This document shows, piece after piece, positions 1-64,000 of a DNA stretch of 64,000 nt; the first letter of the stretch is position 1, and each line of letters opens with the position of its first letter. The stretch lies in the NCBI GenBank assembly GCA_905234075.1, contig CAJOGI010000004.1, forward strand, positions 124,001-188,000, read 5' to 3'. This DNA comes from an uncultured Synergistales bacterium (lineage in GTDB: Bacteria; Synergistota; Synergistia; Synergistales; Aminobacteriaceae). Both the position numbers and the translations under genes were made by a program. The notes beneath the pieces were generated by a model. It was given only the letters and a program-made list of their open reading frames with translations. It searched no databases and was not told where the DNA came from.

Positions 1-692
1 ATAAAAAACGTCTTGTTGTTCTTACAGGTGCAGGCATAAGTGCGGAAAGCGGCTTCAAAACTTTCAGGGACTCCGGCGGACTTTGGGAGACTTACAGCGT
101 GGAGGACGTTGCGAGCATTGAAGGCTGGTATCGAAATCCGAAACTTGTTACAGATTTTTATAATGATTTAAGAAAACAGCTTGAGAAGGCTCAGCCGAAT
201 GAAGGCCATAAAATTTTAGCAGAGCTTGAAAAATATTTTGACGTAAGAATAATAACCCAGAACGTAGATAATTTACACGAACGCGCAGGAAGCACGAACG
301 TTTTGCATTTACACGGGCTTTTGACGCAGGCGCGCCCCGTCAACGATGAGAATAAAATCATTGACATCGGCTACAGGGCAATGGCTTATGATGAAAAAAA
401 TTCCGACGGCGAATTAATGCGGCCTCATATTGTGTGGTTCGGCGAAGCTGTCCCGGCTATCACGGAGGCGGCAAGGCTCGTGAGGAGCGCGGATATTTTT
501 GCAGTGATCGGCTCGTCGCTCGTCGTTTATCCTGCGGCCGGGCTTGTTCATGATTTAAGGAGCGGAACGAAATCATTTTTAATTGACCCGGCTGAAGTTC
601 AAGTTCCGGGCTGGCTGAATTTCAGAGTCATTAAAGAAGTCGCATCAAAGGGCACGGCGATAATGAGAGATGAATTATTAAAAGACAGGTAG
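1..692 (+). CDS. Sir2-family NAD-dependent protein deacylase (5' end outside window)
   Basis: The reading frame is open from base 3 and encodes the NAD-binding start of a sirtuin (GAGISAESG, then TFRDSGGLW) before the first in-window start-like codon (GTG at 99), so the true N-terminus lies upstream. TQNVDNLHERAG carries the conserved Gln-Asn-Asp set and the catalytic His is in HLHG; GSSLVVYPAAG completes the NAD fold. Sirtuins remove acyl groups from lysines using NAD+. No cysteine occurs in the visible protein, so the usual four-Cys zinc site is absent; a longer insertion (IIDIGYRAMAYDEKN) followed by RPHIVWFGEAVP replaces it, as in zinc-less bacterial sirtuins. Identity is firm; the acyl preference is not. 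Confidence 0.93.
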   Translation, partial: KKRLVVLTGAGISAESGFKTFRDSGGLWETYSVEDVASIEGWYRNPKLVTDFYNDLRKQLEKAQPNEGHKILAELEKYFDVRIITQNVDNLHERAGSTNVLHLHGLLTQARPVNDENKIIDIGYRAMAYDEKNSDGELMRPHIVWFGEAVPAITEAARLVRSADIFAVIGSSLVVYPAAGLVHDLRSGTKSFLIDPAEVQVPGWLNFRVIKEVASKGTAIMRDELLKDR

Positions 693-709
693 GAGTTAGG
701 AAGTATTCT

Positions 710-2413
710 ATGAATATAATTTATTTTATGAAAAAAATTTTTGCATTATCGTTACCAATTCTTCTTCTTATGACTTCATCGGCATTATCGGAAATTTACT
801 CAAAGGGCGAAGCTCTCGCGGTGTTCCGTATCTCTGAAGGTGAAAGCGTTTCAGCGGCAAGTCTCAATGTATCTGCGGCTGTCGCTGAACTAGATGCCGG
901 CATTTCTGAAACCTACGAGGCTTTGTCGGAAATTGAAGGGAAATTATTTGTTCTTGTCCGTTCGTCAACAAAAACAACTGAACAGCTTATTTCCGAACTT
1001 AAAGCGCGTCCCGATGTAATCACGGCATCGCCGAACTATTACACACAAAGATTAACATTCAGCAGCAGCGAAACAAAAATCCCAAACGATCCAAGCGCGG
1101 ATTTATGCTGGGGACTCAAAGCAATTAAAGCCCCCGAAGTTTGGAGCAGCACAACAGGCAGCACTAATATCTATGCTTGTGTTGTTGATACTGGCATATA
1201 CAAACACCCTGATCTCGAAGCAAATTTAGCATCAGAACTCGGACTGAATACTAAAACTGTGAGCGGTGAATTTGATCTCTATTTCACAAGCTGGGACTCT
1301 GACCTTGTAGGGCACGGAACCCATGTTGCAGGAACAATCGGAGCTGTCGGCAATAACAACATAGGAGTAGCCGGAGTAAACTGGAACGTCGGAATTATTC
1401 CTATCAGAGTTTTTGATAGAGCATATGATTTTGAGAGCATTAACTATGAAATACGAGCAATGAATTACATTGCTAACCTTCTTAAAAAAAATCCGGAAAT
1501 GAAAATTGCTGCCGTCAATTTTTCGTTAGGAGCCGCGCTGCCTGTTACGCCTTCAGAGATGAAAGAAGATGTTTACTATATGGCCTATCAGGCACTTGAC
1601 TCGCTAAACAGAACATTAATAATCGCAGGTGCAGGAAACTCAAGATTTAATATCGGAGTTCCTATGCCGTTTGATGACATGTATGACATATATAATCGAA
1701 ACAAAAAAGGATCATACTTTTATCCTGCTTCGTTCATTGACTTGAATAATTTTATTGTTGTCGGAGCTATCGATTCAGATGACACCGCAGCATATTTCAC
1801 TAACTGGGGGGAGAGCGTTGACATTGCAGCACCCGGAGTAAAAATTCTCAGCACTTACTCACCGCTCTCAGTAACAGCAATAACACCCCCAATGTACGCA
1901 AGTTCAAGCGGCACATCAATGGCAGCACCTCACGTTACGGGGGCTGCAGCTCTTCTTATGTCGGCATTTCCAGATGCAACTCCTGCGCAAATTAAATTAG
2001 CCCTTCTTGAAGGAGCAGACCCGGACAAAAATCCGCTTGTGTATCCGTATGCTTACAATGTGAAAAGAGAGGTCGAAGATCTTATAGATTTTATTGACAT
2101 GAGGATAGAGGCAGGGCAGCTTTCTCCGGCCTCGCGTGATTCTGAAATTGCAAGGGTTACCCGTGTTACTGAAGAGAAATATGCGCCCTACAAAGTTTTT
2201 GACGGTACTGGAAGAGTAAGCAGAACCGGACTTCTTGACGTTAAGGCAGCGTATGACATTCTTTCAAAAGATATTTTTGCAGCAAAAACAAAAAAGACTG
2301 TCGGCGGTTCATCAGGCGGCGGCTGCAATTCAGGCGGAGCGGTTATTATGTTAAGTGTTATAGGGCTTTGGGCTTTTATAAGAGTTAAATTAAAAGAGGA
2401 AAAATTTTTATAA
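710..2413 (+). CDS. Secreted subtilisin-like serine protease (S8) with Synergist-CTERM anchor
   Basis: 567 aa. A signal peptide begins at MKKIFALSLPILLLMTSSA (second Met, base 731, is an equally good start). The S8 catalytic triad is visible: Asp in VVDTGIYKHPDL (about residue 159), His in GHGTHVAGT (about 203), Ser in SSGTSMAAPHV (about 403). The segment between signal and catalytic domain resembles an inhibitor-like propeptide. The C-terminus has the Synergist-CTERM layout: GGSSGGGCNSGG, a hydrophobic stretch (AVIMLSVIGLWAFI) and a basic tail, which is expected to be cleaved and anchored at the cell surface. The last codons and stop lie inside a 30-bp direct repeat. Substrate unknown. Confidence 0.93.
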   Translation: MNIIYFMKKIFALSLPILLLMTSSALSEIYSKGEALAVFRISEGESVSAASLNVSAAVAELDAGISETYEALSEIEGKLFVLVRSSTKTTEQLISELKARPDVITASPNYYTQRLTFSSSETKIPNDPSADLCWGLKAIKAPEVWSSTTGSTNIYACVVDTGIYKHPDLEANLASELGLNTKTVSGEFDLYFTSWDSDLVGHGTHVAGTIGAVGNNNIGVAGVNWNVGIIPIRVFDRAYDFESINYEIRAMNYIANLLKKNPEMKIAAVNFSLGAALPVTPSEMKEDVYYMAYQALDSLNRTLIIAGAGNSRFNIGVPMPFDDMYDIYNRNKKGSYFYPASFIDLNNFIVVGAIDSDDTAAYFTNWGESVDIAAPGVKILSTYSPLSVTAITPPMYASSSGTSMAAPHVTGAAALLMSAFPDATPAQIKLALLEGADPDKNPLVYPYAYNVKREVEDLIDFIDMRIEAGQLSPASRDSEIARVTRVTEEKYAPYKVFDGTGRVSRTGLLDVKAAYDILSKDIFAAKTKKTVGGSSGGGCNSGGAVIMLSVIGLWAFIRVKLKEEKFL

Positions 2414-2426
2414 TGGCATTCAAAAA
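2397..2426 (+). repeat. 30-bp direct repeat, left copy
   Basis: Exact 30-bp match to 2767-2796; weaker similarity extends about 10 bases outward on each side. It spans the end of the protease gene (TAATG stop/start overlap) and the first codons MAFKK of the gene at 2783. The pair flanks the antitoxin gene, as expected if a cassette inserted at the protease/2783 junction and duplicated it. Confidence 0.9.
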
Positions 2427-2463
2427 GCGAAAGAGTTTTTTTAATAAGGAGCAAGACAAATGA
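2413..2463 (+). CDS. 16-codon leader ORF, duplicated 5' end of the 2783 gene
   Basis: ATG at 2413 overlaps the protease stop (TAATG). The ORF begins MAFKK, like the protein at 2783, then diverges and ends at TGA 2461-2463, overlapping the antitoxin ATG at 2460. It looks like the stump of the downstream gene's start left by cassette insertion. It may couple antitoxin translation to the protease; AAGGAG at about 2446 also serves the antitoxin directly. Whether the peptide matters is doubtful. Confidence 0.35.
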   Translation: MAFKKRKSFFNKEQDK

Positions 2464-2720
2464 CAGCTACAACTTTAACAAATGCGCAAAAAAATCTTTT
2501 TCAGCTTGTCGAAAATGTTAATGACGGGTACGCGCCAGTGATAATTGTCAATGAAAATGATGACACTAAAAACGCCGTCTTAATTTCTGAGGAGGAATGG
2601 AACTCGATACAGGAAACTATGTATTTATATTCAATTCCAGGCATGGTTGAGAGTATTCTTGAGGCAAGAAATGAACCTTTGTCTGAATGTAAAACGTACG
2701 ACCCTAACGAGGAGTGGTAA
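2460..2720 (+). CDS. YefM/Phd-type antitoxin (orphan)
   Basis: 86 aa with the family pattern: N-terminal MTATTLTNAQKNLFQLVENVND (DNA-binding half), PVIIVNENDDTKNAVLISEEEWNSIQETMYL in the middle and an acidic toxin-binding tail. Such antitoxins bind a RelE/YoeB-like RNase and repress their own operon. No intact toxin follows: after the stop comes ATGTATCTTGTTTAG, then a short out-of-frame stretch reading VWTHYE, which may be a relic of a YoeB start. The gene sits between two 30-bp direct repeats, so it looks like an inserted module that lost its toxin. Confidence 0.8.
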   Translation: MTATTLTNAQKNLFQLVENVNDGYAPVIIVNENDDTKNAVLISEEEWNSIQETMYLYSIPGMVESILEARNEPLSECKTYDPNEEW

Positions 2721-2766
2721 ATGTATCTTGTTTAGTGTGGACGCATTACGAATAAAAATCTAAAGG

Positions 2767-2796
2767 AGGAAAAATTTTTATAATGGCATTCAAAAA
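2767..2796 (+). repeat. 30-bp direct repeat, right copy
   Basis: Exact copy of 2397-2426. This copy carries the working ribosome-binding site side (AAAGGAGG just upstream) and start codon of the 468-aa gene at 2783, so it is probably the original junction half belonging to that gene. Confidence 0.9.
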
Positions 2797-4189
2797 ATGG
2801 AAAGATGTTCCCGAAGTTCAAGAGGCTTACGGAAAACTTGAAGAATCAGCGCGGAAATATTTTCAGTTAATTTCTTCCGGCACTAACGCAGACAGAGCGG
2901 CGGCTCAAAAAGTCTGGTCCGGCATGTCGGCTTCGTACTGGGAAATAGTTTTTGCCATCGTTGACGCGCAGACGCAGAGATCTCCGGCTAGATTAATTTT
3001 TGATGCCGAAGAGAAATTATTTATAGATTTAGGCTGCGTGCCGGGCGTGCTGTCTCTCAGCAAAACTTTTGACGTTAAAAAATATTTTGAGACAAAATGC
3101 GCTCCAGATATTTTCCCCGTCATGACGTTCTCTGATTATATTGCTGAATGTTGGGCAATGATTACCGGCAATCCCATTCCCGACCCTGCTATAGGCATGT
3201 CGCTAAATGACAGAATAGCCGGACTGAATGAAATGCTAGTGAAAGCTCAGGACGAACGCAACGAATTTTTCAAAAAAATTGCCTCCGCTTATCCCTCAAA
3301 AATCAACGTCAAGCAGACACTCGACATCATGAACGAATTTTTAATTCCGGCAATGAAAGTCATTATGCGCGTGCCTGAATACCGCGAGGGCGACGAAGCA
3401 ACGAGGCAAAAATTAGCACAGCAAAGAAAAGCATATCTCGACGCAGAAAAAAGTATGCTGTTAATGGTCTCGTCGGCAAATAAAAATGAAGAAAAGCCGC
3501 TTCCGCTCCCTCAAATTGAAAAATTTACGGCTATGCACGAAAAGACAAGGATCATTGCGAAAAAAATTTTATATTCGCAGATTGACGCGGTGAAAATTGC
3601 AAGACGCTCTAAAAAAATCACGGAGAGCTGCGCGGAAATGTCCCCTCAGATGAGGCGCGGCGAATTGAAAGCAATGCTGGCCAAGAAGCGCGAATATTTG
3701 ACGGTTCCGGCGAAAAACGCCCGATGTGATACGTCGCTTTTATGCCAGCCGGACTCAACGCCGATTGACTACGCTAAAGACTATGAAATTTTCCGCGAAT
3801 TTAATTCAGGCGACATGGACATGTTCAACGTGCCTAGAGTAAGAATGTACGGAATACCGCGAATTATTTTCGTGCCCGGTCAGGGCTTAGGGACTTATGA
3901 CTGGTCAGACCATACGCTTTTAATGCCTGCGTTCCCCGTCGGCGGAGAAGATAAGGCCGTCAGTTACGCGCTTGGTACTTTCAGATGGGACAGCGACGAG
4001 GACAGAAAATTAAAAACTCCCTACGAGGGCATCAAAGAAAACAAGAAAAAATCTCTGCTCGCTATGGCTGCTTCCTTCTATAAAGATTATTCGGTCTGGA
4101 TGACAAAAGAGAAACGGGGCTACAGGCTCCTGCCGCGTGAGACGCATAAAGTTTTCATTCAGATGTTCACGCAAAAGCCGGAAGAATAA
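2783..4189 (+). CDS. Conserved-looking cytoplasmic protein of unknown function
   Basis: 468 aa, not recognised. There is no signal peptide and no obvious membrane segment. The middle (about residues 190-330) is rich in charged and helical sequence, with a Lys/Arg-rich stretch around KIARRSKKITES. The C-terminal third has aromatic-rich blocks (YGIPRIIFVPGQGLGTYDWSDHTLLMPAFPVGGED, shown here as overlapping landmarks near residues 360-395) that look like a folded domain. The start at 2783 follows AAAGGAGG with good spacing. Before the antitoxin insertion it probably overlapped the protease stop as TAATG, which suggests it was co-translated with the surface protease. Function cannot be assigned from sequence. 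Confidence 0.75.
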   Translation: MAFKKWKDVPEVQEAYGKLEESARKYFQLISSGTNADRAAAQKVWSGMSASYWEIVFAIVDAQTQRSPARLIFDAEEKLFIDLGCVPGVLSLSKTFDVKKYFETKCAPDIFPVMTFSDYIAECWAMITGNPIPDPAIGMSLNDRIAGLNEMLVKAQDERNEFFKKIASAYPSKINVKQTLDIMNEFLIPAMKVIMRVPEYREGDEATRQKLAQQRKAYLDAEKSMLLMVSSANKNEEKPLPLPQIEKFTAMHEKTRIIAKKILYSQIDAVKIARRSKKITESCAEMSPQMRRGELKAMLAKKREYLTVPAKNARCDTSLLCQPDSTPIDYAKDYEIFREFNSGDMDMFNVPRVRMYGIPRIIFVPGQGLGTYDWSDHTLLMPAFPVGGEDKAVSYALGTFRWDSDEDRKLKTPYEGIKENKKKSLLAMAASFYKDYSVWMTKEKRGYRLLPRETHKVFIQMFTQKPEE

Positions 4190-4210
4190 TTTTTTATTTT
4201 AAGAAAAAAA

Positions 4211-5146
4211 ATGCCGATTAATATTCCCGGCGATTTGCCGGCGGTCAACGTTCTCGAACGTGAAAATATTTTTGTAATGACACAAAGACGGGCAATGTCT
4301 CAGGATATACGCCCGTTAAGAATTTTAATTTTGAACTTAATGCCCACGAAGATTACAACTGAAACTCAATTAGCACGGCTTCTGGGCAACACTCCTCTTC
4401 AAGTTGAAATAGATTTGCTGACAATGCGCGGAAGAGTTCCTAAGCATACGCCTATTGAACACATGCTCGCGTTCTATAAAACTTTCGACAGCGTTCAAGA
4501 TGATTACTTCGACGGAATGATTATCACGGGCGCGCCCGTTGAACAACTGCCCTTTGAAGAAGTAGCGTACTGGCCGGAGCTATGCGAGATAATGGAATGG
4601 AGCAAGAGCCACGTTCACAGCACCTTTCATATTTGCTGGGGAGCGCAGGCCGGGCTCTATTATCATTACGGCGTACCTAAAATTCATCTCCCTCAAAAAT
4701 TATTCGGGGTCTTCAGACACAGAGTTACTCACAAGGGCTCAATTTTATTTCGAGGCTCCGATGATGTCTTCATGGTTCCGCACTCGCGGCACACTACCAT
4801 AATGAAACGCGACGTTAAAAAAGTTCCTGCGCTGAAAATTTTAGCTGAGAGCGACGAGGCAGGAGTTTATGTTATATCTACGAACGAGGGCAGGCAAATT
4901 TTTGTTCTCGGCCATTCAGAATACGACCCGGAGACTTTAGCTCTTGAATACTGGCGCGACAAAAAAGCGGGCCTGCCTATACAAGTTCCGAAGAATTATT
5001 TTCCTGATGACGACGACTCTAAACAGCCCGTCTGCACGTGGCGGTCAAGCGCAAATTTATTATATTCAAACTGGCTGAATTATTTTGTATATCAGCAAAC
5101 ACCCTATGACGCAAGAAACATTAAAGAGTTAGGAATTAGGAGTTAG
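4211..5146 (+). CDS. metA: Homoserine O-acyltransferase (MetA), predicted acetyl-CoA type
   Basis: 311 aa, usual length for MetA. It activates L-homoserine for methionine synthesis. Catalytic residues sit at the expected numbers: Lys47, Cys142 ([12 protein letters not shown]), His235 and Glu237 (GHSEYDPE). Position 111 is Glu ([14 protein letters not shown]); in this family Glu at 111 goes with acetyl-CoA and Gly with succinyl-CoA, so homoserine O-acetyltransferase is the better call. The gene lies 21 bp after the unknown 468-aa gene with only a weak A-rich leader. The last residues (KELGIRS) and stop are encoded by a TAGGAGTTAGG-type repeat. Confidence 0.95.
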
Positions 5147-5149
5147 AAG
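5125..5149 (+). repeat. AGGAGTTAGGA-type short repeat
   Basis: AGAGTTAGGAATTAGGAGTT followed by AGAAG. It encodes the C-terminus and stop of MetA and supplies the AGGAG ribosome-binding site for the next gene. Related copies lie at 690-701, 11432-11470, 57391-57416, 60594-60640, 61530-61566 and 62930-62944. Confidence 0.75.
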
Positions 5150-5151
5150 TT

Positions 5152-6096
5152 ATGAATTTAGATTTTTTTACAGTTGCCTCAAATTTAATCAGCCTGTTCG
5201 CAATAATTGCCGTCGGGTACGCCGCTCTGCGGTCGGGTATTCTTGACGATAATGCCTCTCATGTTTTCTCCGCGTTCTTAATGAAAATAACTTTGCCGTG
5301 TACAATTTTTCTCTCATTAGCGCAAAGAGAATACGACCCTAAATTTATTCATGACGGCATAATAATAATAATCGCAGGGATTATTGTTTTTAGTTTTTTG
5401 CTTTATGCGTCAAGATACGTTTCAGCTTTTTTGAAAGTTCCGCAGAATTGTCGCGGAGTTTGGGCTTTTACTGCGGCGTTTTCAAATTCCGGCTTCATGG
5501 GCTTCCCGATTGCCCTTGCTTTATTCGGCACTGAGGGTCTTGCGCTCGCAGTCATGCTCAATATATCTTTTAACATTACTATATACACTATCGGAGCAAT
5601 GGAAATTATTAGGGACAATCCGGCTCATGACGGTCAGAAGATGGACATGAAAGCAATAATTTTCAGCGGAATAAATATTTCTACACTGTTAAGTTTAATA
5701 TTTTATTTCGGGCGCATTAATATTCCCAGCGTCATAGCAACGCCGATGATTTATCTTTCAAACATAACTACTCCGATCTCAATGATAATAATCGGAATGG
5801 CCTTAGCCCGGACAAAGGGCTCGGAAATTTTTAGAAATATTCATGCGTGGACTAATACATTATTCAGCTTGATTATTTACCCGGCAATGCTTTGCCTTTT
5901 ACTAAAAATTTTTCCTTTGAGCGAAAATCCCCTAGTATCTGCCGTTTTAATTTTAATTATCGCCATGCCTTCAGCAAGTGTTACGGCTGTAATCTGCGAA
6001 CTTTATCATGGAAATATAAATTTCGCGGCAAAAGTCATGTTCCTTCAAAATTTATTTTCAGTACTTACAATTCCGTTTATCTGTATGTTAATTTAA
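5152..6096 (+). CDS. AEC-family (auxin efflux carrier type) transporter
   Basis: 314 aa with about ten hydrophobic segments spread over the whole length, from FTVASNLISLFAIIAVGYAALRSG at the N-terminus to the last helix at PFICMLI. AFSNSGFMGFPIALALFG is the typical central motif of the family, and MPSASVTAVICELY the typical one near the end. AEC carriers export organic acids or amino-acid-like anions (for example malate). It starts 5 bp after metA, with the repeat-derived AGGAG as ribosome-binding site, so the two are probably co-transcribed. Substrate not predictable. Confidence 0.88.
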   Translation: MNLDFFTVASNLISLFAIIAVGYAALRSGILDDNASHVFSAFLMKITLPCTIFLSLAQREYDPKFIHDGIIIIIAGIIVFSFLLYASRYVSAFLKVPQNCRGVWAFTAAFSNSGFMGFPIALALFGTEGLALAVMLNISFNITIYTIGAMEIIRDNPAHDGQKMDMKAIIFSGINISTLLSLIFYFGRINIPSVIATPMIYLSNITTPISMIIIGMALARTKGSEIFRNIHAWTNTLFSLIIYPAMLCLLLKIFPLSENPLVSAVLILIIAMPSASVTAVICELYHGNINFAAKVMFLQNLFSVLTIPFICMLI

Positions 6097-6112
6097 TTTT
6101 AAGTAAGCACTT

Positions 6113-6247
6113 AAAAATCACGGCTCAAAATTTTTAGAGAGCCTTCTAAAAAATTTGCGATTCTATTTTTTTTAATTCCTTCGCAAAATTTTATGTGCTA
6201 TGAAAAATTTTAAGATTTTTGTAAGTGTAAAAGTAGTTGCAAAAAAA
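6113..6247 (+). repeat. Dispersed intergenic repeat, copy A
   Basis: About 135 bp in the convergent gap between the AEC gene and hpt. Order: AAAATCACGGC, AAAATTTTT, GATTCTATTTTTTTTAATT, CGCAAAATTTTATG, then GTAAGTGTAAAAGTAGTTGC and an A-run. It matches 14191-14299 (reverse), 24331-24443 and 56591-56726. Its terminal A-run serves as the U-run of the hpt terminator on the minus strand. Confidence 0.8.
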
Positions 6248-6271
6248 CAGCTCCGGGATTTTCCGAAGCTG
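6241..6271 (-). terminator. Intrinsic terminator of hpt
   Basis: Read on the minus strand: stem CAGCTTCGG / CCGGAGCTG with a short loop, followed by seven U. It lies 44 bp past the hpt stop. Confidence 0.85.
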
Positions 6272-6314
6272 TCACGCGTTTATTATATCACAGGTGTTTT
6301 TTATCACGAGAAAA

Positions 6315-6851
6315 TTATTCTTCAACGACGTATTTAATATCTTTAAGGTGCCTCCACCTGCCTGCGTAGTCAAGCCCGTAGCCGACGACAAATTTATCAG
6401 GTATTCTGAAACCGCAGTAGTCAACTTTAACTTCAGTCTTGCGGCGTTCGTACTTGTCAAGAAGCACGCATACCTTCAGGCTTGCAGGATTTCTCCCTTT
6501 GAGCAGTTCCGTCAGGTGTGCCAGCGTCAGGCCGGAGTCTACGATATCCTCGACAACGATAACATTCTTGCCCTCGATATTTGTCTTGAGGTCATGAAAA
6601 ATTCTCACGACACCGCTGCTTTCCGTGCTGTCCCCGTATGAAGCTACGGACATAAAATCCACTCTGACATCTAAATCTTCCGGCATCTCTCTGACTAAGT
6701 CAGTCAGAAAAAACGATGCACCGGTCAATATTCCGACAACTACGAGACTTTTGTCGCGCCCGTTGTCCTTTGCGATTTCGTCGGCCATTTCTTTAACTCG
6801 CCGTGCTATTGTGTCGCGTGAAATTATTACTTCTCCTAACTTATAAGCCAA
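6315..6851 (-). CDS. hpt: Hypoxanthine phosphoribosyltransferase
   Basis: 178 aa, normal length. Purine salvage: hypoxanthine (and guanine) plus PRPP to IMP/GMP. The PRPP-binding motif VIVVEDIVDSGLTL is complete, DFMSVASYGDSTESSG carries the flexible loop, and KFVVGYGLDYAGRWRHL the purine-binding C-terminus. The start is TTG at 6851 behind GGAGG; no better ATG exists. It lies 56 bp downstream of the YedF-like gene on the same strand and ends at an intrinsic terminator. Confidence 0.95.
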   Translation of the reverse strand: MAYKLGEVIISRDTIARRVKEMADEIAKDNGRDKSLVVVGILTGASFFLTDLVREMPEDLDVRVDFMSVASYGDSTESSGVVRIFHDLKTNIEGKNVIVVEDIVDSGLTLAHLTELLKGRNPASLKVCVLLDKYERRKTEVKVDYCGFRIPDKFVVGYGLDYAGRWRHLKDIKYVVEE

Positions 6852-6907
6852 GAAAATTACCTCCAGTTAAAATTCATATTTGCGGCTGAAATTTTCACCG
6901 CCCATAA

Positions 6908-7600
6908 TTATAAACTTATTACTTTCTCACAGGAAAAAATTTCTTCAAAAATTTCGCTCATGTCAACAAGATTTCCGGCCCCTACAGTTTCCGTTATTCC
7001 CATAAAATCGGCGCATGACTCGGAAATTAAAATTTTGACTCCGGCGGCCTCAAGTTCTTTCAGGCAGTCGCAGGCGGATGAATTATACACGGCCAAGTTT
7101 ACAGCTCCGTTCATCAGGCCGAGAACTTCCGGCTTTATTTTTGAATTAACGAGGGACATTAAAATTTTCTTCATAAAAATATTTTTATATTTTCCCGGCC
7201 TGCACGAAATTAAAACGCCAGTTGAATGTTTTATTTTTATATTTATCTCTTTGTTGATGTTTTTGTTAATGTTAATCTCTTTAGGGCTTGAAACTTTTTC
7301 CGGCTGCTGCGTCTGTGCTGAGACAGTTGCGGCAGCTTCGACAATAGGAGCCGATTCAGCTACGGCAATTTCTTTTTCTTCAGTCTTACTCTTACGGGAG
7401 GTCATTAAATATAAATTTCCGTCGTTGTCTTCCAAAATAAAATCAGAAAATCCGAGAGGCTCAAGAAATTTTCTGATCTCTTCAACCTGTATCGGGCCGT
7501 CAATTAAAATTTTTAACTCGCTTTCATTGTCCTTGAGAGAACCGCGAAAAAAATTCACGAGCTCTGCTCCATGTCTGCCGAGTGCGTTTAACGTAAGCAT
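6908..7600 (-). CDS. yedF: YedF-like, DsrE-fold protein (selenium metabolism family)
   Basis: 230 aa. The C-terminal half (about 125-225) matches the DsrE-like domain of YedF: GVLISCRPGKYKNIFMKKIL, VLGLMNGAVNLAVYNSSACDCLKELEAAGVKILISESC and GNLVDMSEIFEEI. The N-terminal half has the size of a TusA-like domain but lacks the usual CPxP motif (LNALGRHGAELVNFF). A low-complexity linker (INKNINKEINIKIK) joins them. In other anaerobes this family sits with selenium genes and is thought to handle selenium or sulfur; its biochemical role is not settled. The selenium link fits grdC/grdD and DUF3343 8 kb away. Confidence 0.72.
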   Translation of the reverse strand: MLTLNALGRHGAELVNFFRGSLKDNESELKILIDGPIQVEEIRKFLEPLGFSDFILEDNDGNLYLMTSRKSKTEEKEIAVAESAPIVEAAATVSAQTQQPEKVSSPKEININKNINKEINIKIKHSTGVLISCRPGKYKNIFMKKILMSLVNSKIKPEVLGLMNGAVNLAVYNSSACDCLKELEAAGVKILISESCADFMGITETVGAGNLVDMSEIFEEIFSCEKVISL

Positions 7601-7661
7601 TATAAAATTTCACCGCCTTTAATTTTTTTGCCGTAATTATAACCCTCTTGAGATAAAAAAT

Positions 7662-7689
7662 TTGACTTTTTTAATTAAACTGATAAAAT
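7662..7689 (+). promoter_or_regulatory. Sigma-70 promoter of tRNA-Gln
   Basis: TTGACT at 7662, 16-bp spacer, TAAAAT at 7684-7689, in the right place about 44 bp before the tRNA. Confidence 0.6.
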
Positions 7690-7732
7690 TCTCTGGTACT
7701 CGAGAGAGAGCAAGAAAAAAATAATGACCTCT

Positions 7733-7806
7733 TGGGGAATGGTGCAACGGCAGCACGCCTGACTCTGGATCAGGTAATCGGGGTTCGAATCCCTGTTCCC
7801 CAGCCA
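7733..7806 (+). tRNA. tRNA-Gln (CTG)
   Basis: Acceptor TGGGGAA pairs with TTCCCCA, discriminator G, encoded CCA. Anticodon stem CCTGA/TCAGG encloses loop CTCTGGA with anticodon CTG at 7765-7767; the T arm has GGTTCGAATCC. An intrinsic terminator follows at 7838. Confidence 0.97.
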
Positions 7807-7837
7807 AAAAAATTTTTAGAAGACGGAAGAAATTAAT

Positions 7838-7875
7838 CCCCTGTTCAGAATATATACGCTGGACAGGGTTTTTTT
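7838..7875 (+). terminator. Intrinsic terminator after tRNA-Gln
   Basis: CCCTGTTCAG and CTGGACAGGG arms separated by 10 bases, then seven T. It ends the tRNA transcript before the symporter gene. Confidence 0.88.
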
Positions 7876-7918
7876 GTAGTTATGTCTCAAAAATAATTTA
7901 GGAAGGAAAAAATTTTTT

Positions 7919-9343
7919 ATGCTGGCTTTCATTGTTCTTTATGCTTTAATTTTAATCGCGCTCGGCGCGTACATTGGCAGAAAAGCGAAGACTGCTTCTG
8001 ATTTTTTCGTGGCAGGCAGAAATTTTAACTCAGGATTGTTATTTACGACTTTAATCGCCGCAAACTTGGGAGCAGGGTCAACCGTAGGCGTAGCTGCTCT
8101 TGCGTATCGTTACGGGCTCAGCGCGTGGTGGTGGATAGGCAGCGCGGGAATAGGCTCATTAATTTTAGCGTTCATTGTCGGGCCAAAAATATGGCGGATT
8201 GCGCGTGAAAATAATTTCTACACGTTGAGCGACTATCTAGACAAACGTTACAGCAAATTTTTTTCAGGGATTATTTCGGTCATGATGTCGGTCGGAACTC
8301 TCGCTTTATTCTCCGGGCAGCTGCTCGGCATAGCATGGATTTTAGAAGTTGTAGCCGGACTCCCTAAAACTTACGGAGTTATTACGGGCGCGGTCGTAAC
8401 AACTTTATATTTTGCGGCAGGCGGCCTTTTATCCGGAGCGATGGTCAATATTGTCGAGGTTGCTGTAATTTTGGCCGGATTCATTGTGGCTTTGCCGTTC
8501 GTATGGAATTTTTCGGGGGGCCTTGAAGGAATCAGAGAGCATATTAAAAATCCTTCGTACTTTGATTTTTACGGCATGGGCAGCACGGCAATCATAGGCT
8601 ATATTGTTATGCTGGTTCCGTCGTTTTTTATATCGCCGGGCTTAATCGGAAAAGTTTTTGCGGCGAAAGATGAACGGAGCATAAAAATCGGCACAGCGTT
8701 AAACGGGCTCGTTCAATTAATTTTTGCAATTATCCCTGTAATTATAGGCATGGCTGCGTTCGCCTGCTTTCCTGATTTAACGAGGGCGGACCTTGCACTT
8801 CCAACCGCTATGAAAAATATGATGCCTTTCTTTGCTGCGTCAATGGCACTTGCCGCTATTTTTGCTGCTGAAGTCAGCACGGCGGACACCGTTTTATATA
8901 TGCTTGCAGGTTCTTTGACGAATGATATTTATAAGAGATTTTTTAATCCTAAAATTTCTGACATAAATTTATTGAAACTTTCGCGGGCTGTTACGATTGT
9001 CTGCGGCCTTTTAGGAATTTTTCTGGCGTTGAGGCTTGAGAGCATCATATCCGCGCTAACTATATTTTATTCTTTGATGAGCGTCTCTCTATCAGCTCCG
9101 TTAGTCTTCGGACTTTTCACGAAAAAAGCTTCAAATAAGGGGGCAGTTTTTGCTGCTTTGGCCGGGATCGCGCTCACGCTATTCATAACATTCTATGAAA
9201 ACGATTCAGGAAGTGTAAATCTTTTTATCGGGACTCTTGATACTGCTGCTCACGTCGTGGATTTTGGCTTTATGAAATTAAATGCCTCGACATGCGGAAT
9301 AATTTTTTCATTCGCTGCTATGTTTTTATCTTTGGCAGTGTGA
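7919..9343 (+). CDS. Sodium:solute symporter (SSS family)
   Basis: 474 aa with about 12-13 transmembrane segments. Family signatures: ARKAKTASDFFVAGRNF after the first helix, AANLGAGSTVGVAALAYRYG, NNFYTLSDYLDKRYSK and AEVSTADTVLYMLAGSLTNDIYKRF (Na+-site region). It imports a small solute with Na+; members carry sugars, proline, pantothenate or carboxylates, and the sequence does not decide. It starts at ATG 7919 after AGGAAGGA and stands alone between the tRNA-Gln terminator and convergent thyX. Confidence 0.88.
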   Translation: MLAFIVLYALILIALGAYIGRKAKTASDFFVAGRNFNSGLLFTTLIAANLGAGSTVGVAALAYRYGLSAWWWIGSAGIGSLILAFIVGPKIWRIARENNFYTLSDYLDKRYSKFFSGIISVMMSVGTLALFSGQLLGIAWILEVVAGLPKTYGVITGAVVTTLYFAAGGLLSGAMVNIVEVAVILAGFIVALPFVWNFSGGLEGIREHIKNPSYFDFYGMGSTAIIGYIVMLVPSFFISPGLIGKVFAAKDERSIKIGTALNGLVQLIFAIIPVIIGMAAFACFPDLTRADLALPTAMKNMMPFFAASMALAAIFAAEVSTADTVLYMLAGSLTNDIYKRFFNPKISDINLLKLSRAVTIVCGLLGIFLALRLESIISALTIFYSLMSVSLSAPLVFGLFTKKASNKGAVFAALAGIALTLFITFYENDSGSVNLFIGTLDTAAHVVDFGFMKLNASTCGIIFSFAAMFLSLAV

Positions 9344-9350
9344 AATTTTC

Positions 9351-9376
9351 ATGCCGCCTCTAAATCACGGGCGGCA
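9351..9376. terminator. Hairpin between convergent symporter and thyX
   Basis: ATGCCGCC and GGCGGCAT arms around the thyX stop codon in the 16-bp convergent gap. There is no clean U-run on either side, so termination is plausible but unproven. Confidence 0.4.
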
Positions 9377-10058
9377 TTAATAATTCTTCCATACTCTTAT
9401 AAGCCCGGCCGCAGGAGCGTGCCTCGTTACATTTTCCGAATAAGCAGTCAGGCCCGGCCTTTTCAAATAATATCGGGGCTTTCTCGCGGCATAAAATTAA
9501 CATTTTTCTTGCAAGCTCCTTGATTTCCCATTGAGCGCGTCGGCATAATCTTAAATTAAAGAAGTGATGTAATTCTCTCGCGTTCATAGTCATCACTAAT
9601 CTTGTTGAATGTCCGTGAGGCAGAATAAATCTCGCGTCCTCTTTTGAAATTCCCATTGAAATTAAATCGGCGTAGGCTTGCTGAGAATTTTTTACAGCGT
9701 CATTAAAAATTTTTAACGCTTCAGGATTTTTTTTAATCGTTTCAGGAATTACGACGGCTTCGGGGTCATAAGCCATTTTCACGTATCTTTGACTCTGCTG
9801 GCTGAAGCTCGCTAGTCTGTGCCGGACTAACTGATGAGAGGCAACGCGGCTCAATCCGTCGATGCCGAAAGTGAAGCTGACGTGTTCAAAGGTTGATAAA
9901 TGACCGCTCTTGAAAAGTTCAGCGATTAAATTTTTCGATAAATTTTTTTCTTCGCCCTGTAACAATTCGCCTGCCGTTACATCTTTATAACAAATTCTTG
10001 CGGCGGCGGCGACGATCGCGTCAGGTTCGGGCGTATGTGCCAATAAAATTACATTCAT
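9360..10058 (-). CDS. thyX: Flavin-dependent thymidylate synthase ThyX
   Basis: 232 aa. It makes dTMP from dUMP using FAD, NADPH and methylene-tetrahydrofolate. The ThyX signature RHRLASFSQQSQRYV (RHRx7S) is intact, with FEHVSFTFGIDGLSRVASHQLVRHR before it and NARELHHFFNLRLCRRAQWEI towards the C-terminus. ThyX in place of ThyA is common in anaerobes. No clear Shine-Dalgarno precedes the ATG, so expression may rely on a leaderless or weak site. Confidence 0.95.
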   Translation of the reverse strand: MNVILLAHTPEPDAIVAAAARICYKDVTAGELLQGEEKNLSKNLIAELFKSGHLSTFEHVSFTFGIDGLSRVASHQLVRHRLASFSQQSQRYVKMAYDPEAVVIPETIKKNPEALKIFNDAVKNSQQAYADLISMGISKEDARFILPHGHSTRLVMTMNARELHHFFNLRLCRRAQWEIKELARKMLILCREKAPILFEKAGPDCLFGKCNEARSCGRAYKSMEELLMPPVI

Positions 10059-10074
10059 GTTTATAAATTTAAGT

Positions 10075-10115
10075 ATAAAAAACTCTCTCCGCGATTAAAA
10101 CACGCAAAAGAGAGT
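10075..10115 (-). terminator. Intrinsic terminator of the nucleoside-binding protein gene
   Basis: Minus-strand arms ACTCTCT.TGCG and CGCGGAGAGAGT with a loop, followed by TTTTTTA, 15 bp past the gene end at 10130. Confidence 0.75.
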
Positions 10116-10129
10116 GAATAAATTTCTAG

Positions 10130-11137
10130 TTAAAGTTCGCCGTTAAGAATGGCTTTTATGATTATGCTTCCGACAGCAAAATTATTTTTCCTTGCGGTCT
10201 GGAATATGTCAAGAGACTCTATGCTGTTCTCTGAAGCAAGCCCGTCATTGACGTTCATATCTCCCCAGAGATTTTCGGGCGTGGAATTTAAGATAAACAC
10301 GTCCATATTCACAACATCGCGGACAATAATATAGCGGTCCAGCATGTTCATTCGCTTGACTGCAAAGCTGACTGCTACGTCTTCCATTTCTGTCAAAGCA
10401 TACGGATCCCTGCACCCATATGTTTTTGTAATTAAAAGAGCGTTATTATGACCGAGTATTCCCTTCCAGAAATTATCGCTTGTTACTGTTGTTCCGAGCA
10501 AAACTTTAGGGTCTCGCACAGCCCATTCAGCACCGTCAAATTCATCGCTCATTGTTTTTTTTGTAAACTCTGTAGTCTCAAGTTTTATATTTTTTACGAG
10601 AGAATATATTTTTTCAATGAGTCCTGTATTTAATTTTATTTCGGCCACGCTGTCAGAGGCTTTATCATGAAACCACGTTGTTGCGGTTTTGTCCTTCATG
10701 TCCCTGATGTCGGCGTGATGGCCTAAATCATAATCAACCGCTGCCGTTGCCAAAACCACATCGCCCATAACGGCATAATCCCGCGCTCCTCCTGCACAGC
10801 CCGTAGAAATTACATAAGCATTTGAAAAATCAAATCTTTCATCATTCAAAACGGCCATCGTGCTTAAAGCAGAGTTTACTTTTCCCATTCCCGTTACGTA
10901 AAGAGCAACGCCGTTTTTGACGTAAAGTTTATTATCCTCAAAACCGCCGGGAATTTCGTATTCTTCTCCGCCGTCAAGGAAAGCCTCATAATAATATTGA
11001 GCCTCGCCGGGAAAATCTCCCTTAATTTGACCTACTTCAAACTTCGGCAGAATTAAAACCTTTACGGGAATTTTTTCAGATGCCTGTGCAAACGTAACTG
11101 AAGCAAGAAAAAAAATGAGCGCGAGAAATTTTTTCAT
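10130..11137 (-). CDS. Exported purine nucleoside permease-type (NUP family) protein
   Basis: About 335 aa from ATG 11137, chosen because MKKFLALIFFLASVTFAQA is a typical signal peptide; the longer upstream frame runs into rpmE. The body matches the NUP family: VKVLILPKFEVGQIKGDFPGE, ALYVTGMGKVNSALS, VISTGCAGGARDYAVMGDVVLA and YDLGHHAD, a nucleoside-phosphorylase-like fold. Members occur as periplasmic nucleoside-binding proteins. It starts 8 bp after rpmE on the same strand, so co-transcription is likely. Confidence 0.8.
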   Translation of the reverse strand: MKKFLALIFFLASVTFAQASEKIPVKVLILPKFEVGQIKGDFPGEAQYYYEAFLDGGEEYEIPGGFEDNKLYVKNGVALYVTGMGKVNSALSTMAVLNDERFDFSNAYVISTGCAGGARDYAVMGDVVLATAAVDYDLGHHADIRDMKDKTATTWFHDKASDSVAEIKLNTGLIEKIYSLVKNIKLETTEFTKKTMSDEFDGAEWAVRDPKVLLGTTVTSDNFWKGILGHNNALLITKTYGCRDPYALTEMEDVAVSFAVKRMNMLDRYIIVRDVVNMDVFILNSTPENLWGDMNVNDGLASENSIESLDIFQTARKNNFAVGSIIIKAILNGEL

Positions 11138-11144
11138 GAGAGTT

Positions 11145-11372
11145 TTATACTTCTGTCTTCTGCCCGTAATTAATGCCCTGATATTTTTTCTGGAACTTCT
11201 CAAGGCGGCCGGCCTCAGTCAGAACTCTGCCCTTCTTGCCGGAATAAAACGGGTGGCACGCCGAACAAACGCCGACGCGGATTTCTTTCATTGTTGAGCG
11301 CGTCATGAATGTATTTCCGCACGCGCACGTAACCTTGCATTCCTGATACGCAGGATGAATATCTTTCTTCAT
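11145..11372 (-). CDS. rpmE: 50S ribosomal protein L31 (zinc form)
   Basis: 75 aa from ATG 11372 ([22 protein letters not shown]), behind AAAGGAAA. The zinc-binding set is present as TCACG and VCSACHPFY, so this is the C+ form. The GTG/ATG extension upstream is not typical of L31 and is left out. Confidence 0.96.
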
Positions 11373-11431
11373 GTCAAAAATTTTCCTTTCTGAAAAAAAT
11401 CTCAAAGAATATGAAATTACGAATTAGTTTT

Positions 11432-11470
11432 TAATTCCTAACTCCTAACTCCTAACTCCTAATTCCTAAC
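11432..11470 (-). repeat. AGGAGTTAGGA-type short repeat (minus orientation)
   Basis: Five tandem units of CCTAACT/CCTAATT type between rpsO and rpmE; on the minus strand it reads TTAGGAATTAGGAGTTAGGA and further units. This is the longest tandem array of the family in the window. Confidence 0.8.
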
Positions 11471-11477
11471 TGAGAAA

Positions 11478-11744
11478 TTAGTGTCTGAGTCCGAGTTTCT
11501 CAATGAGTGAGCGGTATCTGTTGAAGTCCTTGTTCATTAAGTAGCGAAGAAGTCTGCGGCGCGAGCCGACCATTTTCAAAAGACCGCGTCTTGAATGGAA
11601 GTCCTTCTGATGAACTTTCAAGTGCTCTGTCAATTCTCTGATGCGTTCCGTGAGAATTGCTACCTGAACCTCAGGGGAGCCGGTGTCGCCCTCGTGGGTC
11701 TTGTACTGTTCAATTACTGCCTGTTTCTTTTCTTTCTGGATCAT
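11478..11744 (-). CDS. rpsO: 30S ribosomal protein S15
   Basis: 88 aa, the usual length. [20 protein letters not shown] and [20 protein letters not shown] are the family signatures. pnp, a frequent neighbour, is not downstream here. The gap to rpmE holds the tandem AGGAGTTAGGA repeat. Confidence 0.97.
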
Positions 11745-11915
11745 GGAAATTTTTTCCCTCCGTCTTAAAAATTTTTTACTTCAAGGCCAAGAAAGCGGCT
11801 ATCCAGTTTGCCGTAATCATAGCCTAGAGCCTGCGGATTTTATTCCTTTGCAGCTGAAAAATTTTAGCAACATAGACTGAATTTTTCAAGGCACCGCACG
11901 AGCAACGGCGACAGT

Positions 11916-12851
11916 TCACTCTGAATAGTGAAATTTAATTCTTTCACGAAGATTCAGGATTATGTCGCTCATTCCTAATATGATAAGCCATGCCCAGAAG
12001 AACGGAATAGTCAATATCATACATATAAAAATTTTTGTGATTCTTCGTAGCTTGAAGCCGTCCATGAGCCAAAACGCGGCAGCTAAACCCTGAACGAACA
12101 TGAAGACGTTAATAACTATCTGCAAATTCATCAAGAACACCGCACCGCTGAACCACTTGTCTGTGTCTATAAAAAAGCCTGCAATAAAACTGCAGACGAA
12201 CACGAGCAGAAGCGATTTAGGAAAACGCCACATTTTAAGCTCCGGAAGCTGAGGGGGAAAATTTTTTGATGAGGGCGAAAATTTTTTTACAATTTTCCCG
12301 CATAGAGAATAATTCAACAAAGTTTCAAAAGAAGCATAGATTACAAGCAAAGCCGGCAATAAGTACGGAAGGAGAGCAAGAACCTGCATGACTGACTGCA
12401 AAAGCTCCGGGCTGCTGGCGTAAAGCTGACGTAAAATCACGGCCATCTGTTTAACGTCAGGAAGAAAAATATTTTGTCCTGTGAAAAACCAAAATGCCGC
12501 TATTAAAATTACTTTGAATAATATTGATGCGCCTGAACAAATTAAAATGCTCTCAGGCCCGGAAAATTTTTTCACAGCTTTAATGTCCTCACGCGAGACT
12601 GAATAAATAACCGCGGCGACCGGCGAGCAGCCAAGCAAAAAATACACGGCCATAGACGGAGACACGACAAGGAAAAGCGTTATCTCGATCATTAATTCGG
12701 CCATTGTCATTTTTTTCTGTCCTTCCAGACAGCCCAGCACACATAACGGCAACGGACATAACATTAAGCTGAAAAATCCCAAAACGGGCAAAAAAAACCC
12801 TGCGAGAATCAGGGTTAAAGAGATCACAACGCAGGGAATTATTTTTTTCAT
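11916..12851 (-). CDS. DUF2232 (YybS-like) membrane protein
   Basis: About 311 aa with some eight hydrophobic helices. The first is IIPCVVISLTLILAGFFLPVLG and a long hydrophobic C-terminus follows. YybS/DUF2232 proteins are typically encoded between rpsR/ssb and rplI/dnaB, and the position just after rpsF-ssb-rpsR supports this call. Function unknown. ATG 12851 is preferred over the TTG two codons upstream; neither has a strong ribosome-binding site. Confidence 0.72.
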   Translation of the reverse strand: MKKIIPCVVISLTLILAGFFLPVLGFFSLMLCPLPLCVLGCLEGQKKMTMAELMIEITLFLVVSPSMAVYFLLGCSPVAAVIYSVSREDIKAVKKFSGPESILICSGASILFKVILIAAFWFFTGQNIFLPDVKQMAVILRQLYASSPELLQSVMQVLALLPYLLPALLVIYASFETLLNYSLCGKIVKKFSPSSKNFPPQLPELKMWRFPKSLLLVFVCSFIAGFFIDTDKWFSGAVFLMNLQIVINVFMFVQGLAAAFWLMDGFKLRRITKIFICMILTIPFFWAWLIILGMSDIILNLRERIKFHYSE

Positions 12852-12875
12852 CTGCAAAAAAATAAAAAATATAAA

Positions 12876-13175
12876 TTAATCGAGCGAGTACGGCAAAAGA
12901 GCCATATATCTTGCGCGTTTAATGGCTTCGGTTAAAAGCCTCTGATGTTTTGCACAGTTGCCGGTTACTCGGCGCGGGATAATTTTTCCTCTCTCGCTGA
13001 TATATTTGCGGAGCTTCTCCACATCTTTATAGTCAACATGCTCTTGTTTTTCTACGCAATAGTAGCAGAACTTCGGCCTGCGTCTTGAGCCTCGTCCTCT
13101 AAGTCCTCCTGCTGCGCCGCCTCTTATCGGTGCGCCGGAGCGCGACTCACGTGCATTATTTTCACGTTCATTCAT
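12876..13175 (-). CDS. rpsR: 30S ribosomal protein S18
   Basis: 99 aa from ATG 13175 behind AAGGAGG; the longer frame upstream overlaps ssb and is not S18-like. The N-terminal ~30 residues are Gly/Arg/Ser-rich and longer than in most S18. The body ([33 protein letters not shown] followed by [29 protein letters not shown], residues about 35-97) is canonical, with CxxC-type cysteines kept. Confidence 0.96.
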
Positions 13176-13209
13176 AACTTTATAAATTTCCTCCTTAAAA
13201 ACTTTTACA

Positions 13210-13758
13210 TTAAAACGGTATGTCGCTCTCGTCGATCGGGCCGTCAGGCGGCAAAAATTCCGGCGAGAAACCTTCAAAGCTGCTATCACCAAAACCGTTC
13301 TCGCCTATAGGTTTGCCAAAAGCTTCATCGCTTGGCGGCTGGAAAGACGACGGCTGATTATAATTTTTATTCTGTTGTTGCTGCGGCTTCTGTGAATTGC
13401 TGCCCGGATTTTGCTGGTTTTGCTGGCCTGAGCCTATAAACTGCAAACTATCCGCAACAACTTCGGTGCTGTATCTTTTGCCGGATCCGTCGCGGGCATC
13501 ATAGCTTGTAGTCTGAATACGTCCCTCAAGCAAAACGGGATTCCCTTTTTTGAGATATTTTCCGCAGTTTTCTGCCATCGGCCCCCACACAACGACATTA
13601 ATAAATTCAGTACTCTCCTGAAGCTCGCCGTTTTGATTTTTCCAGCGTGTGTTCACGGCAACGCCAAAACGCGCATAGGCTCTTTTATTTACGGTGTACC
13701 TAACGTCGGGGTCGCGAGTCAAATTTCCGGCAATGATGACACGGTTATAACCTCTCAT
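13210..13758 (-). CDS. ssb: Single-stranded DNA-binding protein
   Basis: 182 aa. N-terminal OB fold begins [22 protein letters not shown] and includes [12 protein letters not shown] and [16 protein letters not shown] Gln/Asn/Pro-rich linker (about 115-150) leads to the acidic tip DESDIPF that docks repair and replication proteins. It lies between rpsF and rpsR, the standard arrangement. Confidence 0.96.
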
Positions 13759-13781
13759 CGCAAAAAAACCTCCTGATTTAA

Positions 13782-14063
13782 TTAATCATCAAGAACAATA
13801 ACAAGCTGACGGTACACGTTTGCACGAAGGCCAAGCACACGCCTAAGCTCAAACGTCTGCGCCGGTTCAAGTTCAAAAGTAAATAAAACATAAAAACCTT
13901 CTGTCTTTTTGCGAATAGGATAGGCAAGCGTTTTCTTGCCCCAAGCATCTGTTTTTGAAACGACACCGCCAAGATTTTTCAGTAACTCTTCGATTTTTGA
14001 AATTTCTTCGCTCTGATTGTCGGTCGTCGCGTCAAGAATGACAAGCATCTCATACTTACGCAC
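13782..14063 (-). CDS. rpsF: 30S ribosomal protein S6
   Basis: 93 aa starting MRKYEMLVILDATTD, with LGGVVSKTDAWGKKTLAYPIRKKTEGFYVLFTFE in the middle, both canonical (first 15 and residues about 31-64). GGAGGAGG precedes the ATG. It is first gene of rpsF-ssb-rpsR-DUF2232. A minus-strand TATAAT at 14132-14137 is a likely -10 element; no good -35 is seen. Confidence 0.97.
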   Translation of the reverse strand: MRKYEMLVILDATTDNQSEEISKIEELLKNLGGVVSKTDAWGKKTLAYPIRKKTEGFYVLFTFELEPAQTFELRRVLGLRANVYRQLVIVLDD

Positions 14064-14190
14064 TCTTTACACCTCCTCCCTATGGTCTTTGGTCTTCCTT
14101 TTGTGCGTTTTTAGGAAGACAGGGCAAAAAAATTATAGCACGTTTTTTTTCAGAGTGTTATAATCTCAAAAGAAAAATTTTTTTTAGAGA

Positions 14191-14299
14191 AAAAATTTTT
14201 TACCACTACATTTACACCTACAAAAAGTTTCAAATTTTTTTCTTGTCGCAAAATTTTACGGAGCAATTAAAAAAAATAGAATCAAAAATTTTTTCACGC
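14191..14299 (-). repeat. Dispersed intergenic repeat, copy B
   Basis: Reverse-strand copy in the divergent gap between rpsF and queH. On the minus strand it reads GATTCTATTTTTTTTAATT, then TAAAATTTTGC, then TTTTTGTAGGTGTAAATGTA and GTGGTAAAAAATTTTTT. Confidence 0.8.
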
Positions 14300-14315
14300 A
14301 TGTATAATATTTTTC

Positions 14316-14867
14316 ATGGACAACGAAAACGAAAACGAAAAAAATTTATTGCTGCATATATGCTGTGCTCCTGATGCTTCTGTCCCTGTGCCTGACTTGT
14401 CGGCAGAAGGCTGGAGCGTGTTAGGATTTTTTTACGGCTCGAATATTCAGCCCTATAATGAATATTTGAAGAGGCTCGAAGCTCTGAATGTTTTAATAAA
14501 TTACAGCCGCATTGACTGCAAAATTTTTGAATATAATCCGAATGAGTGGCTCGAAAAAATTTCCGGGCTTGAGAACGAACCGGAGGGCGGGCGGCGTTGT
14601 GAAAAATGTTTTGAAGTTCAGCTTGAGGCAGGGGCCTGCCTTGCAAAAAAACTTGGCATTAAAAATTTTTCTACGACCCTGACAATAAGCCCTCATAAAA
14701 ACGTAAAATTAATAAATGAAATAGGCGAACGTGTTTCAGCTTCATATGGCATAACGTGGCAAAACCGGATCTGGAGAAAAAATAACGGCTTTCTGCGTTC
14801 CTTGAGAGCCTCTAGGGAGCTGGGGCTTTATCGTCAAAATTATTGCGGCTGTATTTTTTCAATATGA
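14316..14867 (+). CDS. queH: Epoxyqueuosine reductase QueH
   Basis: 183 aa, usual size for QueH (former DUF208). It catalyses the last step of queuosine tRNA modification. The paired cysteine motifs expected to bind a metal/Fe-S centre are present: LLHICCAPDASVPVPDL at the N-terminus, RRCEKCFEVQLEAG in the middle and YRQNYCGCIFS at the C-terminus. The start has an ENENEK-rich tail and no strong ribosome-binding site. It shares its 3' end with the tRNA-Ser promoter. Confidence 0.92.
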   Translation: MDNENENEKNLLLHICCAPDASVPVPDLSAEGWSVLGFFYGSNIQPYNEYLKRLEALNVLINYSRIDCKIFEYNPNEWLEKISGLENEPEGGRRCEKCFEVQLEAGACLAKKLGIKNFSTTLTISPHKNVKLINEIGERVSASYGITWQNRIWRKNNGFLRSLRASRELGLYRQNYCGCIFSI

Positions 14868-14873
14868 TATAAT
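14843..14873 (+). promoter_or_regulatory. Likely promoter of tRNA-Ser
   Basis: TTGCGG at 14843, 19-bp spacer, perfect TATAAT at 14868-14873, 9 bp before the tRNA; it overlaps the end of queH. Confidence 0.5.
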
Positions 14874-14881
14874 AAAGTCAT

Positions 14882-14971
14882 GGAGACGTGGCCGAGTGGT
14901 CGAAGGCGGTTGACTCGAAATCAACTGAGCGGCTTGCCGCTCCTAGAGTTCGAATCTCTACGTCTCCGCCA
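14882..14971 (+). tRNA. tRNA-Ser (CGA)
   Basis: Acceptor GGAGACG pairs with CGTCTCC, discriminator G, CCA encoded. Anticodon stem GTTGA/TCAAC holds loop CTCGAAA, anticodon CGA. The long variable arm (GAGCGGCTTGCCGCTC) is typical of tRNA-Ser. Confidence 0.97.
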
Positions 14972-15011
14972 GAATCTACTTTTCATAAATTTTCACAGCA
15001 TATTTTGTTTC

Positions 15012-15040
15012 TTGACGGACAGCGAAAATATTTATATATA
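15012..15040 (+). promoter_or_regulatory. Sigma-70 promoter of the grdC operon
   Basis: TTGACG at 15012-15017, 17-bp spacer, TATATA at 15035-15040; predicted start about 37 bp before the grdC ATG. Confidence 0.65.
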
Positions 15041-15083
15041 TGATATATGGAGAAAATTCACAAAGGAGGATTCAAAATTAAGA

Positions 15084-16625
15084 ATGAAAGTCGGAATTAA
15101 AAGTTACGCTTATTGCCTTAACCACGCCCCAGAAAACGGGAGCCGTTACGGAGGTACGCCTTATGAGGCTTTTCACAGCGGCAAAGAACAGGAATATTTA
15201 GACGCTCTCCCAAAACATTTACAGAATTACGATAGTGCTCTTCATTATGCCCCTAATCAGACTTATATCGGCGGAATTTCTTATGAAGAGTTTGAAAGCC
15301 TCGCAACGCCGTGGACTGCTAATCCCCTGCCTGATGATAAAGCTAAGCGTTATGGAAAATTCGGCGAATTAATGCCCGAAGATGAATTTTTAGGTTTGAT
15401 TTCAGCCTGCGATGAGTTTGAATTAGTCTGGCTCGAAAAATCTTTTGCCGAAGCTGTTAGCGCAAAATTAGCTAATGACCCAGTAATTACAGAAGCAATA
15501 GTAAAACGCGTTATCCGTCCGAAAAACATGCACGAACTTTCAGAAATTGACACTGAAGTTAAAGAACGCGCCGGGCTTTATCTCTATCATGACGGAAAAC
15601 CCGTAGGCTGCATACGTTCAGGACACCCGACTGACCCGTGCTTGACGGCTCACGTGCTGCTCGAAAACTTAGCCGGAAAAGCGAGCGGAGTTTTAGCTCT
15701 TCTTCATTTATTAAAGAACAGCGGCTTAAATCCCGGTGATTTAGATTTTGTTATTGAATGCTCAGAAGAAGGCGCAGGCGATGTCGGGCAGAGAGCAGGC
15801 GGAAATTTCGCTAAGGCTATCGCAGAAGTTGCAGGCTGTATGAATGCTTCCGGCTGTGATGTCAGAGGTTTTTGTGCAGGCCCTGTAAACGCAATGATAA
15901 ACGCGGCGGCTCAAGTTGCTTCAGGAGCAAGAAAAAATATTGCCGTTGTTGCTGGCGGTTCAATTCCTAAACTTTACATGAACTCAAGAGATCACGTTAA
16001 GAAAAATCTCACTGCCCTTGAAGACTGCGTCGGAAGTTTCGCGGTCTTGCTTGTCCCTGACGACGGAACTATGCCCGTTATGCGTCTTGACGTTCTCGGC
16101 AAACACACAGTAGGAGCAGGCGGTGCGCCTCAGGCCGTTACAAGCGCATTGATTTTTGAGCCCTTACAGGCCGCAGGATTAAGTTTCGCCGATGTTGACC
16201 GTTACGCTCCTGAATTACAAAATCACGAGATCACGGAGCCTGCCGGAGCCGGTAATGTCCCGTTAGCAAATATAAAAATGATAGCCGCTCTCGCAGTCAT
16301 GAAAAAAGCTATCGAAAAAGCCGACATGATGAAATTCATTAAAGAACACGGCACAATCGGCTATGCTCACACTCAAGGACATATTCCCGCCGGAGTTCCT
16401 TTTATAGGGCCTGCCTGCGAAATGATTAAAGAGGGAAAAATTAGACGAGTGATGATAATCGGCAAAGGGAGTTTATTCTTAGCGCGTTTAACGAACTTGG
16501 CCGATGGGGCGTCTTTCTTAATCGAAGCTCCTGAAAAAGTTGAACAGTCCGCAAAAATAAGCAAAGATGATATTAAGGCGATGATTCTCGAAGCGTTGGG
16601 CGAAGTCGCCGGGAAGTTGGCTTAA
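15084..16625 (+). CDS. grdC: Glycine/sarcosine/betaine reductase complex component C, beta subunit
   Basis: 513 aa from ATG 15084 behind AAAGGAGG; the frame extends back through tRNA-Ser but that part is not coding. The protein is FabH-like. HYAPNQTYIGG and GKFGELMPEDEFLGL are the GrdC signatures, followed by thiolase-fold blocks (ECSEEGAGDVGQRAGGNFAKAI, GCDVRGFCAGPVNAMINAA). Protein C takes the carboxymethyl-selenoether from protein A and releases acetyl phosphate, conserving energy. It works with GrdD, encoded 1 base downstream. The selenoprotein partners GrdA and GrdB/F/H are not in this window. Confidence 0.95.
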   Translation: MKVGIKSYAYCLNHAPENGSRYGGTPYEAFHSGKEQEYLDALPKHLQNYDSALHYAPNQTYIGGISYEEFESLATPWTANPLPDDKAKRYGKFGELMPEDEFLGLISACDEFELVWLEKSFAEAVSAKLANDPVITEAIVKRVIRPKNMHELSEIDTEVKERAGLYLYHDGKPVGCIRSGHPTDPCLTAHVLLENLAGKASGVLALLHLLKNSGLNPGDLDFVIECSEEGAGDVGQRAGGNFAKAIAEVAGCMNASGCDVRGFCAGPVNAMINAAAQVASGARKNIAVVAGGSIPKLYMNSRDHVKKNLTALEDCVGSFAVLLVPDDGTMPVMRLDVLGKHTVGAGGAPQAVTSALIFEPLQAAGLSFADVDRYAPELQNHEITEPAGAGNVPLANIKMIAALAVMKKAIEKADMMKFIKEHGTIGYAHTQGHIPAGVPFIGPACEMIKEGKIRRVMIIGKGSLFLARLTNLADGASFLIEAPEKVEQSAKISKDDIKAMILEALGEVAGKLA

Positions 16626-16626
16626 C

Positions 16627-17772
16627 ATGTCAGACGAAATTAAAAAATTAGTCGGCGAAGCTCTAAATGAAATCATTGAGACGGCCAAGAGCGGGGGCAG
16701 AAAATTTCGTGTCGGTTTAATGGCTTCCGGCAGTGAACACGGAGCAGAAGAAATTGCTAAGGGCGCGGCTATGGCTGTTGCTAATTCAAGCAATGTCATT
16801 CCCGTTTTAATCGGCCCTAAAGTTAAAGGCTATGAAGATCTCGAATATATAGAGTGTGCAGAAGACGAAATCCCCGTAACTCTTGAAGCCTGCGTTAAAG
16901 ACGGAAGGGTCGCCGGAGCTGTGGCTATGCACTTTCCCTTCCCGTTAGGCGTTACGACAATCGGAAGAGTTCTAACGCCCGGACGCGGCAGGCCGATGCT
17001 TTTAGCATCAACGACCGGGACTTCTTCAACAGTTCGAGGCGCGGCAATGTTAAAAAATGCAATTTACGGAATTGCGACGGCGAAGGCACTCGGAATTAAA
17101 AATCCTACGGTAGGGATTTTGAACGTTGACACGGCTCACCCTGTTTTCAGAGCTTTATCCCGAATGAAAGATAAAGGCTACGAAATTACTTTCGGAACTT
17201 CAACCCGCGCTGACGGAGGCTCGGTCTTACGAGGCAATGATATTTTAACGGGCTCGGTGGACATTTGCGTTACTGATACATTAACTGGAAATGTTTTAGT
17301 AAAAATGTTCTCGTCATTTACGACCGGCGGAAGCTATGAGGCCAACGGCTGGGGCTACGGGCCTTCATGCGGCGAGGGCTGGAAAAATGTTGTCTCTATC
17401 GTTTCGAGGGCTTCAGGTGCGCCTGTTATCGCTAATGCTCTGAGCTTCACAGCGAGCGTTATAGCCGGAGGACTTCCCGAAAAAGTCGCTGAAGAATTGA
17501 AAGCCGCAAGAAGTGCCGGACTTGACGAAGAAATTGAAGCCATGACACCTAAGACTGAACAAGCCGAAGAAGTTAAGGCTCCCCCAGCAGAACCTACTGA
17601 TGACGAATTACACGGAATTGACGTTCTTGAAATTGATAACGCCGTCAAAGTTCTTTGGAAAGAAGGAATTTACGCGGAGAGCGCAATGGGCTGCACGGGA
17701 CCTGTTATAAAAATGCCTGCCCGGCACATGGCAAAAGCCGCTGAAATTCTTAAAGCTAAAGGATATTTATAA
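16627..17772 (+). CDS. grdD: Glycine/sarcosine/betaine reductase complex component C, alpha subunit
   Basis: 381 aa. PlsX/phosphate-acetyltransferase-like. MASGSEHGAEEIAKGA is at the N-terminus, FPFPLGVTTIGRVLTPGRGRPMLLASTTGTSSTVRGAA in the middle (about 99-136). The acyl-thioester cysteine is in AMGCTGPVIKMP, Cys356 by count, matching the C-terminal active-site Cys of characterised GrdD. An acidic Pro/Glu linker (EAMTPKTEQAEEVKAPP) precedes that domain. It is translationally close to grdC and followed by DUF3343. Confidence 0.95.
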   Translation: MSDEIKKLVGEALNEIIETAKSGGRKFRVGLMASGSEHGAEEIAKGAAMAVANSSNVIPVLIGPKVKGYEDLEYIECAEDEIPVTLEACVKDGRVAGAVAMHFPFPLGVTTIGRVLTPGRGRPMLLASTTGTSSTVRGAAMLKNAIYGIATAKALGIKNPTVGILNVDTAHPVFRALSRMKDKGYEITFGTSTRADGGSVLRGNDILTGSVDICVTDTLTGNVLVKMFSSFTTGGSYEANGWGYGPSCGEGWKNVVSIVSRASGAPVIANALSFTASVIAGGLPEKVAEELKAARSAGLDEEIEAMTPKTEQAEEVKAPPAEPTDDELHGIDVLEIDNAVKVLWKEGIYAESAMGCTGPVIKMPARHMAKAAEILKAKGYL

Positions 17773-17774
17773 AA

Positions 17775-17996
17775 ATGAGCTGCTTAGCTACTTTCAAGAC
17801 TACGAGCGCAGCTTTAATGTTCGAGAGGACCTGCCGCAGTTCGAGAATTTCCGCCCGAATTGCGCCTGTCCCCCGTTCATTGTCATCAAGCTGCGGACTT
17901 GCCTGCGAATTTCCCTGCGATATGCGTGAAAAAGTTGAAGAAATCGCAAACTCTAAAAAAATTCAAGTCGCAGGTTATCACGAAATTTCAGAATAA
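17775..17996 (+). CDS. DUF3343 protein (putative Se/S carrier-like)
   Basis: 73 aa, ATG 2 bp after the grdD stop. The pattern CLATFKTTSAALMFERTC...ARIAPVPRSLSSSCGLACEF is the DUF3343 signature, including the conserved SCGLA(C) region. The family is found with selenium and glycine-reductase genes, and a sulfur/selenium carrier role has been proposed, not proven. The close spacing to grdD supports one operon. The overlapping frame at 17860-18129 lacks family features and is rejected. Confidence 0.82.
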   Translation: MSCLATFKTTSAALMFERTCRSSRISARIAPVPRSLSSSCGLACEFPCDMREKVEEIANSKKIQVAGYHEISE

Positions 17997-18000
17997 CTTT

Positions 18001-19608
18001 TCAGAAATTCATCATTACTATATCCGCACTCGTAAAGTATTCATGCACAGGATTAATGAAAGTTCCGCGCATGTAGTCCGCATTTTTGCTCCTCGTTGTG
18101 ATTGCTATGCGTTTATTGCTTGTCCATAATTTTTTCGCTTCGTCCTCCGTGATGAAATATTTATCCGCGTCATCAGCTTGAGATGCTCCAAATTCAAGTT
18201 CATCAATCGTCCCTGCTGTTATTGTCCTGCGCTCAAGATAAAAATTCATTCCCTGCATTAAATGATGAAAAACTATCACATCGTCAGGCTCATGCGCCTT
18301 AATGATTGCTGCCGCTTCCTTGTGTGATAATAATTTTCCCTCAACTATAAATGCTCCGCTTGCTGAATACATCGTGAGTATTCCCAGTATGCACGTGATG
18401 AAGAGTGCGTGTTTACTGCGAGTGAGAAAAAACGTTGAGACAGTGAAGACTAAAAGCATGACTGCAAGGCTGAGAGCCGGAGTTTTCATTGCCATTACGC
18501 CGCTATCATTCGTGAGCATTGGCAAAATTATGCCGGTTAATGCCAACGGGATTAAGATTAAAGCATTGATCAGTATGAAAGGCTTAAATTCTTTTCCTTC
18601 AAATGATGATAATGACGCTCCTGCTAATATCGCCAGCGGAGGAAAACACGGAAGAATATATGTTACGAGCTTTGAATTTGAGAATGAGAAGAATAAAAAC
18701 GTCATGAAGAACCATAAGCCTAAAAATATTCCGTCCGCTTTAGAGATTAATCTGCACCTCCCGAACATGGCCTTGATCGAATCATATAACGTTCCCGTAT
18801 ACGGCACTAATCCTGCAAGCAATACCGGGATAAACCAATAAAAAGGCTGATAACGTTCATGAATTGTTGTCGTGTATCTCAGGAAATGTTCGCGTATAAA
18901 GAAAAAGTGAAAGAAATCGGAATTGGCCATGCAGACGGGAATAAACCATATGCAATTTACAACAAAAAAAATTATTATCGCCGTAGGTGAAAATATCAGC
19001 GTTAATATTTTTCTGCCCTGTTTAGTCATCAGGGCATAAATTACAGTTATTCCGCCCGGAAGAACTACGCCTATTAAACCTTTAGTCAGCACTGTAAGAG
19101 CCATTGAGACGTAAAACATGCAAAGCCATAAAAATTTTTGCGCGTCCTCAAGCCACAGACGGAAAAAGAATAACGAGAGCGTGAAGAAAAACGTTAATGT
19201 CATGTCTGTAATATTAATGCGCGATATTCCAAACCATAACGTTGACGATGCTAATATCATTGCAGAAACAAAAGAAGCGCGTTTATCCTTCGTGATAATA
19301 TATGCAAGCATTGATGTTACAGCACAGCCTAAAAGTCCGAGCAATACAGGCGTTAATCTTCCGGCAAATTCATTTTGTCCGAACAATTTGAATGACGCAG
19401 CCGTCAGCCAGTAATGCAATATTGGCTTCTCGAAATATTTTACATAATTTAATCGCGGAGTTATGTAATCTCCCGCTTCAATCATCTCACGCGGTATCTC
19501 CGAATATCTGCCCTCGTCAGGATCAAGAAAGCCGTAATCTCCAAGTCCGGCAAAATAGACATACGCCACAAGAATTACCGCAAGAATACAAAATATCTTT
19601 TTACTCAT
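18001..19608 (-). CDS. arnT: ArnT-like aminoarabinose (lipid A) glycosyltransferase
   Basis: 535 aa integral membrane GT-C protein with about 12 helices in the first 420 residues. The catalytic first periplasmic loop has GDYGFLDPDEGRYSEIPREM (DEGRYSE, acidic residues essential in the family) and YFEKPILHYWLTA follows. ArnT moves 4-amino-4-deoxy-L-arabinose from undecaprenyl phosphate to lipid A at the periplasmic face, lowering the negative charge and increasing resistance to cationic peptides. It overlaps the decarboxylase gene by 8 bp, last gene of the arn operon. Confidence 0.88.
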   Translation of the reverse strand: MSKKIFCILAVILVAYVYFAGLGDYGFLDPDEGRYSEIPREMIEAGDYITPRLNYVKYFEKPILHYWLTAASFKLFGQNEFAGRLTPVLLGLLGCAVTSMLAYIITKDKRASFVSAMILASSTLWFGISRINITDMTLTFFFTLSLFFFRLWLEDAQKFLWLCMFYVSMALTVLTKGLIGVVLPGGITVIYALMTKQGRKILTLIFSPTAIIIFFVVNCIWFIPVCMANSDFFHFFFIREHFLRYTTTIHERYQPFYWFIPVLLAGLVPYTGTLYDSIKAMFGRCRLISKADGIFLGLWFFMTFLFFSFSNSKLVTYILPCFPPLAILAGASLSSFEGKEFKPFILINALILIPLALTGIILPMLTNDSGVMAMKTPALSLAVMLLVFTVSTFFLTRSKHALFITCILGILTMYSASGAFIVEGKLLSHKEAAAIIKAHEPDDVIVFHHLMQGMNFYLERRTITAGTIDELEFGASQADDADKYFITEDEAKKLWTSNKRIAITTRSKNADYMRGTFINPVHEYFTSADIVMMNF

Positions 19609-20611
19609 GATACGCTCTCAATGTCATATTTATTGCTTCGCGTAATGTTACCGTTGGATGCCAGCCTAAGCTCATGATATTATCGATTGACGGTACGCGG
19701 TTTTGCGTGTCATCATAGCCGTTTGAATAGTAGCTTTCCGGCGTAACTGTTACGAGTTTCACGCTCTCTGCCTTATCTTTGAACGAAGGAAATTTTTTCA
19801 TCTCGTCAATTATTATCTCGGCGAGTTCGCAGATCGAATAGTTATTATTTGGATTGCCTATATTGAAGATACGGCTGTCCGCACGGCCTCCTTCGTTCTT
19901 GATTATCAGCAGCAATGCGTCTAATCCGTCCCCTATCCATGTAAAACTGCGTCTCTGTTTTCCGCCTCCGACAAGTTTAACCTCGCCGCGGTGAAGTACA
20001 TCGTAAATAATTTGCGTTACCGAGCGTGCGCGGTGTTCCTTTGCGTCGTTCATCGTGTCCAGGCCGGGCCCGATCCAGTTGAACGGCCTGAATAGAGTGT
20101 ACCGCAAACCTTTTTCCTGTCCGTATGCCGTGATTACGCGGTCTATCATCTGCTTTGAACAACTGTAAATCCATCGCATTTTATTTACAGGCCCCAAGAC
20201 TAACGGGCTCTCTTCCTCGCTAAGATCTGATGAACCGTCAGACATTCCGTAAACTTCAGATGTTGACGGGAAGATTACGCGCTTGCCGTACTCTGAACAC
20301 ATACGGACAACTTTCAAATTCTGCTCGAAATCAAGTTCAAATGTCCATAACGGGTGAGTTATGTAATATGAGGGCATTGCTACGCCTGCAAAAGGTAAAA
20401 CAATATCGCTTATTTTTACCTGCTCGCGTATATATTCATTTTCCTTGAAAATGTCGCCGGTATAACATGTAAAACGCGAATTGCCGGTGAATTTTTCAAG
20501 CCTGTTGGTATTAATATCGAACGCGCTGACTTCATAGTCTGTAGTGTTCAGCAGCTTTTCGATTAAATGCGTGCCGATGAAACCGCCTGCTCCTAAAATA
20601 AAAATTCTCAA
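19601..20611 (-). CDS. arnA: UDP-glucuronate decarboxylase (ArnA C-terminal half, free-standing)
   Basis: 336 aa extended SDR. Rossmann motif is ILGAGGFIGTHLIEKLL; YSCSKQMIDRVI has the Tyr-xxx-Lys pair; FRPFNWIGPGLD and RSFTWIGDGLDALL are ArnA-like. It oxidises and decarboxylates UDP-glucuronate to UDP-4-keto-pentose. In E. coli this domain is fused to the formyltransferase; here the two are separate genes. Start codon TTG behind TAAGGAAAG, 2 bp after arnB. Confidence 0.88.
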   Translation of the reverse strand: MRIFILGAGGFIGTHLIEKLLNTTDYEVSAFDINTNRLEKFTGNSRFTCYTGDIFKENEYIREQVKISDIVLPFAGVAMPSYYITHPLWTFELDFEQNLKVVRMCSEYGKRVIFPSTSEVYGMSDGSSDLSEEESPLVLGPVNKMRWIYSCSKQMIDRVITAYGQEKGLRYTLFRPFNWIGPGLDTMNDAKEHRARSVTQIIYDVLHRGEVKLVGGGKQRRSFTWIGDGLDALLLIIKNEGGRADSRIFNIGNPNNNYSICELAEIIIDEMKKFPSFKDKAESVKLVTVTPESYYSNGYDDTQNRVPSIDNIMSLGWHPTVTLREAINMTLRAYHE

Positions 20612-20613
20612 TT

Positions 20614-21705
20614 TTATATTCTTTCCTTAATCATAAAATTTTTAATACATTCTGTTACCCGTTTTACATCGTTGTTTTCCAGTAACGGGTATAACGGCAA
20701 TGATATTTCCTGCGCATAATATTTCTCTGCCTCCGGAAAATCTCCTGAATTATAGCCGAATTTTTCACGGTAATACGGCTGAAGAGGCACGGGCTTATAG
20801 TGTGTCATCGGGTTGATGCCGTTATTACGGAGATATTCTGCAAGCCCGTCGCGGAGATTATTTTCAACCTGCAGCGCAAAAATATGCCACACATGCTTTT
20901 TATCTGACGGCGGAAGTTTTATATTTTCTACTCCCGATAACTGTTCAAGATATAACGCGGCAAGTTCTCTGCGTCTTGCGATAAATTCATCAAGTCTGTT
21001 CATCTGGCTTAATCCCAGTGCGCAATGAATCTCTGACAGTCTGTAATTATAGCCTAATTCAATCATTTCTTTTTGCTGCGTTCCATGATTGCGGAAGCGC
21101 AAAAGTTTTTCTGCGTACTCGTCTTTATTAGTGAGGACTGCGCCGCCTTCAGCTGTTGTTATGTGCTTGACGGGGTGAAAACTTAAAGTCATCATGTCCG
21201 CAAATTCTGCTCTATCACGGCTTAAAGCATGGCTCGCGTCTTCAATCAAAACTGCATTGTTTTCATTCGCAATTTTTCTGTATGATTTTATGTCAAGAGG
21301 ATAACCGGCGAAACTTACCGGGACTATCGCTTTGATTTTTCCGGGATATTTCTTTGCAAGTGCTTCAGCTTTCTTAACGTCAAGGCACAATGTGTCAGGG
21401 TCAATGTCAGCGAATAAAGGCACCGCTCCCGTATATAACACGCTGTTTGACGTGGCGACGAATGTTAATGCCGTCGTTACAGCATAATCTCCCTCGTGAA
21501 GTCCGGCGGCGTTCATAGCCCCATGCAACGCTGATGTCCCTGATGAAAATGTGATTGCATATTTCATTCCGACATATTCAGCAAGTTTTTTCTCAAACGC
21601 TTCAACGGTCGGTCCCATTGTCAGCCAGTCGCCGTGTAATACTCTCACTACTTCGGCTATGTCATCGTCATTTACCCATTGACGGCCGTATGATAGTTTC
21701 TTCAT
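20614..21705 (-). CDS. arnB: UDP-4-amino-4-deoxy-L-arabinose aminotransferase
   Basis: 363 aa DegT/DnrJ/EryC1/StrS PLP enzyme. FSSGTSALHGAMNAAGLHEGD holds the phosphate site, LIEDASHAL the PLP Asp, and SFHPVKHITTAEGGAVLT the Schiff-base Lys. GYNYRLSEIHCALGLSQ is also canonical. It aminates UDP-4-keto-pentose with glutamate. It lies between arnD and the decarboxylase, which gives the substrate assignment. Confidence 0.9.
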   Translation of the reverse strand: MKKLSYGRQWVNDDDIAEVVRVLHGDWLTMGPTVEAFEKKLAEYVGMKYAITFSSGTSALHGAMNAAGLHEGDYAVTTALTFVATSNSVLYTGAVPLFADIDPDTLCLDVKKAEALAKKYPGKIKAIVPVSFAGYPLDIKSYRKIANENNAVLIEDASHALSRDRAEFADMMTLSFHPVKHITTAEGGAVLTNKDEYAEKLLRFRNHGTQQKEMIELGYNYRLSEIHCALGLSQMNRLDEFIARRRELAALYLEQLSGVENIKLPPSDKKHVWHIFALQVENNLRDGLAEYLRNNGINPMTHYKPVPLQPYYREKFGYNSGDFPEAEKYYAQEISLPLYPLLENNDVKRVTECIKNFMIKERI

Positions 21706-21726
21706 TTTTTTATCTTATTGTCTCCT

Positions 21727-22605
21727 TTATATTTGGACTGCAAGTTTGCCCGCTCTTCCGTCTAAATTTCCCATTTCAATACGCGAGTTTATCAGCTTAG
21801 AACTTTTTAACGCTTCTCTAAGCGTCATAAACTCTACATTATTATCACGGCATTTCGCAAGAAATTCTCTGAATGTTTCGCTCATCATTCCGCCTTCCAT
21901 CTCAGTATGAATTGTATGAACGTTCAAGCCGTCATGTAAAAGTTTAATATAATAATCGTTGAGCTTTTCCGCAGGAATTGTACCGAGAACTTCGTCCATT
22001 GTCGGAAGTGTCGAAGGTACTTGAGGCGTTCGGAATGTTACCCCGTCAAATTCCGGCATAAACGGAGCATAGCCTCTTACATCACTGCAATAATCAAAAT
22101 TAAATTCGTCCTGTACTCTGAGACTGTCGCATGTTACCTGCCAGCCCGGAGCAGCGCATGATTTAGCACGTTCGCCTGCAATTTTTTCGTAGAGTTCCAT
22201 CGCCTTTTGAAGCTCATTGCGGATTATTTCTCGCGTTAATTTCGGTAAATTATCCTGCCAGTAAACATGATCCCATGAATGAATGCCGCAGTCATGCCCT
22301 TCAGAGATTGACCGCCTAATTAAATCGGGATTGGATTTTACAATCATTGGAGCCGGAAGCAATGTCCCGTAAAATAACGTTTTTATGCCATATGCTGTCG
22401 GAGCTTTAGTGCGCAGCATCTTGCTTATGAATCCTTTGCGGAATATTCGGCGTAATGCTTTGCCTGAATTGTCCGGGCCGAGTGAGAAGAAGATTGACGC
22501 TTTGATTTTATTCTCATTCAAAATATCTAAGAGTTTCGGCAGCCCTTCAAGATAGCCCCTCAATGTGTCTATATCTATCTTTATTGCTAGTTTGATATTT
22601 CCCAT
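21727..22605 (-). CDS. arnD: Undecaprenyl-P 4-formamido-arabinose deformylase
   Basis: 292 aa NodB-type polysaccharide deacetylase. IKIDIDTLRGYLEGLPKLLDIL is the start typical of ArnD, EGHDCGIHSWDHVYWQD carries the metal-binding His pair, and CAAPGWQVT and VHTIHTEMEGGM follow. It removes the formyl group from lipid-linked Ara4FN before transfer to lipid A. It overlaps the formyltransferase gene by 19 bp, so translation is probably coupled. Confidence 0.9.
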   Translation of the reverse strand: MGNIKLAIKIDIDTLRGYLEGLPKLLDILNENKIKASIFFSLGPDNSGKALRRIFRKGFISKMLRTKAPTAYGIKTLFYGTLLPAPMIVKSNPDLIRRSISEGHDCGIHSWDHVYWQDNLPKLTREIIRNELQKAMELYEKIAGERAKSCAAPGWQVTCDSLRVQDEFNFDYCSDVRGYAPFMPEFDGVTFRTPQVPSTLPTMDEVLGTIPAEKLNDYYIKLLHDGLNVHTIHTEMEGGMMSETFREFLAKCRDNNVEFMTLREALKSSKLINSRIEMGNLDGRAGKLAVQI

Positions 22606-23411
22606 TCAACAACCTCTAATATTCCGTCATGCGTTTTTATAATGACTGCAGGCGTATTAACATCTTCAAGGTTGGATATTATTCGCGTCTTCCAGATCAT
22701 TATTTTATGTCCGTCATGATAGAAAAATGCTCCCGGAAACGGCTTTGCAACTGCCCTCACAAGATTATGAATCTCACGTGCGCTCTTTGACCAGTCTATT
22801 ATGCCGTCTTCAGGTCTCCGTCTTCCGAATTTCGTTGCCTCTGCTTCATTCTGAGGAGTTCCTTCTGCATTTCCTGATAAAATGTCATCAAGACTTTTTG
22901 ATAAAACGCGCCCTGCCGCCGGAATAATTTTTTGGAATACTTCGTGCGATGTCTCATTCTCTCCGATTGCGACAGCCTCCTGAGCTATAATATTTCCTCT
23001 ATCTGCGTATTTTGTCATGCGGTGCAACGTTACGCCTGCTTCTTTTTCGCCGTTAAGCACAGCCCAGTTTACACAAGCGCGGCCGCGATATTTAGGCAGC
23101 AATGAACCATGCATGTTAAATGCTCCCAAAGGCGCAAGGTCAAGTATTTTTATATCAATTAATTTGCGGTAATAAAATGAAAATATTACGTCCGGCTTTG
23201 CATTTTTCACTTCATCATAATCCGGCTCATTTGTTGATACGTTCAAGTTATTTTTTTTCGCAAGTTCATAAACTGATTCAAACCATTGCGTTTCGTTGGG
23301 GTCATCTTCATGCGTATATACTAACGTTATTTGAATGTCATCACGCTTCAATAATGCGTTCATACATTCATAGCCTACGGAACTATACGCAAAGACTACT
23401 GCGTTTTTCAT
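22587..23411 (-). CDS. arnA: UDP-Ara4N formyltransferase (ArnA N-terminal half, free-standing)
   Basis: 274 aa methionyl-tRNA formyltransferase fold. FNMHGSLLPKYRGRACVNWAV holds the catalytic HxSLLPxYRG, with GVTLHRMTKYADRGNIIAQEA next, then a small C-terminal domain (WSKSAREIHNLVRAVAKPFPGAFF). It formylates UDP-Ara4N, a step needed for transfer to the lipid carrier. It is second gene of the operon, 6 bp after arnC. Confidence 0.9.
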   Translation of the reverse strand: MKNAVVFAYSSVGYECMNALLKRDDIQITLVYTHEDDPNETQWFESVYELAKKNNLNVSTNEPDYDEVKNAKPDVIFSFYYRKLIDIKILDLAPLGAFNMHGSLLPKYRGRACVNWAVLNGEKEAGVTLHRMTKYADRGNIIAQEAVAIGENETSHEVFQKIIPAAGRVLSKSLDDILSGNAEGTPQNEAEATKFGRRRPEDGIIDWSKSAREIHNLVRAVAKPFPGAFFYHDGHKIMIWKTRIISNLEDVNTPAVIIKTHDGILEVVEWEISN

Positions 23412-23417
23412 TTTATT

Positions 23418-24101
23418 TTATCTTCTCCTTGCCATATATGCTGTCCTGATTAAACTCATGAATAACTTTATTAACCTGTACAAACTGTATTTTGATCTTC
23501 CATATTCGCGTTCGCTGTGAGAAATTTCAATCTCGACGGGATTTTGCGCGAGTTTCTGTGCAAGTGCAGGAATGAATATGTCATCACGTTTTGACTTTAG
23601 TACTTCTGTTATTATATTACGCGAATATCCTCTCAGCATACAGCCGTAATCGCTGATCTTAAATCCTGTTATAATGTTTGTAATTTTATTCACAATCCGC
23701 GAGGCTTTTTTGCGAAAAAAATTATCTTGTCTGTTTATTCTGATTGTACCAATTACATCATGGCCACGTTTATATTCAGATATTATTTTTGGGATTTCTT
23801 CAGGAGGATTTTGTAAGTCTGCGTCCATTGTTATGATTAAACCGCCTGCGCATTGCTCAAAGCCTTTCATGATTGCCCTATGCTGTCCGTAATTGCCTCC
23901 CATGTCTATAACTTTTATGTGCGAATTATTTTTTTGTTCATTCTGAAGGATTGAGAGCGATTTATCTTGGCTTCCATCATTGATGAATATTATTTCGTGC
24001 TGCACATCAGACATTACAGGAAATAATCTTGAGAACAGTGCGGATAAACTTTGCTCTTCATTGTACACGGGAATAACGACTGATATTAGTTCTGTATCCA
24101 A
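23418..24101 (-). CDS. arnC: ArnC-like undecaprenyl-phosphate Ara4FN transferase (short form)
   Basis: 227 aa GT2 enzyme: SVVIPVYNEEQSLSALFSRL, INDGSQDKSL, MKGFEQCAGGLIITMDADLQNPPEEI (DAD) and RSKYSLYRLIKLFMSLIRTA. It should attach formylated aminoarabinose to undecaprenyl phosphate. The protein stops just after the SKYSLYRL motif; ArnC of enterobacteria is about 320 aa and continues with two membrane helices, absent here. The stop codon overlaps the ribosome-binding site of the next gene, so the short form may be natural. First gene of the arn operon. Confidence 0.82.
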   Translation of the reverse strand: MDTELISVVIPVYNEEQSLSALFSRLFPVMSDVQHEIIFINDGSQDKSLSILQNEQKNNSHIKVIDMGGNYGQHRAIMKGFEQCAGGLIITMDADLQNPPEEIPKIISEYKRGHDVIGTIRINRQDNFFRKKASRIVNKITNIITGFKISDYGCMLRGYSRNIITEVLKSKRDDIFIPALAQKLAQNPVEIEISHSEREYGRSKYSLYRLIKLFMSLIRTAYMARRR

Positions 24102-24503
24102 TTAACGATTACCGTCTTTCTTTTTTTGTAAGTATTCTAAATTTATTTTCAACAATTTGCACTCTTTCTTAAATTTTTCGGCTTTCGCAGAATCTTTTAC
24201 TCCACGCAATGTTGTTAATCGTGGTTGATTTTAAGTGAAAATATTTAATTTTGCAAGATACGCGAAAAATTTTACTACGCCGGCCATAAAAAAAATAAAA
24301 TATTTTCATTTTGAGACCTTATGAAAAAAAATTGCGGTTAAAAAATTTTTGATTCTAATTTTTTACTTAGCTCTGTGAATTTTTATGGGAATTAAAAAAA
24401 TTAAAACTTTTTGTAGGTGTAAATGTAGTGGTAAAAATTTTTCTTTCTTGAAATTTTGAATGGCACGAAAAATATTTTAGCATAAAATTTTTAGAAGCAA
24501 TAC
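24102..24503. other. AT-rich divergent intergenic region arn / ugd
   Basis: About 550 bp separate arnC from ugd. It contains dispersed repeat copy C (24331-24443) and, nearer ugd, a good promoter. No convincing ORF or RNA gene is seen. The minus-strand promoter for the arn operon must lie here, but I cannot pick out clear -35/-10 boxes. Confidence 0.5.
24331..24443 (+). repeat. Dispersed intergenic repeat, copy C
   Basis: Reads AATTTTTGATTCTAATTTTT, CTCTGTGAATTTTTATGGGA, then TTTTTGTAGGTGTAAATGTA and GTGGTAAAAATTTTT. Same orientation as copies A and D. Confidence 0.8.
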
Positions 24504-24532
24504 TTGAAAAAATAAAACGCAATGTTTATAAT
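24504..24532 (+). promoter_or_regulatory. Sigma-70 promoter of ugd
   Basis: TTGAAA at 24504-24509, 17-bp spacer, perfect TATAAT at 24527-24532. The predicted 5' leader is about 115 nt. Confidence 0.7.
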
Positions 24533-24652
24533 TTACATAATAGTGTAGCAGAATGAGCGAAAATCACAACATATTCGGCGCAGTGCAGGCGAGCAGTTCG
24601 TGATATATTTCATGTTATGCTTTCGGAATTAAAAAAGGAGTCTTTAACAAGA

Positions 24653-25883
24653 ATGAGAATTGCCGTTGCAGGCATGGGCTATGTGGGTTTAAGTTTAGCG
24701 GTGCTGCTCTCCCAGCATAATGACGTTACAGTCGTTGATATTTTGCCGGAAAAAAATTAATTTATTAAAAAACTGGCAGAGTCCCATTCGAGATGAATAC
24801 ATCGAAAAATTTTTAGCGGAACATGAACAGCGAAAATTAAAGCTCTCGGCTACGACTGAAGCCATAGAAGCATATTCACATGCTGATTTTGTTATCGTGG
24901 CAGCTCCGACGAATTATGATCCTCAAAAAAATTTTTTTGACTGTTCAGCCGTTGAGAACGTCATAAAATTAGTTCTTGAATCTTCAAAAGCTACAATAGT
25001 GATTAAAAGCACAGTCCCTGTAGGTTATACGAAAAAAGCCCGAGAAAAGTTTAATACTAACAGAATTTTATTCAGCCCGGAATTTTTGAGAGAGTCGCAA
25101 GCTCTTTATGATAATTTATATCCCAGCAGAATAATTATAGGCTGCGACGGAAATTCTCGCGATAAAGCTGAAAATTTTGCGAATTTATTAATTGAAAGCG
25201 CGGAAAAAAAAGACGTTCCAGTTTTAATGATGGGACTGACTGAAGCCGAAGCCGTGAAATTATTTGCTAATACTTATTTGGCCCTGCGGATTTCTTATTT
25301 CAACGAACTTGACACTTACGCAGAATTAAAAGGCTTGGACCCTAAAAGCATTATTGAAGGTGTCTGCTTAGATCCTCGAATAGGCGATCAGTATAATAAT
25401 TCTTCGTTCGGTTACGGCGGTTACTGTCTGCCAAAGGATACGAAACAATTATTAGCAAATTTTGAGGATATACCTGAAAATTTAATTCAGGCTATCGTAG
25501 CTTCAAACAGAACCCGCAAAAACCACATTTCCGACAGAGTTTTAGAAAAAGCCGGTTATTACACGAATAAATCAATATTTAAGACAGATACAGAACATCA
25601 CATAACGATCGGAGTCTATAGACTCACAATGAAAGCAAATTCCGATAATTTTCGTCAATCTTCCGTGCAGGGAGTCATGAAGAGAATAAAATCTCGAGGC
25701 GCGAAAGTTATTATTTATGAGCCAACTTTGCAGGACGGTACAACATTTTTTGGGTCATTGATTGTGAATGACATTGAAAAGTTCAAACGGAGCTGCGATA
25801 CTATCATTGCGAACAGATACGAAAGCGTCCTTAATGACGTTAAAGAAAAAGTTTATACTAGAAATATTTTCAGACGTGATTGA
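24653..25883 (+). pseudogene. ugd: UDP-glucose 6-dehydrogenase with a frameshift in an A7 tract
   Basis: ATG 24653 (after AAAGGAG) encodes [19 protein letters not shown]...VVDILPEKN and then hits TAA. One base fewer in the A7 run at 24751-24757 restores [21 protein letters not shown] and a full ~410-aa enzyme. The remainder is intact: [35 protein letters not shown] and the catalytic Cys in [15 protein letters not shown]. The enzyme oxidises UDP-glucose to UDP-glucuronate, the precursor for the divergent arn operon. The shift may be a sequencing or assembly error, a recent null, or a slippage switch; the intact remainder argues against old decay. Confidence 0.85.
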
Positions 25884-25981
25884 TTAACGCACACCTTTCA
25901 TTTTTGTTGCTTCATCGAACAAAAATTTCATGTTAAAATATCTTGTTTTATTTTTATAAAAACTAGGAGGAAAAAATATAT

Positions 25982-27730
25982 TTGAAGAAATTACTATTGC
26001 TAATCGCGGTTATTAGCATCGTCTTCGGAGCTGCTCTGTTTGTTCCGGGAAATGCGCAGGCTGCACCTTCCGAAAAAAATACCGCTGATCTTGTTGTCTA
26101 CGGAAAAATTTTTACTTCCGAAGGCAATCAGATTGTCGAAGCATTCGCCGTGAAGGACGGCAAGTATATTTATGCCGGCGACAAGAAAGGTGCTGAAGAA
26201 TTTATCGAGAAGGGCAAGACTGAAGTCCTTGATTATTCCGGCAAGGGTCTTGTAATGCCCGGCTGCGGCAACGGACACGCGCATTATTTGTCTGCCTTTG
26301 CTGTAAAATCATTCGGAACTATGATCGCATTTGAAGATACTGTCGAAAAGTTTTTAACGGAAATCGTTCCTACCACCGCCAAGAAAGCAAAAGAAACAGG
26401 AGCGAAAGCTGTTTACGGAATGGGCTGGGAATTTCAAACATTCAAGAAAAATATGCCAACTCGTCAACAGCTGGACGCAATTTGCAGCGACATTCCTATG
26501 TACTTCGCAGATGAAGAAAATCACAAGAGCCTTGTAAACACCATTGCTCTTGTCAATGCAGGCATTATGAAAGCAGACGGCACTGTACTCAAAAAGGGCA
26601 ATGATATTCGCGGCGGCGAGATTGATATGGGAGCTGACGGAACTCCTACAGGTTTTTTGAAGGAGCAGGCAGCAACTTACGTGCGTTCGTTCTTAGACAA
26701 TGAAAATCTTTTTTCTGTTGACATGGCAAAAGCGAGCATGGAGAAAATTCAGGAACTGTTACTCTCCGAAGGCTACACCATGTATCTTGACGGCTACTCC
26801 TCCTATTTCTTTAACGATACTTACTATCAGGCCGCCAATCAGATGGACAAAGCCGACAAATTAAATTTTGTATTAGGCTTTAGCTACGAAATTGATAGCT
26901 GGATGAATCTTGATGAAGTTTTAGAGAAGGCTATAGCTGCTAAGAAATTTGCTTCCATGCGAGTAAAACCGTACTGGATTAAATTATTCATGGACGGAAC
27001 TGTTGAAAGCGGCACGGGATTTATTGAGCCGGTATATCTTGACGGCCATCAAGGTATAGTCAACTGGACAGAAAAAGAAATCACAGACATAACGAGAAAG
27101 GCTAATGCGAACGGATTGATAATGCACATACACGCATTAGGCAACAAGGGCGTAAACCGCGTTGTCAACGCATACATTAACGGCGGAAAGCCTGAAATGC
27201 GCAACACTATTGTACACTTACGCAACGTCAATGAGCCGGATTATAAACGCATGGCAGATAATAATATCTATGTAACCTCCGGCATGCTTTGGCATCATAA
27301 TACAAATGAAACAGCGGAGGAACTGAAAACAACGCTTCCTGAGGGCATGGCTGAAAACGGCTATCCCATGAAATCATTTTTTGATAACGGCATCAACGTA
27401 TCTTTTCACACGGACTATCCTGCATTGAGCAACAGTCCTGATGATCCCTTCGGAATTATGGAGATTGCTCTTACAGGTGTCTATCACTTAGAGAATGGAA
27501 ATCCTTGGTGGCCTGAAGAACTCGTTACCCGTGAGCAGGCCCTCACCGCCTTGACAATTAACTGTGCAAAGCAGATGTTCATTGAAGATGAAAGAGGCAG
27601 TATTAAGGCCGGCAAATATGCAGACTTCCTTCTTGTTGATAAGGACGTTCTCACCTGCCCGGTAACGGAGATTCATTCGGCCAAACCCGAAGCAACTTAT
27701 TTTGAAGGAAAAAGAGTCTTCGTAAGATAG
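25982..27730 (+). CDS. Exported amidohydrolase (YtcJ-like, amidohydrolase family 3)
   Basis: 582 aa; start TTG 25982 behind AGGAGG. Signal peptide KKLLLLIAVISIVFGAALF...NAQA. The metal-dependent TIM-barrel features are GLVMPGCGNGHAHYLSAF (HxH), KLFMDGTVESGTGF, LIMHIHALGNKGVNRVV, and the C-terminal SFHTDYPALSNSPDDPFGIM and AGKYADFLLVDKD. Family members hydrolyse amides or imides; substrate unknown. Export is unusual for a mostly cytoplasmic family. Next come two more exported hydrolases in the same direction. Confidence 0.87.
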   Translation: MKKLLLLIAVISIVFGAALFVPGNAQAAPSEKNTADLVVYGKIFTSEGNQIVEAFAVKDGKYIYAGDKKGAEEFIEKGKTEVLDYSGKGLVMPGCGNGHAHYLSAFAVKSFGTMIAFEDTVEKFLTEIVPTTAKKAKETGAKAVYGMGWEFQTFKKNMPTRQQLDAICSDIPMYFADEENHKSLVNTIALVNAGIMKADGTVLKKGNDIRGGEIDMGADGTPTGFLKEQAATYVRSFLDNENLFSVDMAKASMEKIQELLLSEGYTMYLDGYSSYFFNDTYYQAANQMDKADKLNFVLGFSYEIDSWMNLDEVLEKAIAAKKFASMRVKPYWIKLFMDGTVESGTGFIEPVYLDGHQGIVNWTEKEITDITRKANANGLIMHIHALGNKGVNRVVNAYINGGKPEMRNTIVHLRNVNEPDYKRMADNNIYVTSGMLWHHNTNETAEELKTTLPEGMAENGYPMKSFFDNGINVSFHTDYPALSNSPDDPFGIMEIALTGVYHLENGNPWWPEELVTREQALTALTINCAKQMFIEDERGSIKAGKYADFLLVDKDVLTCPVTEIHSAKPEATYFEGKRVFVR

Positions 27731-27811
27731 GTGTCATACAAATTTCAGTCAATATTACAGATTCGTCTGTTTATTGTTTAATATATTTTATATTTGGAGG
27801 TTATAATTATT

Positions 27812-28990
27812 ATGCAACACAAATCAAAATCTCAATCTCGCGCCCGTGTCATTTGGGGGGCATTGCTTCTCGTCCTAATGCTTGCTGTTTCTGCGCAGGC
27901 ATCATCATTCACAGCTCCGAAAAAGCTGGCCGATTACCTCTACTACGTAGAATACACCGACTACACGCCTGACCTCACGACGGGCGAAAAAGTCAAAACG
28001 GGCTTCGCTTGCTCCGCCGTACGCAACGGAAACTTCTACGGCCGTAACTTGGACTTGGATTACGCCGATGTGCCGGAGTTTGTAATCAAGGTTGCTGCAA
28101 AAGAGGGCCGTTACGCAAGTATAGGAATGGCCGCAATCCTCACGCTGAAATCAAAAGAGGTTGACAAAGTTTCGGAGGTTGAGATGCTCGCGATGCCGAA
28201 CATTACTTTTGACGGCATTAATGAAAACGGCGTGGCCATTAACTGCAACGTTGCGCCTGCCGTTGATCTCGACTTCGCTACTTCTCTTTCAACTAATTAC
28301 GGAAAACCGCGCATTCACGCTGTCTCTGTAGTCCGCTACGTTCTCGACCACGCAAAATCAGCCGCGCATGGTTTAGAGCTGTTAAAGAACATGGACATTT
28401 ACGGCGGTTACGGCACATGGGGACTTCACTGGATGCTTTCTGACGCGAAAGAGACTTACATCATCGAATGTATCGACGGCGAACTTGTTGCCAGAAACGA
28501 CACGGATAACATCATGGCAAATTTCTATGTCAACTACGGCAGCTATTCAAAAGCTTCAAAGTATTTGGCCCAGAAGGGGCAGACAGTAGCGGGAAAAGTC
28601 TATGAGGGCTTCCCTATTCTTACGCCTCATGCCTGCGGAGTTGAGCGTTACGCCATACTTAAAGAGCATTACGACGAGGGCGGAAAATCCGCTGAAGGAA
28701 TGGCGCACTTAATGGAGCGCGTGAAATATACGCAGGCCTATGAAGCTGATACGGAGCCCTTCTGGTACACAGAATATACTGAAGGAAATCTGACAATCGC
28801 GAACGCTCCTATGGATTTCAAAGCGGCTATTAAGTACGGCTTTGATACCTACAAGCTGCACGACAGAAACATTCAGCCCAATAACTTCTGGCAGACATGG
28901 CACACATCGGTTTATGACCTCGCGAACAAGACACTCCGCTTGAACATTCAAGAAGATTATACGAAGCATTATGACTTCAAATTAGACTAA
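27812..28990 (+). CDS. Exported Ntn-type linear amide hydrolase (choloylglycine hydrolase-like)
   Basis: 392 aa from ATG 27812 with GGAGG at 27796. Signal peptide VIWGALLLVLMLAVSAQASS. The likely nucleophile is Cys in KTGFACSAVRNGNFYGRNLDLDY, the classical C-S-A...GRNxD context of choloylglycine-hydrolase and related Ntn enzymes. GINENGVAINCNV and GTWGLHWMLSDAKETYIIE are further family-like blocks. The Cys is internal (about residue 63), so the ~40 residues between signal cleavage and Cys must be trimmed by self-processing or left in place. It hydrolyses linear amides; bile salts, penicillins and acyl-homoserine lactones are known family substrates. Confidence 0.83.
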   Translation: MQHKSKSQSRARVIWGALLLVLMLAVSAQASSFTAPKKLADYLYYVEYTDYTPDLTTGEKVKTGFACSAVRNGNFYGRNLDLDYADVPEFVIKVAAKEGRYASIGMAAILTLKSKEVDKVSEVEMLAMPNITFDGINENGVAINCNVAPAVDLDFATSLSTNYGKPRIHAVSVVRYVLDHAKSAAHGLELLKNMDIYGGYGTWGLHWMLSDAKETYIIECIDGELVARNDTDNIMANFYVNYGSYSKASKYLAQKGQTVAGKVYEGFPILTPHACGVERYAILKEHYDEGGKSAEGMAHLMERVKYTQAYEADTEPFWYTEYTEGNLTIANAPMDFKAAIKYGFDTYKLHDRNIQPNNFWQTWHTSVYDLANKTLRLNIQEDYTKHYDFKLD

Positions 28991-29002
28991 TGAATTTTAC
29001 TC

Positions 29003-29037
29003 CGTGCCCTCTCGAAACATGAGGGGACATTATTTTT
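29003..29037 (+). terminator. Probable terminator after the Ntn hydrolase
   Basis: CCCTC/GAGGG stem with extra pairs and one mismatch, then ATTATTTTT, 13 bp past the stop. Confidence 0.5.
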
Positions 29038-29067
29038 GCTGACAAGTTTACAGAAAGGACAATAAAA

Positions 29068-30102
29068 ATGAAAAAGAAAATTTTAACATTTGCAATTACC
29101 GCTGTTATAGTCTTCAGTTTTGCGGCCTGCGCATCAGCCGACAACGCGGATAAGACACCCGATTATTCACAAAAGGCAAGCTGGTATAAAATGCCGGAAA
29201 TCACAAAAGACGTTGACACGTTTTATATTAATTCAACGGTTTACTTCTTTGACAGCTTAAAAGAGAATGCACCTGAATACGCTCCGCTCGACAATGCAGA
29301 GATGCTTGAAGGTTTTGAGGAAGAATATATGTCGCAGGCAAGTGCGTACGAGGATTCAACAAACGTTTTTGTGCCGTACTACCGCCAGGCCGGAATGAGG
29401 GTCATGAAAAAATCATGGCTTGAGACGGGAGACGTTGACGCTGCGATTTCAAAAATGCCCTACAGCGACATAACAGCCGCGCTTGATTATTACTTCGAGA
29501 ACTGCAACGGAGGCCGCCCGTTCATCATCGCAGGGCACAGTCAGGGCTCGGCCATTACCAGGCTCGTACTCAAAAAATATTTCAAAGAACACCCCGATTA
29601 CTACAAGCGCATGATCGCGGCTTACGCCATAGGCTACTCAATAACGAAAGACGATCTCAAAGCATATCCGCATTTGAAATTTGCAACAGGCGAGAGCGAC
29701 ACGGGCGTTATTATCAGCTGGAACACTGAGGGCAAAGAAAACGTTGAGGGCAACGTCAAGACCGCTGCATTACTGCCGGGCGCAATCAGCATTAATCCGT
29801 TAAACTGGAAACTTGACGACACTTACGCTCCTGCAAGCGAAAATTTAGGCTCGCTTACCGCGAACGAGAAAACCGGCGCACCTGAAATCGGCGACATTGG
29901 AGCAGACGCACAGATTGTTCTCTCACGCGGCACAATATTAACGAACGCGAAGCCCGACCCAATGTCAGAAGAGGCCGCAAAGATCACAGCCGAGTACTTT
30001 GGACCGGGCGCAAGACACGAGAACGATTACACGTTCTATTACAACAACATTAAGGACAACGTAGCAAAAAGAATTGCGGCTTATAAGGCAAACGCGAAAT
30101 AA
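29068..30102 (+). CDS. DUF3089 alpha/beta-hydrolase lipoprotein
   Basis: 344 aa. The lipoprotein signal ends in a lipobox-like FAACAS (Cys21). The DUF3089 domain follows: DTFYINSTVYFFD, NVFVPYYRQAGMRV and FIIAGHSQGSAITRLVLKKY with the nucleophile Ser in GHSQGS. These are predicted lipases or esterases of the cell envelope. AAAGGAC precedes the ATG. Third exported hydrolase in a row after the amidohydrolase and the Ntn hydrolase, with its own leader. Confidence 0.83.
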   Translation: MKKKILTFAITAVIVFSFAACASADNADKTPDYSQKASWYKMPEITKDVDTFYINSTVYFFDSLKENAPEYAPLDNAEMLEGFEEEYMSQASAYEDSTNVFVPYYRQAGMRVMKKSWLETGDVDAAISKMPYSDITAALDYYFENCNGGRPFIIAGHSQGSAITRLVLKKYFKEHPDYYKRMIAAYAIGYSITKDDLKAYPHLKFATGESDTGVIISWNTEGKENVEGNVKTAALLPGAISINPLNWKLDDTYAPASENLGSLTANEKTGAPEIGDIGADAQIVLSRGTILTNAKPDPMSEEAAKITAEYFGPGARHENDYTFYYNNIKDNVAKRIAAYKANAK

Positions 30103-30148
30103 AACTTGAAAAGAACAGAATTTTATGGGATTTTATGGGACTAAGCAA

Positions 30149-30169
30149 GCCACCGGCATAGCCGGTGGC
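30149..30169. terminator. Perfect palindrome between convergent genes
   Basis: GCCACCGGC, loop ATA, GCCGGTGGC in the gap between the DUF3089 gene and xylH. No U-run on either side. The same GCCACCGG core recurs at 42026-42051, so it may be a REP-like element as well as a terminator. Confidence 0.5.
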
Positions 30170-30193
30170 CCTTACTATTTAGCTATAGTATAT

Positions 30194-31399
30194 CTATTTT
30201 CCTGATTTTCGACTTGAAACAACATCAAAGATAACAGCAACTAAAAGCACTCCGCCCTTAACAACATACTGCCATGAATCCGTTATTCCAATGATGGACA
30301 TGCCCATGTTCAAAACTCCGAGCAGTAATGCGCCTATAACAACTCCCCCGATAGTACCGACTCCGCCGTAAGCAGACGCGCCGCCTATAAAACATGAAGC
30401 TATTGCGTCCATCTCAAAGGAGCTGCCTGTCTGTCCGGAAACAGAACCGACCCTCGCAAGACATAGCAGTCCGCACAGTCCTGCAAGAAGACCCATGTTA
30501 GCATATGCCATAAAATATACTTTGTTAGTGTTGATACCGCTTAGGCGTGTAGCCTTCTCGTTGCCGCCTACCGCATAAAAATAACGCCCAAACGAAGTCT
30601 TTGATGTTATAAAGTAATATATAAGGCATATGGCAAGAACCCACACAAGCATTACGGATATTCCTTTATATTGGCTAAGTTTATTGCAGTACCACATAAT
30701 TAACGCACTGACTACTGCGGCTTTACCGTAATCAACAAGAGCACTGTTTTGAGTGTAACCGTTTCTTGCTTTATTAGATCTTGAACGGGCAACCATGACA
30801 AAAATTATTAATACTGCTATCGCTCCGATTACTAACGGCGACCATATATGCGGATTTTCAACAGGTTTATTAAGTGTCGATATTACATCAAGACCCGGAA
30901 TATTAATATACGACGTGAATAAATTTGTGAATGTTTTATCTTTAATCGGCACCGTTTTGCTATCGAGAACAAGTCTGCCGATACCTCTGAATACAAACAT
31001 ACCGGCAAGTGTAGTGATAAACGGCGGTATACGAACATAGCCGATCCAGTAACCCTGCCAAATACCTAAAAGAAGTCCAACGAGCAGGCACACTATTATT
31101 GTTATATAAGCGTTCCAGCCCATGTTGGTTACAAGTACTGCCGCAAGCCCTCCGGTTAAACATATTACCGAACCTACAGAGAGATCGATATTGCCGCCGG
31201 TTAAAATACATAACAGCATACCGCAAGCCATGACTAAAACATATCCGTTCTGCAAAAGCAAATTTGACATATTCTGAGCATACAGCAAACGGCCTTTCGT
31301 AAGGAAACAGAACAACAAGAACACCGCAACGAGTGCAATAGTCATGGAATTTTTTGTGGCAAACTCTTTGATTTTTGCGGCGTTAGATTTATCAGACAT
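30194..31399 (-). CDS. xylH: XylH-type sugar ABC transporter permease
   Basis: 401 aa from ATG 31399 (AAGGAG 13 bp upstream; the GTG four codons earlier is too close to it). About ten helices. GNIDLSVGSVICLTGGLAAVL, FITTLAGMFVFRGIGRLVLDS, YFYAVGGNEKATRLSGIN and GGASAYGGVGTIGGVVIGALLLGVLNMGM mark the carbohydrate uptake 2 (CUT2) permease family, close to XylH. It forms the membrane channel with XylG and XylF upstream. The name follows the best family fit; substrate may differ. Confidence 0.88.
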   Translation of the reverse strand: MSDKSNAAKIKEFATKNSMTIALVAVFLLFCFLTKGRLLYAQNMSNLLLQNGYVLVMACGMLLCILTGGNIDLSVGSVICLTGGLAAVLVTNMGWNAYITIIVCLLVGLLLGIWQGYWIGYVRIPPFITTLAGMFVFRGIGRLVLDSKTVPIKDKTFTNLFTSYINIPGLDVISTLNKPVENPHIWSPLVIGAIAVLIIFVMVARSRSNKARNGYTQNSALVDYGKAAVVSALIMWYCNKLSQYKGISVMLVWVLAICLIYYFITSKTSFGRYFYAVGGNEKATRLSGINTNKVYFMAYANMGLLAGLCGLLCLARVGSVSGQTGSSFEMDAIASCFIGGASAYGGVGTIGGVVIGALLLGVLNMGMSIIGITDSWQYVVKGGVLLVAVIFDVVSSRKSGK

Positions 31400-31427
31400 A
31401 GAGAAATACACGCTCCTTTTGTTAAGA

Positions 31428-32972
31428 TTAGGCTATTTTCTGACTGTCTCTGAGAATGTAACCCATAATTATTTCTTGAGTTGCTTCTTTAGCGTTGAGC
31501 TCAGCCAGTATTTTTCCTTCATTCATTACGTAAATCCGATCGCACATGCCCAGCAGTTCCGGCATTTCGGAAGAGATCATTATCACGGATTTTCCATGCT
31601 CTACCATGCTGTTAATAAGACAGTAAATATCATACTTGGCACCTACATCAATTCCCCGTGTAGGCTCATCAAGAATTAATATATCAGGTTCGGTGAACAT
31701 CCATTTTCCCAATAATGCTTTTTGTTGATTTCCTCCGGAAAGATTGCCGACTTTTTGTTCAATAGAGGGAGTTTTCGTTCCCATCTCGGTTTTCATCTGC
31801 TCAGCTGCCAAACGTTCTTTGTCTTTATCGATAACGCCTTTTTTGGTGAGCTTATCCAATCTTGCAAGAGTTGTGTTCATTCGTATACTCTCGTTGAGCA
31901 AAAGGCCGTTAGTTTTTCTGTCTTCAGTAACATAGGCAAGCCCCGCATGTATAGCATTTTCAGGAGTTTTCAGAAATGTTACATTACCGTTTAACATTAA
32001 GGCTCCTGTAATATTAGTACCGTAGCTCCTTCCAAAAATTGACATCGCCAGCTCCGTACGTCCTGCGCCCTGAAGCCCTGAGAAGCCAACAACCTCGCCT
32101 TTATGAACATTAAATGAAACGTTATTGACAACAGTTTTTTCTGAATAGATAGGGTGATGAACTGTCCAATTTTTAACCTCAAGCCCTATTTCGCTTTGGA
32201 TATTATGCGCACGTTCAGGGTATCTGTCGTCCATCGGGCGGCCTACCATTCCCTTTATTATTCTGTCCTCGCTAAGTTCGTCAACGCCTTTAGTGAGTGT
32301 CTCTATAGTGCTTCCGTCGCGGATTATAGTAACTTTGTCGGCGCAATAGATTATCTCGTTCAGCTTGTGAGTGATGATTATAGAAGTCAAGCCTTGTTTT
32401 TTGTAGTCGATCAATAAATCTAAAAGCATCTTAGCCTCTTCGTCATTTAATGAAGAAGTGGGCTCGTCAAGAATTAAAAGTTTTACGTTCTTTGAAAATG
32501 CTTTGGCTATTTCTACAAGCTGCTGCTTCCCCGTACCTATGTCTTTAATCAGCGTGTGGGGCGATTCATGAAGGTTAACCTGCTGCATATGTTTTTCTGC
32601 TTCGGCATAAGTTTTGTTCCAGTCTATGACTCCGGCACTGTTCTTAAACTCGTTGCCCAGAAACATATTTTCGCCGATTGAGAGCAGCGGAATTAAAGCA
32701 AGCTCTTGATGAATGATGACTATATTTTCAGCTTCGGATTCTTTCAGCGTCTTGAATTTGCATAACTTACCGTTGTAATAAATCTCTCCGGTGTAAGTTC
32801 CGTACGGATAAATTCCGGACAGCACGTTCATTAATGTAGATTTTCCTGCGCCGTTTTCGCCGATTAGGGCGTGGATTTCCCCGCGTTCAACAACAAGATT
32901 GACATTATCGAGAGCCTTAACTCCGGGAAATTCTTTTGTGATGTTTTTCATTTCAAGAATTATGTCCGCCAA
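31428..32972 (-). CDS. xylG: XylG-type sugar ABC transporter ATPase
   Basis: 514 aa with two ABC domains, typical for CUT2. The first has ALIGENGAGKSTLMNVLSG (Walker A), IGTGKQQLVEIAKA and LLILDEPTSSL (Walker B). The second has FSGLQGAGRTELAMSIFG (degenerate Walker A), LSGGNQQKALLGKWM and LILDEPTRGIDVGAK. Start TTG 32972 puts GGAGG at a normal distance; the TTG at 32978 is too close. The gene follows xylF by 80 bp. Confidence 0.9.
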   Translation of the reverse strand: MADIILEMKNITKEFPGVKALDNVNLVVERGEIHALIGENGAGKSTLMNVLSGIYPYGTYTGEIYYNGKLCKFKTLKESEAENIVIIHQELALIPLLSIGENMFLGNEFKNSAGVIDWNKTYAEAEKHMQQVNLHESPHTLIKDIGTGKQQLVEIAKAFSKNVKLLILDEPTSSLNDEEAKMLLDLLIDYKKQGLTSIIITHKLNEIIYCADKVTIIRDGSTIETLTKGVDELSEDRIIKGMVGRPMDDRYPERAHNIQSEIGLEVKNWTVHHPIYSEKTVVNNVSFNVHKGEVVGFSGLQGAGRTELAMSIFGRSYGTNITGALMLNGNVTFLKTPENAIHAGLAYVTEDRKTNGLLLNESIRMNTTLARLDKLTKKGVIDKDKERLAAEQMKTEMGTKTPSIEQKVGNLSGGNQQKALLGKWMFTEPDILILDEPTRGIDVGAKYDIYCLINSMVEHGKSVIMISSEMPELLGMCDRIYVMNEGKILAELNAKEATQEIIMGYILRDSQKIA

Positions 32973-33051
32973 ACGCAATTCCTCCCTTCAAAAAATAGGC
33001 AGGGCATTAAATTAACCCTGCCCTAAAATTAAATTTTTTTTTACAACGTGC

Positions 33052-34152
33052 TTATTTCGCTTTCAGATAGCCGTCCTCGCCTTTGATATAAAGGCCGGTG
33101 TCAACAAGATAATCAAGATTATCTTTTGTAACCACTGTCGGCACAAGGAGGAATGAAGGCGTGAAATGTCCAGGTGATGTGAAATATGACGTTGTGTCAT
33201 AAGCACATTCTACGCTGAAACTCTTTGCGAGCTCTTCGCCGTTGACTTTACCGTTCAGGAGAGCCTTTGAGACTTCAAGGGTAACGACGGCTTCATTAGC
33301 AACGTTTTTATAAACAGTCATTGTCTGCTTTCCGTCTACAATATTAGCGAGGTTAGCAATGTCTCCGTCCTGTCCTGTTACGATTACAGCGTTACCTCCG
33401 GCATAGTCTGACTCTAGAGCCTGAGTAACTCCAGCTGCTGTCGAGTCATTGTTGCAAAGCCAAGCGTGAAGAATTGTTCCGTCAGCATAATATGATCCGA
33501 GAATGTTCTGCGCACGCGCTAAAGCCGTGTCAGTGTTCCACTGTGCTGTGGCGACCTGCTGAAATTCTGTCTGTCCCGAAATAACTTTGAGAACGCCTGA
33601 GTCAAGATAGGGCTTCAGCGTATCAAATCCGCCTCTGAAGAAATAGCCTGCATTGTTGTCGGCAGGGTCTCCGGCTGTGAACTCGATGTTGAAGACTTTT
33701 CCCTTTGCGTTCTTGAGGTCAAGCGCGGCTTCGATGAACTTGCCCTGCAAAACTCCTACGGTATAGTTATCGAATGAAATATAGTAGGTAACAGCATCAT
33801 TGCCGATTAAGCGGTCATAAGCGATAACCGGGATTCCTGCTTCGGCCGCACGATCCATAACGGTATTAAGTCCATCGCCATCAATCGCTGCAACTATGAG
33901 CAAATCGGCTCCCCAGCTGATCATGTTGTCGATGTCGTTGACCTGCTGGTCGTTCTTGTTGTCCGAGTAGGTGAGCTGTGTTTCGTAGCCTGCCGCGTCA
34001 AACTGGGCTTTGAGATACTCGCCGTCTCTGTTCCAACGTTCAAGGGACTGTGTCGGCATTGAGATACCGATTTTCTTTGCTGCTGCAAACGCTGTGGTGT
34101 AGGCACCGAATACCATCACGAAAGCCAAGACTAACAATAAAAACTTCTTCAT
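33052..34152 (-). CDS. xylF: XylF-type periplasmic sugar-binding protein
   Basis: 366 aa. Signal peptide KKFLLLVLAFVMVFGAYTTAFAA. Type I periplasmic binding fold: KIGISMPTQSLERWNRDGEYLK, YSDNKNDQQVNDIDNMI, GLNTVMDRAAEAGIPVIAYDRLI and VTGQDGDIANLANIVDGKQTMTVYK (read as successive strands), all close to XylF/ChvE. Catches the sugar for XylGH. The leader carries AAAGGAGCGT, an extended motif shared with xylH, the AGCS gene and the STAS gene. Confidence 0.9.
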   Translation of the reverse strand: MKKFLLLVLAFVMVFGAYTTAFAAAKKIGISMPTQSLERWNRDGEYLKAQFDAAGYETQLTYSDNKNDQQVNDIDNMISWGADLLIVAAIDGDGLNTVMDRAAEAGIPVIAYDRLIGNDAVTYYISFDNYTVGVLQGKFIEAALDLKNAKGKVFNIEFTAGDPADNNAGYFFRGGFDTLKPYLDSGVLKVISGQTEFQQVATAQWNTDTALARAQNILGSYYADGTILHAWLCNNDSTAAGVTQALESDYAGGNAVIVTGQDGDIANLANIVDGKQTMTVYKNVANEAVVTLEVSKALLNGKVNGEELAKSFSVECAYDTTSYFTSPGHFTPSFLLVPTVVTKDNLDYLVDTGLYIKGEDGYLKAK

Positions 34153-34219
34153 AAAAAATACGCTCCTTTATGATATAAATTTACCAAAAGAATCTTTGCG
34201 ATTCATTTAAGCCTTAAAT

Positions 34220-35701
34220 TTAACAAAACGGATTTTCTGACGGATAACGCACGCTTGCCGGCTGATTATAGCCTATCTCTGACGTATTAACGCCGATATA
34301 TTTCAAAGCGTTAAAGAGTGCTTTACCGTAGTGCCCGAACATGACTGCGCCATGATGCGGATAATTTTTCTCAATGAGAACATGACGATAGAAACGCCCC
34401 ATTTCAGGAATAGCGAAAACTCCTATGCCGCCGAAACTCTTTGTAGCGACAGGCAAAATTTCTCCCTCAGCAATGTATGCACGAAGTATTGTATCCGCCG
34501 TTGACTGAAGCCTATAGAAAGTAATTTCGCCGGGCTGTAAATCGCCTTCGATCGTTCCGTCAGTAAACTCTCTGGGAAGATTTCTGGCCATTATTCTCTG
34601 AAAATCAAGATGAGGGTTGCATACTTTTCTTGAGCAGGTGTTACCGCAGTGGAACCCCATAAATGTATCTGTATGCTTGTAGCTGTAACTGCCTTTTATG
34701 AACTCGTCATACATTGCCCGCGGCACGGTGTTGTTGATGTCAAGCAGTGTAACAACGTCCTCGCTGATGCAAGTTCCGATATATTCAGATAATGCGCCGT
34801 AAATATCGACTTCGCAAGATACAGGTATGCCTCTGCCCGTGAGCCTGCTGTTGACGTAGCACGGCACAAAATGAAACTGCGTCTGGAAAGCCGGCCAGCA
34901 TTTTCCGGCAATGCAAGTAAATTTGCGATAGCCTTTATGCTCGTCGATCCAGTCAAGAAGCGTCAGCTCATACTGCGCAAGTTTTGGAAGCATTCCTGAA
35001 TTAGTGTTCCCTGCTCCGAGCTCCTGCGCCATTTCCTGAACTACTGAGTCAATTCTCTTGTCGCCGTCATGTTTGTGATAAGCCTCAAAGAGGTCAAGTT
35101 CTGAATTTTCTTCGATCTCAACGCCCAAATTATAGAGCTGCTTAATAGGAGCATTGCAGGCTAAGAAGTTCAAAGGTCTGGGCCCGAAACTTATAACTTT
35201 GAGTTCTGACAACCCGACAGCAACCCTAGCAACCGGCAAAAATTCATGAATCATATCAGCACACTCTTCGGCAGTACCTACGGGGTATTCCGGGATATAT
35301 GCTCTCACGTTGCGGAGTGCAAGATTATAACTCGCGTTCAACATTCCGCAGAAAGCATCGCCGCGCCCGTCGATTAAGTCTCCGTCTCCTTCAGCAGCTG
35401 CGACAAACATTTTAGGGCCGTCAAAGTGTTTCGCCAAAAGAGTTTCTGATATTTCAGGGCCGAAATTCCCTAAATATACGCACAGAGCATTGCAACCGTT
35501 AGCCTTGACATCTTCGAGGGCTTTCACCATGTCGATTTCGCTCTCGATGATACATACAGGGCATTCGTAAATATTGCTGGCATTGTATTTGCGTTTATAC
35601 GCTTCAACTAAAGCCTTTCGCCTTTCGTTTGCGAGCGATGCCGGAAAACAGTCCCTGCTGACTGCTACAATTCCGACTTTAATTTGCGGTACATTATTCA
35701 T
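34220..35701 (-). CDS. L-fucose/L-arabinose isomerase family sugar isomerase
   Basis: 493 aa from ATG 35701 (GAGGAGGG upstream). The fold is that of FucI/AraA: VGIVAVSRDCFPASLANERR at the start, CPVCIIESEIDMVKAL and CVYLGNFGPEISETLLAKHFDGP in the N-terminal domains, and the catalytic C-terminus with AGKCWPAFQTQF, GRGIPVSCEVDIYGALSEYI (metal-binding Glu) and MGFHCGNTCSRKVC. It should isomerise an aldose to a ketose for the XylB-like kinase. It is not XylA, so the sugar is probably not simply D-xylose. Confidence 0.82.
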   Translation of the reverse strand: MNNVPQIKVGIVAVSRDCFPASLANERRKALVEAYKRKYNASNIYECPVCIIESEIDMVKALEDVKANGCNALCVYLGNFGPEISETLLAKHFDGPKMFVAAAEGDGDLIDGRGDAFCGMLNASYNLALRNVRAYIPEYPVGTAEECADMIHEFLPVARVAVGLSELKVISFGPRPLNFLACNAPIKQLYNLGVEIEENSELDLFEAYHKHDGDKRIDSVVQEMAQELGAGNTNSGMLPKLAQYELTLLDWIDEHKGYRKFTCIAGKCWPAFQTQFHFVPCYVNSRLTGRGIPVSCEVDIYGALSEYIGTCISEDVVTLLDINNTVPRAMYDEFIKGSYSYKHTDTFMGFHCGNTCSRKVCNPHLDFQRIMARNLPREFTDGTIEGDLQPGEITFYRLQSTADTILRAYIAEGEILPVATKSFGGIGVFAIPEMGRFYRHVLIEKNYPHHGAVMFGHYGKALFNALKYIGVNTSEIGYNQPASVRYPSENPFC

Positions 35702-35724
35702 AAATGATACCCTCCTCAATTTTT

Positions 35725-36366
35725 TTAATTAATATCTGTTGCAGTATCTATGTTTTTACCCGTCAGCCCAATAAATGAACCTTCGGGACAACCGCCGTCT
35801 GGGTGAGCTATGAGCCATTTATTGACATGAGTCAACAGCTTATCTTCGGGAAATAAAATTTCTGTCTTAGTATTTAATGCCTCATTCGTGCCTCTTGGGA
35901 GAACGACTGCAACTCTGAAGCCCCCGTCTTTTACATGACAAGGCGCGTAGTGAAGTGAAGTTGCGTAAATTTCTACAGCAGTACCGGCAGGAATTAAAAA
36001 CGCCTTAACTTTTGAAGTATCGAGGGAATAGCCATCGTTAATTTCTTCTTTTTTTGCAAGCAAAAGAATTACATCATCAGCGGCTATATTTACTTCAGAA
36101 TCCCTGTGATATTCCAAAGCGTTTAACTTTGTGTTATGTCCGTTACAATAACCTATTTGTATTGGCATACGTCCGTAAATATTTGCTCCGAGAACTTTTG
36201 CAGCGTCAAGACGTTCTAATTTTTCATCAGACGTTACATAAACAGTCCCGTTATCAGGACACGGGGTGGAAGTTTTAAGAACTGAAATTAATTCGCTGAA
36301 GTCGTAACCGTCTATAACTCTTCCGTATGGTTTGAACTCAATGTCTTTTGCATTATACAGCTTCAT
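35725..36366 (-). CDS. DUF4867 protein (cupin-like, sugar operon)
   Basis: 213 aa. MKLYNAKDIEFKPYGRVIDGYDFSELI is the family start; MPIQIGYCNGHNTKLNALEYHRDSEVNIAADDVILLL (about 83-119) looks like a cupin metal site, and EIYATSLHYAPCHVKDGGFRVAVVLPRGTN a second strand set. The architecture resembles ureidoglycolate-lyase/cupin enzymes. DUF4867 genes sit with sugar kinases and fucose-type isomerases; the reaction is unknown, possibly an epimerase or lactone step. Confidence 0.72.
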   Translation of the reverse strand: MKLYNAKDIEFKPYGRVIDGYDFSELISVLKTSTPCPDNGTVYVTSDEKLERLDAAKVLGANIYGRMPIQIGYCNGHNTKLNALEYHRDSEVNIAADDVILLLAKKEEINDGYSLDTSKVKAFLIPAGTAVEIYATSLHYAPCHVKDGGFRVAVVLPRGTNEALNTKTEILFPEDKLLTHVNKWLIAHPDGGCPEGSFIGLTGKNIDTATDIN

Positions 36367-36384
36367 AAATTTAGCACCTCATTA

Positions 36385-37860
36385 TTATTGAGCCGAAATA
36401 ATCCCGAAAACTTCTTTCATTGCCGGGTAAATCGTCTTAAACTGCTGATAACGAGCCTCATACTTTTTCACGAGTTCCGGGTCAGGCTCTTCAGATTTTG
36501 CGACTTTAACAATAACATCCGCAGCGTCCTTAACGGTCTTATATTCTCCGCAGGCTGTCATGGCAAGCATAGCCGCACCCATAGCAGGGCCTTCTTCGGA
36601 AACCGGGACATCGACCCTTATATTAAGAATGTTAGCTATAATTTTTCGCCATAAAGGACTCTTAGCTCCGCCGCCGCAAATCATTGTGCTCGTGAGATTA
36701 ACTCCCGTTTTTTTGGCGCATTCGTACATATCTCTGACAGCAAAGCCGACACCCTCAAGGACTGCCTGAGTAATATCAGATCTCGAAGTATCCATAGTAA
36801 GCCCCGTAAATGTGCCGCGTGCTGAAGGATTATTCCAAGGAGAACGCTCGCCCATTAAGTAAGGCAAAAAGAATACATGATTTTCGCCTAAATTCTTAAT
36901 TTCTTCCTGTTCAGCCGAGTAATTATTTGTATGCAAAATTTCTTCAAGCCACCATTTATTGCAGGAAGCGGCACTCAGCATACAGCCCATTAAGTGATAA
37001 TGTCCGTCAGCGTGAGCGAAAGAGTGAAGAGCATTATTTTCATCAATGCGGAAAGAGTCCGACGAAATGAAAATAGTTCCGCTCGTTCCCAGCGATATAT
37101 TACAGCGTCCATTGCCTACAGTTCCTGTTCCTATTGCGGCAGCTGCGTTGTCCCCCGCTCCGGCTGCGATCACAACTTTATCCGACAGCCCTAATTTTTC
37201 TGCAAGTTCGGGCAAAATATTTCCGACTTTTTCGTAACTTTCGTATAGCTTCGGCAGCTGCGATTCTTTAACGCCGCAAATATCGCACATTTCTTTTGAC
37301 CATCTGCGGTTCTTAACGTCAAGCAGAAGCATTCCTGACGCATCAGAATAATCAGTGCAGAAAGTTCCGGATAATTTATAAGCTATATAATCTTTGGGGA
37401 GCATAATTTTACGGATTTTTTTATAATTTTCAGGTTCGTTATTCTTCAGCCACAAAATTTTAGGCGCGGTGAAGCCTGAAAAAGCTATATTTGCCGTACA
37501 CGCGGAAAGTTTTTGTTTCCCGATAACGTTGTTTAGGTAATCTGTTTCGGCCGTAGTTCTTCCGTCATTCCAAAGAATAGCAGGACGTATAACATTGTCA
37601 TTTTCATCAAGAACAACAAGCCCGTGCATCTGGCCGCCGCAACTAATTCCTGCTATCATTGTCTTGTCTATATCAGCCGTGAGCTTGGCAATACCTTGAA
37701 TGACCTGTGCGTACCAGTCATCAGGATTCTGCTCTGACCAGCCCGGACGAGGAAAAAAAATCGGATACTCGCCAGAGACCGTGTTATGAATTTTGCCGTT
37801 TTCGTCCATCAAAATTAACTTCACGGCAGACGTTCCCAAATCAATTCCTATGTATAACAA
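36385..37860 (-). CDS. xylB: Xylulokinase-family sugar kinase
   Basis: 491 aa FGGY kinase. YIGIDLGTSAVKLILMDENG is the N-terminal ATPase motif; GISCGGQMHGLVVLD, ILWNDGRTTAE, GTGTVGNGRCNISLGTSGTIF and GGGAKSPLWRKIIANILN all fit XylB. It phosphorylates a ketose, such as xylulose, entering the pentose phosphate route. Start TTG 37860 after AAGGGA. First gene of a six-gene operon that ends with xylH. Confidence 0.88.
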   Translation of the reverse strand: MLYIGIDLGTSAVKLILMDENGKIHNTVSGEYPIFFPRPGWSEQNPDDWYAQVIQGIAKLTADIDKTMIAGISCGGQMHGLVVLDENDNVIRPAILWNDGRTTAETDYLNNVIGKQKLSACTANIAFSGFTAPKILWLKNNEPENYKKIRKIMLPKDYIAYKLSGTFCTDYSDASGMLLLDVKNRRWSKEMCDICGVKESQLPKLYESYEKVGNILPELAEKLGLSDKVVIAAGAGDNAAAAIGTGTVGNGRCNISLGTSGTIFISSDSFRIDENNALHSFAHADGHYHLMGCMLSAASCNKWWLEEILHTNNYSAEQEEIKNLGENHVFFLPYLMGERSPWNNPSARGTFTGLTMDTSRSDITQAVLEGVGFAVRDMYECAKKTGVNLTSTMICGGGAKSPLWRKIIANILNIRVDVPVSEEGPAMGAAMLAMTACGEYKTVKDAADVIVKVAKSEEPDPELVKKYEARYQQFKTIYPAMKEVFGIISAQ

Positions 37861-37963
37861 AAATCATCCCTTCTTAATCCTCAAAATCATCAAAAAGAAC
37901 AATTTATTTTTTTTAAGTTGTGGAGTGAAACATGGTATAGCAATTCAGTAAAATTTTTATAAA

Positions 37964-37974
37964 AGTAGTCTACT
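37964..37974. promoter_or_regulatory. Palindromic operator candidate
   Basis: AGTAG-T-CTACT, a perfect odd palindrome placed a few bases after the predicted transcription start of the xyl operon, where a repressor would block elongation. No regulator gene is adjacent. Confidence 0.4.
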
Positions 37975-37985
37975 AAATTTTTTGT

Positions 37986-38014
37986 ATGATATTATATAAA
38001 TTTTTATTTGTCAA
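37986..38014 (-). promoter_or_regulatory. Sigma-70 promoter of the sugar operon
   Basis: Minus strand: consensus TTGACA at 38014-38009, 17-bp spacer, TATCAT at 37991-37986. The predicted start near 37979 gives a ~120-nt leader before xylB. Confidence 0.72.
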
Positions 38015-38163
38015 GATATTCTGTTGTTCATTGATAGTTCTTTCAATTTTTTATTTCACGGATTTAGGTTTGACTCCCTTGTCAAATAATGTTGTACTTA
38101 TTTTTACGCCGTGATAAAACCCCGATGATATTTGTATTTGATACAAGAAAGGAAATGTTAAAA

Positions 38164-38818
38164 ATGTTTACAAATATTTTTCAGTTAGCGAAGAATACGA
38201 AAAAAATTTTTCTATTATTCGCATTATTGTTGGGAACGCTTATGTTCGGTTTCGTAGGGGGTAAAGCATACGCTGAAAATCCTCCTGAGCTAGAAGATAC
38301 GTACGTTATTGACGGCATTACTTATTACAACGTCAAATCTTCTCACATTACTACTCCCCAGCTTTTTATGAGGATCTGCTCGGCACAGCTCATGCATCGC
38401 TCGGAGGTCTTTCGATTGCACGATACTGGCTGCTTGTGGGCGCAGGGCTGTTTAACTCTGAATTAGCGGTACGACCCAAGTCCAATGCAGAAATATTTAT
38501 TAACCGGAGAGAACACCGACACTTATACGGTCGAAGCAAAGGATCCGAAATGGCAAGGGCAAAACAGTTATGACGGTTATGTGGAAGTTCAGTGTATCGA
38601 ACGCTCTAACGAGAGGACACATATATAGTATAGGCAGTTCTGGCGGAGGCTGCGCACTCGGTCTCGGAATATCAACTTTAATGTTTTCGTTATCGGCTTT
38701 AATTTTGAAACGTAAACATCGACAGCGAACTCCCCCGCTTATAGAGCTTATAGAAGCGAGGGGAAGGTTTCCTAATTCATCGAGTTCAGCGTTGTATAGT
38801 CAAAACTGTTATCAATAA
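38164..38818 (+). pseudogene. Broken exported Synergist-CTERM surface protein
   Basis: ATG 38164 follows AAAGGAAA and encodes a clear signal peptide (KKIFLLFALLLGTLMFGFVGGKAYA) then NPPELEDTYVIDGITYYNV. The frame is lost near 38355. Protein-like stretches continue in other frames (for example FYEDLLGTAHASLGGLSIARYW near 38366, and KYLLTGENTDTYTVEAKDPKW near 38490). The gene ends in an anchor SIGSSGGGCALGLGIS, hydrophobic, then KRKHRQ. At least two frameshifts and probably an internal loss. The anchor type is the lineage marker also seen on the protease at 710. Confidence 0.7.
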
Positions 38819-38916
38819 TAAAAAATTATGACTAAAGTCACGAGAATGCAGCGGCTAACTATTCAATAATTCCCACGCCCGATCAGATATGTCATGTCTA
38901 TACTGACGACACTCTA

Positions 38917-40800
38917 TTACGAACGTGAATTAATTTTGCTAATAACTTCTTTTTTCAACGAAACAGCGTCAATTTTATTATTCGGGAGCGTCGGGAGTTT
39001 ATCATATAAGAAAAATCTGCTTGGAATTTTGAACTTAGCAAGCCTTGTCATAAGAAAATCTCGCATAGCATTTTCATCGAAAACATAGCCGTTTTTCATT
39101 ACGACAGCAGCAGCTACGATTTCGCCGTAAACCTCGTCAGGCACGCCCATAACTTTTACTTCAGCAATGCTCTCATGTGCTGAGATTGCAGAAGCTACCT
39201 CATCAGGCATAATATTTTCTCCGCCCCGTATTATTAATTCTTTAGCACGGCCTGCGAAATGAAGATAGCCGTCTTTGTCCAAAAATCCTAAATCTCCCGT
39301 ATGTAAAAATCCCTCATTATCAAAAGGCTGTTTTTCAACCGGCAATTTGTAATAGCCGCACATCATATTAACGCCCTTCAAAATAACTTCGCCGGTAACA
39401 CCTTCAGGACATTTTTTACCTGTCTTTATATCCTCTATCATGATTTCAGCACCTTCAACTGTTTTTCCTACGGTGTTTAGTATATGTTCCATGCTGTCGT
39501 TATAATTCGTGGCAGTTGCCGGTGTCATTTCGCTTAGACCGTAACGCCTCATAAAGTGGTTATTAGGAAATTTTTCCATGAGCATAGCAAGCTGTGAAGA
39601 CGATACAGGCGCACCGCTCAAATACGAAGCACGTAGAGATGAAACAAGTTCAGAAGAAAAACCTTGAGCATTAACAAGCCTCAATAATACAGTCGGAACA
39701 GAATGAAGAATAGTACAGCGTTCATTATCTATGACGCTCAAAAGTTCATCAGGCTTGACATTTTGAGGCAGAATTATTGAAGCTCCGCTTATTGCGCTTG
39801 CCAAAAGAGCCGCAGTAAGTCCGAAAATATGGAAGAAAGGCAGAATAGCACACATTTTATCGCTGTCGTTCATTTGAAGATTATCAACGCAGTGATTTGC
39901 AGAATTAAGCAAATTGTAAGCCGATAGCAAAACTACTTTAGGAGTTCCTGTAGAGCCTGACGTAAAAATCATAAGACAGACATCGTCCGGCATAACATGA
40001 CCTTCATAATCGTATTTTTGATTTCTGTTCATGAAGTCTGCGCTGTCTCTTATATTGAGAGTCGTTTTTATACATGATTTATCGGGGTCTGTAATTTTTG
40101 CGGTAAAATCTTCTTTTTTGCTGTCTTCTGAATTCATATTGCCGTAGCAGAAGTGAGTTATATCTCCGATTTTTGAACAATTTGTAATTTCATTAACTGT
40201 AAGCTGAGGATTAAGCATTACAGCTATAGCACCTAACTTTTGGACAGCGTAGAAAGTTAATATCCAATTTAGAGAATTTAGACCGCAGATGGCAACGTGA
40301 GTTTTATTTCTCACTCCTAAGGCGTAAAGTTCAGAAGCCACAGCTGAAGAACCTTTGTCAATATCCTGCCAAGTATACGAGACACCGTGAGATTTTAATG
40401 CAATTTTGCTGCCGCTTTCATTAACTTTGTGCTTCAGAAAATCCCGCAGAGACATATTCAAAATATCATCGTTTTGATTTTCATTTTCAACAAAAGGCGT
40501 GTAATTAAAGAACCCTAAAAAGCCTGTTGCCTCTAAAATCTCGATAACTTCTGGCCTTACGTTCTCTAAAAGCAAACCGTCTTTTCCAAACTTTTTAACA
40601 GCAAGCAAAAATTCGCGCAATCCGTTTGATGAAACATAAGATAATTTTCTCATATCCCAGACGAGAGGAAGATTAATTTTTTCCGGCTCGATGTCTTTCA
40701 AAACTTCATGCAGCATCGGAGCAGTTGTTGCGTCTATTTTTCCGCTAAGTATCAGCTTATTCGCGCTTGGCCGTTCAATATTTAATTTAGAATTCTTCAT
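38917..40800 (-). CDS. STAS domain fused to an acyl-CoA ligase (AMP-binding)
   Basis: 627 aa from ATG 40800 (AGGAG 9 bp upstream). Residues about 1-105 form a STAS domain: NKLILSGKIDATTAPMLHEVL and WDMRKLSYVSSNGLREFL, where the Ser before NGLR aligns with the phospho-acceptor Ser of SpoIIAA-type proteins. The rest is a complete AMP-forming ligase: IFTSGSTGTPKVV, RYGLSEMTPATATNY, HTGDLGFLDKDGYLHFAGRAKELIIRGGENI and the C-terminal catalytic Lys in LPNNKIDAVSLKK. It could make the acyl-CoA or acyl-AMP for the starter condensation domain of the NRPS 1.3 kb upstream on the same strand. The STAS part suggests control by the phosphatase/ATPase pair of that operon; this is inference. Confidence 0.88.
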   Translation of the reverse strand: MKNSKLNIERPSANKLILSGKIDATTAPMLHEVLKDIEPEKINLPLVWDMRKLSYVSSNGLREFLLAVKKFGKDGLLLENVRPEVIEILEATGFLGFFNYTPFVENENQNDDILNMSLRDFLKHKVNESGSKIALKSHGVSYTWQDIDKGSSAVASELYALGVRNKTHVAICGLNSLNWILTFYAVQKLGAIAVMLNPQLTVNEITNCSKIGDITHFCYGNMNSEDSKKEDFTAKITDPDKSCIKTTLNIRDSADFMNRNQKYDYEGHVMPDDVCLMIFTSGSTGTPKVVLLSAYNLLNSANHCVDNLQMNDSDKMCAILPFFHIFGLTAALLASAISGASIILPQNVKPDELLSVIDNERCTILHSVPTVLLRLVNAQGFSSELVSSLRASYLSGAPVSSSQLAMLMEKFPNNHFMRRYGLSEMTPATATNYNDSMEHILNTVGKTVEGAEIMIEDIKTGKKCPEGVTGEVILKGVNMMCGYYKLPVEKQPFDNEGFLHTGDLGFLDKDGYLHFAGRAKELIIRGGENIMPDEVASAISAHESIAEVKVMGVPDEVYGEIVAAAVVMKNGYVFDENAMRDFLMTRLAKFKIPSRFFLYDKLPTLPNNKIDAVSLKKEVISKINSRS

Positions 40801-40846
40801 TAAAAAAACTCCTATATTTTTATATGTAAAAATATTAACATGGCCT

Positions 40847-41155
40847 TTAATAATATCGCAAGAGCCTTGAGAAGTCAAAATGATTTTTCAAATAACGGAA
40901 AATTTTATTTTCTTCTGCAAAAGTTAAAATTCTAGTTTGTCGTTGCCTTAACGGAATTTCTACGATAGCAGGAATTATATAATTTTTTAGCTGTCCTGCG
41001 TATTTAGCGATGGTCGATTTCTTTCTAATCGGCTTTAATTCTTCGAGCCACTGAACGACGATGTCTTCTAAAGTCGAATTTTTTAAGCATTTATTCTGAG
41101 TTTCGTCAGATTTTTTTGTATCGGATTTAAAAACGGAAGAATTTTGAAAGTCTCA
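40847..41155 (-). pseudogene. Tyrosine recombinase (integrase) remnant
   Basis: One minus-strand frame reads TLEDIVVQWLEELKPIRKKSTIAKYAGQLKNYIIP (about residues 30-65), the core-binding SAM-like domain of phage/ICE integrases. It jumps to LTFAEENKIFRYLKNH, the start of a catalytic domain, then stops. The region between and the catalytic Arg/His/Tyr are gone. It overlaps the 5' extension of the ligase frame. It marks a former mobile element next to the NRPS locus. Confidence 0.55.
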
Positions 41156-41442
41156 CGTTAAATCCCTGTTAAATTATATAATATATGTTAAAAGATAAAA
41201 CTCAAAAAAACTTTCTTAGAGTTACAGATTCTACGAAAAAGATTCTATGCTTGGAGTTGCAGATTTTGCTTTTTGATGAGGGTAAAGTTGTTAATTACGT
41301 TTATATATGTTTATATTTAGATTTTCTTTTATGACCGCACTAGCAAGTAGTTGACAAATAATGATGTTGAAAGTTATATTTAATATAATAGTATTTTAGC
41401 GTTAAATCAAATTATTGTAGAAATATGTGAAAAAAATAAAAA
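41156..41442. other. Intergenic region with scattered debris
   Basis: AT-rich, no intact ORF. The plus-strand stretch 41205-41320 reads FLRVTDSTKKILCLELQILLFDEGK, which is protein-like but not assignable. TTGACA at 41351, 17 bp, TTATAT at 41374 is a possible promoter for the epimerase pseudogene. Confidence 0.4.
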
Positions 41443-41863
41443 ATGATAATTGACCATATTGGTATAGCTGTTAAAAATATTTCTGAAGCTCTTATTTTTT
41501 GGGAACAAACTTTTAGGAATTAAGTGCGCTGGCATTGAAGAACTCGAAGAGCAAAAAGTTAAAACAGCTTTTTTGCCTTTGGGAAATTTAACTGACGATA
41601 GTATGCCATAGGAAATTGAACTTTTGGAAGCAACGAATGATAACAGCACCATAGCAAAATTTATAGAGAAAAATAAAGATAGAGGCGGTATTCATCATAT
41701 TGCTGTACGTGTTGATGATATTGAAGCAGCTATTGAGGATTTGAAGTCAAAAGGCGTCAGGCTTATTGATGAAAAACCGCGCAGAGGTATCAAAAATTCA
41801 TTGATTGCCTTTGTTCACCCGTCAGCAACAGGCGGCATTTTATTGGAACTTTGTCAGCATTAA
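41443..41863 (+). pseudogene. Methylmalonyl-CoA epimerase, disrupted
   Basis: ATG 41443 starts MIIDHIGIAVKNISEALIFW, the VOC-fold epimerase opening. A frameshift near 41515 and an in-frame TAG near 41609 (TDDSMP[14 protein letters not shown]) break it; the rest ([32 protein letters not shown]) is intact. The enzyme would interconvert (R)- and (S)-methylmalonyl-CoA. Two lesions indicate real decay. Confidence 0.82.
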
Positions 41864-41890
41864 GTAGTCTTTAACGCACTACCTACGCCT

Positions 41891-41935
41891 AAAATCTATG
41901 GTTTTACGGTAAATTTCGGTAAAACCATAGATTTT
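41891..41935. terminator. Long perfect inverted repeat, likely terminator
   Basis: 17-bp arms AAAATCTATGGTTTTAC and GTAAAACCATAGATTTT around 11 bases, just after the epimerase relic; T-rich on both exits, so it may act in both directions. Confidence 0.65.
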
Positions 41936-42025
41936 ATAATTCTTGCAACTCTCCCAATGCTAATATGTATGCCATATTCAACATCAAGCCATCTTCACAT
42001 CTTTTTTACGTTAGGCTGTCCGGTT

Positions 42026-42051
42026 CTGTGCCACCGGAGCCGGTGGCACAG
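42026..42051. terminator. Strong hairpin downstream of the NRPS gene
   Basis: 12-bp arms CTGTGCCACCGG and CCGGTGGCACAG with a 2-base centre, 59 bp past the NRPS stop. No U-run. It shares the GCCACCGG core with 30149-30169. Confidence 0.5.
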
Positions 42052-42109
42052 CCCTTAACCTCGCAGGACTATTATTTTTATCTAAATCTAAGAGTGCTTG
42101 GGTTCGCCC

Positions 42110-45100
42110 TTAAAAGTCGAAGAACCCCAGCCCCTTGATGGCACCGATGAACTGTGCAACGTAATCCCATGACGTAACCGGCCAGCGGTAGCCCATGCGG
42201 TAAAGTGTCTGCATGGTGTATGTGTTATGACGCGCAATATGCGTATCACGCTTGTTTCCGCTTTGGTAGGCCAACATGCTTGTCAGGAGCTTTGCTTTTA
42301 CAGGATCGTCTCCTGCTTTCGCCATAGCGGCATCGAAATCTTCCCGTTCTACTGGTTTCACGGGAAGGCCGAGTTTTTCCATTTCGCCGAACACGTTGCC
42401 CGACAGAATAGCGTTATGGTTGTACGGGTGGAAGATAACGCACTCTTTTGGTGTCTGACACAGAAGCAAAATAGCCTTTGCAACTTCATCGATTGGCGAG
42501 AACTCCATAGGTACGTCCATTTGCTCATAAGGACATACGCCAAGTAGTGCGTAAATCTTCAGGCGGCCCATTGCGGAGTTCATTCCGTTATTAATCTGAA
42601 ATTCTCCGTCACTGTACCGCGCCGCTAGGTTACCCACGCGCATAATCTTAGCGATAAGCCCCTTCTCTTTCACGGCCTCCAATACAAGTCGCTCGGCAAG
42701 GAACTTGGAGCGCACGTACTTGTTCTCCAAAAGCTGGCCGAAGTACAGGTCGCGCTCACCGATCATTCGCCCCTCTTCTAAGGACTTGCCCTTGCTCATG
42801 CCCATACTGACGGTACTCATGGTCGAGACTTGGATCAAGCGGACACTGTTAGCGAGGCAGTAATCAATCAGGTTTTTCACGCCTCCTACGTTCGCGTCCT
42901 CTATCTCCGTCCCGGTGGAGAAGTGCTTGACCACCGCCGCGCAGTTGATGACAGTCGAGACGGGCAGTTTCGGGATAGGCTTCGTGATGTCGCCTTCCAC
43001 GACGAAAAGCCGCTTTCCTAAAAGTTCATCGTAGGTTTTCTCTAAATAATAGAAGAGCTGACCCTTCAGCCGCCATTCCGCGTCGTAAGCACCCTTGCCG
43101 CGAAGGAGGCAATAAACGTTCCCGTCGTAATTTTCCAGAAGCTCATGAAGTATATGAATGCCGAGATAGCCCGTCGCGCCGGTGAGCAGGACATCGCCAA
43201 GCGGCTGCCGTGCGCCTGCCTTAAAACTCTCCAGAGTGTTTGCGTCAAGGACGGACTGTAATTTACTGTAATCGTAATCCCGGACATCGTCTTTTGCAGG
43301 GTGTTCCGCTTTCGCTGCTTTGTCTGTGAACAACTCAGCTAATGCTCTTGGTGTAGGTCTGGAGAACACGTTCTGGAACGTTACGCGGTAGCCGGCCTTC
43401 TCCGCCTCAATCATCACTCGCGTTACCAGCAGCGATGTTCCGCCTAACGAGAAGAAGTCCTCAGTAGCTCCGACATTATCAAGTTGAAGAATATCGCCGA
43501 AGATTTTACAGAATGCCCGCTCCGCATCATTGGCCGCCGCCTCTGAAACGTTGCGTTCGATGACGGCCTCAGGCAGTGCGCGAAGGTCGGTCTTGCCGTT
43601 GGGGGTCATGGGCATCTTGTCAAGCTGTAGCCATGCTGTTGGTACCATGTACTTCGTCAAAGTACGTCCGATTTCCTCACGAATGGCCGCTATATCCATA
43701 GGTTTGTCCGCTGTGAAGTAGGCGCAGAGGTGATCTTGTCCCTTGATTGAGTTAATCTTAACCGCAACGCTCTTCACGCCCTTGACGTGTGCAATGGCAG
43801 ATTCAACCTCGCCAAGCTCGATACGAAGGCCTCGCAGTTTTACCTGATTGTCTTTGCGCCCAAGAATTTCAACGTTGCCGCCGTCTCTCCACCTCGCGTA
43901 GTCTCCCGACTTATAGACGCGCGTTCCTCGATACTCGACAAATCGCTCTGCTGTCATTTCCGGCAGGTTGTGATAGCCAATGGCAACGCCGCATCCGCCG
44001 ATGTACAGTTCTCCAACGACACCGCAGGGCAGTTCATTTCCGTCGCTGTCAACTATAAATTCTTTCACTCCAGGCAGAGGACGACCAACGGTAACGACGT
44101 TATCCCGTGTCAGCTCGCGGATGTTGGAAGACACCGTTATCTCCGTAGGCCCGTAGGTATTGAAAATCCGGGCTTCGGGATATTCTGTTTGCAGCCTTTG
44201 AAGCAGATGTTGCGGATACTTCTCGCCTGCACAGATGATTACCCGGCATTGCGACAGTGCTTCCCGGAAGTCTTGGGACTCAAGCAGCGTAAGCAGACGG
44301 GACGGCGTTGCCTGGAACAAATCCGTATTCGTCTCCTTCATCTTACGGCCCAGCGCGCTTGCGTCATTGCACTGCTCCTCGTCAGCCACCGTAACTGTAA
44401 GCCCGTTAAACAGCGGAATACCAAATTCTTTGACGGCCATATCAAATGAGAGTGTTGTAATCGCCGTTATGACGTGTCCTTCGTTCACCATAGCGTGAGG
44501 TAAAATGGTCTCAGGCGTGTCTGTTACGTAATTGACCAGTCCCCTGTGCGCTATAGTTACGCCCTTAGGCTTGCCCGTAGAGCCCGAAGTGTAAATCATG
44601 TAGGCCGGGTCTTCTTGGGATATCTGAACATCGGGACGTGATGTGTTCTGCTCCTTTAGAAGTTCCTCAATATCGACTGTTCGGTCTCCCTCCAGCCTGT
44701 CCTTCGTAGTGATGATTACGGGCGCATCGGAGTCCTCTACGATATGCCGAACTCTTTCCGCAGGATAGTTCGGGTCGCAGGGAATATAAACTCCTCCGGC
44801 TTTCAGTACGCCAAACATCGCAAAGAAGAACCTCGCCCTTCTCGGCAGAAGCAACACAACGCGATCCCCTTTTCTAACACCCCTCGCTATAAGAGCGTTA
44901 GCTATCATGTTCGCGTTCTTATCCAGTTCCCCATAAGTGTAACTTCCGTCCGCAGCAATCAAAGCTATAGCCTCCGGTCTTTTGGCGGCCACACACTCCA
45001 TTCCGGAATGGAAGAGACAGTCGGCAGGGATATTCGGCTTGTAGTCCCTTTCGCGGAACTTTGCCAGAACCGCCCGCCGCTCATCGTCAAGAAGCTCAAC

Positions 45101-48100
45101 GCTGCGAATAGGCTTTTCCGGCGCAGCCATTATTGACTCGGCGGCTATCACGATGGATCGGGCTAGACTCTGCATAAGATTTTCACTGTACAGAGCATCG
45201 TTGTAGTACAAGGCTACGCAGGGCGTTCCGTCCCGTTCCTCGATGTGGACGGAGAGCTTGAACTTTGATACTTCCAGCCCAAGTGACTCGCGCTTCAGTC
45301 CTTCATCTTTCTCCACGACGCCTATTTGATACTCGTACATAATGTTTGGTACGAAGCCGTAGTCCGACGCGATTCGGGCGAACGGGTATTTCTCATGCCG
45401 TATTGCGCCGTCAAAGACCTCCGCGCTGTGCTTCACAAATTCTGCCGCGCTCTCGTTCTTTATTTCAAGCCCTAGCGGCAAGGTGTTGACAAACATTCCG
45501 TACGTTTCCGCCGTGCGAACGTCGCTGCGTCCGCTGCTGATGGTAGAGAGATAGACGCGGTTGTCGCTCACGTAGCGTGAGACGGCATAGAACGTTGAGG
45601 CCAAGAACAGCGAGGCTGGAGTAACGTTCCGTGTTTTGCAGAAGTCTGAGGCAGCTTTGAAGTCTAACGGAGATGAGACACGCCCCATTGTTCCTTCTTC
45701 CTCTTTCCCGCTTACGTCCGATGTTATTTCGCTGGCACTCTCAAAGTCCGAAAGCATATCCGCAAAATATTTCTTATTCTCCTCGAACTCTGGGGATTGT
45801 TCAAACTTCTTCTCGTCCGAAACATAATCAAAATATGTGTATTCCTCCGGCTGGGGATATGTGCCGTCAATAGCGGCTGCCAATTCCTTAATAAAGAAGT
45901 TCAGCGAAGCACCGTCGAACACAAGGTGGTGGAAGTCCGTTAAAAGACAAACCCTCTCCGGCGTTCTTACGATGACGAAACGGCACAACGGACCTTTACT
46001 CAGATCGAAAGGCTTTACGAAGCCCTTTTTATATGCTTCCAGTTCGGTCTCGGACATCTCCAGAAGCTCCGCGTTTATTTCGCCTGAGCCGCAAACCTGC
46101 GTGATGTTGCCATTCCGCGTCTCGAAATGAGCCGTCAGCACAGGGTGAGCTTTCACTACAGCCTTCACAGCCCTGACTAATTTTTGAGTGTCCATGTCTG
46201 TCCCGAACGTAAACAGCGACGGCACGTTGTACAGCACTTCCGCCGGGCGTTTCATGCAATCGTAATAGACACCCATCTGCGGATAAGACAGGGGAGCCTC
46301 CGTGATTTTTACGTCCCTTGCTGCGTGCTCTTCCCGTTTACCTGACATGAAGCTGCGCCATATATCGTTCTCAAGGTCCTCCAGCGTCGCTCCGTCAAGA
46401 AGCCTACGAGACGGTATCTCTACGCCCAGACGCTTATAAATCTGGGTTGAGAGCTGTATAGAACGTATAGAGTCAAGCCCCATGTAGATCAGCGGCGTTG
46501 TGAGGGAAACACTTTCAGTACCGATGATCTTACCCGTCATGGCGCAAAGCTCCTGCTCCATCACGTTCAACGGGCGGCCGCTGTCATCAGCTTCTTTCTC
46601 GGCCTTGAACTCCGGCTTTGGCAGGGCGCGTTTGTTTACCTTGCTATTCTGATTCAACGGGATTTTGTCGATCTGCATCGTAACGGCCGGAACCATGTAG
46701 GGCGGCTTCTGACTCTTTATAAAATCATTGAGGGCTTTAATGTCGATCTCCTTATCACTCACGACATAGCCGGCCAGATATTTCCCCTCGCCGGACTCGT
46801 TGTCGAATGCGGCCACCGTTGCGTCTGTAACGCCGGGGAACTGACGAATGACGGCCTCGACTTCAGAAAGCTCTATTCTAAAGCCGCGTATCTTTACCTG
46901 ACCGTCGCGCCGCCCGAAGAACTCAATGTTCCCGTCCGCTCTGTAGCGCACGATGTCGCCGGTTTTATAAACTTTCCCGGAGTCGAACGGGTTTTTGATG
47001 AAAACATCGGCGGTCTTTTCTGGAAGATTGAGGTATCCGTCGCCGACCTGCGGCCCGGAGAGCCATAGTTCGCCCAACGCCCCCACGGGGACGCGATGCC
47101 CGTCGCCGTCAACGACATAGGCTTTCATGTTATCCAAGGGCTTGCCGATGGGGATATTGTCCTCATTCTTTGTTACGGGATAACTTGTGGCGTAAATTGT
47201 GCACTCTGTCGGGCCGTAGCCGTTGTGCAGCATATAGGCCGTGGGCGGGTCGAGGGGAACTAACTTCTCGCCGCCAACGGTGAGGTGCTTCAGACTATGG
47301 TTATCGATATTCACGGCGAACTGGCGTCCAACCTGCGTGGTCATGAACTGATGAGTAACGCGGTTCTTCTCCAGATATTCATTGATGGCGTTCAGGTCAA
47401 GCCGTATCTCCTCAGGGATAACGCATAGAGCTGCGCCAAGCGTCAAGGGCGAGTACATATCCATCATACAGGCATCGAAGCCATAGGAGGCGTACTGACC
47501 TACGCAGTCTTCCGGCTGAAGTTTGTAATAACGGTGATACCAGTTGACGAAGCAAACGAGATTGCCGTGCGTCAGGCGGACTCCCTTCGGCGTGCCCGTA
47601 GAGCCGGAAGTGTAGAGCAGGATAAACAGGTCTTCGGGTTTGACTGTCGGGAGTTCCGCGCCACACGCCGGAAGCGCGGGTATCTCGCTCACCATCAGCA
47701 CGTCTCCGCTGTAATCCGTAATGAGCGGCCTTAGCTCTTCGGTCGTGATTAGCAGCTTCGCGCCGCTATCCTTTACCATGAAGTTCAATCTCTCCGGCGG
47801 ATAAGTCAGATCCAGAGGCTGGTAGGCGCACCCGGCCTTCAACACTCCGATGGAAGCTATAGGCATATACTCGCCTCTTGGAATGAGAATAGAGACGACA
47901 TCGCCGCGCCCAAGCCCCTTGCTTGCAATAGTCCCGGCAATTCTATCTGTTATCTCGTCCAGTTCTTTATAGGTTAGCTTCTTTCCGTTGAAGATGACGG
48001 CGGTTCGGTCAGCGTTTTCACTCGCGGCCTTGCGGAACAGAGACACGATTGTCTGTGTGGCGTCATAGGGGTTATCCGTGTTGTTGAAGCCGTCCAAAAC

Positions 48101-49360
48101 GCCTAACTGTTTTTCATTAGTCGGCTCAATATCGCGGACGTATTCCCGGCTCATCATCTGCTGCAGGACGTTCTCATAAGTCCGGGCAAACGTATCGATG
48201 AAATCATGAGAATATTTTCCGGCGTTGTAACTGATGTGAAGTTTCATTCCGTTTGTTTCGCACATAAGCTCAACCTCAAGAGGATAGCCCGTAGCATGAC
48301 TGTCAAGAATTTCATATTGACATGGTAGTCCGCAGAATGTAGAGGTAGTTCTGATCATGCCGTGATAGGCGAACATGGGTTTGTCGTTCATGGGGCAGAT
48401 TCGGTTGAGGTCGGCGAAAGAGAAGAGGTCATTCTCTCGGCTTTCACTAATCTGAACAGACAGAGCTGTCAGCAAATCGGTTATTTTTGTATCCGAATCC
48501 CAGCGGCAGAAAACAGGCATAGTCTTAACGAACATTCCGATTATTTTTGCCGTTCTCTCGTCCTTGCGTCCGTGATATATAGTGGAGAACAGAGCCTCCC
48601 GCTGATGAGTATAAACTCCCAGTGTGAAGCCGAATGCCGCCGACGTTAGGGCCGAAGCGGAGATTTTATGCTCGCGGCAGAAATTCCGCATCTCGTCATA
48701 GTTAAGTGGGAAATCGTGAACGAAGGTCTTAAAGGAGTCCGGCTTGCCGTAAACATCAGGCAGAGGCAGGCTCTCCGTGTCTAAGCCGGAGAAGTTCTCA
48801 TCGTACCATTTTTTTGCCGTTTCGTATTCGGAGCCGTTGCGCTTTTCCGACTCATCCCACGCCGCGTCCAAAGCGTTATAGCTTTCCTGTGTTATCTCAA
48901 GCCCGTTGTACGCCGCCGCGATGTCCGCAAACAATACGTTATTAGCCGTGCCGTCAAAGGCGATATGATGCGTCGTACGCAAAAAATACTTCGCCTTCTC
49001 CGTCTGAACAAGATCAAAACGGAAAAGTCGTCCGCCCATAAGCTCCAGAGGTGTCGATATCAAGCGAGGCATTTCGCGCTTCCATTCCTCTTCAGTCATC
49101 TCCGTGACGGTCTGAGAGTACGGCTCAAAGCTGTCGGGTATGTACTGCATTGGCTCCCCGTCCCGTTCAACTATGCGGACGTTCATGTAGGGGTGCGCCG
49201 CGACAGCCTTCTCGAATGCCGCTGCCAGCCGCTTCATGTCGATGTCGTTGTCCAGAGTATAAAGGAAATGACTATTATACGTACCCTTCCCTCTTCTCAC
49301 ACAGTCCAGGTAAATTCCAAGCTGCGTTTGGGACAGCGAAACAAATTTCTCTTTTTCCAT
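42110..49360 (-). CDS. Dimodular NRPS, C-A-T-C-A-T-reductase
   Basis: 2416 aa from ATG 49360 (AGAGGT 8 bp before). Domains by motif: C1 with HHIAFDG (~131), A1 with YTSGSTGTPKGV (~587), T1 with GLDSI (~960), C2 with HHLVFDG (~1145), A2 with YTSGSTGKPKGV (~1593), T2 with LGGTSLL (~1975), terminal reductase with TGATGYLG (~2063) and YVRSK (~2216). All catalytic motifs look intact. A leading C domain with no A/T before it normally N-acylates the first amino acid; a terminal reductase releases the chain as an aldehyde. So an N-acyl dipeptide aldehyde, or a pyrazinone if deacylated, is expected. The C domains are divergent but HHxxxDG is kept. No phosphopantetheinyl transferase is in the window. 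Base composition is richer in G+C than the flanks. Confidence 0.95.
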   Translation of the reverse strand: MEKEKFVSLSQTQLGIYLDCVRRGKGTYNSHFLYTLDNDIDMKRLAAAFEKAVAAHPYMNVRIVERDGEPMQYIPDSFEPYSQTVTEMTEEEWKREMPRLISTPLELMGGRLFRFDLVQTEKAKYFLRTTHHIAFDGTANNVLFADIAAAYNGLEITQESYNALDAAWDESEKRNGSEYETAKKWYDENFSGLDTESLPLPDVYGKPDSFKTFVHDFPLNYDEMRNFCREHKISASALTSAAFGFTLGVYTHQREALFSTIYHGRKDERTAKIIGMFVKTMPVFCRWDSDTKITDLLTALSVQISESRENDLFSFADLNRICPMNDKPMFAYHGMIRTTSTFCGLPCQYEILDSHATGYPLEVELMCETNGMKLHISYNAGKYSHDFIDTFARTYENVLQQMMSREYVRDIEPTNEKQLGVLDGFNNTDNPYDATQTIVSLFRKAASENADRTAVIFNGKKLTYKELDEITDRIAGTIASKGLGRGDVVSILIPRGEYMPIASIGVLKAGCAYQPLDLTYPPERLNFMVKDSGAKLLITTEELRPLITDYSGDVLMVSEIPALPACGAELPTVKPEDLFILLYTSGSTGTPKGVRLTHGNLVCFVNWYHRYYKLQPEDCVGQYASYGFDACMMDMYSPLTLGAALCVIPEEIRLDLNAINEYLEKNRVTHQFMTTQVGRQFAVNIDNHSLKHLTVGGEKLVPLDPPTAYMLHNGYGPTECTIYATSYPVTKNEDNIPIGKPLDNMKAYVVDGDGHRVPVGALGELWLSGPQVGDGYLNLPEKTADVFIKNPFDSGKVYKTGDIVRYRADGNIEFFGRRDGQVKIRGFRIELSEVEAVIRQFPGVTDATVAAFDNESGEGKYLAGYVVSDKEIDIKALNDFIKSQKPPYMVPAVTMQIDKIPLNQNSKVNKRALPKPEFKAEKEADDSGRPLNVMEQELCAMTGKIIGTESVSLTTPLIYMGLDSIRSIQLSTQIYKRLGVEIPSRRLLDGATLEDLENDIWRSFMSGKREEHAARDVKITEAPLSYPQMGVYYDCMKRPAEVLYNVPSLFTFGTDMDTQKLVRAVKAVVKAHPVLTAHFETRNGNITQVCGSGEINAELLEMSETELEAYKKGFVKPFDLSKGPLCRFVIVRTPERVCLLTDFHHLVFDGASLNFFIKELAAAIDGTYPQPEEYTYFDYVSDEKKFEQSPEFEENKKYFADMLSDFESASEITSDVSGKEEEGTMGRVSSPLDFKAASDFCKTRNVTPASLFLASTFYAVSRYVSDNRVYLSTISSGRSDVRTAETYGMFVNTLPLGLEIKNESAAEFVKHSAEVFDGAIRHEKYPFARIASDYGFVPNIMYEYQIGVVEKDEGLKRESLGLEVSKFKLSVHIEERDGTPCVALYYNDALYSENLMQSLARSIVIAAESIMAAPEKPIRSVELLDDERRAVLAKFRERDYKPNIPADCLFHSGMECVAAKRPEAIALIAADGSYTYGELDKNANMIANALIARGVRKGDRVVLLLPRRARFFFAMFGVLKAGGVYIPCDPNYPAERVRHIVEDSDAPVIITTKDRLEGDRTVDIEELLKEQNTSRPDVQISQEDPAYMIYTSGSTGKPKGVTIAHRGLVNYVTDTPETILPHAMVNEGHVITAITTLSFDMAVKEFGIPLFNGLTVTVADEEQCNDASALGRKMKETNTDLFQATPSRLLTLLESQDFREALSQCRVIICAGEKYPQHLLQRLQTEYPEARIFNTYGPTEITVSSNIRELTRDNVVTVGRPLPGVKEFIVDSDGNELPCGVVGELYIGGCGVAIGYHNLPEMTAERFVEYRGTRVYKSGDYARWRDGGNVEILGRKDNQVKLRGLRIELGEVESAIAHVKGVKSVAVKINSIKGQDHLCAYFTADKPMDIAAIREEIGRTLTKYMVPTAWLQLDKMPMTPNGKTDLRALPEAVIERNVSEAAANDAERAFCKIFGDILQLDNVGATEDFFSLGGTSLLVTRVMIEAEKAGYRVTFQNVFSRPTPRALAELFTDKAAKAEHPAKDDVRDYDYSKLQSVLDANTLESFKAGARQPLGDVLLTGATGYLGIHILHELLENYDGNVYCLLRGKGAYDAEWRLKGQLFYYLEKTYDELLGKRLFVVEGDITKPIPKLPVSTVINCAAVVKHFSTGTEIEDANVGGVKNLIDYCLANSVRLIQVSTMSTVSMGMSKGKSLEEGRMIGERDLYFGQLLENKYVRSKFLAERLVLEAVKEKGLIAKIMRVGNLAARYSDGEFQINNGMNSAMGRLKIYALLGVCPYEQMDVPMEFSPIDEVAKAILLLCQTPKECVIFHPYNHNAILSGNVFGEMEKLGLPVKPVEREDFDAAMAKAGDDPVKAKLLTSMLAYQSGNKRDTHIARHNTYTMQTLYRMGYRWPVTSWDYVAQFIGAIKGLGFFDF

Positions 49361-49376
49361 TGTATTACCTCTTTTT

Positions 49377-51173
49377 TTATAATTCAATAATTGTCTGATT
49401 CAGCGACAGGACGCGGCTGTAGTGAATGTCCTTCGCCATTGCTTTCAATAACATAATTCCGTCAGTGCGATAATCGGCCGTTTCGTTAGGGGTGTACTCA
49501 ATCGGGTTGAAGGGCTGACCGTTGTCGCGCAGAGCAAGAATGACGCGCCCGTTGCGGGAAGCCTCGCCCCCTGCACTTTCAATTACGCTGATCCTAACGT
49601 CAATATCCGCAGCGCGTTTGTTTTTAGCATAGCTTGCCAGGTTCGCCGTCATTTCCTCCAGAGCAATTCCAGCCATTGCCGCTTTCTCCGTCTCAAGGCC
49701 GTTACTTTTTAGAACGCCCTCCGCCTCTTGGGACAGCCTCACCGCGTCCTCGTTCGTAGCCTTGAGCGACACGTCGTAAAGCAGTTCCTTGCCGCTCTTC
49801 TCGATTAAATAAAAGTCCGTAAGTTTTCCGCCGGAGTTCTTGCAGGCAACGCGGACATAGACGAGCAGACAAAGGAAGCCGATAAACTCCGCAAGTATGA
49901 ACGCCACCCACACGCCCGTCAGCCCCATTAAACGCGATAAAACCCACGCGGCAGGTACGACAGCGAAAAAGCCCTCGACAAACGAGAGGATATTTGCGGC
50001 CGTCCGCTGCTGTACCGTCGTGTAGTAGTACAGCATAAGGAACGTAACAGCGACACCAAGAAGACTAATAGAGAACAAGCGGAGTGCCTTTGCTCCCTCA
50101 GCCGTAAGTTCCGGCGGCAGATTGAAGAGAGACAGCACCGACTGAGGGGATAACAGAACGAACAAAACGAACAGCCCTACCAACGAGAGCGTGAAGCGCA
50201 TGACGTGCCGCGTCAGCATACGGATACCCTGATAATCCTTCTCGCCGTATAACACGCCCACGATTGGTATCATCGATCGATGCCCGCCGGAGATAAACAT
50301 CGAGACAAAGCTGAGACAGGATACGCACACAGCGTAGATCGTCATGGCTCCGGCTCCTCCTGTAGCACTTAGAATGGCGTATATGCACCATATTTTGACA
50401 GAGACAAGGCCAACCCCGGCCGCTGCCGGAACTCCTGTCCGTATCAGTCTGAAAGTCAATGACAGGAACGCCTTTATCCCATTGCCCAAAATATTGACAA
50501 GGCGGAATGTTCGCTCGGACGAGACGAAATAGCGTGCAAGCAAATAGCCGGCACCAACGACATCGCTCACAACCGTAGCCAGAGCCGCGCCCTCCAGTCC
50601 CATCTTCATAGGGCCAATCAGGAAAATGTCAAGCCCTATATTCACAACTTGTCCAAGCAGCACGGCGTGGCTCACAACCCCTGCCATACCGTCGGAACGG
50701 ATCAGGACGCTTAGTCCGCCCAAGACGATCATGAAGGGAAATCGCCAAATCAGGATATGGAGGTATGCCCAGCCGCCCTCCACAAGTGCGTCAGAAGAAG
50801 CAAGGAAGCGCGACAGTTCGCGTGTAAAGGGGAGACACAAGAGCGTCATTAAGGCTCCTACTCCGAAGCACAGAACCGTAACGGCGGTGAAAATGCGGTT
50901 TGCCTCATCGTGCTGTCGTGCTCCGGCAGCAATGGCGGCAAGCCCCCCCGAACCGACGGAAATAAGCATCATTATTGCCGCCACAAGCTGATTCAGCGGC
51001 ATACAGACCCCCACGCTGGCCATCGCTCTCGCGTCAATAAAATTTCCCACGATTATGCTGTCGATGATGACACCAAGCTGCCCGGCGATCGTGGAAAGAA
51101 CGGTGGGCAGGAAAAATTCACGAAACTTTTTGTTGACAAGCTTTCCAGATTTTACATAGCCTGTCTCAAACAT
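49377..51173 (-). CDS. MATE-family exporter fused to RsbW-like ATPase domain
   Basis: 598 aa. Residues about 1-455 form a MATE transporter with 12 helices (FFLPTVLSTIAGQLGVIIDSIIVGNFI start; GMGLEGAALATVVSD-type repeat at MKMGLEGAALATVVSDVVG). Residues about 465-598 form a GHKL/HATPase_c domain of anti-sigma kinase type: GIALEEMTANLASYAKN (N box, Glu and Asn), LALRDNGQPFNPIEY (DxGxPF, G1 box) and NQTIIEL at the end. RsbW/SpoIIAB-type domains phosphorylate STAS proteins. Fused to an exporter, it could couple transport to the STAS switch. It lies 16 bp before the NRPS start and 14 bp after the phosphatase gene. Confidence 0.9.
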   Translation of the reverse strand: MFETGYVKSGKLVNKKFREFFLPTVLSTIAGQLGVIIDSIIVGNFIDARAMASVGVCMPLNQLVAAIMMLISVGSGGLAAIAAGARQHDEANRIFTAVTVLCFGVGALMTLLCLPFTRELSRFLASSDALVEGGWAYLHILIWRFPFMIVLGGLSVLIRSDGMAGVVSHAVLLGQVVNIGLDIFLIGPMKMGLEGAALATVVSDVVGAGYLLARYFVSSERTFRLVNILGNGIKAFLSLTFRLIRTGVPAAAGVGLVSVKIWCIYAILSATGGAGAMTIYAVCVSCLSFVSMFISGGHRSMIPIVGVLYGEKDYQGIRMLTRHVMRFTLSLVGLFVLFVLLSPQSVLSLFNLPPELTAEGAKALRLFSISLLGVAVTFLMLYYYTTVQQRTAANILSFVEGFFAVVPAAWVLSRLMGLTGVWVAFILAEFIGFLCLLVYVRVACKNSGGKLTDFYLIEKSGKELLYDVSLKATNEDAVRLSQEAEGVLKSNGLETEKAAMAGIALEEMTANLASYAKNKRAADIDVRISVIESAGGEASRNGRVILALRDNGQPFNPIEYTPNETADYRTDGIMLLKAMAKDIHYSRVLSLNQTIIEL

Positions 51174-51186
51174 GAATATCGCCTCT

Positions 51187-52827
51187 CTATAAATATCGTA
51201 TATACATCATTGTCAGGTCATCAGACTGAGGAGCCGTCCGCACGAAAGCCGCGACCTGATTTTTCACATAATCTATAAGCTCCTGTGCGCTCAAATTTTT
51301 CGCGTTCACAACGTGAGCATTCAGCGCGTCCAGCAGTCTAACTTCCCCGAAGAACTCGTGCTCGCAGTTCTCCGCCTCCGTAACTCCGTCAGTGTAGAAT
51401 AAAATCCCGTCGCCCTGTAAAAGCGAAAGAGAATCTTCCTTAAATTTAGCTTTATCGTCGATGCCTAAAAAGCCGTTTTGCGCTATTGGCAGGTATTCAA
51501 AAACACCGCCTCTGGAAATCAGCGGCGGGTTGTGCCCAGCGTTGACGTAGGTGAATTTTCCTGTTCTTACGTTCAGGACTCCGGCGAAAACCGTCACAAA
51601 CATTAGGCTGTCGTTGCCTCGACAGAGTTGGAAGTTAGCATAGCTAACTGCTTCGGCCAGTGCTCCCGGCTCGTCCGGTGCAATATAGATAAAGTTTGCC
51701 AGCAGGATTTGAGCCTTGCTCATGGTAAGTGCCGCCGGAACGCCTTTGCCGGATACGTCCGCGATTATGAAAGCTACACGGTTTTCATCGATGGTGTAGA
51801 AGTTGTAGAAGTCTCCGCCGACTTCTTTAGCTGCGTCCATTATTGCAGCTATGTCAATCTCTGATCGAATGGCAAAATTTGTGGGAAGCATGGAGAGCTG
51901 AATATTCCGCGCCACGTTAAGTTCTGACTGAACCTGCTCCTGCTTTCTTGTAACCTGCGTTAGATTAATAATGTAATCGACAGTCTGCTCTTCCATCGTA
52001 TCGATAGCACGTGCAAGCTGACCGATTTCGTTTGACATTCTGATGGACTCGCCAAGTTTTGATTCTGAAAGGCTGTTCTTCACTGCAAAGCGCGATATTT
52101 CCTTCGTAACGGCCTTGATAGGGTTTAAGAGCCATCGACGAAGTCCCCACAGCACAAGATAAAGGATAACCGCCAGCAACAGCATTGCCCACCCCAAAAC
52201 TTTATACGCATGTCTGTATATGACGGTGCGCAGCTTTTCCATTTTTCTCTGGACGCAGATAAGCCCTGCCACTCGATCCTCTTTTGTCTTGACGGGGATA
52301 ACAACAGTAATATGATCTTCCTCCCACTGCTGAGGCTGCACAACCATAGCATATTTTGCGCCTTGATATATCTCGGCATAAGCCTTTCGTTGAGCATCGC
52401 CGGATTTAGCCACAGTACCGCCGGGATACAGCACCATCTCAGGATAATCTTCAAGTAGGGAAGGGTGTACCACTGTCAGACCAAAACGAATACGGCCGTA
52501 GTCCTCCCCTTCCGTCTGAATGAGGTAGATCATCAAAACTCCCTGAGAGTCCCGGTTTGCCAGACGCTGCCACTCACTCTGAATTTGACGTCGCTCCTCC
52601 GGGTGATTTCCCCCGTCCGCCGTTAGGTAGTCAGCTATATGATCGGGATTGAGGTATGTTCGCGCAGTCCTTGCAGTATGATAGGCCGCCTCAACGTACT
52701 GATCAATAACGGCCTTAGTTATCTCCCGGCTGCCGATATAAACGATGACATAACACAAAAAGACGAGCACGAGTGCCACACTGGTAAGAACCTGGACACT
52801 CAGGCTCGTTTTGAGGGCTTTAATCAT
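51187..52827 (-). CDS. Membrane SpoIIE/RsbU-type Ser phosphatase with sensor domain
   Basis: 546 aa. Helix at about 10-32, periplasmic sensor region to about 205, second helix at about 210-232 (VLGWAMLLLAVILYLVLWGLRRW), HAMP-like region to 290 and a coiled coil, then a PP2C-type phosphatase: DAAKEVGGDFYNFY (metal Asp), FIIADVSGKGVPAALTMS, YVNAGHNPPLIS, LFYTDGVTEAEN and APQSDDLTMMYIRYL. It should dephosphorylate STAS-Ser-P on sensing an outside signal. ATG overlaps the STAS stop (ATGA). Confidence 0.93.
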   Translation of the reverse strand: MIKALKTSLSVQVLTSVALVLVFLCYVIVYIGSREITKAVIDQYVEAAYHTARTARTYLNPDHIADYLTADGGNHPEERRQIQSEWQRLANRDSQGVLMIYLIQTEGEDYGRIRFGLTVVHPSLLEDYPEMVLYPGGTVAKSGDAQRKAYAEIYQGAKYAMVVQPQQWEEDHITVVIPVKTKEDRVAGLICVQRKMEKLRTVIYRHAYKVLGWAMLLLAVILYLVLWGLRRWLLNPIKAVTKEISRFAVKNSLSESKLGESIRMSNEIGQLARAIDTMEEQTVDYIINLTQVTRKQEQVQSELNVARNIQLSMLPTNFAIRSEIDIAAIMDAAKEVGGDFYNFYTIDENRVAFIIADVSGKGVPAALTMSKAQILLANFIYIAPDEPGALAEAVSYANFQLCRGNDSLMFVTVFAGVLNVRTGKFTYVNAGHNPPLISRGGVFEYLPIAQNGFLGIDDKAKFKEDSLSLLQGDGILFYTDGVTEAENCEHEFFGEVRLLDALNAHVVNAKNLSAQELIDYVKNQVAAFVRTAPQSDDLTMMYIRYL

Positions 52828-53126
52828 CCTTCAATCGGAATATGATCGCTGAAGTGGGATATAGCAAAGACGTTCTTGATAACCTCGTTAGCGTGAATGA
52901 TTTTGATAGGGCCGTCGCCAAAGCTGCGTTTCGCTTTCAGTAGGGAACGGAGCCCCGCAGAAGAAATGTACTCCAAGCCGGCAAAGTCAAGCGTTACTTC
53001 CTTGACTCCAAGTACAGATGCTGCAAACTCCTTGTCGAACTCTTGGGACGTTATCGTGTCCAAGCGTCCGTTAAGTGTCAGTATGAGGGACGTTCCCTCG
53101 ACACTCTTAGTGATTTCTAAAGACAT
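52824..53126 (-). CDS. STAS-domain anti-sigma-factor antagonist-type protein
   Basis: 100 aa, a single SpoIIAA/RsbV-like domain. VEGTSLILTLNGRLDTITSQEF and VTLDFAGLEYISSAGLRSLL; the Ser before AGLR is the expected phospho-acceptor. First gene of the NRPS operon, overlapping the phosphatase by 4 bp. It should be the substrate of both the phosphatase and the MATE-fused ATPase domain. Leader: AAGGAGCGTTTTTTATG. Confidence 0.94.
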   Translation of the reverse strand: MSLEITKSVEGTSLILTLNGRLDTITSQEFDKEFAASVLGVKEVTLDFAGLEYISSAGLRSLLKAKRSFGDGPIKIIHANEVIKNVFAISHFSDHIPIEG

Positions 53127-53257
53127 AAAAAACGCTCCTTATTTAGAAAATTAAAATTATATGTTCTGCAATATAACACATATATTATTATAATTTAAGC
53201 ATGACATACTTTTTAGTTTTTCGCAATAAGTGCCTCCAAACAAGAACTCCCCAAATT

Positions 53258-53285
53258 ATAAAAAGCCCGTTTATTGACGGGCTTT
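53258..53285 (-). terminator. Intrinsic terminator of the NCS2 permease gene
   Basis: Minus strand: arms AAGCCCGT and ACGGGCTT with a 6-base loop, then TTTTTATAATT. It separates the permease transcript from the NRPS operon promoter region. Confidence 0.85.
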
Positions 53286-53314
53286 CGTGTTTTTCATAAC
53301 CTAGTGAAATCAGG

Positions 53315-54718
53315 TTAAATTCCTCTTGGCTTAATATCAATTCCGCGTTCTTCAGGAGTGCCGGGAATGAGCGAATCGCAAATAGCAGCACAAAGTCCGG
53401 CGACAGCCATAGGTGTTTTTAATACTGCCCATACCATTCCGCCTAAGGTCTGTGAGAACTGGCTGCTCTCCGGGTTCATAAAAATAGCCTGATTAGCTTC
53501 GACCCAGCCGGGAAGGCCGAGAGCCATTAAGAACGCGAAGCCGACTATCAAAATATTTCTTTGGCTGCCCATATCGGCACGCATTAAAACTTGAATGCCC
53601 ATTGCTCCGATCGTTCCGAATAATGCTATGTAGGCACCTCCGATTATCGGCGACGGCATTGTGGCTATCAACGCGCTTAATTTTCCGACAAAGCTCATGA
53701 GAATTAATATCACTGCTCCGGTTCTTACGACGACACGCGAGGCAACACCGGTCAAGCTGATCAGACCTATGTTTTCAGTATATGAAGTCGTGCCGACCGA
53801 GCCGAACACGCCCGATAATGCGCAGCAGAGACCCTCAGCTCCGATGCCGCGGCTTATCGTTTCGGAATCAGGGTCTTCAACGCCCGAAGCGTACGAAACT
53901 GAATGATAGTCGCCGATTGATTCGATCATTGTCGCAAAAAATCCTGCAAGCAGAGCCGCAAAAGCCATTAAGCTGAATTTAGGCATACCCCACGGAATTA
54001 TTACGGTCTTAAAGTCCCTGAACCAAGGAGCATCGGTTACACGCGTAAGATCTACATAAGCAGGGTGATTGGGCGCAAATGTTCCGTTCTGAGATAAGAA
54101 CAGGCAGGCGCAGTAAGTTATAACGATTGCTAAGAGTATCGCAAAAATATTTACGTACTTATTTCTTAAAACGAGGCTGAACAGGAAAATTAATATGACA
54201 ACTGCTAGGGAGGCTGGCCAGTAATTTGCAGCGTTGCCCTGTACGGCAGTTCCGGCGAGTGAAAATCCTATTGCCATTATGACCGGTCCGATGACTACGG
54301 GCGTTATTACCTTGCGGATAATTCCGACTATTCTGCTGTAGCCTATTATTGAGAGAATAATTCCGCCTGCGATCAATCCTCCGCCCATATACTGCATGAC
54401 CGTTTCAGGGCCTGATGCTTTGTAAAGGGCTATGACCGTCATGACCGAAGGGATAAAAGAAAAGCTCGATCCCTGAACTATTGGAAGTCCTGAACCGAGC
54501 TTTTTGCTGGTCTGAATGAGTGTCGCAACGCCCATTCCGAAATATACGCAGGAAATCAGCGAAGCAATTTGTAAAGCGTCCATTCCCATTGCTGGGCCAA
54601 ATATTAAAGGAACTAGAGTGGTTGAACCGAAAAGCGTTAATACGTGCTGCGCGCCTGAGAGAAGAGTTATAAAGAAAGGCGGCCTGTCGTTTATTCCGTA
54701 AATCATTTTTCTGGCCAT
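53315..54718 (-). CDS. NCS2-family nucleobase (uracil/xanthine) permease
   Basis: 467 aa with about 13 membrane segments. PPFFITLLSGAQHVLTLFGSTTLVPLIFGPAMGMD at the N-terminus (about 12-46), QGSSFSFIPSVMTVIALYKASG, GPVIMAIGFSLAGTAVQG, FFATMIESIGDYHSVSYASG and GVFGSVGTTSYTENIGLISLTGVASR are standard NCS2 motifs, with Glu and the NCS2 signature in place. Imports uracil, xanthine or urate with H+. Start ATG after TAGGAGG. Confidence 0.9.
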   Translation of the reverse strand: MARKMIYGINDRPPFFITLLSGAQHVLTLFGSTTLVPLIFGPAMGMDALQIASLISCVYFGMGVATLIQTSKKLGSGLPIVQGSSFSFIPSVMTVIALYKASGPETVMQYMGGGLIAGGIILSIIGYSRIVGIIRKVITPVVIGPVIMAIGFSLAGTAVQGNAANYWPASLAVVILIFLFSLVLRNKYVNIFAILLAIVITYCACLFLSQNGTFAPNHPAYVDLTRVTDAPWFRDFKTVIIPWGMPKFSLMAFAALLAGFFATMIESIGDYHSVSYASGVEDPDSETISRGIGAEGLCCALSGVFGSVGTTSYTENIGLISLTGVASRVVVRTGAVILILMSFVGKLSALIATMPSPIIGGAYIALFGTIGAMGIQVLMRADMGSQRNILIVGFAFLMALGLPGWVEANQAIFMNPESSQFSQTLGGMVWAVLKTPMAVAGLCAAICDSLIPGTPEERGIDIKPRGI

Positions 54719-54795
54719 ATAGTAAAAAACCTCCTAAAAAAAATTAATTTCCGGGCAGAAGATTTTAAGGAAATATAAAATTTTTGTCAAGAGCT

Positions 54796-54833
54796 AAAAA
54801 AAACAGCCCCCGAAAAATTTTCGAGGACTGCTG
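54796..54833 (-). terminator. Intrinsic terminator of the AGCS gene
   Basis: Minus strand: CAGCAGTCCTCGAAAA pairs imperfectly with TTCGGGGGCTG, then TTTTTTTT, 34 bp past the stop. Confidence 0.75.
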
Positions 54834-54866
54834 AAAAATTTATTTTTTCTAAAATTATTTTTATTT

Positions 54867-56528
54867 TTAGATTACTGATAACGCCGCGACTGCAAGAATA
54901 ACTGACAGGAAACCGAGCAGCGTCTGTCTCTTGTATGCAACAATGAGGCCGATTATAGCCGCAAGCGTCGCAAAAATCGTCGTGTGTGCAAAGAACGCGA
55001 GAGTTCCGAAGGCTACGCCGATAACTCCGAGCGTAATAAACTGAGCCTTTGAAACTAAAACTTTATGGCTTGCACTTAATACTCTGTCGTCAGGCGTTCC
55101 GTAATTTTCTTCGTAATCGTCAACAATGCGTTTCAGCGTCGCCGAAAGAATTAACAGTCCGATTAAGTTCGGCAGTGCCATTAATCCGTTGAGCGTGTCC
55201 GAAATATCCCAGATGTTATTAAGGAACTGGTTACCCTCTGCTCCTAAGAACTGTGAGCCGGCCGCGCCGATTATTATCATGCAGATCCAAAGAATTTTCA
55301 TGATAGGCTTTGTCCATACGCCGAATAAATAAGTAATTGAAGTTTCAGCGTACCAGTACCAGCCTAAAATCGTTGTGAACGCGAACAATAATAATCCGAT
55401 TGAAAGAATATATTTTCCGGGTGCTCCGAGAGCGTTTTCAAATGCCCTCAACGTAAGCTGTGCGCCTGTTAAATCCGGCGAGCCCGTAAGAGTTCCGGTT
55501 GACATGACAACAAGAGCCGTCATCGTGCAGATAACGATCGTGTCCATGAATACTTCAAAAATTCCGTAGAAACCCTGCTGAACGGGGTGCTCAACGCTTG
55601 CTGTTGCGTGGACCATAGGGGCGGAACCCATACCGGCTTCGTTGGAGAAAACGCCTCTAGCGATACCGCGCTGTACTGCTTCTTTAACTCCCCAGCCTGC
55701 CAACGCTCCGGGCAGTGTCTCTAACGGGTCATTGAATGCTAAATGTATAGCGTTAGCGATAACTCCGGGAAGAGCCGCCGAATTAATGACGAGGACGTAA
55801 ATTGCTCCGAAGATATAGAAAATTGCCATGAAGGGCACTACGTAAGTCGTAACTGTTGAAAGGCTCTTTAATCCGCCGATTATGACGAGCGCAACGAGAA
55901 CGGCCATAACAATTCCGCTGTAAAGGTGATTAATTCCCCAGCCCATTGACATTGCTTCAGCCGCCGAGTTTGCCTGAGTGGCCGCGCCGATTCCAAATGA
56001 GGCCAAGAAAGCGAACAGGGCGAATAAAACTGCGAGCAGCTTTCCGATAAATTTCCCAAGTCCCGGACCAAGCACTTCGCCCGCGCCCTTCTCAAGGATA
56101 TACATCGTGCCTCCGCGCCAATCGCCGTGAGCGTCCTTCTGTCTGTAGTGGACGGCCAGCGTAACTTCAGCAAACTTTGTGCACATACCAAACAAAGCCG
56201 AAATTAACATCCAGACTAACGCGCCAGGGCCTCCTAAGTGAAGAGCCGTAGCAACACCGGCAACGTTACCTGTTCCGACTGTCGCCGCCATTGCCGTAGC
56301 CATTGCCGCGAATGATGAAATTGATTTATCTTCGCCGGATTTTTTTCTGAAGCTGAAAACTTCCGAGAGAGACGCGAAGAAATATCTGAACTGCGGAAGG
56401 CCGAGCAGAAGCGTCAAATAAACGCCTGTACCCACGAGCAAGATCAGAACGGGTGCACCCCAGACAAAGCTGTTGACGATACCGTTATAATACATAATTT
56501 TTTCCATTACTGCTTGCATTTCCTGCAT
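54867..56528 (-). CDS. Alanine/glycine:cation symporter (AGCS family)
   Basis: 553 aa with 11-12 helices. SSFAAMATAMAATVGTGNVAGVATALHLGGPGALVWM (about 76-112) is the AGCS core, with MCTKFAEVTLAVHYR, RGVFSNEAGMGSAPMVHATA (family signature) and STGTLTGSPDLTGAQLT. It takes up alanine or glycine with Na+, which would feed the glycine-reductase route encoded at grdC/grdD. Leader AAGGAGCGTGTG shares its extension with three other minus-strand genes here. Confidence 0.92.
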   Translation of the reverse strand: MQEMQAVMEKIMYYNGIVNSFVWGAPVLILLVGTGVYLTLLLGLPQFRYFFASLSEVFSFRKKSGEDKSISSFAAMATAMAATVGTGNVAGVATALHLGGPGALVWMLISALFGMCTKFAEVTLAVHYRQKDAHGDWRGGTMYILEKGAGEVLGPGLGKFIGKLLAVLFALFAFLASFGIGAATQANSAAEAMSMGWGINHLYSGIVMAVLVALVIIGGLKSLSTVTTYVVPFMAIFYIFGAIYVLVINSAALPGVIANAIHLAFNDPLETLPGALAGWGVKEAVQRGIARGVFSNEAGMGSAPMVHATASVEHPVQQGFYGIFEVFMDTIVICTMTALVVMSTGTLTGSPDLTGAQLTLRAFENALGAPGKYILSIGLLLFAFTTILGWYWYAETSITYLFGVWTKPIMKILWICMIIIGAAGSQFLGAEGNQFLNNIWDISDTLNGLMALPNLIGLLILSATLKRIVDDYEENYGTPDDRVLSASHKVLVSKAQFITLGVIGVAFGTLAFFAHTTIFATLAAIIGLIVAYKRQTLLGFLSVILAVAALSVI

Positions 56529-56590
56529 GGTAAAATCACACGCTCCTTAAAATAAAAGTGTAAAAATTTTCTATATATTATACACGAATG

Positions 56591-56726
56591 AAAAATCACG
56601 GCGAAAAATTTTTTGTGAGGCTGAAAAATTTTTTGTGATTCTATTTTTTTTTGAAGCTCTGGAAAATTTTATGAGAGTTAAAAATTTTTGAAGTTTTTGT
56701 AGGTGTAAAAGTAGTTGCAAAAAAAT
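56591..56726 (+). repeat. Dispersed intergenic repeat, copy D
   Basis: Best match to copy A: AAAAATCACGGC, AAAAATTTTTTGTG twice, GATTCTATTTTTTTTTGAAG, AAAATTTTATGAGAG, then GTAGGTGTAAAAGTAGTTGC and an A-run. Lies between divergent genes. Confidence 0.82.
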
Positions 56727-56748
56727 TCTCTCCTTTGCCGAGAGAATT
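56724..56748. terminator. Hairpin abutting repeat copy D
   Basis: AATTCTCTC and GAGAGAATT arms; on the minus strand it is followed by TTTTTTT from the repeat end. No minus-strand gene ends here, so its role is unclear. Confidence 0.5.
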
Positions 56749-56798
56749 TACTTTTAAAAATTATAACATGCTAAAATTATTAGCGGGGTGATTTTTTT

Positions 56799-57029
56799 AT
56801 GGGCGTAAATTTGAACGATGCGGAATATTTTGCTGATACGATTTCAAAAAGAATTGGACAGCTTATCGATGAACGAAATATTTTAAGACGTGAGCTTTCC
56901 AGAAATTCAAGCGGAAATTTAGAACAGAGCAAAGAGTTTGTCAGGCTTTTTCAGGAAAATATAATTTCAAACGCAGCCTCCGCCGAAAAATTTGAAAGGC
57001 TTGAGCATATTCTTTTAATGAGGTATTAA
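56799..57029 (+). CDS. Small charged helical protein, function unknown
   Basis: 76 aa, all-helical in appearance with heptad-like spacing (TISKRIGQLIDERNILRREL, then FVRLFQENIISNAASAEKFERLEHIL). Not recognised. It is followed 3 bp later by a ZapA-like gene, so a role in division or as its partner is possible but only by context. The start GTGATTTTTTTATGGG has GGGGTG as a modest ribosome-binding site. Confidence 0.6.
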   Translation: MGVNLNDAEYFADTISKRIGQLIDERNILRRELSRNSSGNLEQSKEFVRLFQENIISNAASAEKFERLEHILLMRY

Positions 57030-57032
57030 AAA

Positions 57033-57284
57033 ATGAGAACTTCACGCGATGTCTATCTGACTATAGGGAAAAGTTCCTACACAATGAATACGCCGATTGA
57101 TAATGAGGTGCTTGACAGAATAAAGTGCCTTATCGACGAAGCCTGCGGAGAAATTGTCAAAGGCGCAAAGCAGGAAGATATTTTAATGCTGACGTGCGTC
57201 AGGCTTGCTTACTCGCTCGACACAGTAAACGAAAAATTGAAAAAAATTCTTGCACGCATAGAAGGAGAAAACAAAAATGGCTGA
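57033..57284 (+). CDS. ZapA-like small protein
   Basis: 83 aa. VYLTIGKSSYTMNTPIDNEVLDRIKCLIDEACGEI followed by EDILMLTCVRLAYSLDTVNEKLKKILARIE (N-terminal beta hairpin, then two helices) has the layout of ZapA, the FtsZ-ring stabiliser. Similarity is weak and by eye, so treat as tentative. The next small gene starts inside its 3' end (ATG 57277). Confidence 0.5.
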   Translation: MRTSRDVYLTIGKSSYTMNTPIDNEVLDRIKCLIDEACGEIVKGAKQEDILMLTCVRLAYSLDTVNEKLKKILARIEGENKNG

Positions 57285-57405
57285 TATTTTTTTCGTGGTT
57301 TTAATTGCCGCCGGAATATTTTTTGCGCTGAGATATATAAAAAATACTCCTCACTGTGCCCACAACTGCGACGAATGCAGACACCCATGTAGAGTTAGGA
57401 GTTAG
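57277..57405 (+). CDS. 42-aa membrane protein with Cys-rich tail
   Basis: ATG 57277 behind AAGGAG, overlapping the previous stop by 8 bp. One helix (DIFFVVLIAAGIFFALRYI) followed by PHCAHNCDECRHPCRVRS. The layout resembles the small FeoB-associated Cys-rich membrane proteins, though no feoB is near. The last codons and stop come from an AGGAGTTAG repeat. Confidence 0.6.
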   Translation: MADIFFVVLIAAGIFFALRYIKNTPHCAHNCDECRHPCRVRS

Positions 57406-57416
57406 AAATTAGGAGG
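57391..57416 (+). repeat. AGGAGTTAGGA-type short repeat
   Basis: AGAGTTAGGAGTTAGAAATTAGGAGG (26 bases, read as units AGAGTTAGG, AGTTAGAA, ATTAGGAGG). It gives the stop of the 42-aa gene and the ribosome-binding site of the glyoxalase gene. Confidence 0.75.
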
Positions 57417-57423
57417 TTTTATT

Positions 57424-57795
57424 ATGAAATTCAAAATGGTACACGAAAATTACAACGTGCAAAATCTTGAAAAGTCGCTCGATTTCTATGAAAAGGCTCT
57501 TGGCCTCACTGAACGCAGACGCAAGACAGCTCCTGACGGTTCGTTCATAATCGTATTCATAGGCAATGATGCTTCGGAATTTGAGCTTGAGCTGACTTGG
57601 CTTGCCGATCACCCTCAAAAATACGACATAGGCGAAGAAGAATTTCATCTTGCTTTTCATGTTGACGACTTCGCCGCAGCTCATGAACTTCACGAAAAAA
57701 TGGGCTGTATCTGCTTTGAAAATCACAGCATGGGAATCTATTTCATTCAAGACCCGGACGGCTACTGGCTTGAGGTAATTCCGGCAAAGCGGTAA
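57424..57795 (+). CDS. Glyoxalase I / VOC-family protein
   Basis: 123 aa. The VOC pairs of betaalphabetabetabeta units are seen: MVHENYNVQNLEKSLDFYEKALG (metal His7), EFELELTW (Glu), HLAFHVDDFAAAH (His) and FIQDPDGYWLEVIPAKR (Glu). All four metal ligands of lactoylglutathione lyase are in place. It may detoxify methylglyoxal, or act on another thiol adduct since glutathione is uncertain in this lineage. The repeat-derived AGGAGG serves as ribosome-binding site. Confidence 0.85.
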   Translation: MKFKMVHENYNVQNLEKSLDFYEKALGLTERRRKTAPDGSFIIVFIGNDASEFELELTWLADHPQKYDIGEEEFHLAFHVDDFAAAHELHEKMGCICFENHSMGIYFIQDPDGYWLEVIPAKR

Positions 57796-57862
57796 TTCAG
57801 GCATAAGGCAGGAAATTTCTAACTTCTCACAAAAAAAATTAAAGGAGAAAAAATTTTTTATC

Positions 57863-58312
57863 ATGAAAGTAATTTTGAAATCAGACGTTAATAAACTTGG
57901 CAAGGCCGGAGCCCTGCTTGACGTGAGCGACGGTTACGCTAGGAATTTTCTTTTGCCGAAAAATCTTGCGCTCGAAGCAACTCCGGCAAAGCTCAACGAA
58001 TGGAAAAACGAACAGGCCCGCATGAAAGCAAAGGACGCTAAAGACCACGCTGAAGCGTTAGAGATCCAGAAAAAAATTCAGGGCAAATCCGTCAACATTG
58101 CCGGAAAAGCCGGAGACAACGGAAAATTATTCGGAAGCATTACGCCTGCGCAGATTGCCGAAGCTCTTGAGGCTCAACACGGCCTGAAAGATTTTGACAA
58201 GAGAAATATAAAACTTGACGAAGTTGTCAAACAGCCCGGAAATTTTAAGTTTTCTGTGAAATTATATCCTAACGTTCAGGCGGATATGACGCTGGTAGTA
58301 ACTGTAGCTTAA
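57863..58312 (+). CDS. rplI: 50S ribosomal protein L9
   Basis: 149 aa. MKVILKSDVNKLGKAGALLDVSDGYARNFLLP is the L9 N-terminus (residues 1-32), with the long helix and a C-terminal domain (GKLFGSITPAQIAEAL). AAAGGAG precedes the ATG. It starts dnaB 1 bp after its stop. In many bacteria it follows rpsF-ssb-rpsR-DUF2232, which here lie 44 kb away. Confidence 0.97.
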   Translation: MKVILKSDVNKLGKAGALLDVSDGYARNFLLPKNLALEATPAKLNEWKNEQARMKAKDAKDHAEALEIQKKIQGKSVNIAGKAGDNGKLFGSITPAQIAEALEAQHGLKDFDKRNIKLDEVVKQPGNFKFSVKLYPNVQADMTLVVTVA

Positions 58313-58313
58313 A

Positions 58314-59660
58314 ATGAATCTGAGCTATAAAACTTTTCCTCATAATTCCGAAGCCGAACGCGCTGTGCTTGGAGCCGCAATGCTTTCTAAAGACGCTCTG
58401 AGCAGCGCACTGGAAATATTAAAGCCCGACGATTTTTACGACATCAATAACAAAATCGCTTATGAAATTTTCGTGGGAATGTATGCGGCTGATAAGCCCG
58501 TAGATTTAGTTACAGTGTCGGAAGAAATGAAAGCCAGAGGAGTTTTTGACAGGCTCGGAGGACAGCCCTTCCTAGCTGATTTAATTTCGGATATCACAAT
58601 AACCGCAAACGTGGTTTATCATGCTGAAATAGTCAGAGAACACGCGGTCAGAAGAAAATTAATCGAGGCCGGGAATAAAATAATTTCTCTTGCTTTTCAA
58701 ATCGACAAGCCCACAGAAGGAATTATCGAAGAGATTGAAAAATTAATTTTTGATGCGGCTCTAAATAAAAGCTCGCCGGATTTTCGGCACGTAAAAGAAA
58801 TAATCAGTCCTGTTTTTGCAAATGTTGAGGAAAGATTTAATAAGAGCGGAGAACTTGTCGCAGGGTATCCTACGGAATTTACAGACCTTAACGGTTACAC
58901 CGGAGGTTTTCAGCCCGGAAGCCTGAACATAATCGCGGCACGCCCTTCAATGGGAAAAACTGCCTTTGCTCTAAATATTGCGCAGTTCGGAGGAAAAGAA
59001 AATAACATTCCTGTTTTAATTTTCAGTTTGGAAATGCCGGCGGAGCAGTTAGTTTTGAGAATGCTGGCGGCGGAGTCGGAAACAGATTTATCGAAGCTCA
59101 ATAAGGGAACTTTAGACACGGCAGACTTTCAAAAAGTGCGTAAAGCCTGCGATGTTTTAGCTCGAAGAGATATTTATATCAATGACGATTCGGCTTTGAC
59201 GGCTATAGAATTTCGTGCACGCTGTCGGCGATTTAAGACAAAGTACCCGAATTTAGGTTTAATCATTGTCGATTATCTTCAATTAATGAACACCGGTACG
59301 AATAACGCAAACAGCGGAAGACAACAGGAAGTCGCAGAAATTTCGAGAATATTAAAAGCCGTTGCGCGTGAATTAAATTGTCCTGTCATTGCACTTTCAC
59401 AGCTTTCAAGGGCAGCCGAGCAGAGAACAGAAAAAAAACCGCAGCTTTCAGATTTAAGGGACTCCGGCGCGATTGAGCAGGACGCTGACGTTGTAATGTT
59501 AATGTTCAGAGAAGATTATTACTCTGACGACGAGCAGAACCCGGAACAGGACAGCAAAGCGGATATTCGCGTCGCAAAAAACAGAAACGGACGCACGGGA
59601 GTTTTTAACTTAACATTCAGGCGCGAATGTACAAGATTTTTTAGTTACGGCAATTATTAA
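58314..59660 (+). CDS. dnaB: Replicative DNA helicase DnaB
   Basis: 448 aa. The N-terminal primase-binding domain begins FPHNSEAERAVLGAAMLS. The RecA-like domain has IIAARPSMGKTAFALNIA (Walker A), LGLIIVDYLQLM (Walker B), LSQLSRAAEQR and LSDLRDSGAIEQDADVVMLM. No intein. Coupled to rplI. Confidence 0.97.
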   Translation: MNLSYKTFPHNSEAERAVLGAAMLSKDALSSALEILKPDDFYDINNKIAYEIFVGMYAADKPVDLVTVSEEMKARGVFDRLGGQPFLADLISDITITANVVYHAEIVREHAVRRKLIEAGNKIISLAFQIDKPTEGIIEEIEKLIFDAALNKSSPDFRHVKEIISPVFANVEERFNKSGELVAGYPTEFTDLNGYTGGFQPGSLNIIAARPSMGKTAFALNIAQFGGKENNIPVLIFSLEMPAEQLVLRMLAAESETDLSKLNKGTLDTADFQKVRKACDVLARRDIYINDDSALTAIEFRARCRRFKTKYPNLGLIIVDYLQLMNTGTNNANSGRQQEVAEISRILKAVARELNCPVIALSQLSRAAEQRTEKKPQLSDLRDSGAIEQDADVVMLMFREDYYSDDEQNPEQDSKADIRVAKNRNGRTGVFNLTFRRECTRFFSYGNY

Positions 59661-59684
59661 TTTAATTTAGGAGGTTTTATTTTC

Positions 59685-60590
59685 ATGAAAAAATTAATTT
59701 CAGTTATTGCTCTTTTAGTTTTAATGGCGGCTCCGTCGTTTGCCCTAAGCGACGCAGAGTATCTAAAGATGAAGAAAAACAGTCAGAGTTTTGCACGTGC
59801 CGACAGAAAATTAACAAATACTTGGAATAAATTAAAAAAATCTCTGCCGGAATTTGTTTTCAAAGAGCTTCAGAAATTTCAAAGCGCGTGGGTTAAAAAA
59901 GGCCGCGACGATGACGCAAAAAATTACATCAAAGAAGGCTACTCGCGCACAGAGGCTTACACAATGGCAACGAATGACCGCGCTAACGCACTTCCCGAAA
60001 TTGCTCAAAACTTAATGAACAATTCCGAAGGCTATGAACCTGCCGATGCCGGCGATTATGAGGACGGCAGCTTTGAAGAAATCGGACGCGACTACGGCGA
60101 AGAAGTGACAGCAGCAAAAAAGCCGGACAGACAGGAAAATAAGAAATCAGAAAATAAAAAGCCCGCAAAAAAATCTGCTAATCATGATGAAAATAACTAT
60201 GACGGAGACGATGACGGAAAAGGCGAAATAGAAGAAAACCGCTTCAAAGATTCAGAAGCTAATTCCGAAGGGATAGTCTATGAAGGAAATTACACAAGAC
60301 GCAACAGCGGAAGCAAGGGCGGTTTCATGACGGTGTTGATCACGAATAAAGACGATATGGAAGCCGAAGTTACGATAAGCCTCAAAAATCCCGAAGTTAC
60401 TTGGAGCGCAAAGGGCTGGATCGGAACAGAAAATAACTTGCTTGAACTTTTCGATGAAAACTACAGCAACTGTCAGATAAATTTAACTTTCAGCAAGGGC
60501 CGCGTAAAAGTTGAAAGCTCACCCGATGATAGCTGGAACGAAGTTTTAGGCGAGGGTGTCAGGCTCGACGGAGTTTATGATAGAAATTAA
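59685..60590 (+). CDS. Exported protein with LprI/DUF1311-like N-terminal domain
   Basis: 301 aa. Signal peptide KKLISVIALLVLMAAPSFALS. Residues about 25-115 (EYLKMKKNSQSFARADRKLTNTWNKLKKSLP...QSAWVKKGRDDDA) resemble the lysozyme-inhibitor-like LprI fold, but without its usual cysteines. A charged, low-complexity linker (KKPDRQENKKSENKKPAKKS, then acidic) leads to a C-terminal region that may be a beta-sandwich (VLITNKDDMEAEVTISLK...WSAKGWIG). Possibly an envelope stress or lysozyme-resistance protein; function not assigned. Confidence 0.62.
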   Translation: MKKLISVIALLVLMAAPSFALSDAEYLKMKKNSQSFARADRKLTNTWNKLKKSLPEFVFKELQKFQSAWVKKGRDDDAKNYIKEGYSRTEAYTMATNDRANALPEIAQNLMNNSEGYEPADAGDYEDGSFEEIGRDYGEEVTAAKKPDRQENKKSENKKPAKKSANHDENNYDGDDDGKGEIEENRFKDSEANSEGIVYEGNYTRRNSGSKGGFMTVLITNKDDMEAEVTISLKNPEVTWSAKGWIGTENNLLELFDENYSNCQINLTFSKGRVKVESSPDDSWNEVLGEGVRLDGVYDRN

Positions 60591-60593
60591 ATT

Positions 60594-60640
60594 TTAGGTA
60601 GGAGGTAGGAGTTTTTTCCTCGTTCCTAATTCCTCACTCA
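60594..60640 (+). repeat. AGGAGTTAGGA-type repeats in inverted arrangement
   Basis: TAGGTAGGAGGTAGGAG, six T, then CCTCGTTCCTAATTCCTCAC: two repeat arms facing each other around a T-run, able to fold into a hairpin between two plus-strand genes. Confidence 0.6.
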
Positions 60641-60701
60641 TCATTAAAAAAAATTAATGTATAATCTCAATAGTCTCAAATTTTTCAGGAGGTAAAATTC
60701 A

Positions 60702-61526
60702 ATGAAAAAATTATTATGCGTGCTTTTGTTTGTTTGTTTGTTCGCGTCAACGGCTTTCGCGTCTCACAGGGTCGGTGTCATCAAAAACCTCAACGTAACG
60801 GAAGAAGAATTTAAGCATTTTGTTGAAGAAAGACAAAAGACCGGCAAGACTCAAATTTTCTCAACTACCACAAGAGAAAATCCTACCTTCGTATTTTTCG
60901 ATACGTTCATGGCAATGCAGATGGCACTCGATGCGGGAAATATTGATGAAATTCTGCTGCCGGAAGATACTGCCGAGTATCTCATTAATGTAACCGAGAA
61001 ATATTATTATGTGGCCTGCGTCGTAAGTACAACTCCGATAACTTTGAACTTCGGCTTTAGATCAAAAGATGACCCCGCGCTGAAAAATAAATTTAACGAG
61101 GCAATTATTTCAATGAAAGCTGACGGAACCCTCGCAATTTTGGAGGATAAATACATCGCAAATGCAGGAATAGGCGATCCTGAGCCGGTGGAGTTAGGGC
61201 ACTATGAGAACATTGACAAAACAATCACGGTTGCTGTTACAGGCGACATTCCTCCTATAGATTTTGTAAATGCTGAAGGGAAACCGGCAGGATTCAGCAC
61301 GGCTGTAATTGCTGAGATAGCGAAGAGATTAAAAATTAACGTTGAGCTCGTTAATATCGATGCCGGAGCGCGTGCGTCGTCTTTAGCTTCGGGGCGTTCC
61401 GATGTTGTCTTCTGGTTCCAGTCGTATAAAGATCTTGACGGCACACAGCCGGATATTCCTGAAGGCGTAGTGCTTTCCGAGCCTTATTACCAGTGGAACG
61501 AATTTTTCCACATTGCTAAACGCTAA
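60702..61526 (+). CDS. Exported solute-binding protein (family 3 type, unusual lobe order)
   Basis: 274 aa; signal peptide KKLLCVLLFVCLFASTAFAS. The second half (about 165-274) is a typical N-terminal lobe of family 3 amino-acid-binding proteins: ITVAVTGDIPPIDFVNAEGKPAGFSTAVIAEIAKRL and SLASGRSDVVFWF. The first half ends with FGFRSKDDPALKNKFNEAIISMKADGTLAILEDKYI, which is normally the C-terminus of such proteins. So the lobes appear swapped or circularly permuted. It may bind amino acids or be a signalling relative; no permease is adjacent. Confidence 0.72.
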   Translation: MKKLLCVLLFVCLFASTAFASHRVGVIKNLNVTEEEFKHFVEERQKTGKTQIFSTTTRENPTFVFFDTFMAMQMALDAGNIDEILLPEDTAEYLINVTEKYYYVACVVSTTPITLNFGFRSKDDPALKNKFNEAIISMKADGTLAILEDKYIANAGIGDPEPVELGHYENIDKTITVAVTGDIPPIDFVNAEGKPAGFSTAVIAEIAKRLKINVELVNIDAGARASSLASGRSDVVFWFQSYKDLDGTQPDIPEGVVLSEPYYQWNEFFHIAKR

Positions 61527-61529
61527 AAT

Positions 61530-61566
61530 TAACTCTTAACTCCTTGCTCCTAACTCTTTACTCTTA
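61530..61566 (-). repeat. AGGAGTTAGGA-type short repeat (minus orientation)
   Basis: Degenerate CTTAACTCC/CTCCTAACT units between the binding-protein gene and the MATE gene. Confidence 0.55.
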
Positions 61567-61590
61567 AATTTTGTAAAGGCAGAAATAAAA

Positions 61591-62934
61591 ATGGCAAAGA
61601 CTGCACTCGAAGCACGCTATGATTACATGACAAAGACCCCCGTAAATAAATTAATCACTGTTCTTGCGATCCCTACGATTATCAGCATGATGGTTACGAA
61701 TTTATATAACATGGCAGATACTTTTTTTGTAGGCCGGCTTTCTACACAGGCTACGGCGGCGGTCGGTGTTGTCTTGCCGTTGATGAATATAATTCAGGCT
61801 GTCGGATTTTTTTGCGGACACGGCTCCGGCAATTACGTCTCGCGTAAACTCGGCGCAGGGGAAATCAAAGAAGCTCAGGAGATGGCCTCGACGGGGTTTG
61901 CTCTTGCGTTTCTGCTGGGCGGTGTAATTCTTTCGTTCGGCCTTATAAAATTAACGCAGTTTTCAATTTCGCTAGGAGCTACTGATGAAATTATAAAAGA
62001 CACGCAGGACTATATGAGAATAATTTTAATAGGCACTCCGTTTATGACCTCGCAGATTGTAATTAATAATCAGCTCCGTTTTCAGGGCAGTGCTTTTTAT
62101 GCGATGATAGGGCTTGTAAGCGGCGCAATATTAAATATTTTTCTTGACCCCTTATTTATTTTTACGTTCGGTCTCGGGGTGGGCGGCGCGGCTCTTGCTA
62201 CTATATTGAGCCAGCTTGTGAGCTTTTTTATTTTGTTTTACGGCTCAACTAAAGGCGCAAATATCCGAATACATTTCAAAAATATAAGATTAAATGCTCA
62301 TTATTTATTGCAGATAATTAACGGCGGATCCCCTTCGCTTGCCCGCAACGCTTTAATAAGTATCTCAAGCATTTTATTAAACAGGACAGCCGGAGAAATT
62401 GCAGGCCACGCGGCTATTGCAGGAATGTCGGTCGTAAACCGCGTAATGATGTTCGCAAATTCCGCGTTAATAGGCTTCGGTCAGGGTTATCAGCCCGTGT
62501 GCAGTTATAACTACGGCGCAAAACTTTACGGCCGCGTCAAAGAAGGCTATAAATTCTGCGCAGCTTACGGAACTTTATTTTTAATATGCCTCGCAATAAT
62601 CAGCGAATTTTTTTCGGCAGAGATTATAAAATTTTTCAGAGACGATATTGAAGTTATTTTAGTTGGAAGCGTCGCGCTGCGCTGGCAGATGTTCACGATG
62701 CCTCTAAACGCCACGATAGTTATTTCAAACATGATGCTTCAGTCAATCGGGAAAGGAATACGCGCAACAATAACGGCTTCAGCGCGGTCAGGAATATTTT
62801 TCATTCCGTCGATCTTAATCCTTTCAAAATTTTACGGTCTTTTCGGTGTCGAGATTGCCCAGCCCGTCGCGGACGTGTTCGCTTTTACTCTTGTTATTCC
62901 TTTGACTTTTTCAGTGTGGCGGGAAATGAATTAG
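61591..62934 (+). CDS. MATE-family efflux transporter
   Basis: 447 aa, 12 helices. MTKTPVNKLITVLAIPTIISMMVTNLYNMADTFFVGRL is the N-terminus (about 14-51); QAVGFFCGHGSGNYVSRKLG and DPLFIFTFGLGVGGAALATILSQ are typical MATE repeats. It should expel drugs or metabolites with Na+ or H+. Unlike the MATE at 49377 it has no ATPase extension. The stop codon sits in an AGGAGTTAGGA repeat. Confidence 0.9.
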   Translation: MAKTALEARYDYMTKTPVNKLITVLAIPTIISMMVTNLYNMADTFFVGRLSTQATAAVGVVLPLMNIIQAVGFFCGHGSGNYVSRKLGAGEIKEAQEMASTGFALAFLLGGVILSFGLIKLTQFSISLGATDEIIKDTQDYMRIILIGTPFMTSQIVINNQLRFQGSAFYAMIGLVSGAILNIFLDPLFIFTFGLGVGGAALATILSQLVSFFILFYGSTKGANIRIHFKNIRLNAHYLLQIINGGSPSLARNALISISSILLNRTAGEIAGHAAIAGMSVVNRVMMFANSALIGFGQGYQPVCSYNYGAKLYGRVKEGYKFCAAYGTLFLICLAIISEFFSAEIIKFFRDDIEVILVGSVALRWQMFTMPLNATIVISNMMLQSIGKGIRATITASARSGIFFIPSILILSKFYGLFGVEIAQPVADVFAFTLVIPLTFSVWREMN

Positions 62935-62952
62935 GAGTTAGGAATTTTTTTC

Positions 62953-64000
62953 TTAAATCTTAAAACTTCCTGTGATTTTTGTGCCTTGTCCGGGTGCTGA
63001 TTTAATTTTCAAATTTCCGCCCATTAAAGACATTCGCTCGGTCATGCTTGCAAGTCCGCGATGGCCTTCGATTCTTAAAGCCTCGTGATTAATTTTTTCG
63101 GACTCGAAGCCGTTTCCGTTGTCAATAATTTCAAGCGTTATGTTATTTTCGCTGTCCTTGCTTAATTGAATGTGAACTTCGCTGGCTTCTCCGTGCCGCA
63201 CGGCATTTGAGACAGCTTCTTGAACAATTCTCAAGAGCGATAAAGATTTTTCGTTTTCAATGTCAATTTCTCTAGCTTCGTCATCAAAATCAAAATCCGC
63301 GCTTACTTGAATATCATAAACCTGCGAGAGTCTTTCGGCTAATTCCGTTAGAGCTTCAACAAGGCCGAGATCCATCCACGGCGGAGCAAGTTCATCGCAT
63401 AACGCTCTCAACTCCCGGACGACGCTTTTAGCTATTGTCTCAGTTAATTTAATCCGTGCAACGTCGCTGTGATTTTCGTCGTCTATTGCCATGTGAAGCT
63501 GTTGAACGAGAGCCGTTATATCCTGTAATGGTCCGTCATGAATTTCTCTTGCCATGTCGACTCTTTCGCGCTCCTGCGCCTGAACGACATCACGGACATA
63601 GCGGTTTCTTAAATTATCGCGTTCGACCGCTGCTTGGGCAAAACGCTTTAACGCATTATGAACGCTGTCAATCTCTTTTATTGCGTCTTTATTAGGATTT
63701 TCCGGGACATCTTCGCCGAGCGTCATGTTGTCAATTTCAGCGACCAGAGATTTTAACGGAATAACTAACCTGCTCCATAATAATTTTATTCCGACAAAAC
63801 TGCTCAACGCAATAATGACAAGTAATATCGGCCATATTCTGACGACTCCGACAAGCCCTCCCAGTAACTGCGCCCACGATACTGCCGCGACGACGTAGCC
63901 TCCGCCAGCGCGTTTAACCGGATAAATTGCAAGAGTGTACTGTGCGCCCTCTCTGTCCTCAACTTTTACGGCCTTGCCTACAGGAAGATCGCTCCGCCAT
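62953..64000 (-). CDS. Sensor histidine kinase, HisKA_3 (NarX/DesK-like) type, N-terminus outside window
   Basis: The frame is open to the window edge, so the gene starts beyond 64000. From the edge: part of an extracytoplasmic sensor (YTLAIYPVKRAGGGYVVAAVS), one helix (VRIWPILLVIIALSSFVG), a HAMP-like linker, then ERVDMAREIHDGPLQDITALV with the phospho-acceptor His and Asp of HisKA_3, and an ATPase domain with RIVQEAVSNAVRHGEAS (N box), IIDNGNGFE (G1) and GHRGLASMTERMSLMGG (G2). The paired response regulator is not visible. It converges on the MATE gene with an 18-bp gap. Confidence 0.9.
   Translation of the reverse strand, partial: WRSDLPVGKAVKVEDREGAQYTLAIYPVKRAGGGYVVAAVSWAQLLGGLVGVVRIWPILLVIIALSSFVGIKLLWSRLVIPLKSLVAEIDNMTLGEDVPENPNKDAIKEIDSVHNALKRFAQAAVERDNLRNRYVRDVVQAQERERVDMAREIHDGPLQDITALVQQLHMAIDDENHSDVARIKLTETIAKSVVRELRALCDELAPPWMDLGLVEALTELAERLSQVYDIQVSADFDFDDEAREIDIENEKSLSLLRIVQEAVSNAVRHGEASEVHIQLSKDSENNITLEIIDNGNGFESEKINHEALRIEGHRGLASMTERMSLMGGNLKIKSAPGQGTKITGSFKI

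Follow-up and report, generated by a model that had tools for sequence, protein, structure and literature searches.

Results

The STAS–ligase gene and its acceptor loop

The window, a stretch of 64,000 nucleotides from an uncultured Synergistales bacterium, encodes an acyl ligase with an N-terminal STAS domain and, on the same strand, a non-ribosomal peptide synthetase (NRPS) with its accompanying genes (Table 1). Transcription upstream of the ligase follows the order free STAS, SpoIIE-type phosphatase, MATE-HATPase and NRPS. The Rfam search of the window returned two tRNAs and nothing else.

Table 1 Features of the STAS–ligase and NRPS region, with positions in the window
Feature	Position	Strand	Remarks
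STAS–acyl ligase gene	38917..40800	(-)	627 aa from ATG at 40800; intact
AMP-binding C-terminal domain (AMP-binding_C)	38980..39201	(-)	Pfam PF13193, E 2.7e-12, 47.8 bits, curated cut-off 24.5
AMP-binding domain	39349..40434	(-)	Pfam PF00501, E 1.4e-74, 251.6 bits, curated cut-off 29.9
STAS domain	40495..40752	(-)	Pfam PF01740, E 7.6e-10, 39 bits, cut-off 22.6
Codon of Ser58, predicted phospho-acceptor	40627..40629	(-)	second Ser of YVSSNGLR; alignment and SpoIIAA/RsbV analogy
Promoter-like site upstream of ligase	40850..40878	(-)	TTGACT-17-TATTAT
NRPS, C-A-T-C-A-T-reductase	42110..49387	(-)	two condensation, two adenylation and two carrier domains, reductase
MATE exporter with C-terminal HATPase_c_2	49377..51173	(-)	HATPase_c_2 at 49413-49763, E 3.2e-8
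Membrane sensor with SpoIIE-type phosphatase domain	51187..52827	(-)	phosphatase domain at 51193-51789; weak HAMP match
Free STAS protein of the NRPS module	52824..53126	(-)	

The ligase gene lies in an open frame extending from 38917 to 40878 (-), and a Shine-Dalgarno sequence (AGGAG, 40813-40809) precedes its start codon by 8 nt. The protein carries, from its N-terminus, the STAS, AMP-binding and AMP-binding_C domains and is, judged by the latter two Pfam domains scoring above their cut-offs, an AMP-forming acyl ligase of the ANL superfamily. Among the 25 best NCBIfam matches listed for the ligase, no subfamily exceeded its own cut-off. An AlphaFold2 model computed from a five-sequence alignment had a mean pLDDT of 39 and was set aside.

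The acceptor loop reads YVSSNGLR in the fused STAS domain and YISSAGLR in the free STAS protein. Both serines were present in all 21 aligned STAS domains and likewise in the separately aligned domain of genome G531, so that the pair is found in each of the six fusions described below. Across these six fusions, six of the eight columns of the loop Y-[IV]-S-S-x-G-L-R were invariant, compared with 19 of 96 columns domain-wide (P 6e-4). By the acceptor serine in the loop before GL, the predicted type of the window STAS domain is that of RsbV and SpoIIAA. From the motif alignment, we take the second serine to be the residue that is phosphorylated in SpoIIAA and RsbV. For these two proteins, Ser58 and Ser56 are named as phosphorylated residues (PMC11418112). 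The original prediction of a complete AMP-forming ligase with an N-terminal STAS domain and a retained acceptor serine was thus borne out by the Pfam domains, the YVSSNGLR loop and the six homologous fusions.

The window ligase departs from two otherwise shared ligase motifs, with PKVV for PKGV and NNKID for NGKID, and its STAS domain sits on a long branch of the STAS tree. The long branch and the two motif changes may reflect relaxed constraint on this copy.

Relation of the ligase to the NRPS

The NRPS, for which the nearest NCBIfam model was aureusimine synthetase with a score below the model cut-off, is separated from the ligase gene by 1.3 kb of AT-rich DNA (32% GC). A glyoxalase/methylmalonyl-CoA epimerase-like gene, broken into two frames, lies in this gap on the opposite strand (41443-41863, (+)). 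The GC content is 35-40% in the ligase and 48-55% in the NRPS module. The promoter-like site upstream of the ligase is a weak indication: the region contains nine sites of this kind where shuffled sequences contain 5.7 (sd 2.3), a count near chance level. Because of the AT-rich gap, the broken (+) gene, the promoter-like site and the contrast in GC content, the ligase probably forms its own transcription unit outside the NRPS operon, and ligase and NRPS-module neighbours probably have different histories. The ligase is therefore next to the NRPS, as originally described, in terms of distance, but probably not as a member of its operon.

Relatives of the NRPS, recognized by at least 50% identity in the first C domain, were present in G000, G007, G062, G041, G026 and, as a fragment, G013. 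Only G000 among these genomes also encodes the STAS–ligase; conversely, the NRPS is known from one of the six STAS–ligase genomes, in a search that covered the five of the phylum. As regards a role in starter loading, judged by co-occurrence and co-transcription with the NRPS, the two genes were thus found together in G000 alone and probably as separate units. In G007 (L115 1-5854), the order STAS, SpoIIE, MATE-HATPase and NRPS is the same as at positions 47000-53126 of the window, and the first C domain is 89% identical to that of the window NRPS. No STAS–ligase was found in this genome, which is 75% complete.

Distribution and ancestry of the fusion

The full fusion was detected in 3 of 43 genomes of the same genus (G000, G019, G005) and 5 of 81 genomes of the family; the same five, from two genera, made up the count for the phylum (5/185). 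A set of relatives reaching beyond the phylum yielded these five again with a full-length match (5 of 389, among the matches listed), and in two other phyla the fusion was encoded by 1 of 167 genomes (G531) and 0 of 232; the genus, family, phylum and wider sets overlap and their counts are not additive. Altogether, six genomes from two phyla carry it: the five of the family, which include G064 and G065, and G531. In G531, STAS and ligase are encoded as far as the contig end. The G065 gene (L047 8130-11271) is interrupted by a transposase gene that appears IS3-like in our own reading of its sequence.

The ligase parts of the fusions formed one clade, with support of 100/99 without G531 and 95/100 with it. 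The STAS parts likewise fell into one group (92/91), a result subject to a long-branch caveat. The closest relative of the window copy was that of G064, from another genus, with 63.9% identity. A chance joining of frames was ruled out by the Shine-Dalgarno sequence, the homologues and their grouping in one clade.

Viral contigs gave 26 pattern matches, no relative being among them, and none of 89 matching plasmid records covered 80% of the STAS-plus-ligase query. A single-sequence scan of genome contigs returned just an unrelated Bacteroidota ligase of 22% identity; its patterns were drawn from variable stretches, which makes it uninformative on distribution. Among the open-licence PMC papers listed in a literature search, none reported a STAS–acyl ligase or a ligase–HATPase fusion.

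Genes around the fusions

In G019, the fusion gene directly follows a MATE-HATPase gene, and three proteins nearby carry HxxxD motifs, which we read as acyltransferase-like; two such HxxxD proteins, of G019 and G033, had no match in Pfam or NCBIfam. The G005 fusion adjoins two free STAS genes that correspond by sequence to the housekeeping pair in the genome of the window, and the G065 fusion lies 8.6 kb from a SpoIIE–RsbW fusion gene. No kinase or phosphatase gene was found near the G005 fusion or in the stretches examined around those of G064 and G531. A kinase- or phosphatase-type gene lay within 10 kb of three of the five fusions of the phylum (P 9e-4, against a baseline of 3-7% of each genome within 10 kb of such a gene and with a post hoc threshold), and of three of six when G531 was added. 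A fusion occurring widely without such neighbours had been named as evidence against the original prediction; it proved to be rare, yet half of its known copies have no kinase nearby. RsbW-type and SpoIIE-type genes were each present in five of five carriers tested, including G005 and G064, where they lie elsewhere in the genome; as both are common, little can be concluded from finding them in a genome that carries the fusion.

Proteins that combine a SpoIIE phosphatase with an RsbW-like ATPase were seen in two phyla (L188 9330-11909 and L189 3853-6348). The genome of the window also encodes STAS domains fused to an aminoglycoside-phosphotransferase/choline-kinase-like domain (TIGR02172-like; L038 13107-14303 and L040 7401-8591). 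Many of the STAS matches across the phylum, among those listed, come from frames of 390-443 aa; these were taken collectively, rather than one by one, to be the same choline-kinase-like fusion. An EamA transporter of this genome (L038 8819-10627), located inside the housekeeping STAS/SpoIIE/RsbW module, has a weakly RsbW-like C-terminal domain (65% in hhalign; 21.9 bits when hmmsearch was run on the transporter sequence by itself).

The neighbourhoods of 42 MATE-HATPase genes were inspected, namely 40 loci hand-chosen from the listed matches that reached the HATPase part, or nearly so, together with the G019 and G033 loci; many were cut by contig ends and the window itself was not counted. Eight contained a STAS, SpoIIE or RsbW gene, three an NRPS, one a STAS–ligase and one a class II ligase (see below). 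MATE-HATPases are not special to the NRPS. The clustering of STAS–ligases with MATE-HATPase fusions, suggested with the original prediction as a check, was rejected at one neighbourhood in 42.

Ligases with an RsbW-like C-terminal domain

A second group of ligases in the same genus (class II, the STAS–ligases being class I) shares about 30% identity with the window ligase, has no STAS domain and bears a C-terminal extension of about 147 aa. Seven of the phylum's 185 genomes contain a class II ligase gene, and all seven belong to this genus. Five look intact; that of G040 is broken into several frames and the open frame of G003 has no N-terminal part. Pfam HATPase_c_2 matched their tails weakly and below its cut-off (E 0.008 in G033, 0.014 in G005, 0.041 in G041), with no match in G012. 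In hhalign, the tails aligned with RsbW and MATE-HATPase domains over 97 columns at 93.9% and E 1.5e-7; among PDB entries, RsbW matched best (E 0.012). The C-terminal domain is, by profile comparison, homologous to RsbW. Read against the RsbW alignment, the ATP-binding boxes are not intact: the N-box Asn is replaced by Glu in all seven and the G2 glycines are absent, while DSG of G1 is kept. Because of the replaced Asn and the absent glycines, the tail probably binds rather than phosphorylates.

The idea that classes I and II represent one fusion family was rejected, as each forms its own clade; their sister grouping received weak support (90/89) and was left open in the smaller tree with G531. 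The class II ligase of G033 has genes for a MATE-HATPase, a SpoIIE protein and a free STAS in its neighbourhood. Fusions of a glycosyltransferase 2 with a GH3-type acyl-adenylate domain were observed beside class II ligases (L034 12052-14664 and L032 3704-6268).

Candidate kinase

The STAS domain of the ligase shares 36% identity with the housekeeping STAS of its own genome and 18% with that of the NRPS module. The housekeeping RsbW (E 1.2e-21) has N, G1 and G2 boxes; in the MATE-HATPase of the NRPS module, N and G1 are present and G2 is incomplete. Judged by this resemblance, the candidate for the cognate kinase would come from the housekeeping STAS/RsbW set (genome contig C4, about 60-65 kb, with the free RsbW at 64.7 kb), and the MATE-HATPase of the NRPS module is the less likely choice.

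Discussion

On balance, we favour the explanation that the window ligase is directly controlled by a partner switch through its STAS domain. The N-terminal STAS domain would act as a phosphorylatable docking module, to which an RsbW-like ATPase would bind in the unphosphorylated state and which it would phosphorylate at Ser58, and a SpoIIE-type phosphatase would reverse this modification. Docked and released ligase would then differ in activity or location, for example if the docked ligase is held at a MATE exporter by the exporter's ATPase tail. Phosphorylation, binding and the effect on ligase activity, like all function discussed here, are what we infer from sequence. This reading is preferred because the fusion is kept in two phyla with a conserved loop, the five carriers tested possess RsbW- and SpoIIE-type genes, and the reciprocal fusion of ligase and ATPase exists; the MATE-HATPase neighbour in G019, the two free STAS genes in G005 and the precedent of enzyme outputs support it further. 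The lack of kinase or phosphatase genes near the G005, G064 and G531 fusions argues against it, as do the long STAS branch and the motif changes of the window copy.

It is unlikely, by comparison, that the STAS domain is a docking or structural module without switching, the loop being kept merely in connection with the fold. STAS domains of SulP transporters are reported to bind acyl carrier protein, and the domain of the ligase might do the same. STAS domains do occur in non-switching proteins (PMC8256260), and three of the six fusions have no kinase nearby; however, the acceptor serine pair is retained throughout the fusions and the other aligned STAS domains, and a non-systematic look at the neighbouring genes showed none for a carrier protein.

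The original prediction went further than partner-switch control in general, proposing that fused and free STAS compete for the MATE-HATPase of the NRPS module, which could bind or phosphorylate the ligase and thereby switch the supply of acyl starter to the NRPS. This circuit we consider distinctly improbable. The MATE-HATPase gene is located 8.6 kb from the ligase on the same strand, a MATE-HATPase gene precedes the fusion in G019, and the NRPS starts with a condensation domain, which often indicates an N-acylated product (PMC2812497, for a similar NRPS). The ligase, however, differs in GC content and probably in transcription unit, and it was rated far below general partner-switch control because of the closer STAS resemblance to the housekeeping set, the incomplete G2 box of the MATE-HATPase and the co-occurrence with the NRPS in G000 only. 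The general form of the prediction thus holds up, given the loop in all fusions, the kinase or phosphatase genes near three of five and the RsbW-like class II tails; the specific NRPS circuit does not, in view of the separate unit, the single NRPS among six carriers, the single STAS–ligase among 42 neighbourhoods and the STAS identities. There is very little likelihood that the ligase is a sensor of the switch instead of its output, with the binding of acid or acyl-AMP altering how its STAS domain competes with free STAS for an RsbW-like kinase: such competition fits the G005 gene arrangement, and RsbR-type proteins have sensory domains joined to STAS, but nothing here separates this reading from the output reading, and class II ligases with their ATPase half fit output or docking equally.

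Partner-switch control of a biosynthetic ligase had been put forward as a new output for this module, but enzyme output as such is not new: HsbA/HsbD, BgrV/BgrR and SiaC/SiaD are published partner switches with enzyme outputs (PMC8457831). In the HsbA/HsbD and BgrV/BgrR diguanylate cyclase systems and in SiaABCD, as proposed for the ligase, the direct target of a phosphorylatable STAS or STAS-like protein is an enzyme instead of a sigma factor (PMC8457831). Those systems have a free-standing STAS protein and a cyclase, whereas in the window the STAS domain is part of an acyl ligase. The protein all4160 of Anabaena also has an N-terminal STAS domain on a biosynthetic enzyme, a glycosyltransferase; the enzyme class differs, and the part of the source dealing with all4160 describes no partner switch (PMC8256260). 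RsbV/RsbW/RsbU and SpoIIAA/SpoIIAB/SpoIIE are made up of the same kinds of parts as the present case, STAS, HATPase and PPM phosphatase, and have the same acceptor loop, but their output is a sigma factor, while here STAS is placed on an enzyme and ATPase domains on transporters or ligases. The cluster mru0066-0071 of Methanobrevibacter ruminantium, published in 2010, resembles the window in that it combines an NRPS with a MatE exporter, with serine phosphatases and with an anti-sigma factor antagonist; the section of the paper concerned with it mentions no fused ligase and reads the regulation as control of NRPS expression (PMC2812497). With enzyme outputs and a STAS–glycosyltransferase protein already published, the STAS–acyl ligase and the ligase–HATPase fusion appear to be the new part, as far as the open-licence PMC papers listed go.

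More tentatively, and short of what we would call likely, acyl-activating enzymes may represent a direct output class of partner switching, in which evolution joined either half of the switch to the ligase, STAS at the N-terminus in class I or a probably binding-only RsbW-like domain at the C-terminus in class II. Together with the MATE-HATPase, EamA-HATPase-like and STAS-choline-kinase-like fusions, STAS phosphorylation might then assemble or release enzyme–exporter complexes without a sigma factor. Partner switching usually means control of sigma factors, with a few cyclase outputs; if the proposal is true, the ligase families would extend this control directly to biosynthesis, and it would offer a reading for the numerous MATE-HATPase proteins that stand alone in this lineage.

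Follow-up and report, generated by a model that had tools for sequence, protein, structure and literature searches.

Partner switches are best known as controllers of sigma factors, and a few other targets have been recognised for them. One such target is found in the SiaABCD system of Pseudomonas aeruginosa, in which a SpoIIE-type phosphatase, an RsbW-fold kinase and a STAS-like protein act on a diguanylate cyclase; the kinase of that system is not fused to its effector, and the target is not a transporter. That a STAS protein can act on a transporter has a precedent in MlaB, which works on the ABC ATPase MlaF; this pair has neither an RsbW-like domain nor a phosphatase. A similar gene cluster has already been described in the methanogen M. 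ruminantium M1, where mru0066-0071 include the non-ribosomal peptide synthetase (NRPS) mru0068 together with a MatE protein, an anti-sigma antagonist and serine phosphatases, and where sensing, expression regulation and export were proposed (Leahy 2010, PMC2812497). Fig. S8 of that paper gives mru0068 condensation-adenylation-thiolation modules and a terminal reductase. For Syntrophomonas wolfei (swol1094), the paper states full-length NRPS similarity only and not the whole group. Of the two NRPS-MATE-STAS-phosphatase groups named in the preliminary description, the one in a rumen methanogen is thus documented, and the one in a syntrophic Firmicute comes down to NRPS similarity. Leahy 2010 was the only relevant report on such NRPS groups in a literature search conducted largely outside the subscription journals; rumen surveys have found NRPS clusters by the thousand, along with similarity between methanogens and Firmicutes (PMC8241843).

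The window, meaning the whole 64,000-nucleotide stretch of DNA that was analysed, corresponds to C4:124001-188000 in the Synergistota genome (1.84 Mb, 18 contigs) of a rumen Synergistaceae bacterium, whose close named relatives are rumen Synergistaceae MAGs. Its minus strand carries, at 42110-53126, a four-gene unit in the order STAS protein, SpoIIE-type phosphatase, MATE exporter with an RsbW-like domain, and NRPS (Table 1). The gene content (NRPS-reductase, MatE, STAS, SpoIIE) is that of the mru0068-type cluster, with T-R homology to the structure 6vtj. The available part of the methanogen account reports no RsbW domain on the MatE protein of mru0066-0071, and the same literature search returned no paper on a fusion of RsbW or HATPase_c_2 to MATE; as far as that part of the source goes, the RsbW domain on the exporter would be the new element. 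With the SpoIIAB/SpoIIAA/SpoIIE and RsbW/RsbV/RsbU systems, the locus shares the same three protein families, the RsbW/SpoIIAB fold, a phosphoacceptor serine and a complete PPM domain. It differs from them in having no sigma factor, in carrying its RsbW-like domain on a transporter and without the GxG lid, and in being a biosynthetic operon.

Table 1. Features of the locus and its surroundings, in window coordinates.
Feature	Coordinates	Strand	Basis
STAS domain fused to acyl-CoA/AMP ligase	38917..40800	-	PF01740 E=8e-10, PF00501 E=1e-74
NRPS, C-A-T-C-A-T-R, ~2416 aa from ATG 49360	42110..49360	-	Pfam/NCBIfam
MATE exporter with C-terminal RsbW-like HATPase_c_2, 598 aa	49377..51173	-	PF01554 E=2e-25; PF13581 E=3e-8
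RsbW-like domain, exporter residues ~464-598	49380..49784	-	fold match and motif counts
Membrane PPM/SpoIIE-type serine phosphatase, 546 aa	51187..52827	-	PF07228 E=1.2e-42, full profile
STAS protein, anti-sigma-antagonist type, 100 aa	52824..53126	-	PF01740 E=3.9e-11
Terminator-like hairpin, 10-bp stem and T tract; ends the upstream uracil-permease unit	53261..53286	-	consensus match only

Pfam and NCBIfam searches recovered all four genes with the domains and positions given in the preliminary description. Of its junctions of -4, 14 and 16 bp, the first and last were reproduced as a 4-nt overlap and a 16-nt gap, and the middle gap proved to be 13 nt. The last value takes the NRPS to start at the ATG at 49360, which has a Shine-Dalgarno sequence and is likely the true start rather than the TTG at 49387. 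Ribosome-binding sites were found in the compact unit, in support of the earlier proposal of a single transcript. The strong terminator-like hairpin sets the four genes apart from the upstream uracil permease, and the operon promoter would lie between this hairpin and 53126. Read directly from sequence, a phosphatase, a STAS protein with a phosphoacceptor serine, an exporter with an RsbW-fold domain and a reductase NRPS form one compact unit.

A search for this neighbourhood across gut and rumen anaerobes had been suggested, and the co-occurrence was found. Scanning 84,980 species genomes with profile A1, built on five Synergistota exporters, returned 61 loci, which by the NCBI ranks in the record titles span five phyla and eight classes: Synergistota, Bacillota (Clostridia, Negativicutes, Erysipelotrichia, Bacilli), Mycoplasmatota, Actinomycetota (Eggerthellaceae) and Thermodesulfobacteriota (Desulforhopalus). 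Most loci come from rumen or gut samples, and the genomes are mostly MAGs. In 56 of the 61 loci an NRPS lies at most 250 bp from the exporter, with a median gap of 3 bp; in two more the distance is 1.4 kb, and the remaining three showed no NRPS on the contig. The recurrence of the pair in 58 of the 61 retrieved loci rules out chance or an annotation artefact. Since the gene order is variable, with either the exporter or the NRPS first, the pairing is not mere inheritance of one arrangement. All NRPSs with a stop inside the locus end in a reductase domain, and they have two or three modules. In several lineages, STAS and/or SpoIIE genes stand beside the pair: 18 of 58 loci have them at a distance of up to 3.5 kb, with many loci truncated by contig ends. 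Of the 12 loci flanked on either side by 1.5 kb of sequence, six have STAS and/or SpoIIE and four have both, and in L086, from the culturable Pseudoruminococcus massiliensis, the next SpoIIE match lies just past the edge of the sequence read. STAS and SpoIIE are encoded somewhere in each of the 20 genomes tested, but this says little, since Firmicutes commonly have such genes. Across these sequences, the invariant core is the exporter-RsbW fusion with the NRPS-reductase, and STAS and SpoIIE are common, not universal, neighbours. In one genome (L053/L036, G019:C103), a single STAS-SpoIIE pair has a copy of the exporter fusion on each side; the two copies are divergent and share 71% and 82% identity with that of the window.

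The NRPS of the window has intact HHxxxDG motifs in both C domains, the serines of both carriers and the YxxxK of the reductase, and its last carrier is followed by a thioester reductase (NAD_binding_4, PF07993 E=7e-31, with TGATG and YVRSK motifs). The best PDB match of the T-R didomain is 6vtj (E=2e-87), presumably an archaeal PCP-R didomain, followed by the AusA reductase (1e-44). Read by hand, the adenylation codes are approximately DAMFTGGIYK (A1) and DMKQIATVSK (A2), and we know of no confident match to any known code. The best NCBIfam model for the whole protein is AusA (NF047350), at 1263 bits against a cut-off of 2500. The NRPS also differs from AusA in starting with a C domain, and shares small size and reductive release with AusA/aureusimine and the gut peptide-aldehyde NRPSs (Guo 2017, as cited in PMC12282076). 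Reductive release would be expected to yield an aldehyde, an alcohol or a cyclised pyrazinone, and the predicted dipeptide product is probably an aldehyde or a derivative of one.

The exporter has the MatE repeats of its family, and residues D38, N178 and D182, which we equate with the cation site of PfMATE, are kept in at least 90% of the exporters. Its PF13581 match covers residues 471-587. AlphaFold gave a pLDDT of 86 for the full exporter and 88 for the domain modelled alone, and the domain model matched RsbW (6m37) at Z=14.0 with an rmsd of 2.2 over 111, SpoIIAB (1th8) and UsfX (8ih8) each at Z=13.8, and SiaB (6kko), the point of likeness to SiaABCD, at Z=12.6 with an rmsd of 5.3. Ordinary histidine kinases match at Z 7.7 and below, against 12.5-14 for RsbW, SpoIIAB and UsfX, and the modelled fold is specifically of the latter type. 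The domain keeps the N-box EEMTAN and the G1 box RDNGQPFNP, has TDG in place of the G2 GxG lid, and contains a family-specific N-N/Q-T hairpin. Counted by regular expressions and one MAFFT alignment, the N-box is present in 56/58 exporter domains, the G1 box in 57/58 and the hairpin in 56/58. The GxG of the ATP lid occurs in 1/57 of them against 10/10 canonical RsbWs, a comparison set of ten domains from the same clusters and the host genome in which the hairpin is found in 0/10. Compared with an RsbW-type GHKL kinase, the fold (Z 14) and the N and G1 boxes are in place and the G2 GxG is not. E506, E507, N511, D550, G552, Y585, N592 and T594 are invariant or nearly so in sequences from across the phyla, mostly 21-32% identical to the window exporter. 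The degenerate ATP lid might suggest a vestigial passenger with no switch function, but this degree of conservation at such identities makes that reading highly improbable.

The preliminary description had counted all three parts of a partner switch (kinase, phosphatase and STAS) and no sigma factor. The STAS protein, the phosphatase and the lack of a sigma factor were confirmed, and the kinase became uncertain on account of the degenerate ATP lid and of the separate canonical RsbW in other clusters, so that the full set may not hold within the window operon. Of the 11 clusters in which the SpoIIE gene is complete (L051, L053, L056, L058, L063, L071, L081, L101, L106, L107, L110), seven also encode a canonical RsbW, which in six of them (L056, L063, L071, L101, L106, L110) is fused to the phosphatase. 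The window operon is without a canonical RsbW of its own, and the host genome encodes one at C4:64.7 kb. Given the loss of the lid and the separate RsbW in 7/11 clusters, the exporter domain does not look like a standard kinase and is unlikely to be just "the kinase"; it keeps its ATP-contact boxes and may still have kinase function. It could be an active STAS kinase that reports the transport state, with phospho-STAS acting elsewhere as the output. Nearly every exporter domain retains the Glu/Asn of the N-box and the Asp of G1, which would fit such activity, as would an operon that holds no other kinase gene. However, the GxG lid is lost in 56/57 domains, clusters often supply their own RsbW as counted above, and the sister domains on ABC and DMT transporters are conserved though without ATP-contact residues, and we consider an active kinase unlikely, while taking it seriously.

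These sister domains lie in a partner-switch locus conserved in the genus, found in the host genome as L016 (5484-16789; G000:C4:59484-70789) and in related species as L160-L168. L016 encodes, one after another, a HATPase-like protein, two STAS proteins, a DMT/EamA carrier that ends in an RsbW-like tail, a Cache-HAMP-SpoIIE phosphatase, a canonical RsbW and a fusion of STAS to an APH-like kinase, together with several solute-binding proteins, an ABC permease and an ABC ATPase that likewise has an RsbW-like tail. Across L016 and L160-L168 the DMT-RsbW fusion is often present, SpoIIE is sometimes fused to RsbW, and there are three to six solute-binding proteins. Besides the host genome, 8/8 relatives in which this stretch of the locus was covered (L160-L164, L166-L168) have the ABC-RsbW fusion, and many of the 43 genomes in the genus contain matching frames of equal size. 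Both tails have lost the N-box Asn and the G1 Asp and kept the EE pair. The ABC tail falls below the Pfam cut-off (E=2.5e-4, 1.6e-5) and Pfam recognises nothing in the DMT tail, and their assignment therefore rests on profile A3 and alignment. A possible ABC-RsbW fusion in Lachnospiraceae (L107) was not confirmed by Pfam. In the same genus, orphan MATE-RsbW fusions occur with no NRPS neighbour (L017 7936-9765, L037, L039-L042, L169-L171), and in L165 (9616-11183, G085:C120) the end of a MATE-RsbW gene is followed by two further tandem 104-aa RsbW-like copies and a STAS gene.

Since RsbW-like domains that have lost kinase features occur on three unrelated transporter types, in operons with STAS, a phosphatase and, at the core locus, a canonical kinase but no sigma factor, the simplest reading is that STAS, switched by kinase and phosphatase, docks on the transporter and alters its activity. 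We infer that these domains are docking modules and that transport is the output; about half of the well-flanked loci, with no adjacent STAS or SpoIIE, weigh against this.

The operon STAS protein keeps the phosphoacceptor motif Y-I-S-S-A-G-L-R in alignment with 23 other STAS domains. The phosphatase is predicted to have two TM segments, a ~170-aa extracytoplasmic sensor region, a HAMP-like linker (E=6e-4, below the Pfam cut-off) and a catalytic domain with acidic motifs, so that, by sequence, a phosphorylatable STAS and a PPM/SpoIIE domain are both present. Its sensor half is homologous to the phosphatases of the core partner-switch locus in related species (E ~1e-44), and its top NCBIfam model is SiaA, far below the cut-off. 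No sigma factor was found in the operon or seen among the surrounding genes examined, and thus the operon does not encode a cognate sigma factor with its switch as SigB/SigF-type systems do. A sigma factor in trans was also considered, and rejected because the host genome encodes only three sigma70-region-2 proteins, of 447 aa (RpoD-sized), 249 aa (beside CheC/CheD-like genes, FliA-like) and 186 aa, none of them beside any switch locus examined. A conventional transcriptional switch, in which phosphorylation and dephosphorylation of STAS would release a sigma factor, or some other regulator, in trans with the exporter and NRPS as mere targets, would follow the classical Bacillus SpoIIAA/RsbV systems, which act on sigma factors, and Leahy 2010 (PMC2812497) read the methanogen cluster as NRPS expression control. 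Yet no sigma gene was found at the exporter-NRPS clusters examined, the sigma70-type proteins of the host are limited to the three above, and it would be left unexplained why exporters of different phyla carry an RsbW domain as a covalent part. We regard such a switch as decidedly unlikely.

On the same strand, 1.3 kb downstream of the NRPS, lies a STAS-ligase gene that the preliminary description did not include. Its GC content is 38.6% against 52% for the NRPS, no homologue was found in G007 (a genome 75% complete, with an exporter 98% identical), and STAS-fused ligase homologues are present in relatives without the window-type NRPS; on these three grounds it was rejected as a core part, which it probably is not, and it is possibly a second client. 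In G021 a STAS-ligase (of the group L121 8635-10512 / L122 8104-9966) directly follows another MATE-RsbW fusion, and in G082 one lies alongside ABC exporters and two free STAS genes. Proteins of ~400 aa with no Pfam family (L121 12302-15988, L122 16347-17678, L124 13725-14936) adjoin exporter-RsbW/STAS-ligase clusters. The switch might instead serve as a scaffold, with STAS as a bridge from the exporter domain to the NRPS, or to the STAS-ligase; the product would then pass straight to the exporter, and phosphorylation would build or dissolve the complex. It is indeed the NRPS, and not STAS, that is the exporter's invariant neighbour, and the STAS-ligase does lie downstream in the window and next to an exporter-RsbW fusion in G021. 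On the other hand, no NRPS of the set was seen fused to a STAS or RsbW-type domain, and the deviating GC and the lack of a G007 homologue speak against the ligase as partner; a scaffold is, in our judgement, very unlikely.

A close exporter was found in only 7 of 188 genomes of the phylum Synergistota. In the exporter tree, the Synergistaceae copies do not form one clade (single-clade AU test p=1.6e-7), and the copy of G089, from the genus of the window, groups with Selenomonadaceae and Clostridiales copies at bootstrap 100. With a single origin of the Synergistaceae copies rejected, the unit has probably moved between phyla, a conclusion to be read with possible MAG misbinning and misassembly in mind. 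The exporter and NRPS have a GC content of 52-53%, the STAS and phosphatase genes 47-49%, and five other loci of the host genome ~42%. In G007 (~94% DNA identity), the operon is found on another contig and among other neighbours, and the window's right flank, from 53315 onward, runs on there into sequence with no match to the window. Tree, GC and differing genomic sites together support the earlier suggestion of a system that moves among gut anaerobes. An intergenic repeat of ~130 bp at 56604-56732 of the window has more than 30 partial or full copies across the G007 genome (~72-84% identity).

In the docking reading, an outside signal would act on the sensor region of the phosphatase; an RsbW-type kinase, probably the canonical RsbW at C4:64.7 kb or, weakly, the exporter domain itself, would phosphorylate STAS, and the phosphatase would dephosphorylate it. 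Unphosphorylated STAS would then dock on the RsbW-like domain of the exporter and change transport, in either direction of gating, with the exporter in the place that the sigma factor occupies in Bacillus switches. The recurrent exporter-enzyme pair and the switch parts suggest that the switch controls small-molecule export, not gene expression. We give about an even chance to the view that this is a horizontally moving cluster of gut anaerobes in which export of a reductively released dipeptide is controlled by protein-level partner switching. More tentatively, and just short of evenly balanced, RsbW-like pseudokinase domains on unrelated transporters (MATE exporters of NRPS products, ABC ATPases of the amino-acid type and DMT carriers) could constitute a new class of partner switch with transport as its output, in which STAS phosphorylation gates flux and which, in gut anaerobes of several phyla and possibly in methanogens, controls the release of reductively off-loaded peptides. 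If true, a transporter in the sigma-factor slot would be a new output for partner switches and would explain how anaerobes with reductase-type NRPSs time the release of their products, and the exporter signature offers a simple handle for finding such clusters.

Follow-up and report, generated by a model that had tools for sequence, protein, structure and literature searches.

Gene organization of the locus

The window (the whole 64,000-nucleotide stretch analyzed here, from an uncultured Synergistales bacterium of the rumen) contains a gene coding for a MATE-type membrane protein with a C-terminal HATPase domain. This gene and its neighbors, in window coordinates, are the following:

38917..40800 (-): fusion of an N-terminal STAS domain (motif YVSSNGLR) to an acyl-CoA-ligase-type AMP ligase, 627 aa
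42110..49363 (-): NRPS, C-A-T-C-A-T-thioester reductase, AusA-like; starts some 13-16 bp downstream of the MATE gene
49377..51173 (-): MATE-HATPase gene, 598 aa; putative MATE exporter (residues ~1-446) and RsbW-class HATPase (residues ~464-598)
49380..49811 (-): HATPase_c_2 domain of the same protein (residues 455-598), with E507/N511, G1 D550/G552, reduced G2 D571-G572 and the N592 strand
51187..52827 (-): membrane SpoIIE/PP2C phosphatase with HAMP and, at its N-terminus, a TM-extracytoplasmic-TM region; 13 bp upstream of the MATE gene
52824..53126 (-): STAS-only protein of 100 aa, RsbV/SpoIIAA-like, with the motif YISSAGLR; its gene overlaps the start of the phosphatase gene

The order STAS, HAMP-SpoIIE phosphatase, MATE-HATPase and C-A-T-C-A-T-R NRPS is that of one predicted operon. 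It co-encodes a kinase-type HATPase, a STAS protein with a phospho-acceptor serine and a PP2C phosphatase, and has no free HATPase. The phosphatase matches SpoIIE (1.2e-42) and contains the PP2C Asp motifs; its HAMP match scores 20.5 bits, below the cutoff of 25, and its best NCBIfam match, SiaA (5.8e-15), is also below cutoff. The motif of the STAS-only protein is an RsbV-type phospho-acceptor motif, and the acceptor serine is kept in all STAS domains compared, enzyme-fused ones included. The NRPS scores 1272.7 bits against the AusA profile NF047350, below the equivalog cutoff of 2500. Since the STAS-acyl ligase gene lies 1.3 kb past the NRPS, it probably belongs to a separate transcript; it is a probable further partner of the switch. 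Between these two genes, a remnant of a methylmalonyl-CoA epimerase/glyoxalase-like gene with broken frames was read by eye at positions 41443-41863 (+).

The MATE-HATPase gene is a single reading frame

The gene at positions 49377-51173 (-) is a single unbroken frame that extends from an ATG at 51173, with GAGG 5 nt upstream, to a TAA at 49377. The MATE and HATPase parts are joined by a short linker (residues 447-463). The first-pass annotation had described one MATE protein with a C-terminal HATPase domain, and had pointed out that a start codon and ribosome-binding site between the domains would make the fusion a gene-calling artefact. Between residues 423 and 468, no in-frame ATG, GTG or TTG codon occurs. 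Of two GTG codons, that at residue 468 lacks a Shine-Dalgarno match and that at residue 478 has one whose spacing is unusable. A start at the ATG of residue 500, which is preceded by GGAG, would drop the first ~30 residues of the HATPase domain. An artefact was therefore rejected: no internal start has a usable ribosome-binding site, and the fusion is conserved across phyla. End-to-end fusions are kept both in Synergistaceae relatives (71-76% identity) and in Bacillota relatives from Selenomonadaceae, Oscillospiraceae and Clostridia (48-51% identity); within the genus, identities of the fused relatives range over 71-98%. Together with the Pfam matches given below and the unbroken frame, these relatives bear out the description of a single, genuine fusion protein.

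Comparison with a 76%-identical relative gave dN/dS values of 0.13 for the MATE part and 0.12 for the HATPase part, which indicates purifying selection of equal strength on both. A 98%-identical homologue from a goat rumen relative (G007, L009 11670-11737) diverges past residue ~577 and stops early, by a frameshift or an assembly error, so that its last ~20 residues, N592 among them, are gone. A search of a plasmid collection returned no match.

Predicted fold and conserved motifs

The open reading frame matches PF01554 MatE (1.6e-25, 90.1 bits versus a cutoff of 24.9). A structure prediction of the fusion, which had been proposed as a check, was made with AlphaFold2 and 80 homologues; the model of the whole protein has high confidence (pLDDT 93, pTM 0.92). 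Model residues 11-461 adopt the 12-helix MATE fold and superimpose on PfMATE (6gwh) with a Z score of 43.5 and an rmsd of 2.2, and the membrane part matches ClbM (4z3n) with a Z score of 36. By profile and model, the protein is a putative inner-membrane exporter of the MATE family (MOP superfamily).

The tail matches PF13581 HATPase_c_2 at residues 471-587 (3.2e-8, 34.1 bits versus a cutoff of 27.4). Modeled alone (pLDDT 88), it has UsfX, RsbW, SpoIIAB, the RsbW domain of Rv1364c and SiaB as its top matches, all with Z scores of 12.4-13.7, while histidine kinases score no higher than about 7.5. A profile of the tail found RsbW (6m36, E=2.4e-6) and SpoIIAB (about 1e-3) in the PDB, where a single-sequence phmmer search with the tail found nothing.

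As had been claimed from the sequence, the tail has the N box Glu and Asn (E507, N511), the G1 Asp and Gly (D550, G552) and the C-terminal N592 strand. RsbW also has D-x-G-x-x-F replacing the second G1 glycine, as can be seen from the alignment. A correction applies to G2, the lid motif, which is not canonical: TDGIM replaces the GGLGL of RsbW, so that there is no GxG and the second glycine alone remains. Among the 80 non-redundant fusions, E507 (77/79), D550 (72/80), Y585 and N592 (79/79) are nearly invariant. The other two positions vary: N511 is kept in only 52/79 and absent in 27/79, and G552 is kept in only 48/80, with Cys there in 27. The proposal that the tail binds ATP nevertheless gains support from profile, fold and conserved residues; the tail is of the RsbW class and likely to bind ATP here, and its kinase activity is plausible. 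Since G2 is altered and N511 is lost in a third of the relatives, catalysis is not certain across the family, and some members may be docking proteins only.

Distribution, phylogeny and gene neighborhoods

Loci with a MATE-HATPase were collected from about 990 genomes, and their neighborhoods were then mapped. The resulting list of MATE proteins with this extension and of adjoining genes, as the first-pass annotation had advised, holds 80 non-redundant full-length fusions from Synergistota and Bacillota. All fall into one clade, and the two MATEs within it that look unfused are truncated at contig ends. The tree thus points to a single origin of the fusion. An unfused MATE (L198) from another Synergistales family, which adjoins free HATPase, STAS and SpoIIE genes, is sister to the clade, and its cluster looks like the pre-fusion state; in other sampled families of the order, only unfused MATEs were found. 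In this rumen genus of Synergistaceae, MATE-HATPase paralogues have expanded to up to about five per genome (L045-L080).

Switch genes are found in a same-strand operon with 21 of the 80 fusions and an NRPS with 15; the remaining 59 have no switch gene in the visible operon, in some cases owing to contig ends. SpoIIE lies within 5 kb of 18/80 fusions versus about 2% expected from the SpoIIE density of our own genome, which is a rough background. The enrichment rests mainly on this density, since the control set of 25 single MATEs is small and its two positives both come from L198, the locus of the sister MATE. The combination of NRPS and switch genes recurs in Selenomonadaceae (L012, L111) and Clostridia (L177, and L164 without SpoIIE in view). 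At L012, the order is MATE-HATPase, a short ORF (by our reading similar to an Sfp-type PPTase), NRPS, SpoIIE and STAS. Further neighbors of the specialized-metabolite kind include condensation-domain proteins, ATP-grasp ligases, APH kinases and GNAT. Three findings thus support the earlier suggestion that the tail works with the STAS switch: the operon, the linkage that recurs in two phyla and the unfused sister cluster.

We looked for a rule that would pair degenerate tails with a separate kinase gene, but it does not hold cleanly: L164 and L134 obey it, whereas at L137, L138 and L145 an intact tail occurs together with a HATPase that is separate or fused to SpoIIE. At L082/L011 (G019 and G066, contig C103), a STAS-SpoIIE pair is flanked by two divergent, oppositely oriented MATE copies, each cut by a contig end.

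HATPase tails on other transporters

The same genome has a second switch operon outside the window, at 60.1-66.3 kb of contig C4 (L149 10148-16300; also L083 4644-5786). It codes for two STAS proteins, an EamA-HATPase fusion, a dCache-HAMP-SpoIIE protein, a canonical RsbW and a STAS-APH fusion, and is followed by amino-acid ABC transporter genes, including one for an ABC ATPase with a HATPase tail. The motifs of the EamA- and ABC-attached HATPases are eroded, while those of the free RsbW are intact. Relatives of the EamA-HATPase occur in 29/43 genomes of the genus, many of which have it split into two genes. The eroded tails favor docking over catalysis as the function that such tails would share.

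Comparison with known systems

A HATPase_c_2 kinase-type domain, a phospho-serine STAS protein and a PP2C phosphatase also make up the RsbW/RsbV/RsbU and SpoIIAB/SpoIIAA/SpoIIE switches of Bacillus. The locus differs from these in that the kinase would be an exporter tail with a reduced G2, the phosphatase is a HAMP membrane receptor and there is no sigma factor; the regulated partner, a sigma factor in the RsbW/SpoIIAB scheme, is here proposed to be the covalently attached transporter. The nearest switch of the non-sigma type is SiaABCD of Pseudomonas aeruginosa, a partner switch without sigma factor output, with SiaB as a free kinase and, through SiaC, a diguanylate cyclase as the output (PMC7647112, PMC8457831). 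SiaA is the best, if below-cutoff, NCBIfam match of our phosphatase and SiaB is among the fold matches of the tail, but in place of a free kinase and a diguanylate cyclase there is a fused transporter here. SulP/SLC26 transporters (review PMC8256260) likewise bear half of a STAS/HATPase pair on the cytoplasmic C-terminus, there as a STAS tail and here as the kinase half.

ClbM, the MATE for the colibactin precursor, resembles our protein in fold and in its genomic pairing with an NRPS, but is not known to have a HATPase tail or partner-switch genes. In domain order and in AusA profile similarity, the NRPS resembles AusA and the gut C-A-T-C-A-T-R clusters, which make N-acyl dipeptide aldehydes (discussed in PMC8518294); nothing on a MATE-HATPase or a switch was seen in the papers searched. 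Each component of the system is known. In the open-licence literature, to which the search was confined and where absence is weak evidence, we found no description of the exporter-HATPase architecture or of a switch whose covalently attached partner is an exporter.

A proposed partner switch with an exporter as its output

The recurrent linkage of exporter, switch and enzyme suggests that the switch controls export here. We consider it probable that the tail is a genuine component of a partner switch. Given the operon, the single origin of the fusion, the unfused sister cluster and the lack of a nearby sigma factor, we favor a switch whose output is the attached transporter and not a sigma factor, a reading to which we give even chances; that gating of export is the main output is an equally balanced call. 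In the working that we infer, from ATP binding through phosphorylation, docking and gating, including its sign, to the exported product, the tail would be the kinase or docking component of the switch on the cytoplasmic side of the exporter. It would phosphorylate the STAS protein at the serine of YISSAGL and thereby free itself of STAS. The HAMP-PP2C phosphatase would sense a signal outside the cytoplasm and dephosphorylate STAS, which would then dock on the tail and alter export by the attached MATE. The cargo would most likely be what the adjacent NRPS makes, an N-acyl dipeptide aldehyde or a product of the pyrazinone type.

Several observations weigh against this working. The G2 motif is without its first glycine and 27/79 relatives are without the N-box Asn; RsbW and SpoIIAB act as dimers, whereas MATE proteins are usually seen as monomers; 59/80 fusions have no switch gene in the visible operon; and the eroded EamA and ABC tails beside a free RsbW fit docking better than catalysis. 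Partner switching is known mainly for the control of sigma factors, with a few other outputs. If the reading is true, transport itself would be the output of a switch, in an exporter clade of at least two phyla that is tied to NRPS clusters, and this would suggest a means by which bacteria of the gut and rumen control when reactive peptide products are released. The tail and the 100-aa STAS protein make a two-protein system that is directly testable.

The exporter could instead be the sensor, with the cargo or conformation of the MATE setting the activity of the tail kinase and phospho-STAS signaling to the acyl ligase or to a regulator elsewhere. The short linker and the confident domain placement would allow such coupling, the STAS-acyl ligase provides a second STAS target in the same cluster, and there is a precedent in transporter-coupled kinases of other classes (SLC5-type CbrA/CrbS). 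We find this unlikely, since the phosphatase already carries a membrane sensor region, the operon holds no transcription regulator or sigma factor that could act downstream, and the eroded HATPases of other exporters speak against a general kinase output.

The tail could also be a reversible scaffold, on which STAS-tagged enzymes (the acyl ligase, an APH-type kinase) would dock at the exporter until released by phosphorylation. Such enzymes, which keep the phospho-acceptor serine, are indeed found next to the fusion: a STAS-acyl ligase 51% identical to the product of 38917-40800 directly adjoins a MATE-HATPase at L060, and a STAS-APH gene lies directly upstream of one in two phyla (L045, Synergistota; L135, Bacillota). 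An AMP ligase that itself has a weak HATPase match at its C-terminus directly adjoins a MATE-HATPase at L079 (6486-8504). These loci are few, however; the MATE frame of L045 is broken, the STAS-acyl ligase is present in 3/43 genomes of the genus (two besides our own), and in most of the fusions with linked switch genes the only STAS is a free one, unable to recruit an enzyme. We accordingly regard a scaffold as quite unlikely. More generally, STAS and HATPase could form a phospho-controlled plug and socket, with sockets on transporters (MATE, EamA, ABC ATPase) and plugs that are free or attached to enzymes (acyl ligase, APH-type kinase), and reversible docking at the membrane would then couple the making of a metabolite to its export with no transcription step; we offer this tentatively, as an unlikely generalization. 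Further AMP ligases whose C-terminus matches HATPase weakly were seen at L207-L211.

A decaying or nucleotide-sensing remnant, which may bind ATP/ADP and tune transport to the energy state with no STAS partner, would explain the reduced G2, the loss of N511 and G552 in many relatives and the many fusions without switch genes in view; it is improbable, since the tail is under purifying selection equal to that of the MATE part, four of its residues are near-invariant and the STAS/PP2C set in the operon is complete.

A membrane-anchored anti-sigma factor of the ordinary kind, sequestering a sigma factor encoded elsewhere, would suit a tail with the fold of anti-sigma kinases but is very improbable, since the genome (scored 100% complete) has only three sigma factors, on contigs C2, C3 and C11 (447 aa, RpoD-sized; 249 aa, flagellar type and adjoining cheC/cheD-like genes; 186 aa), none of these three is co-encoded with the tail or lies near the MATE-HATPase or any switch locus, and it is with exporters and biosynthetic enzymes, rather than with sigma factors, that the family is associated. 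Elsewhere in the window, an ordinary single MATE gene (61591-62934, +) converges with a gene for a DesK/NarX-type histidine kinase (62953-63807, -), a pair that is probably unrelated to the switch.
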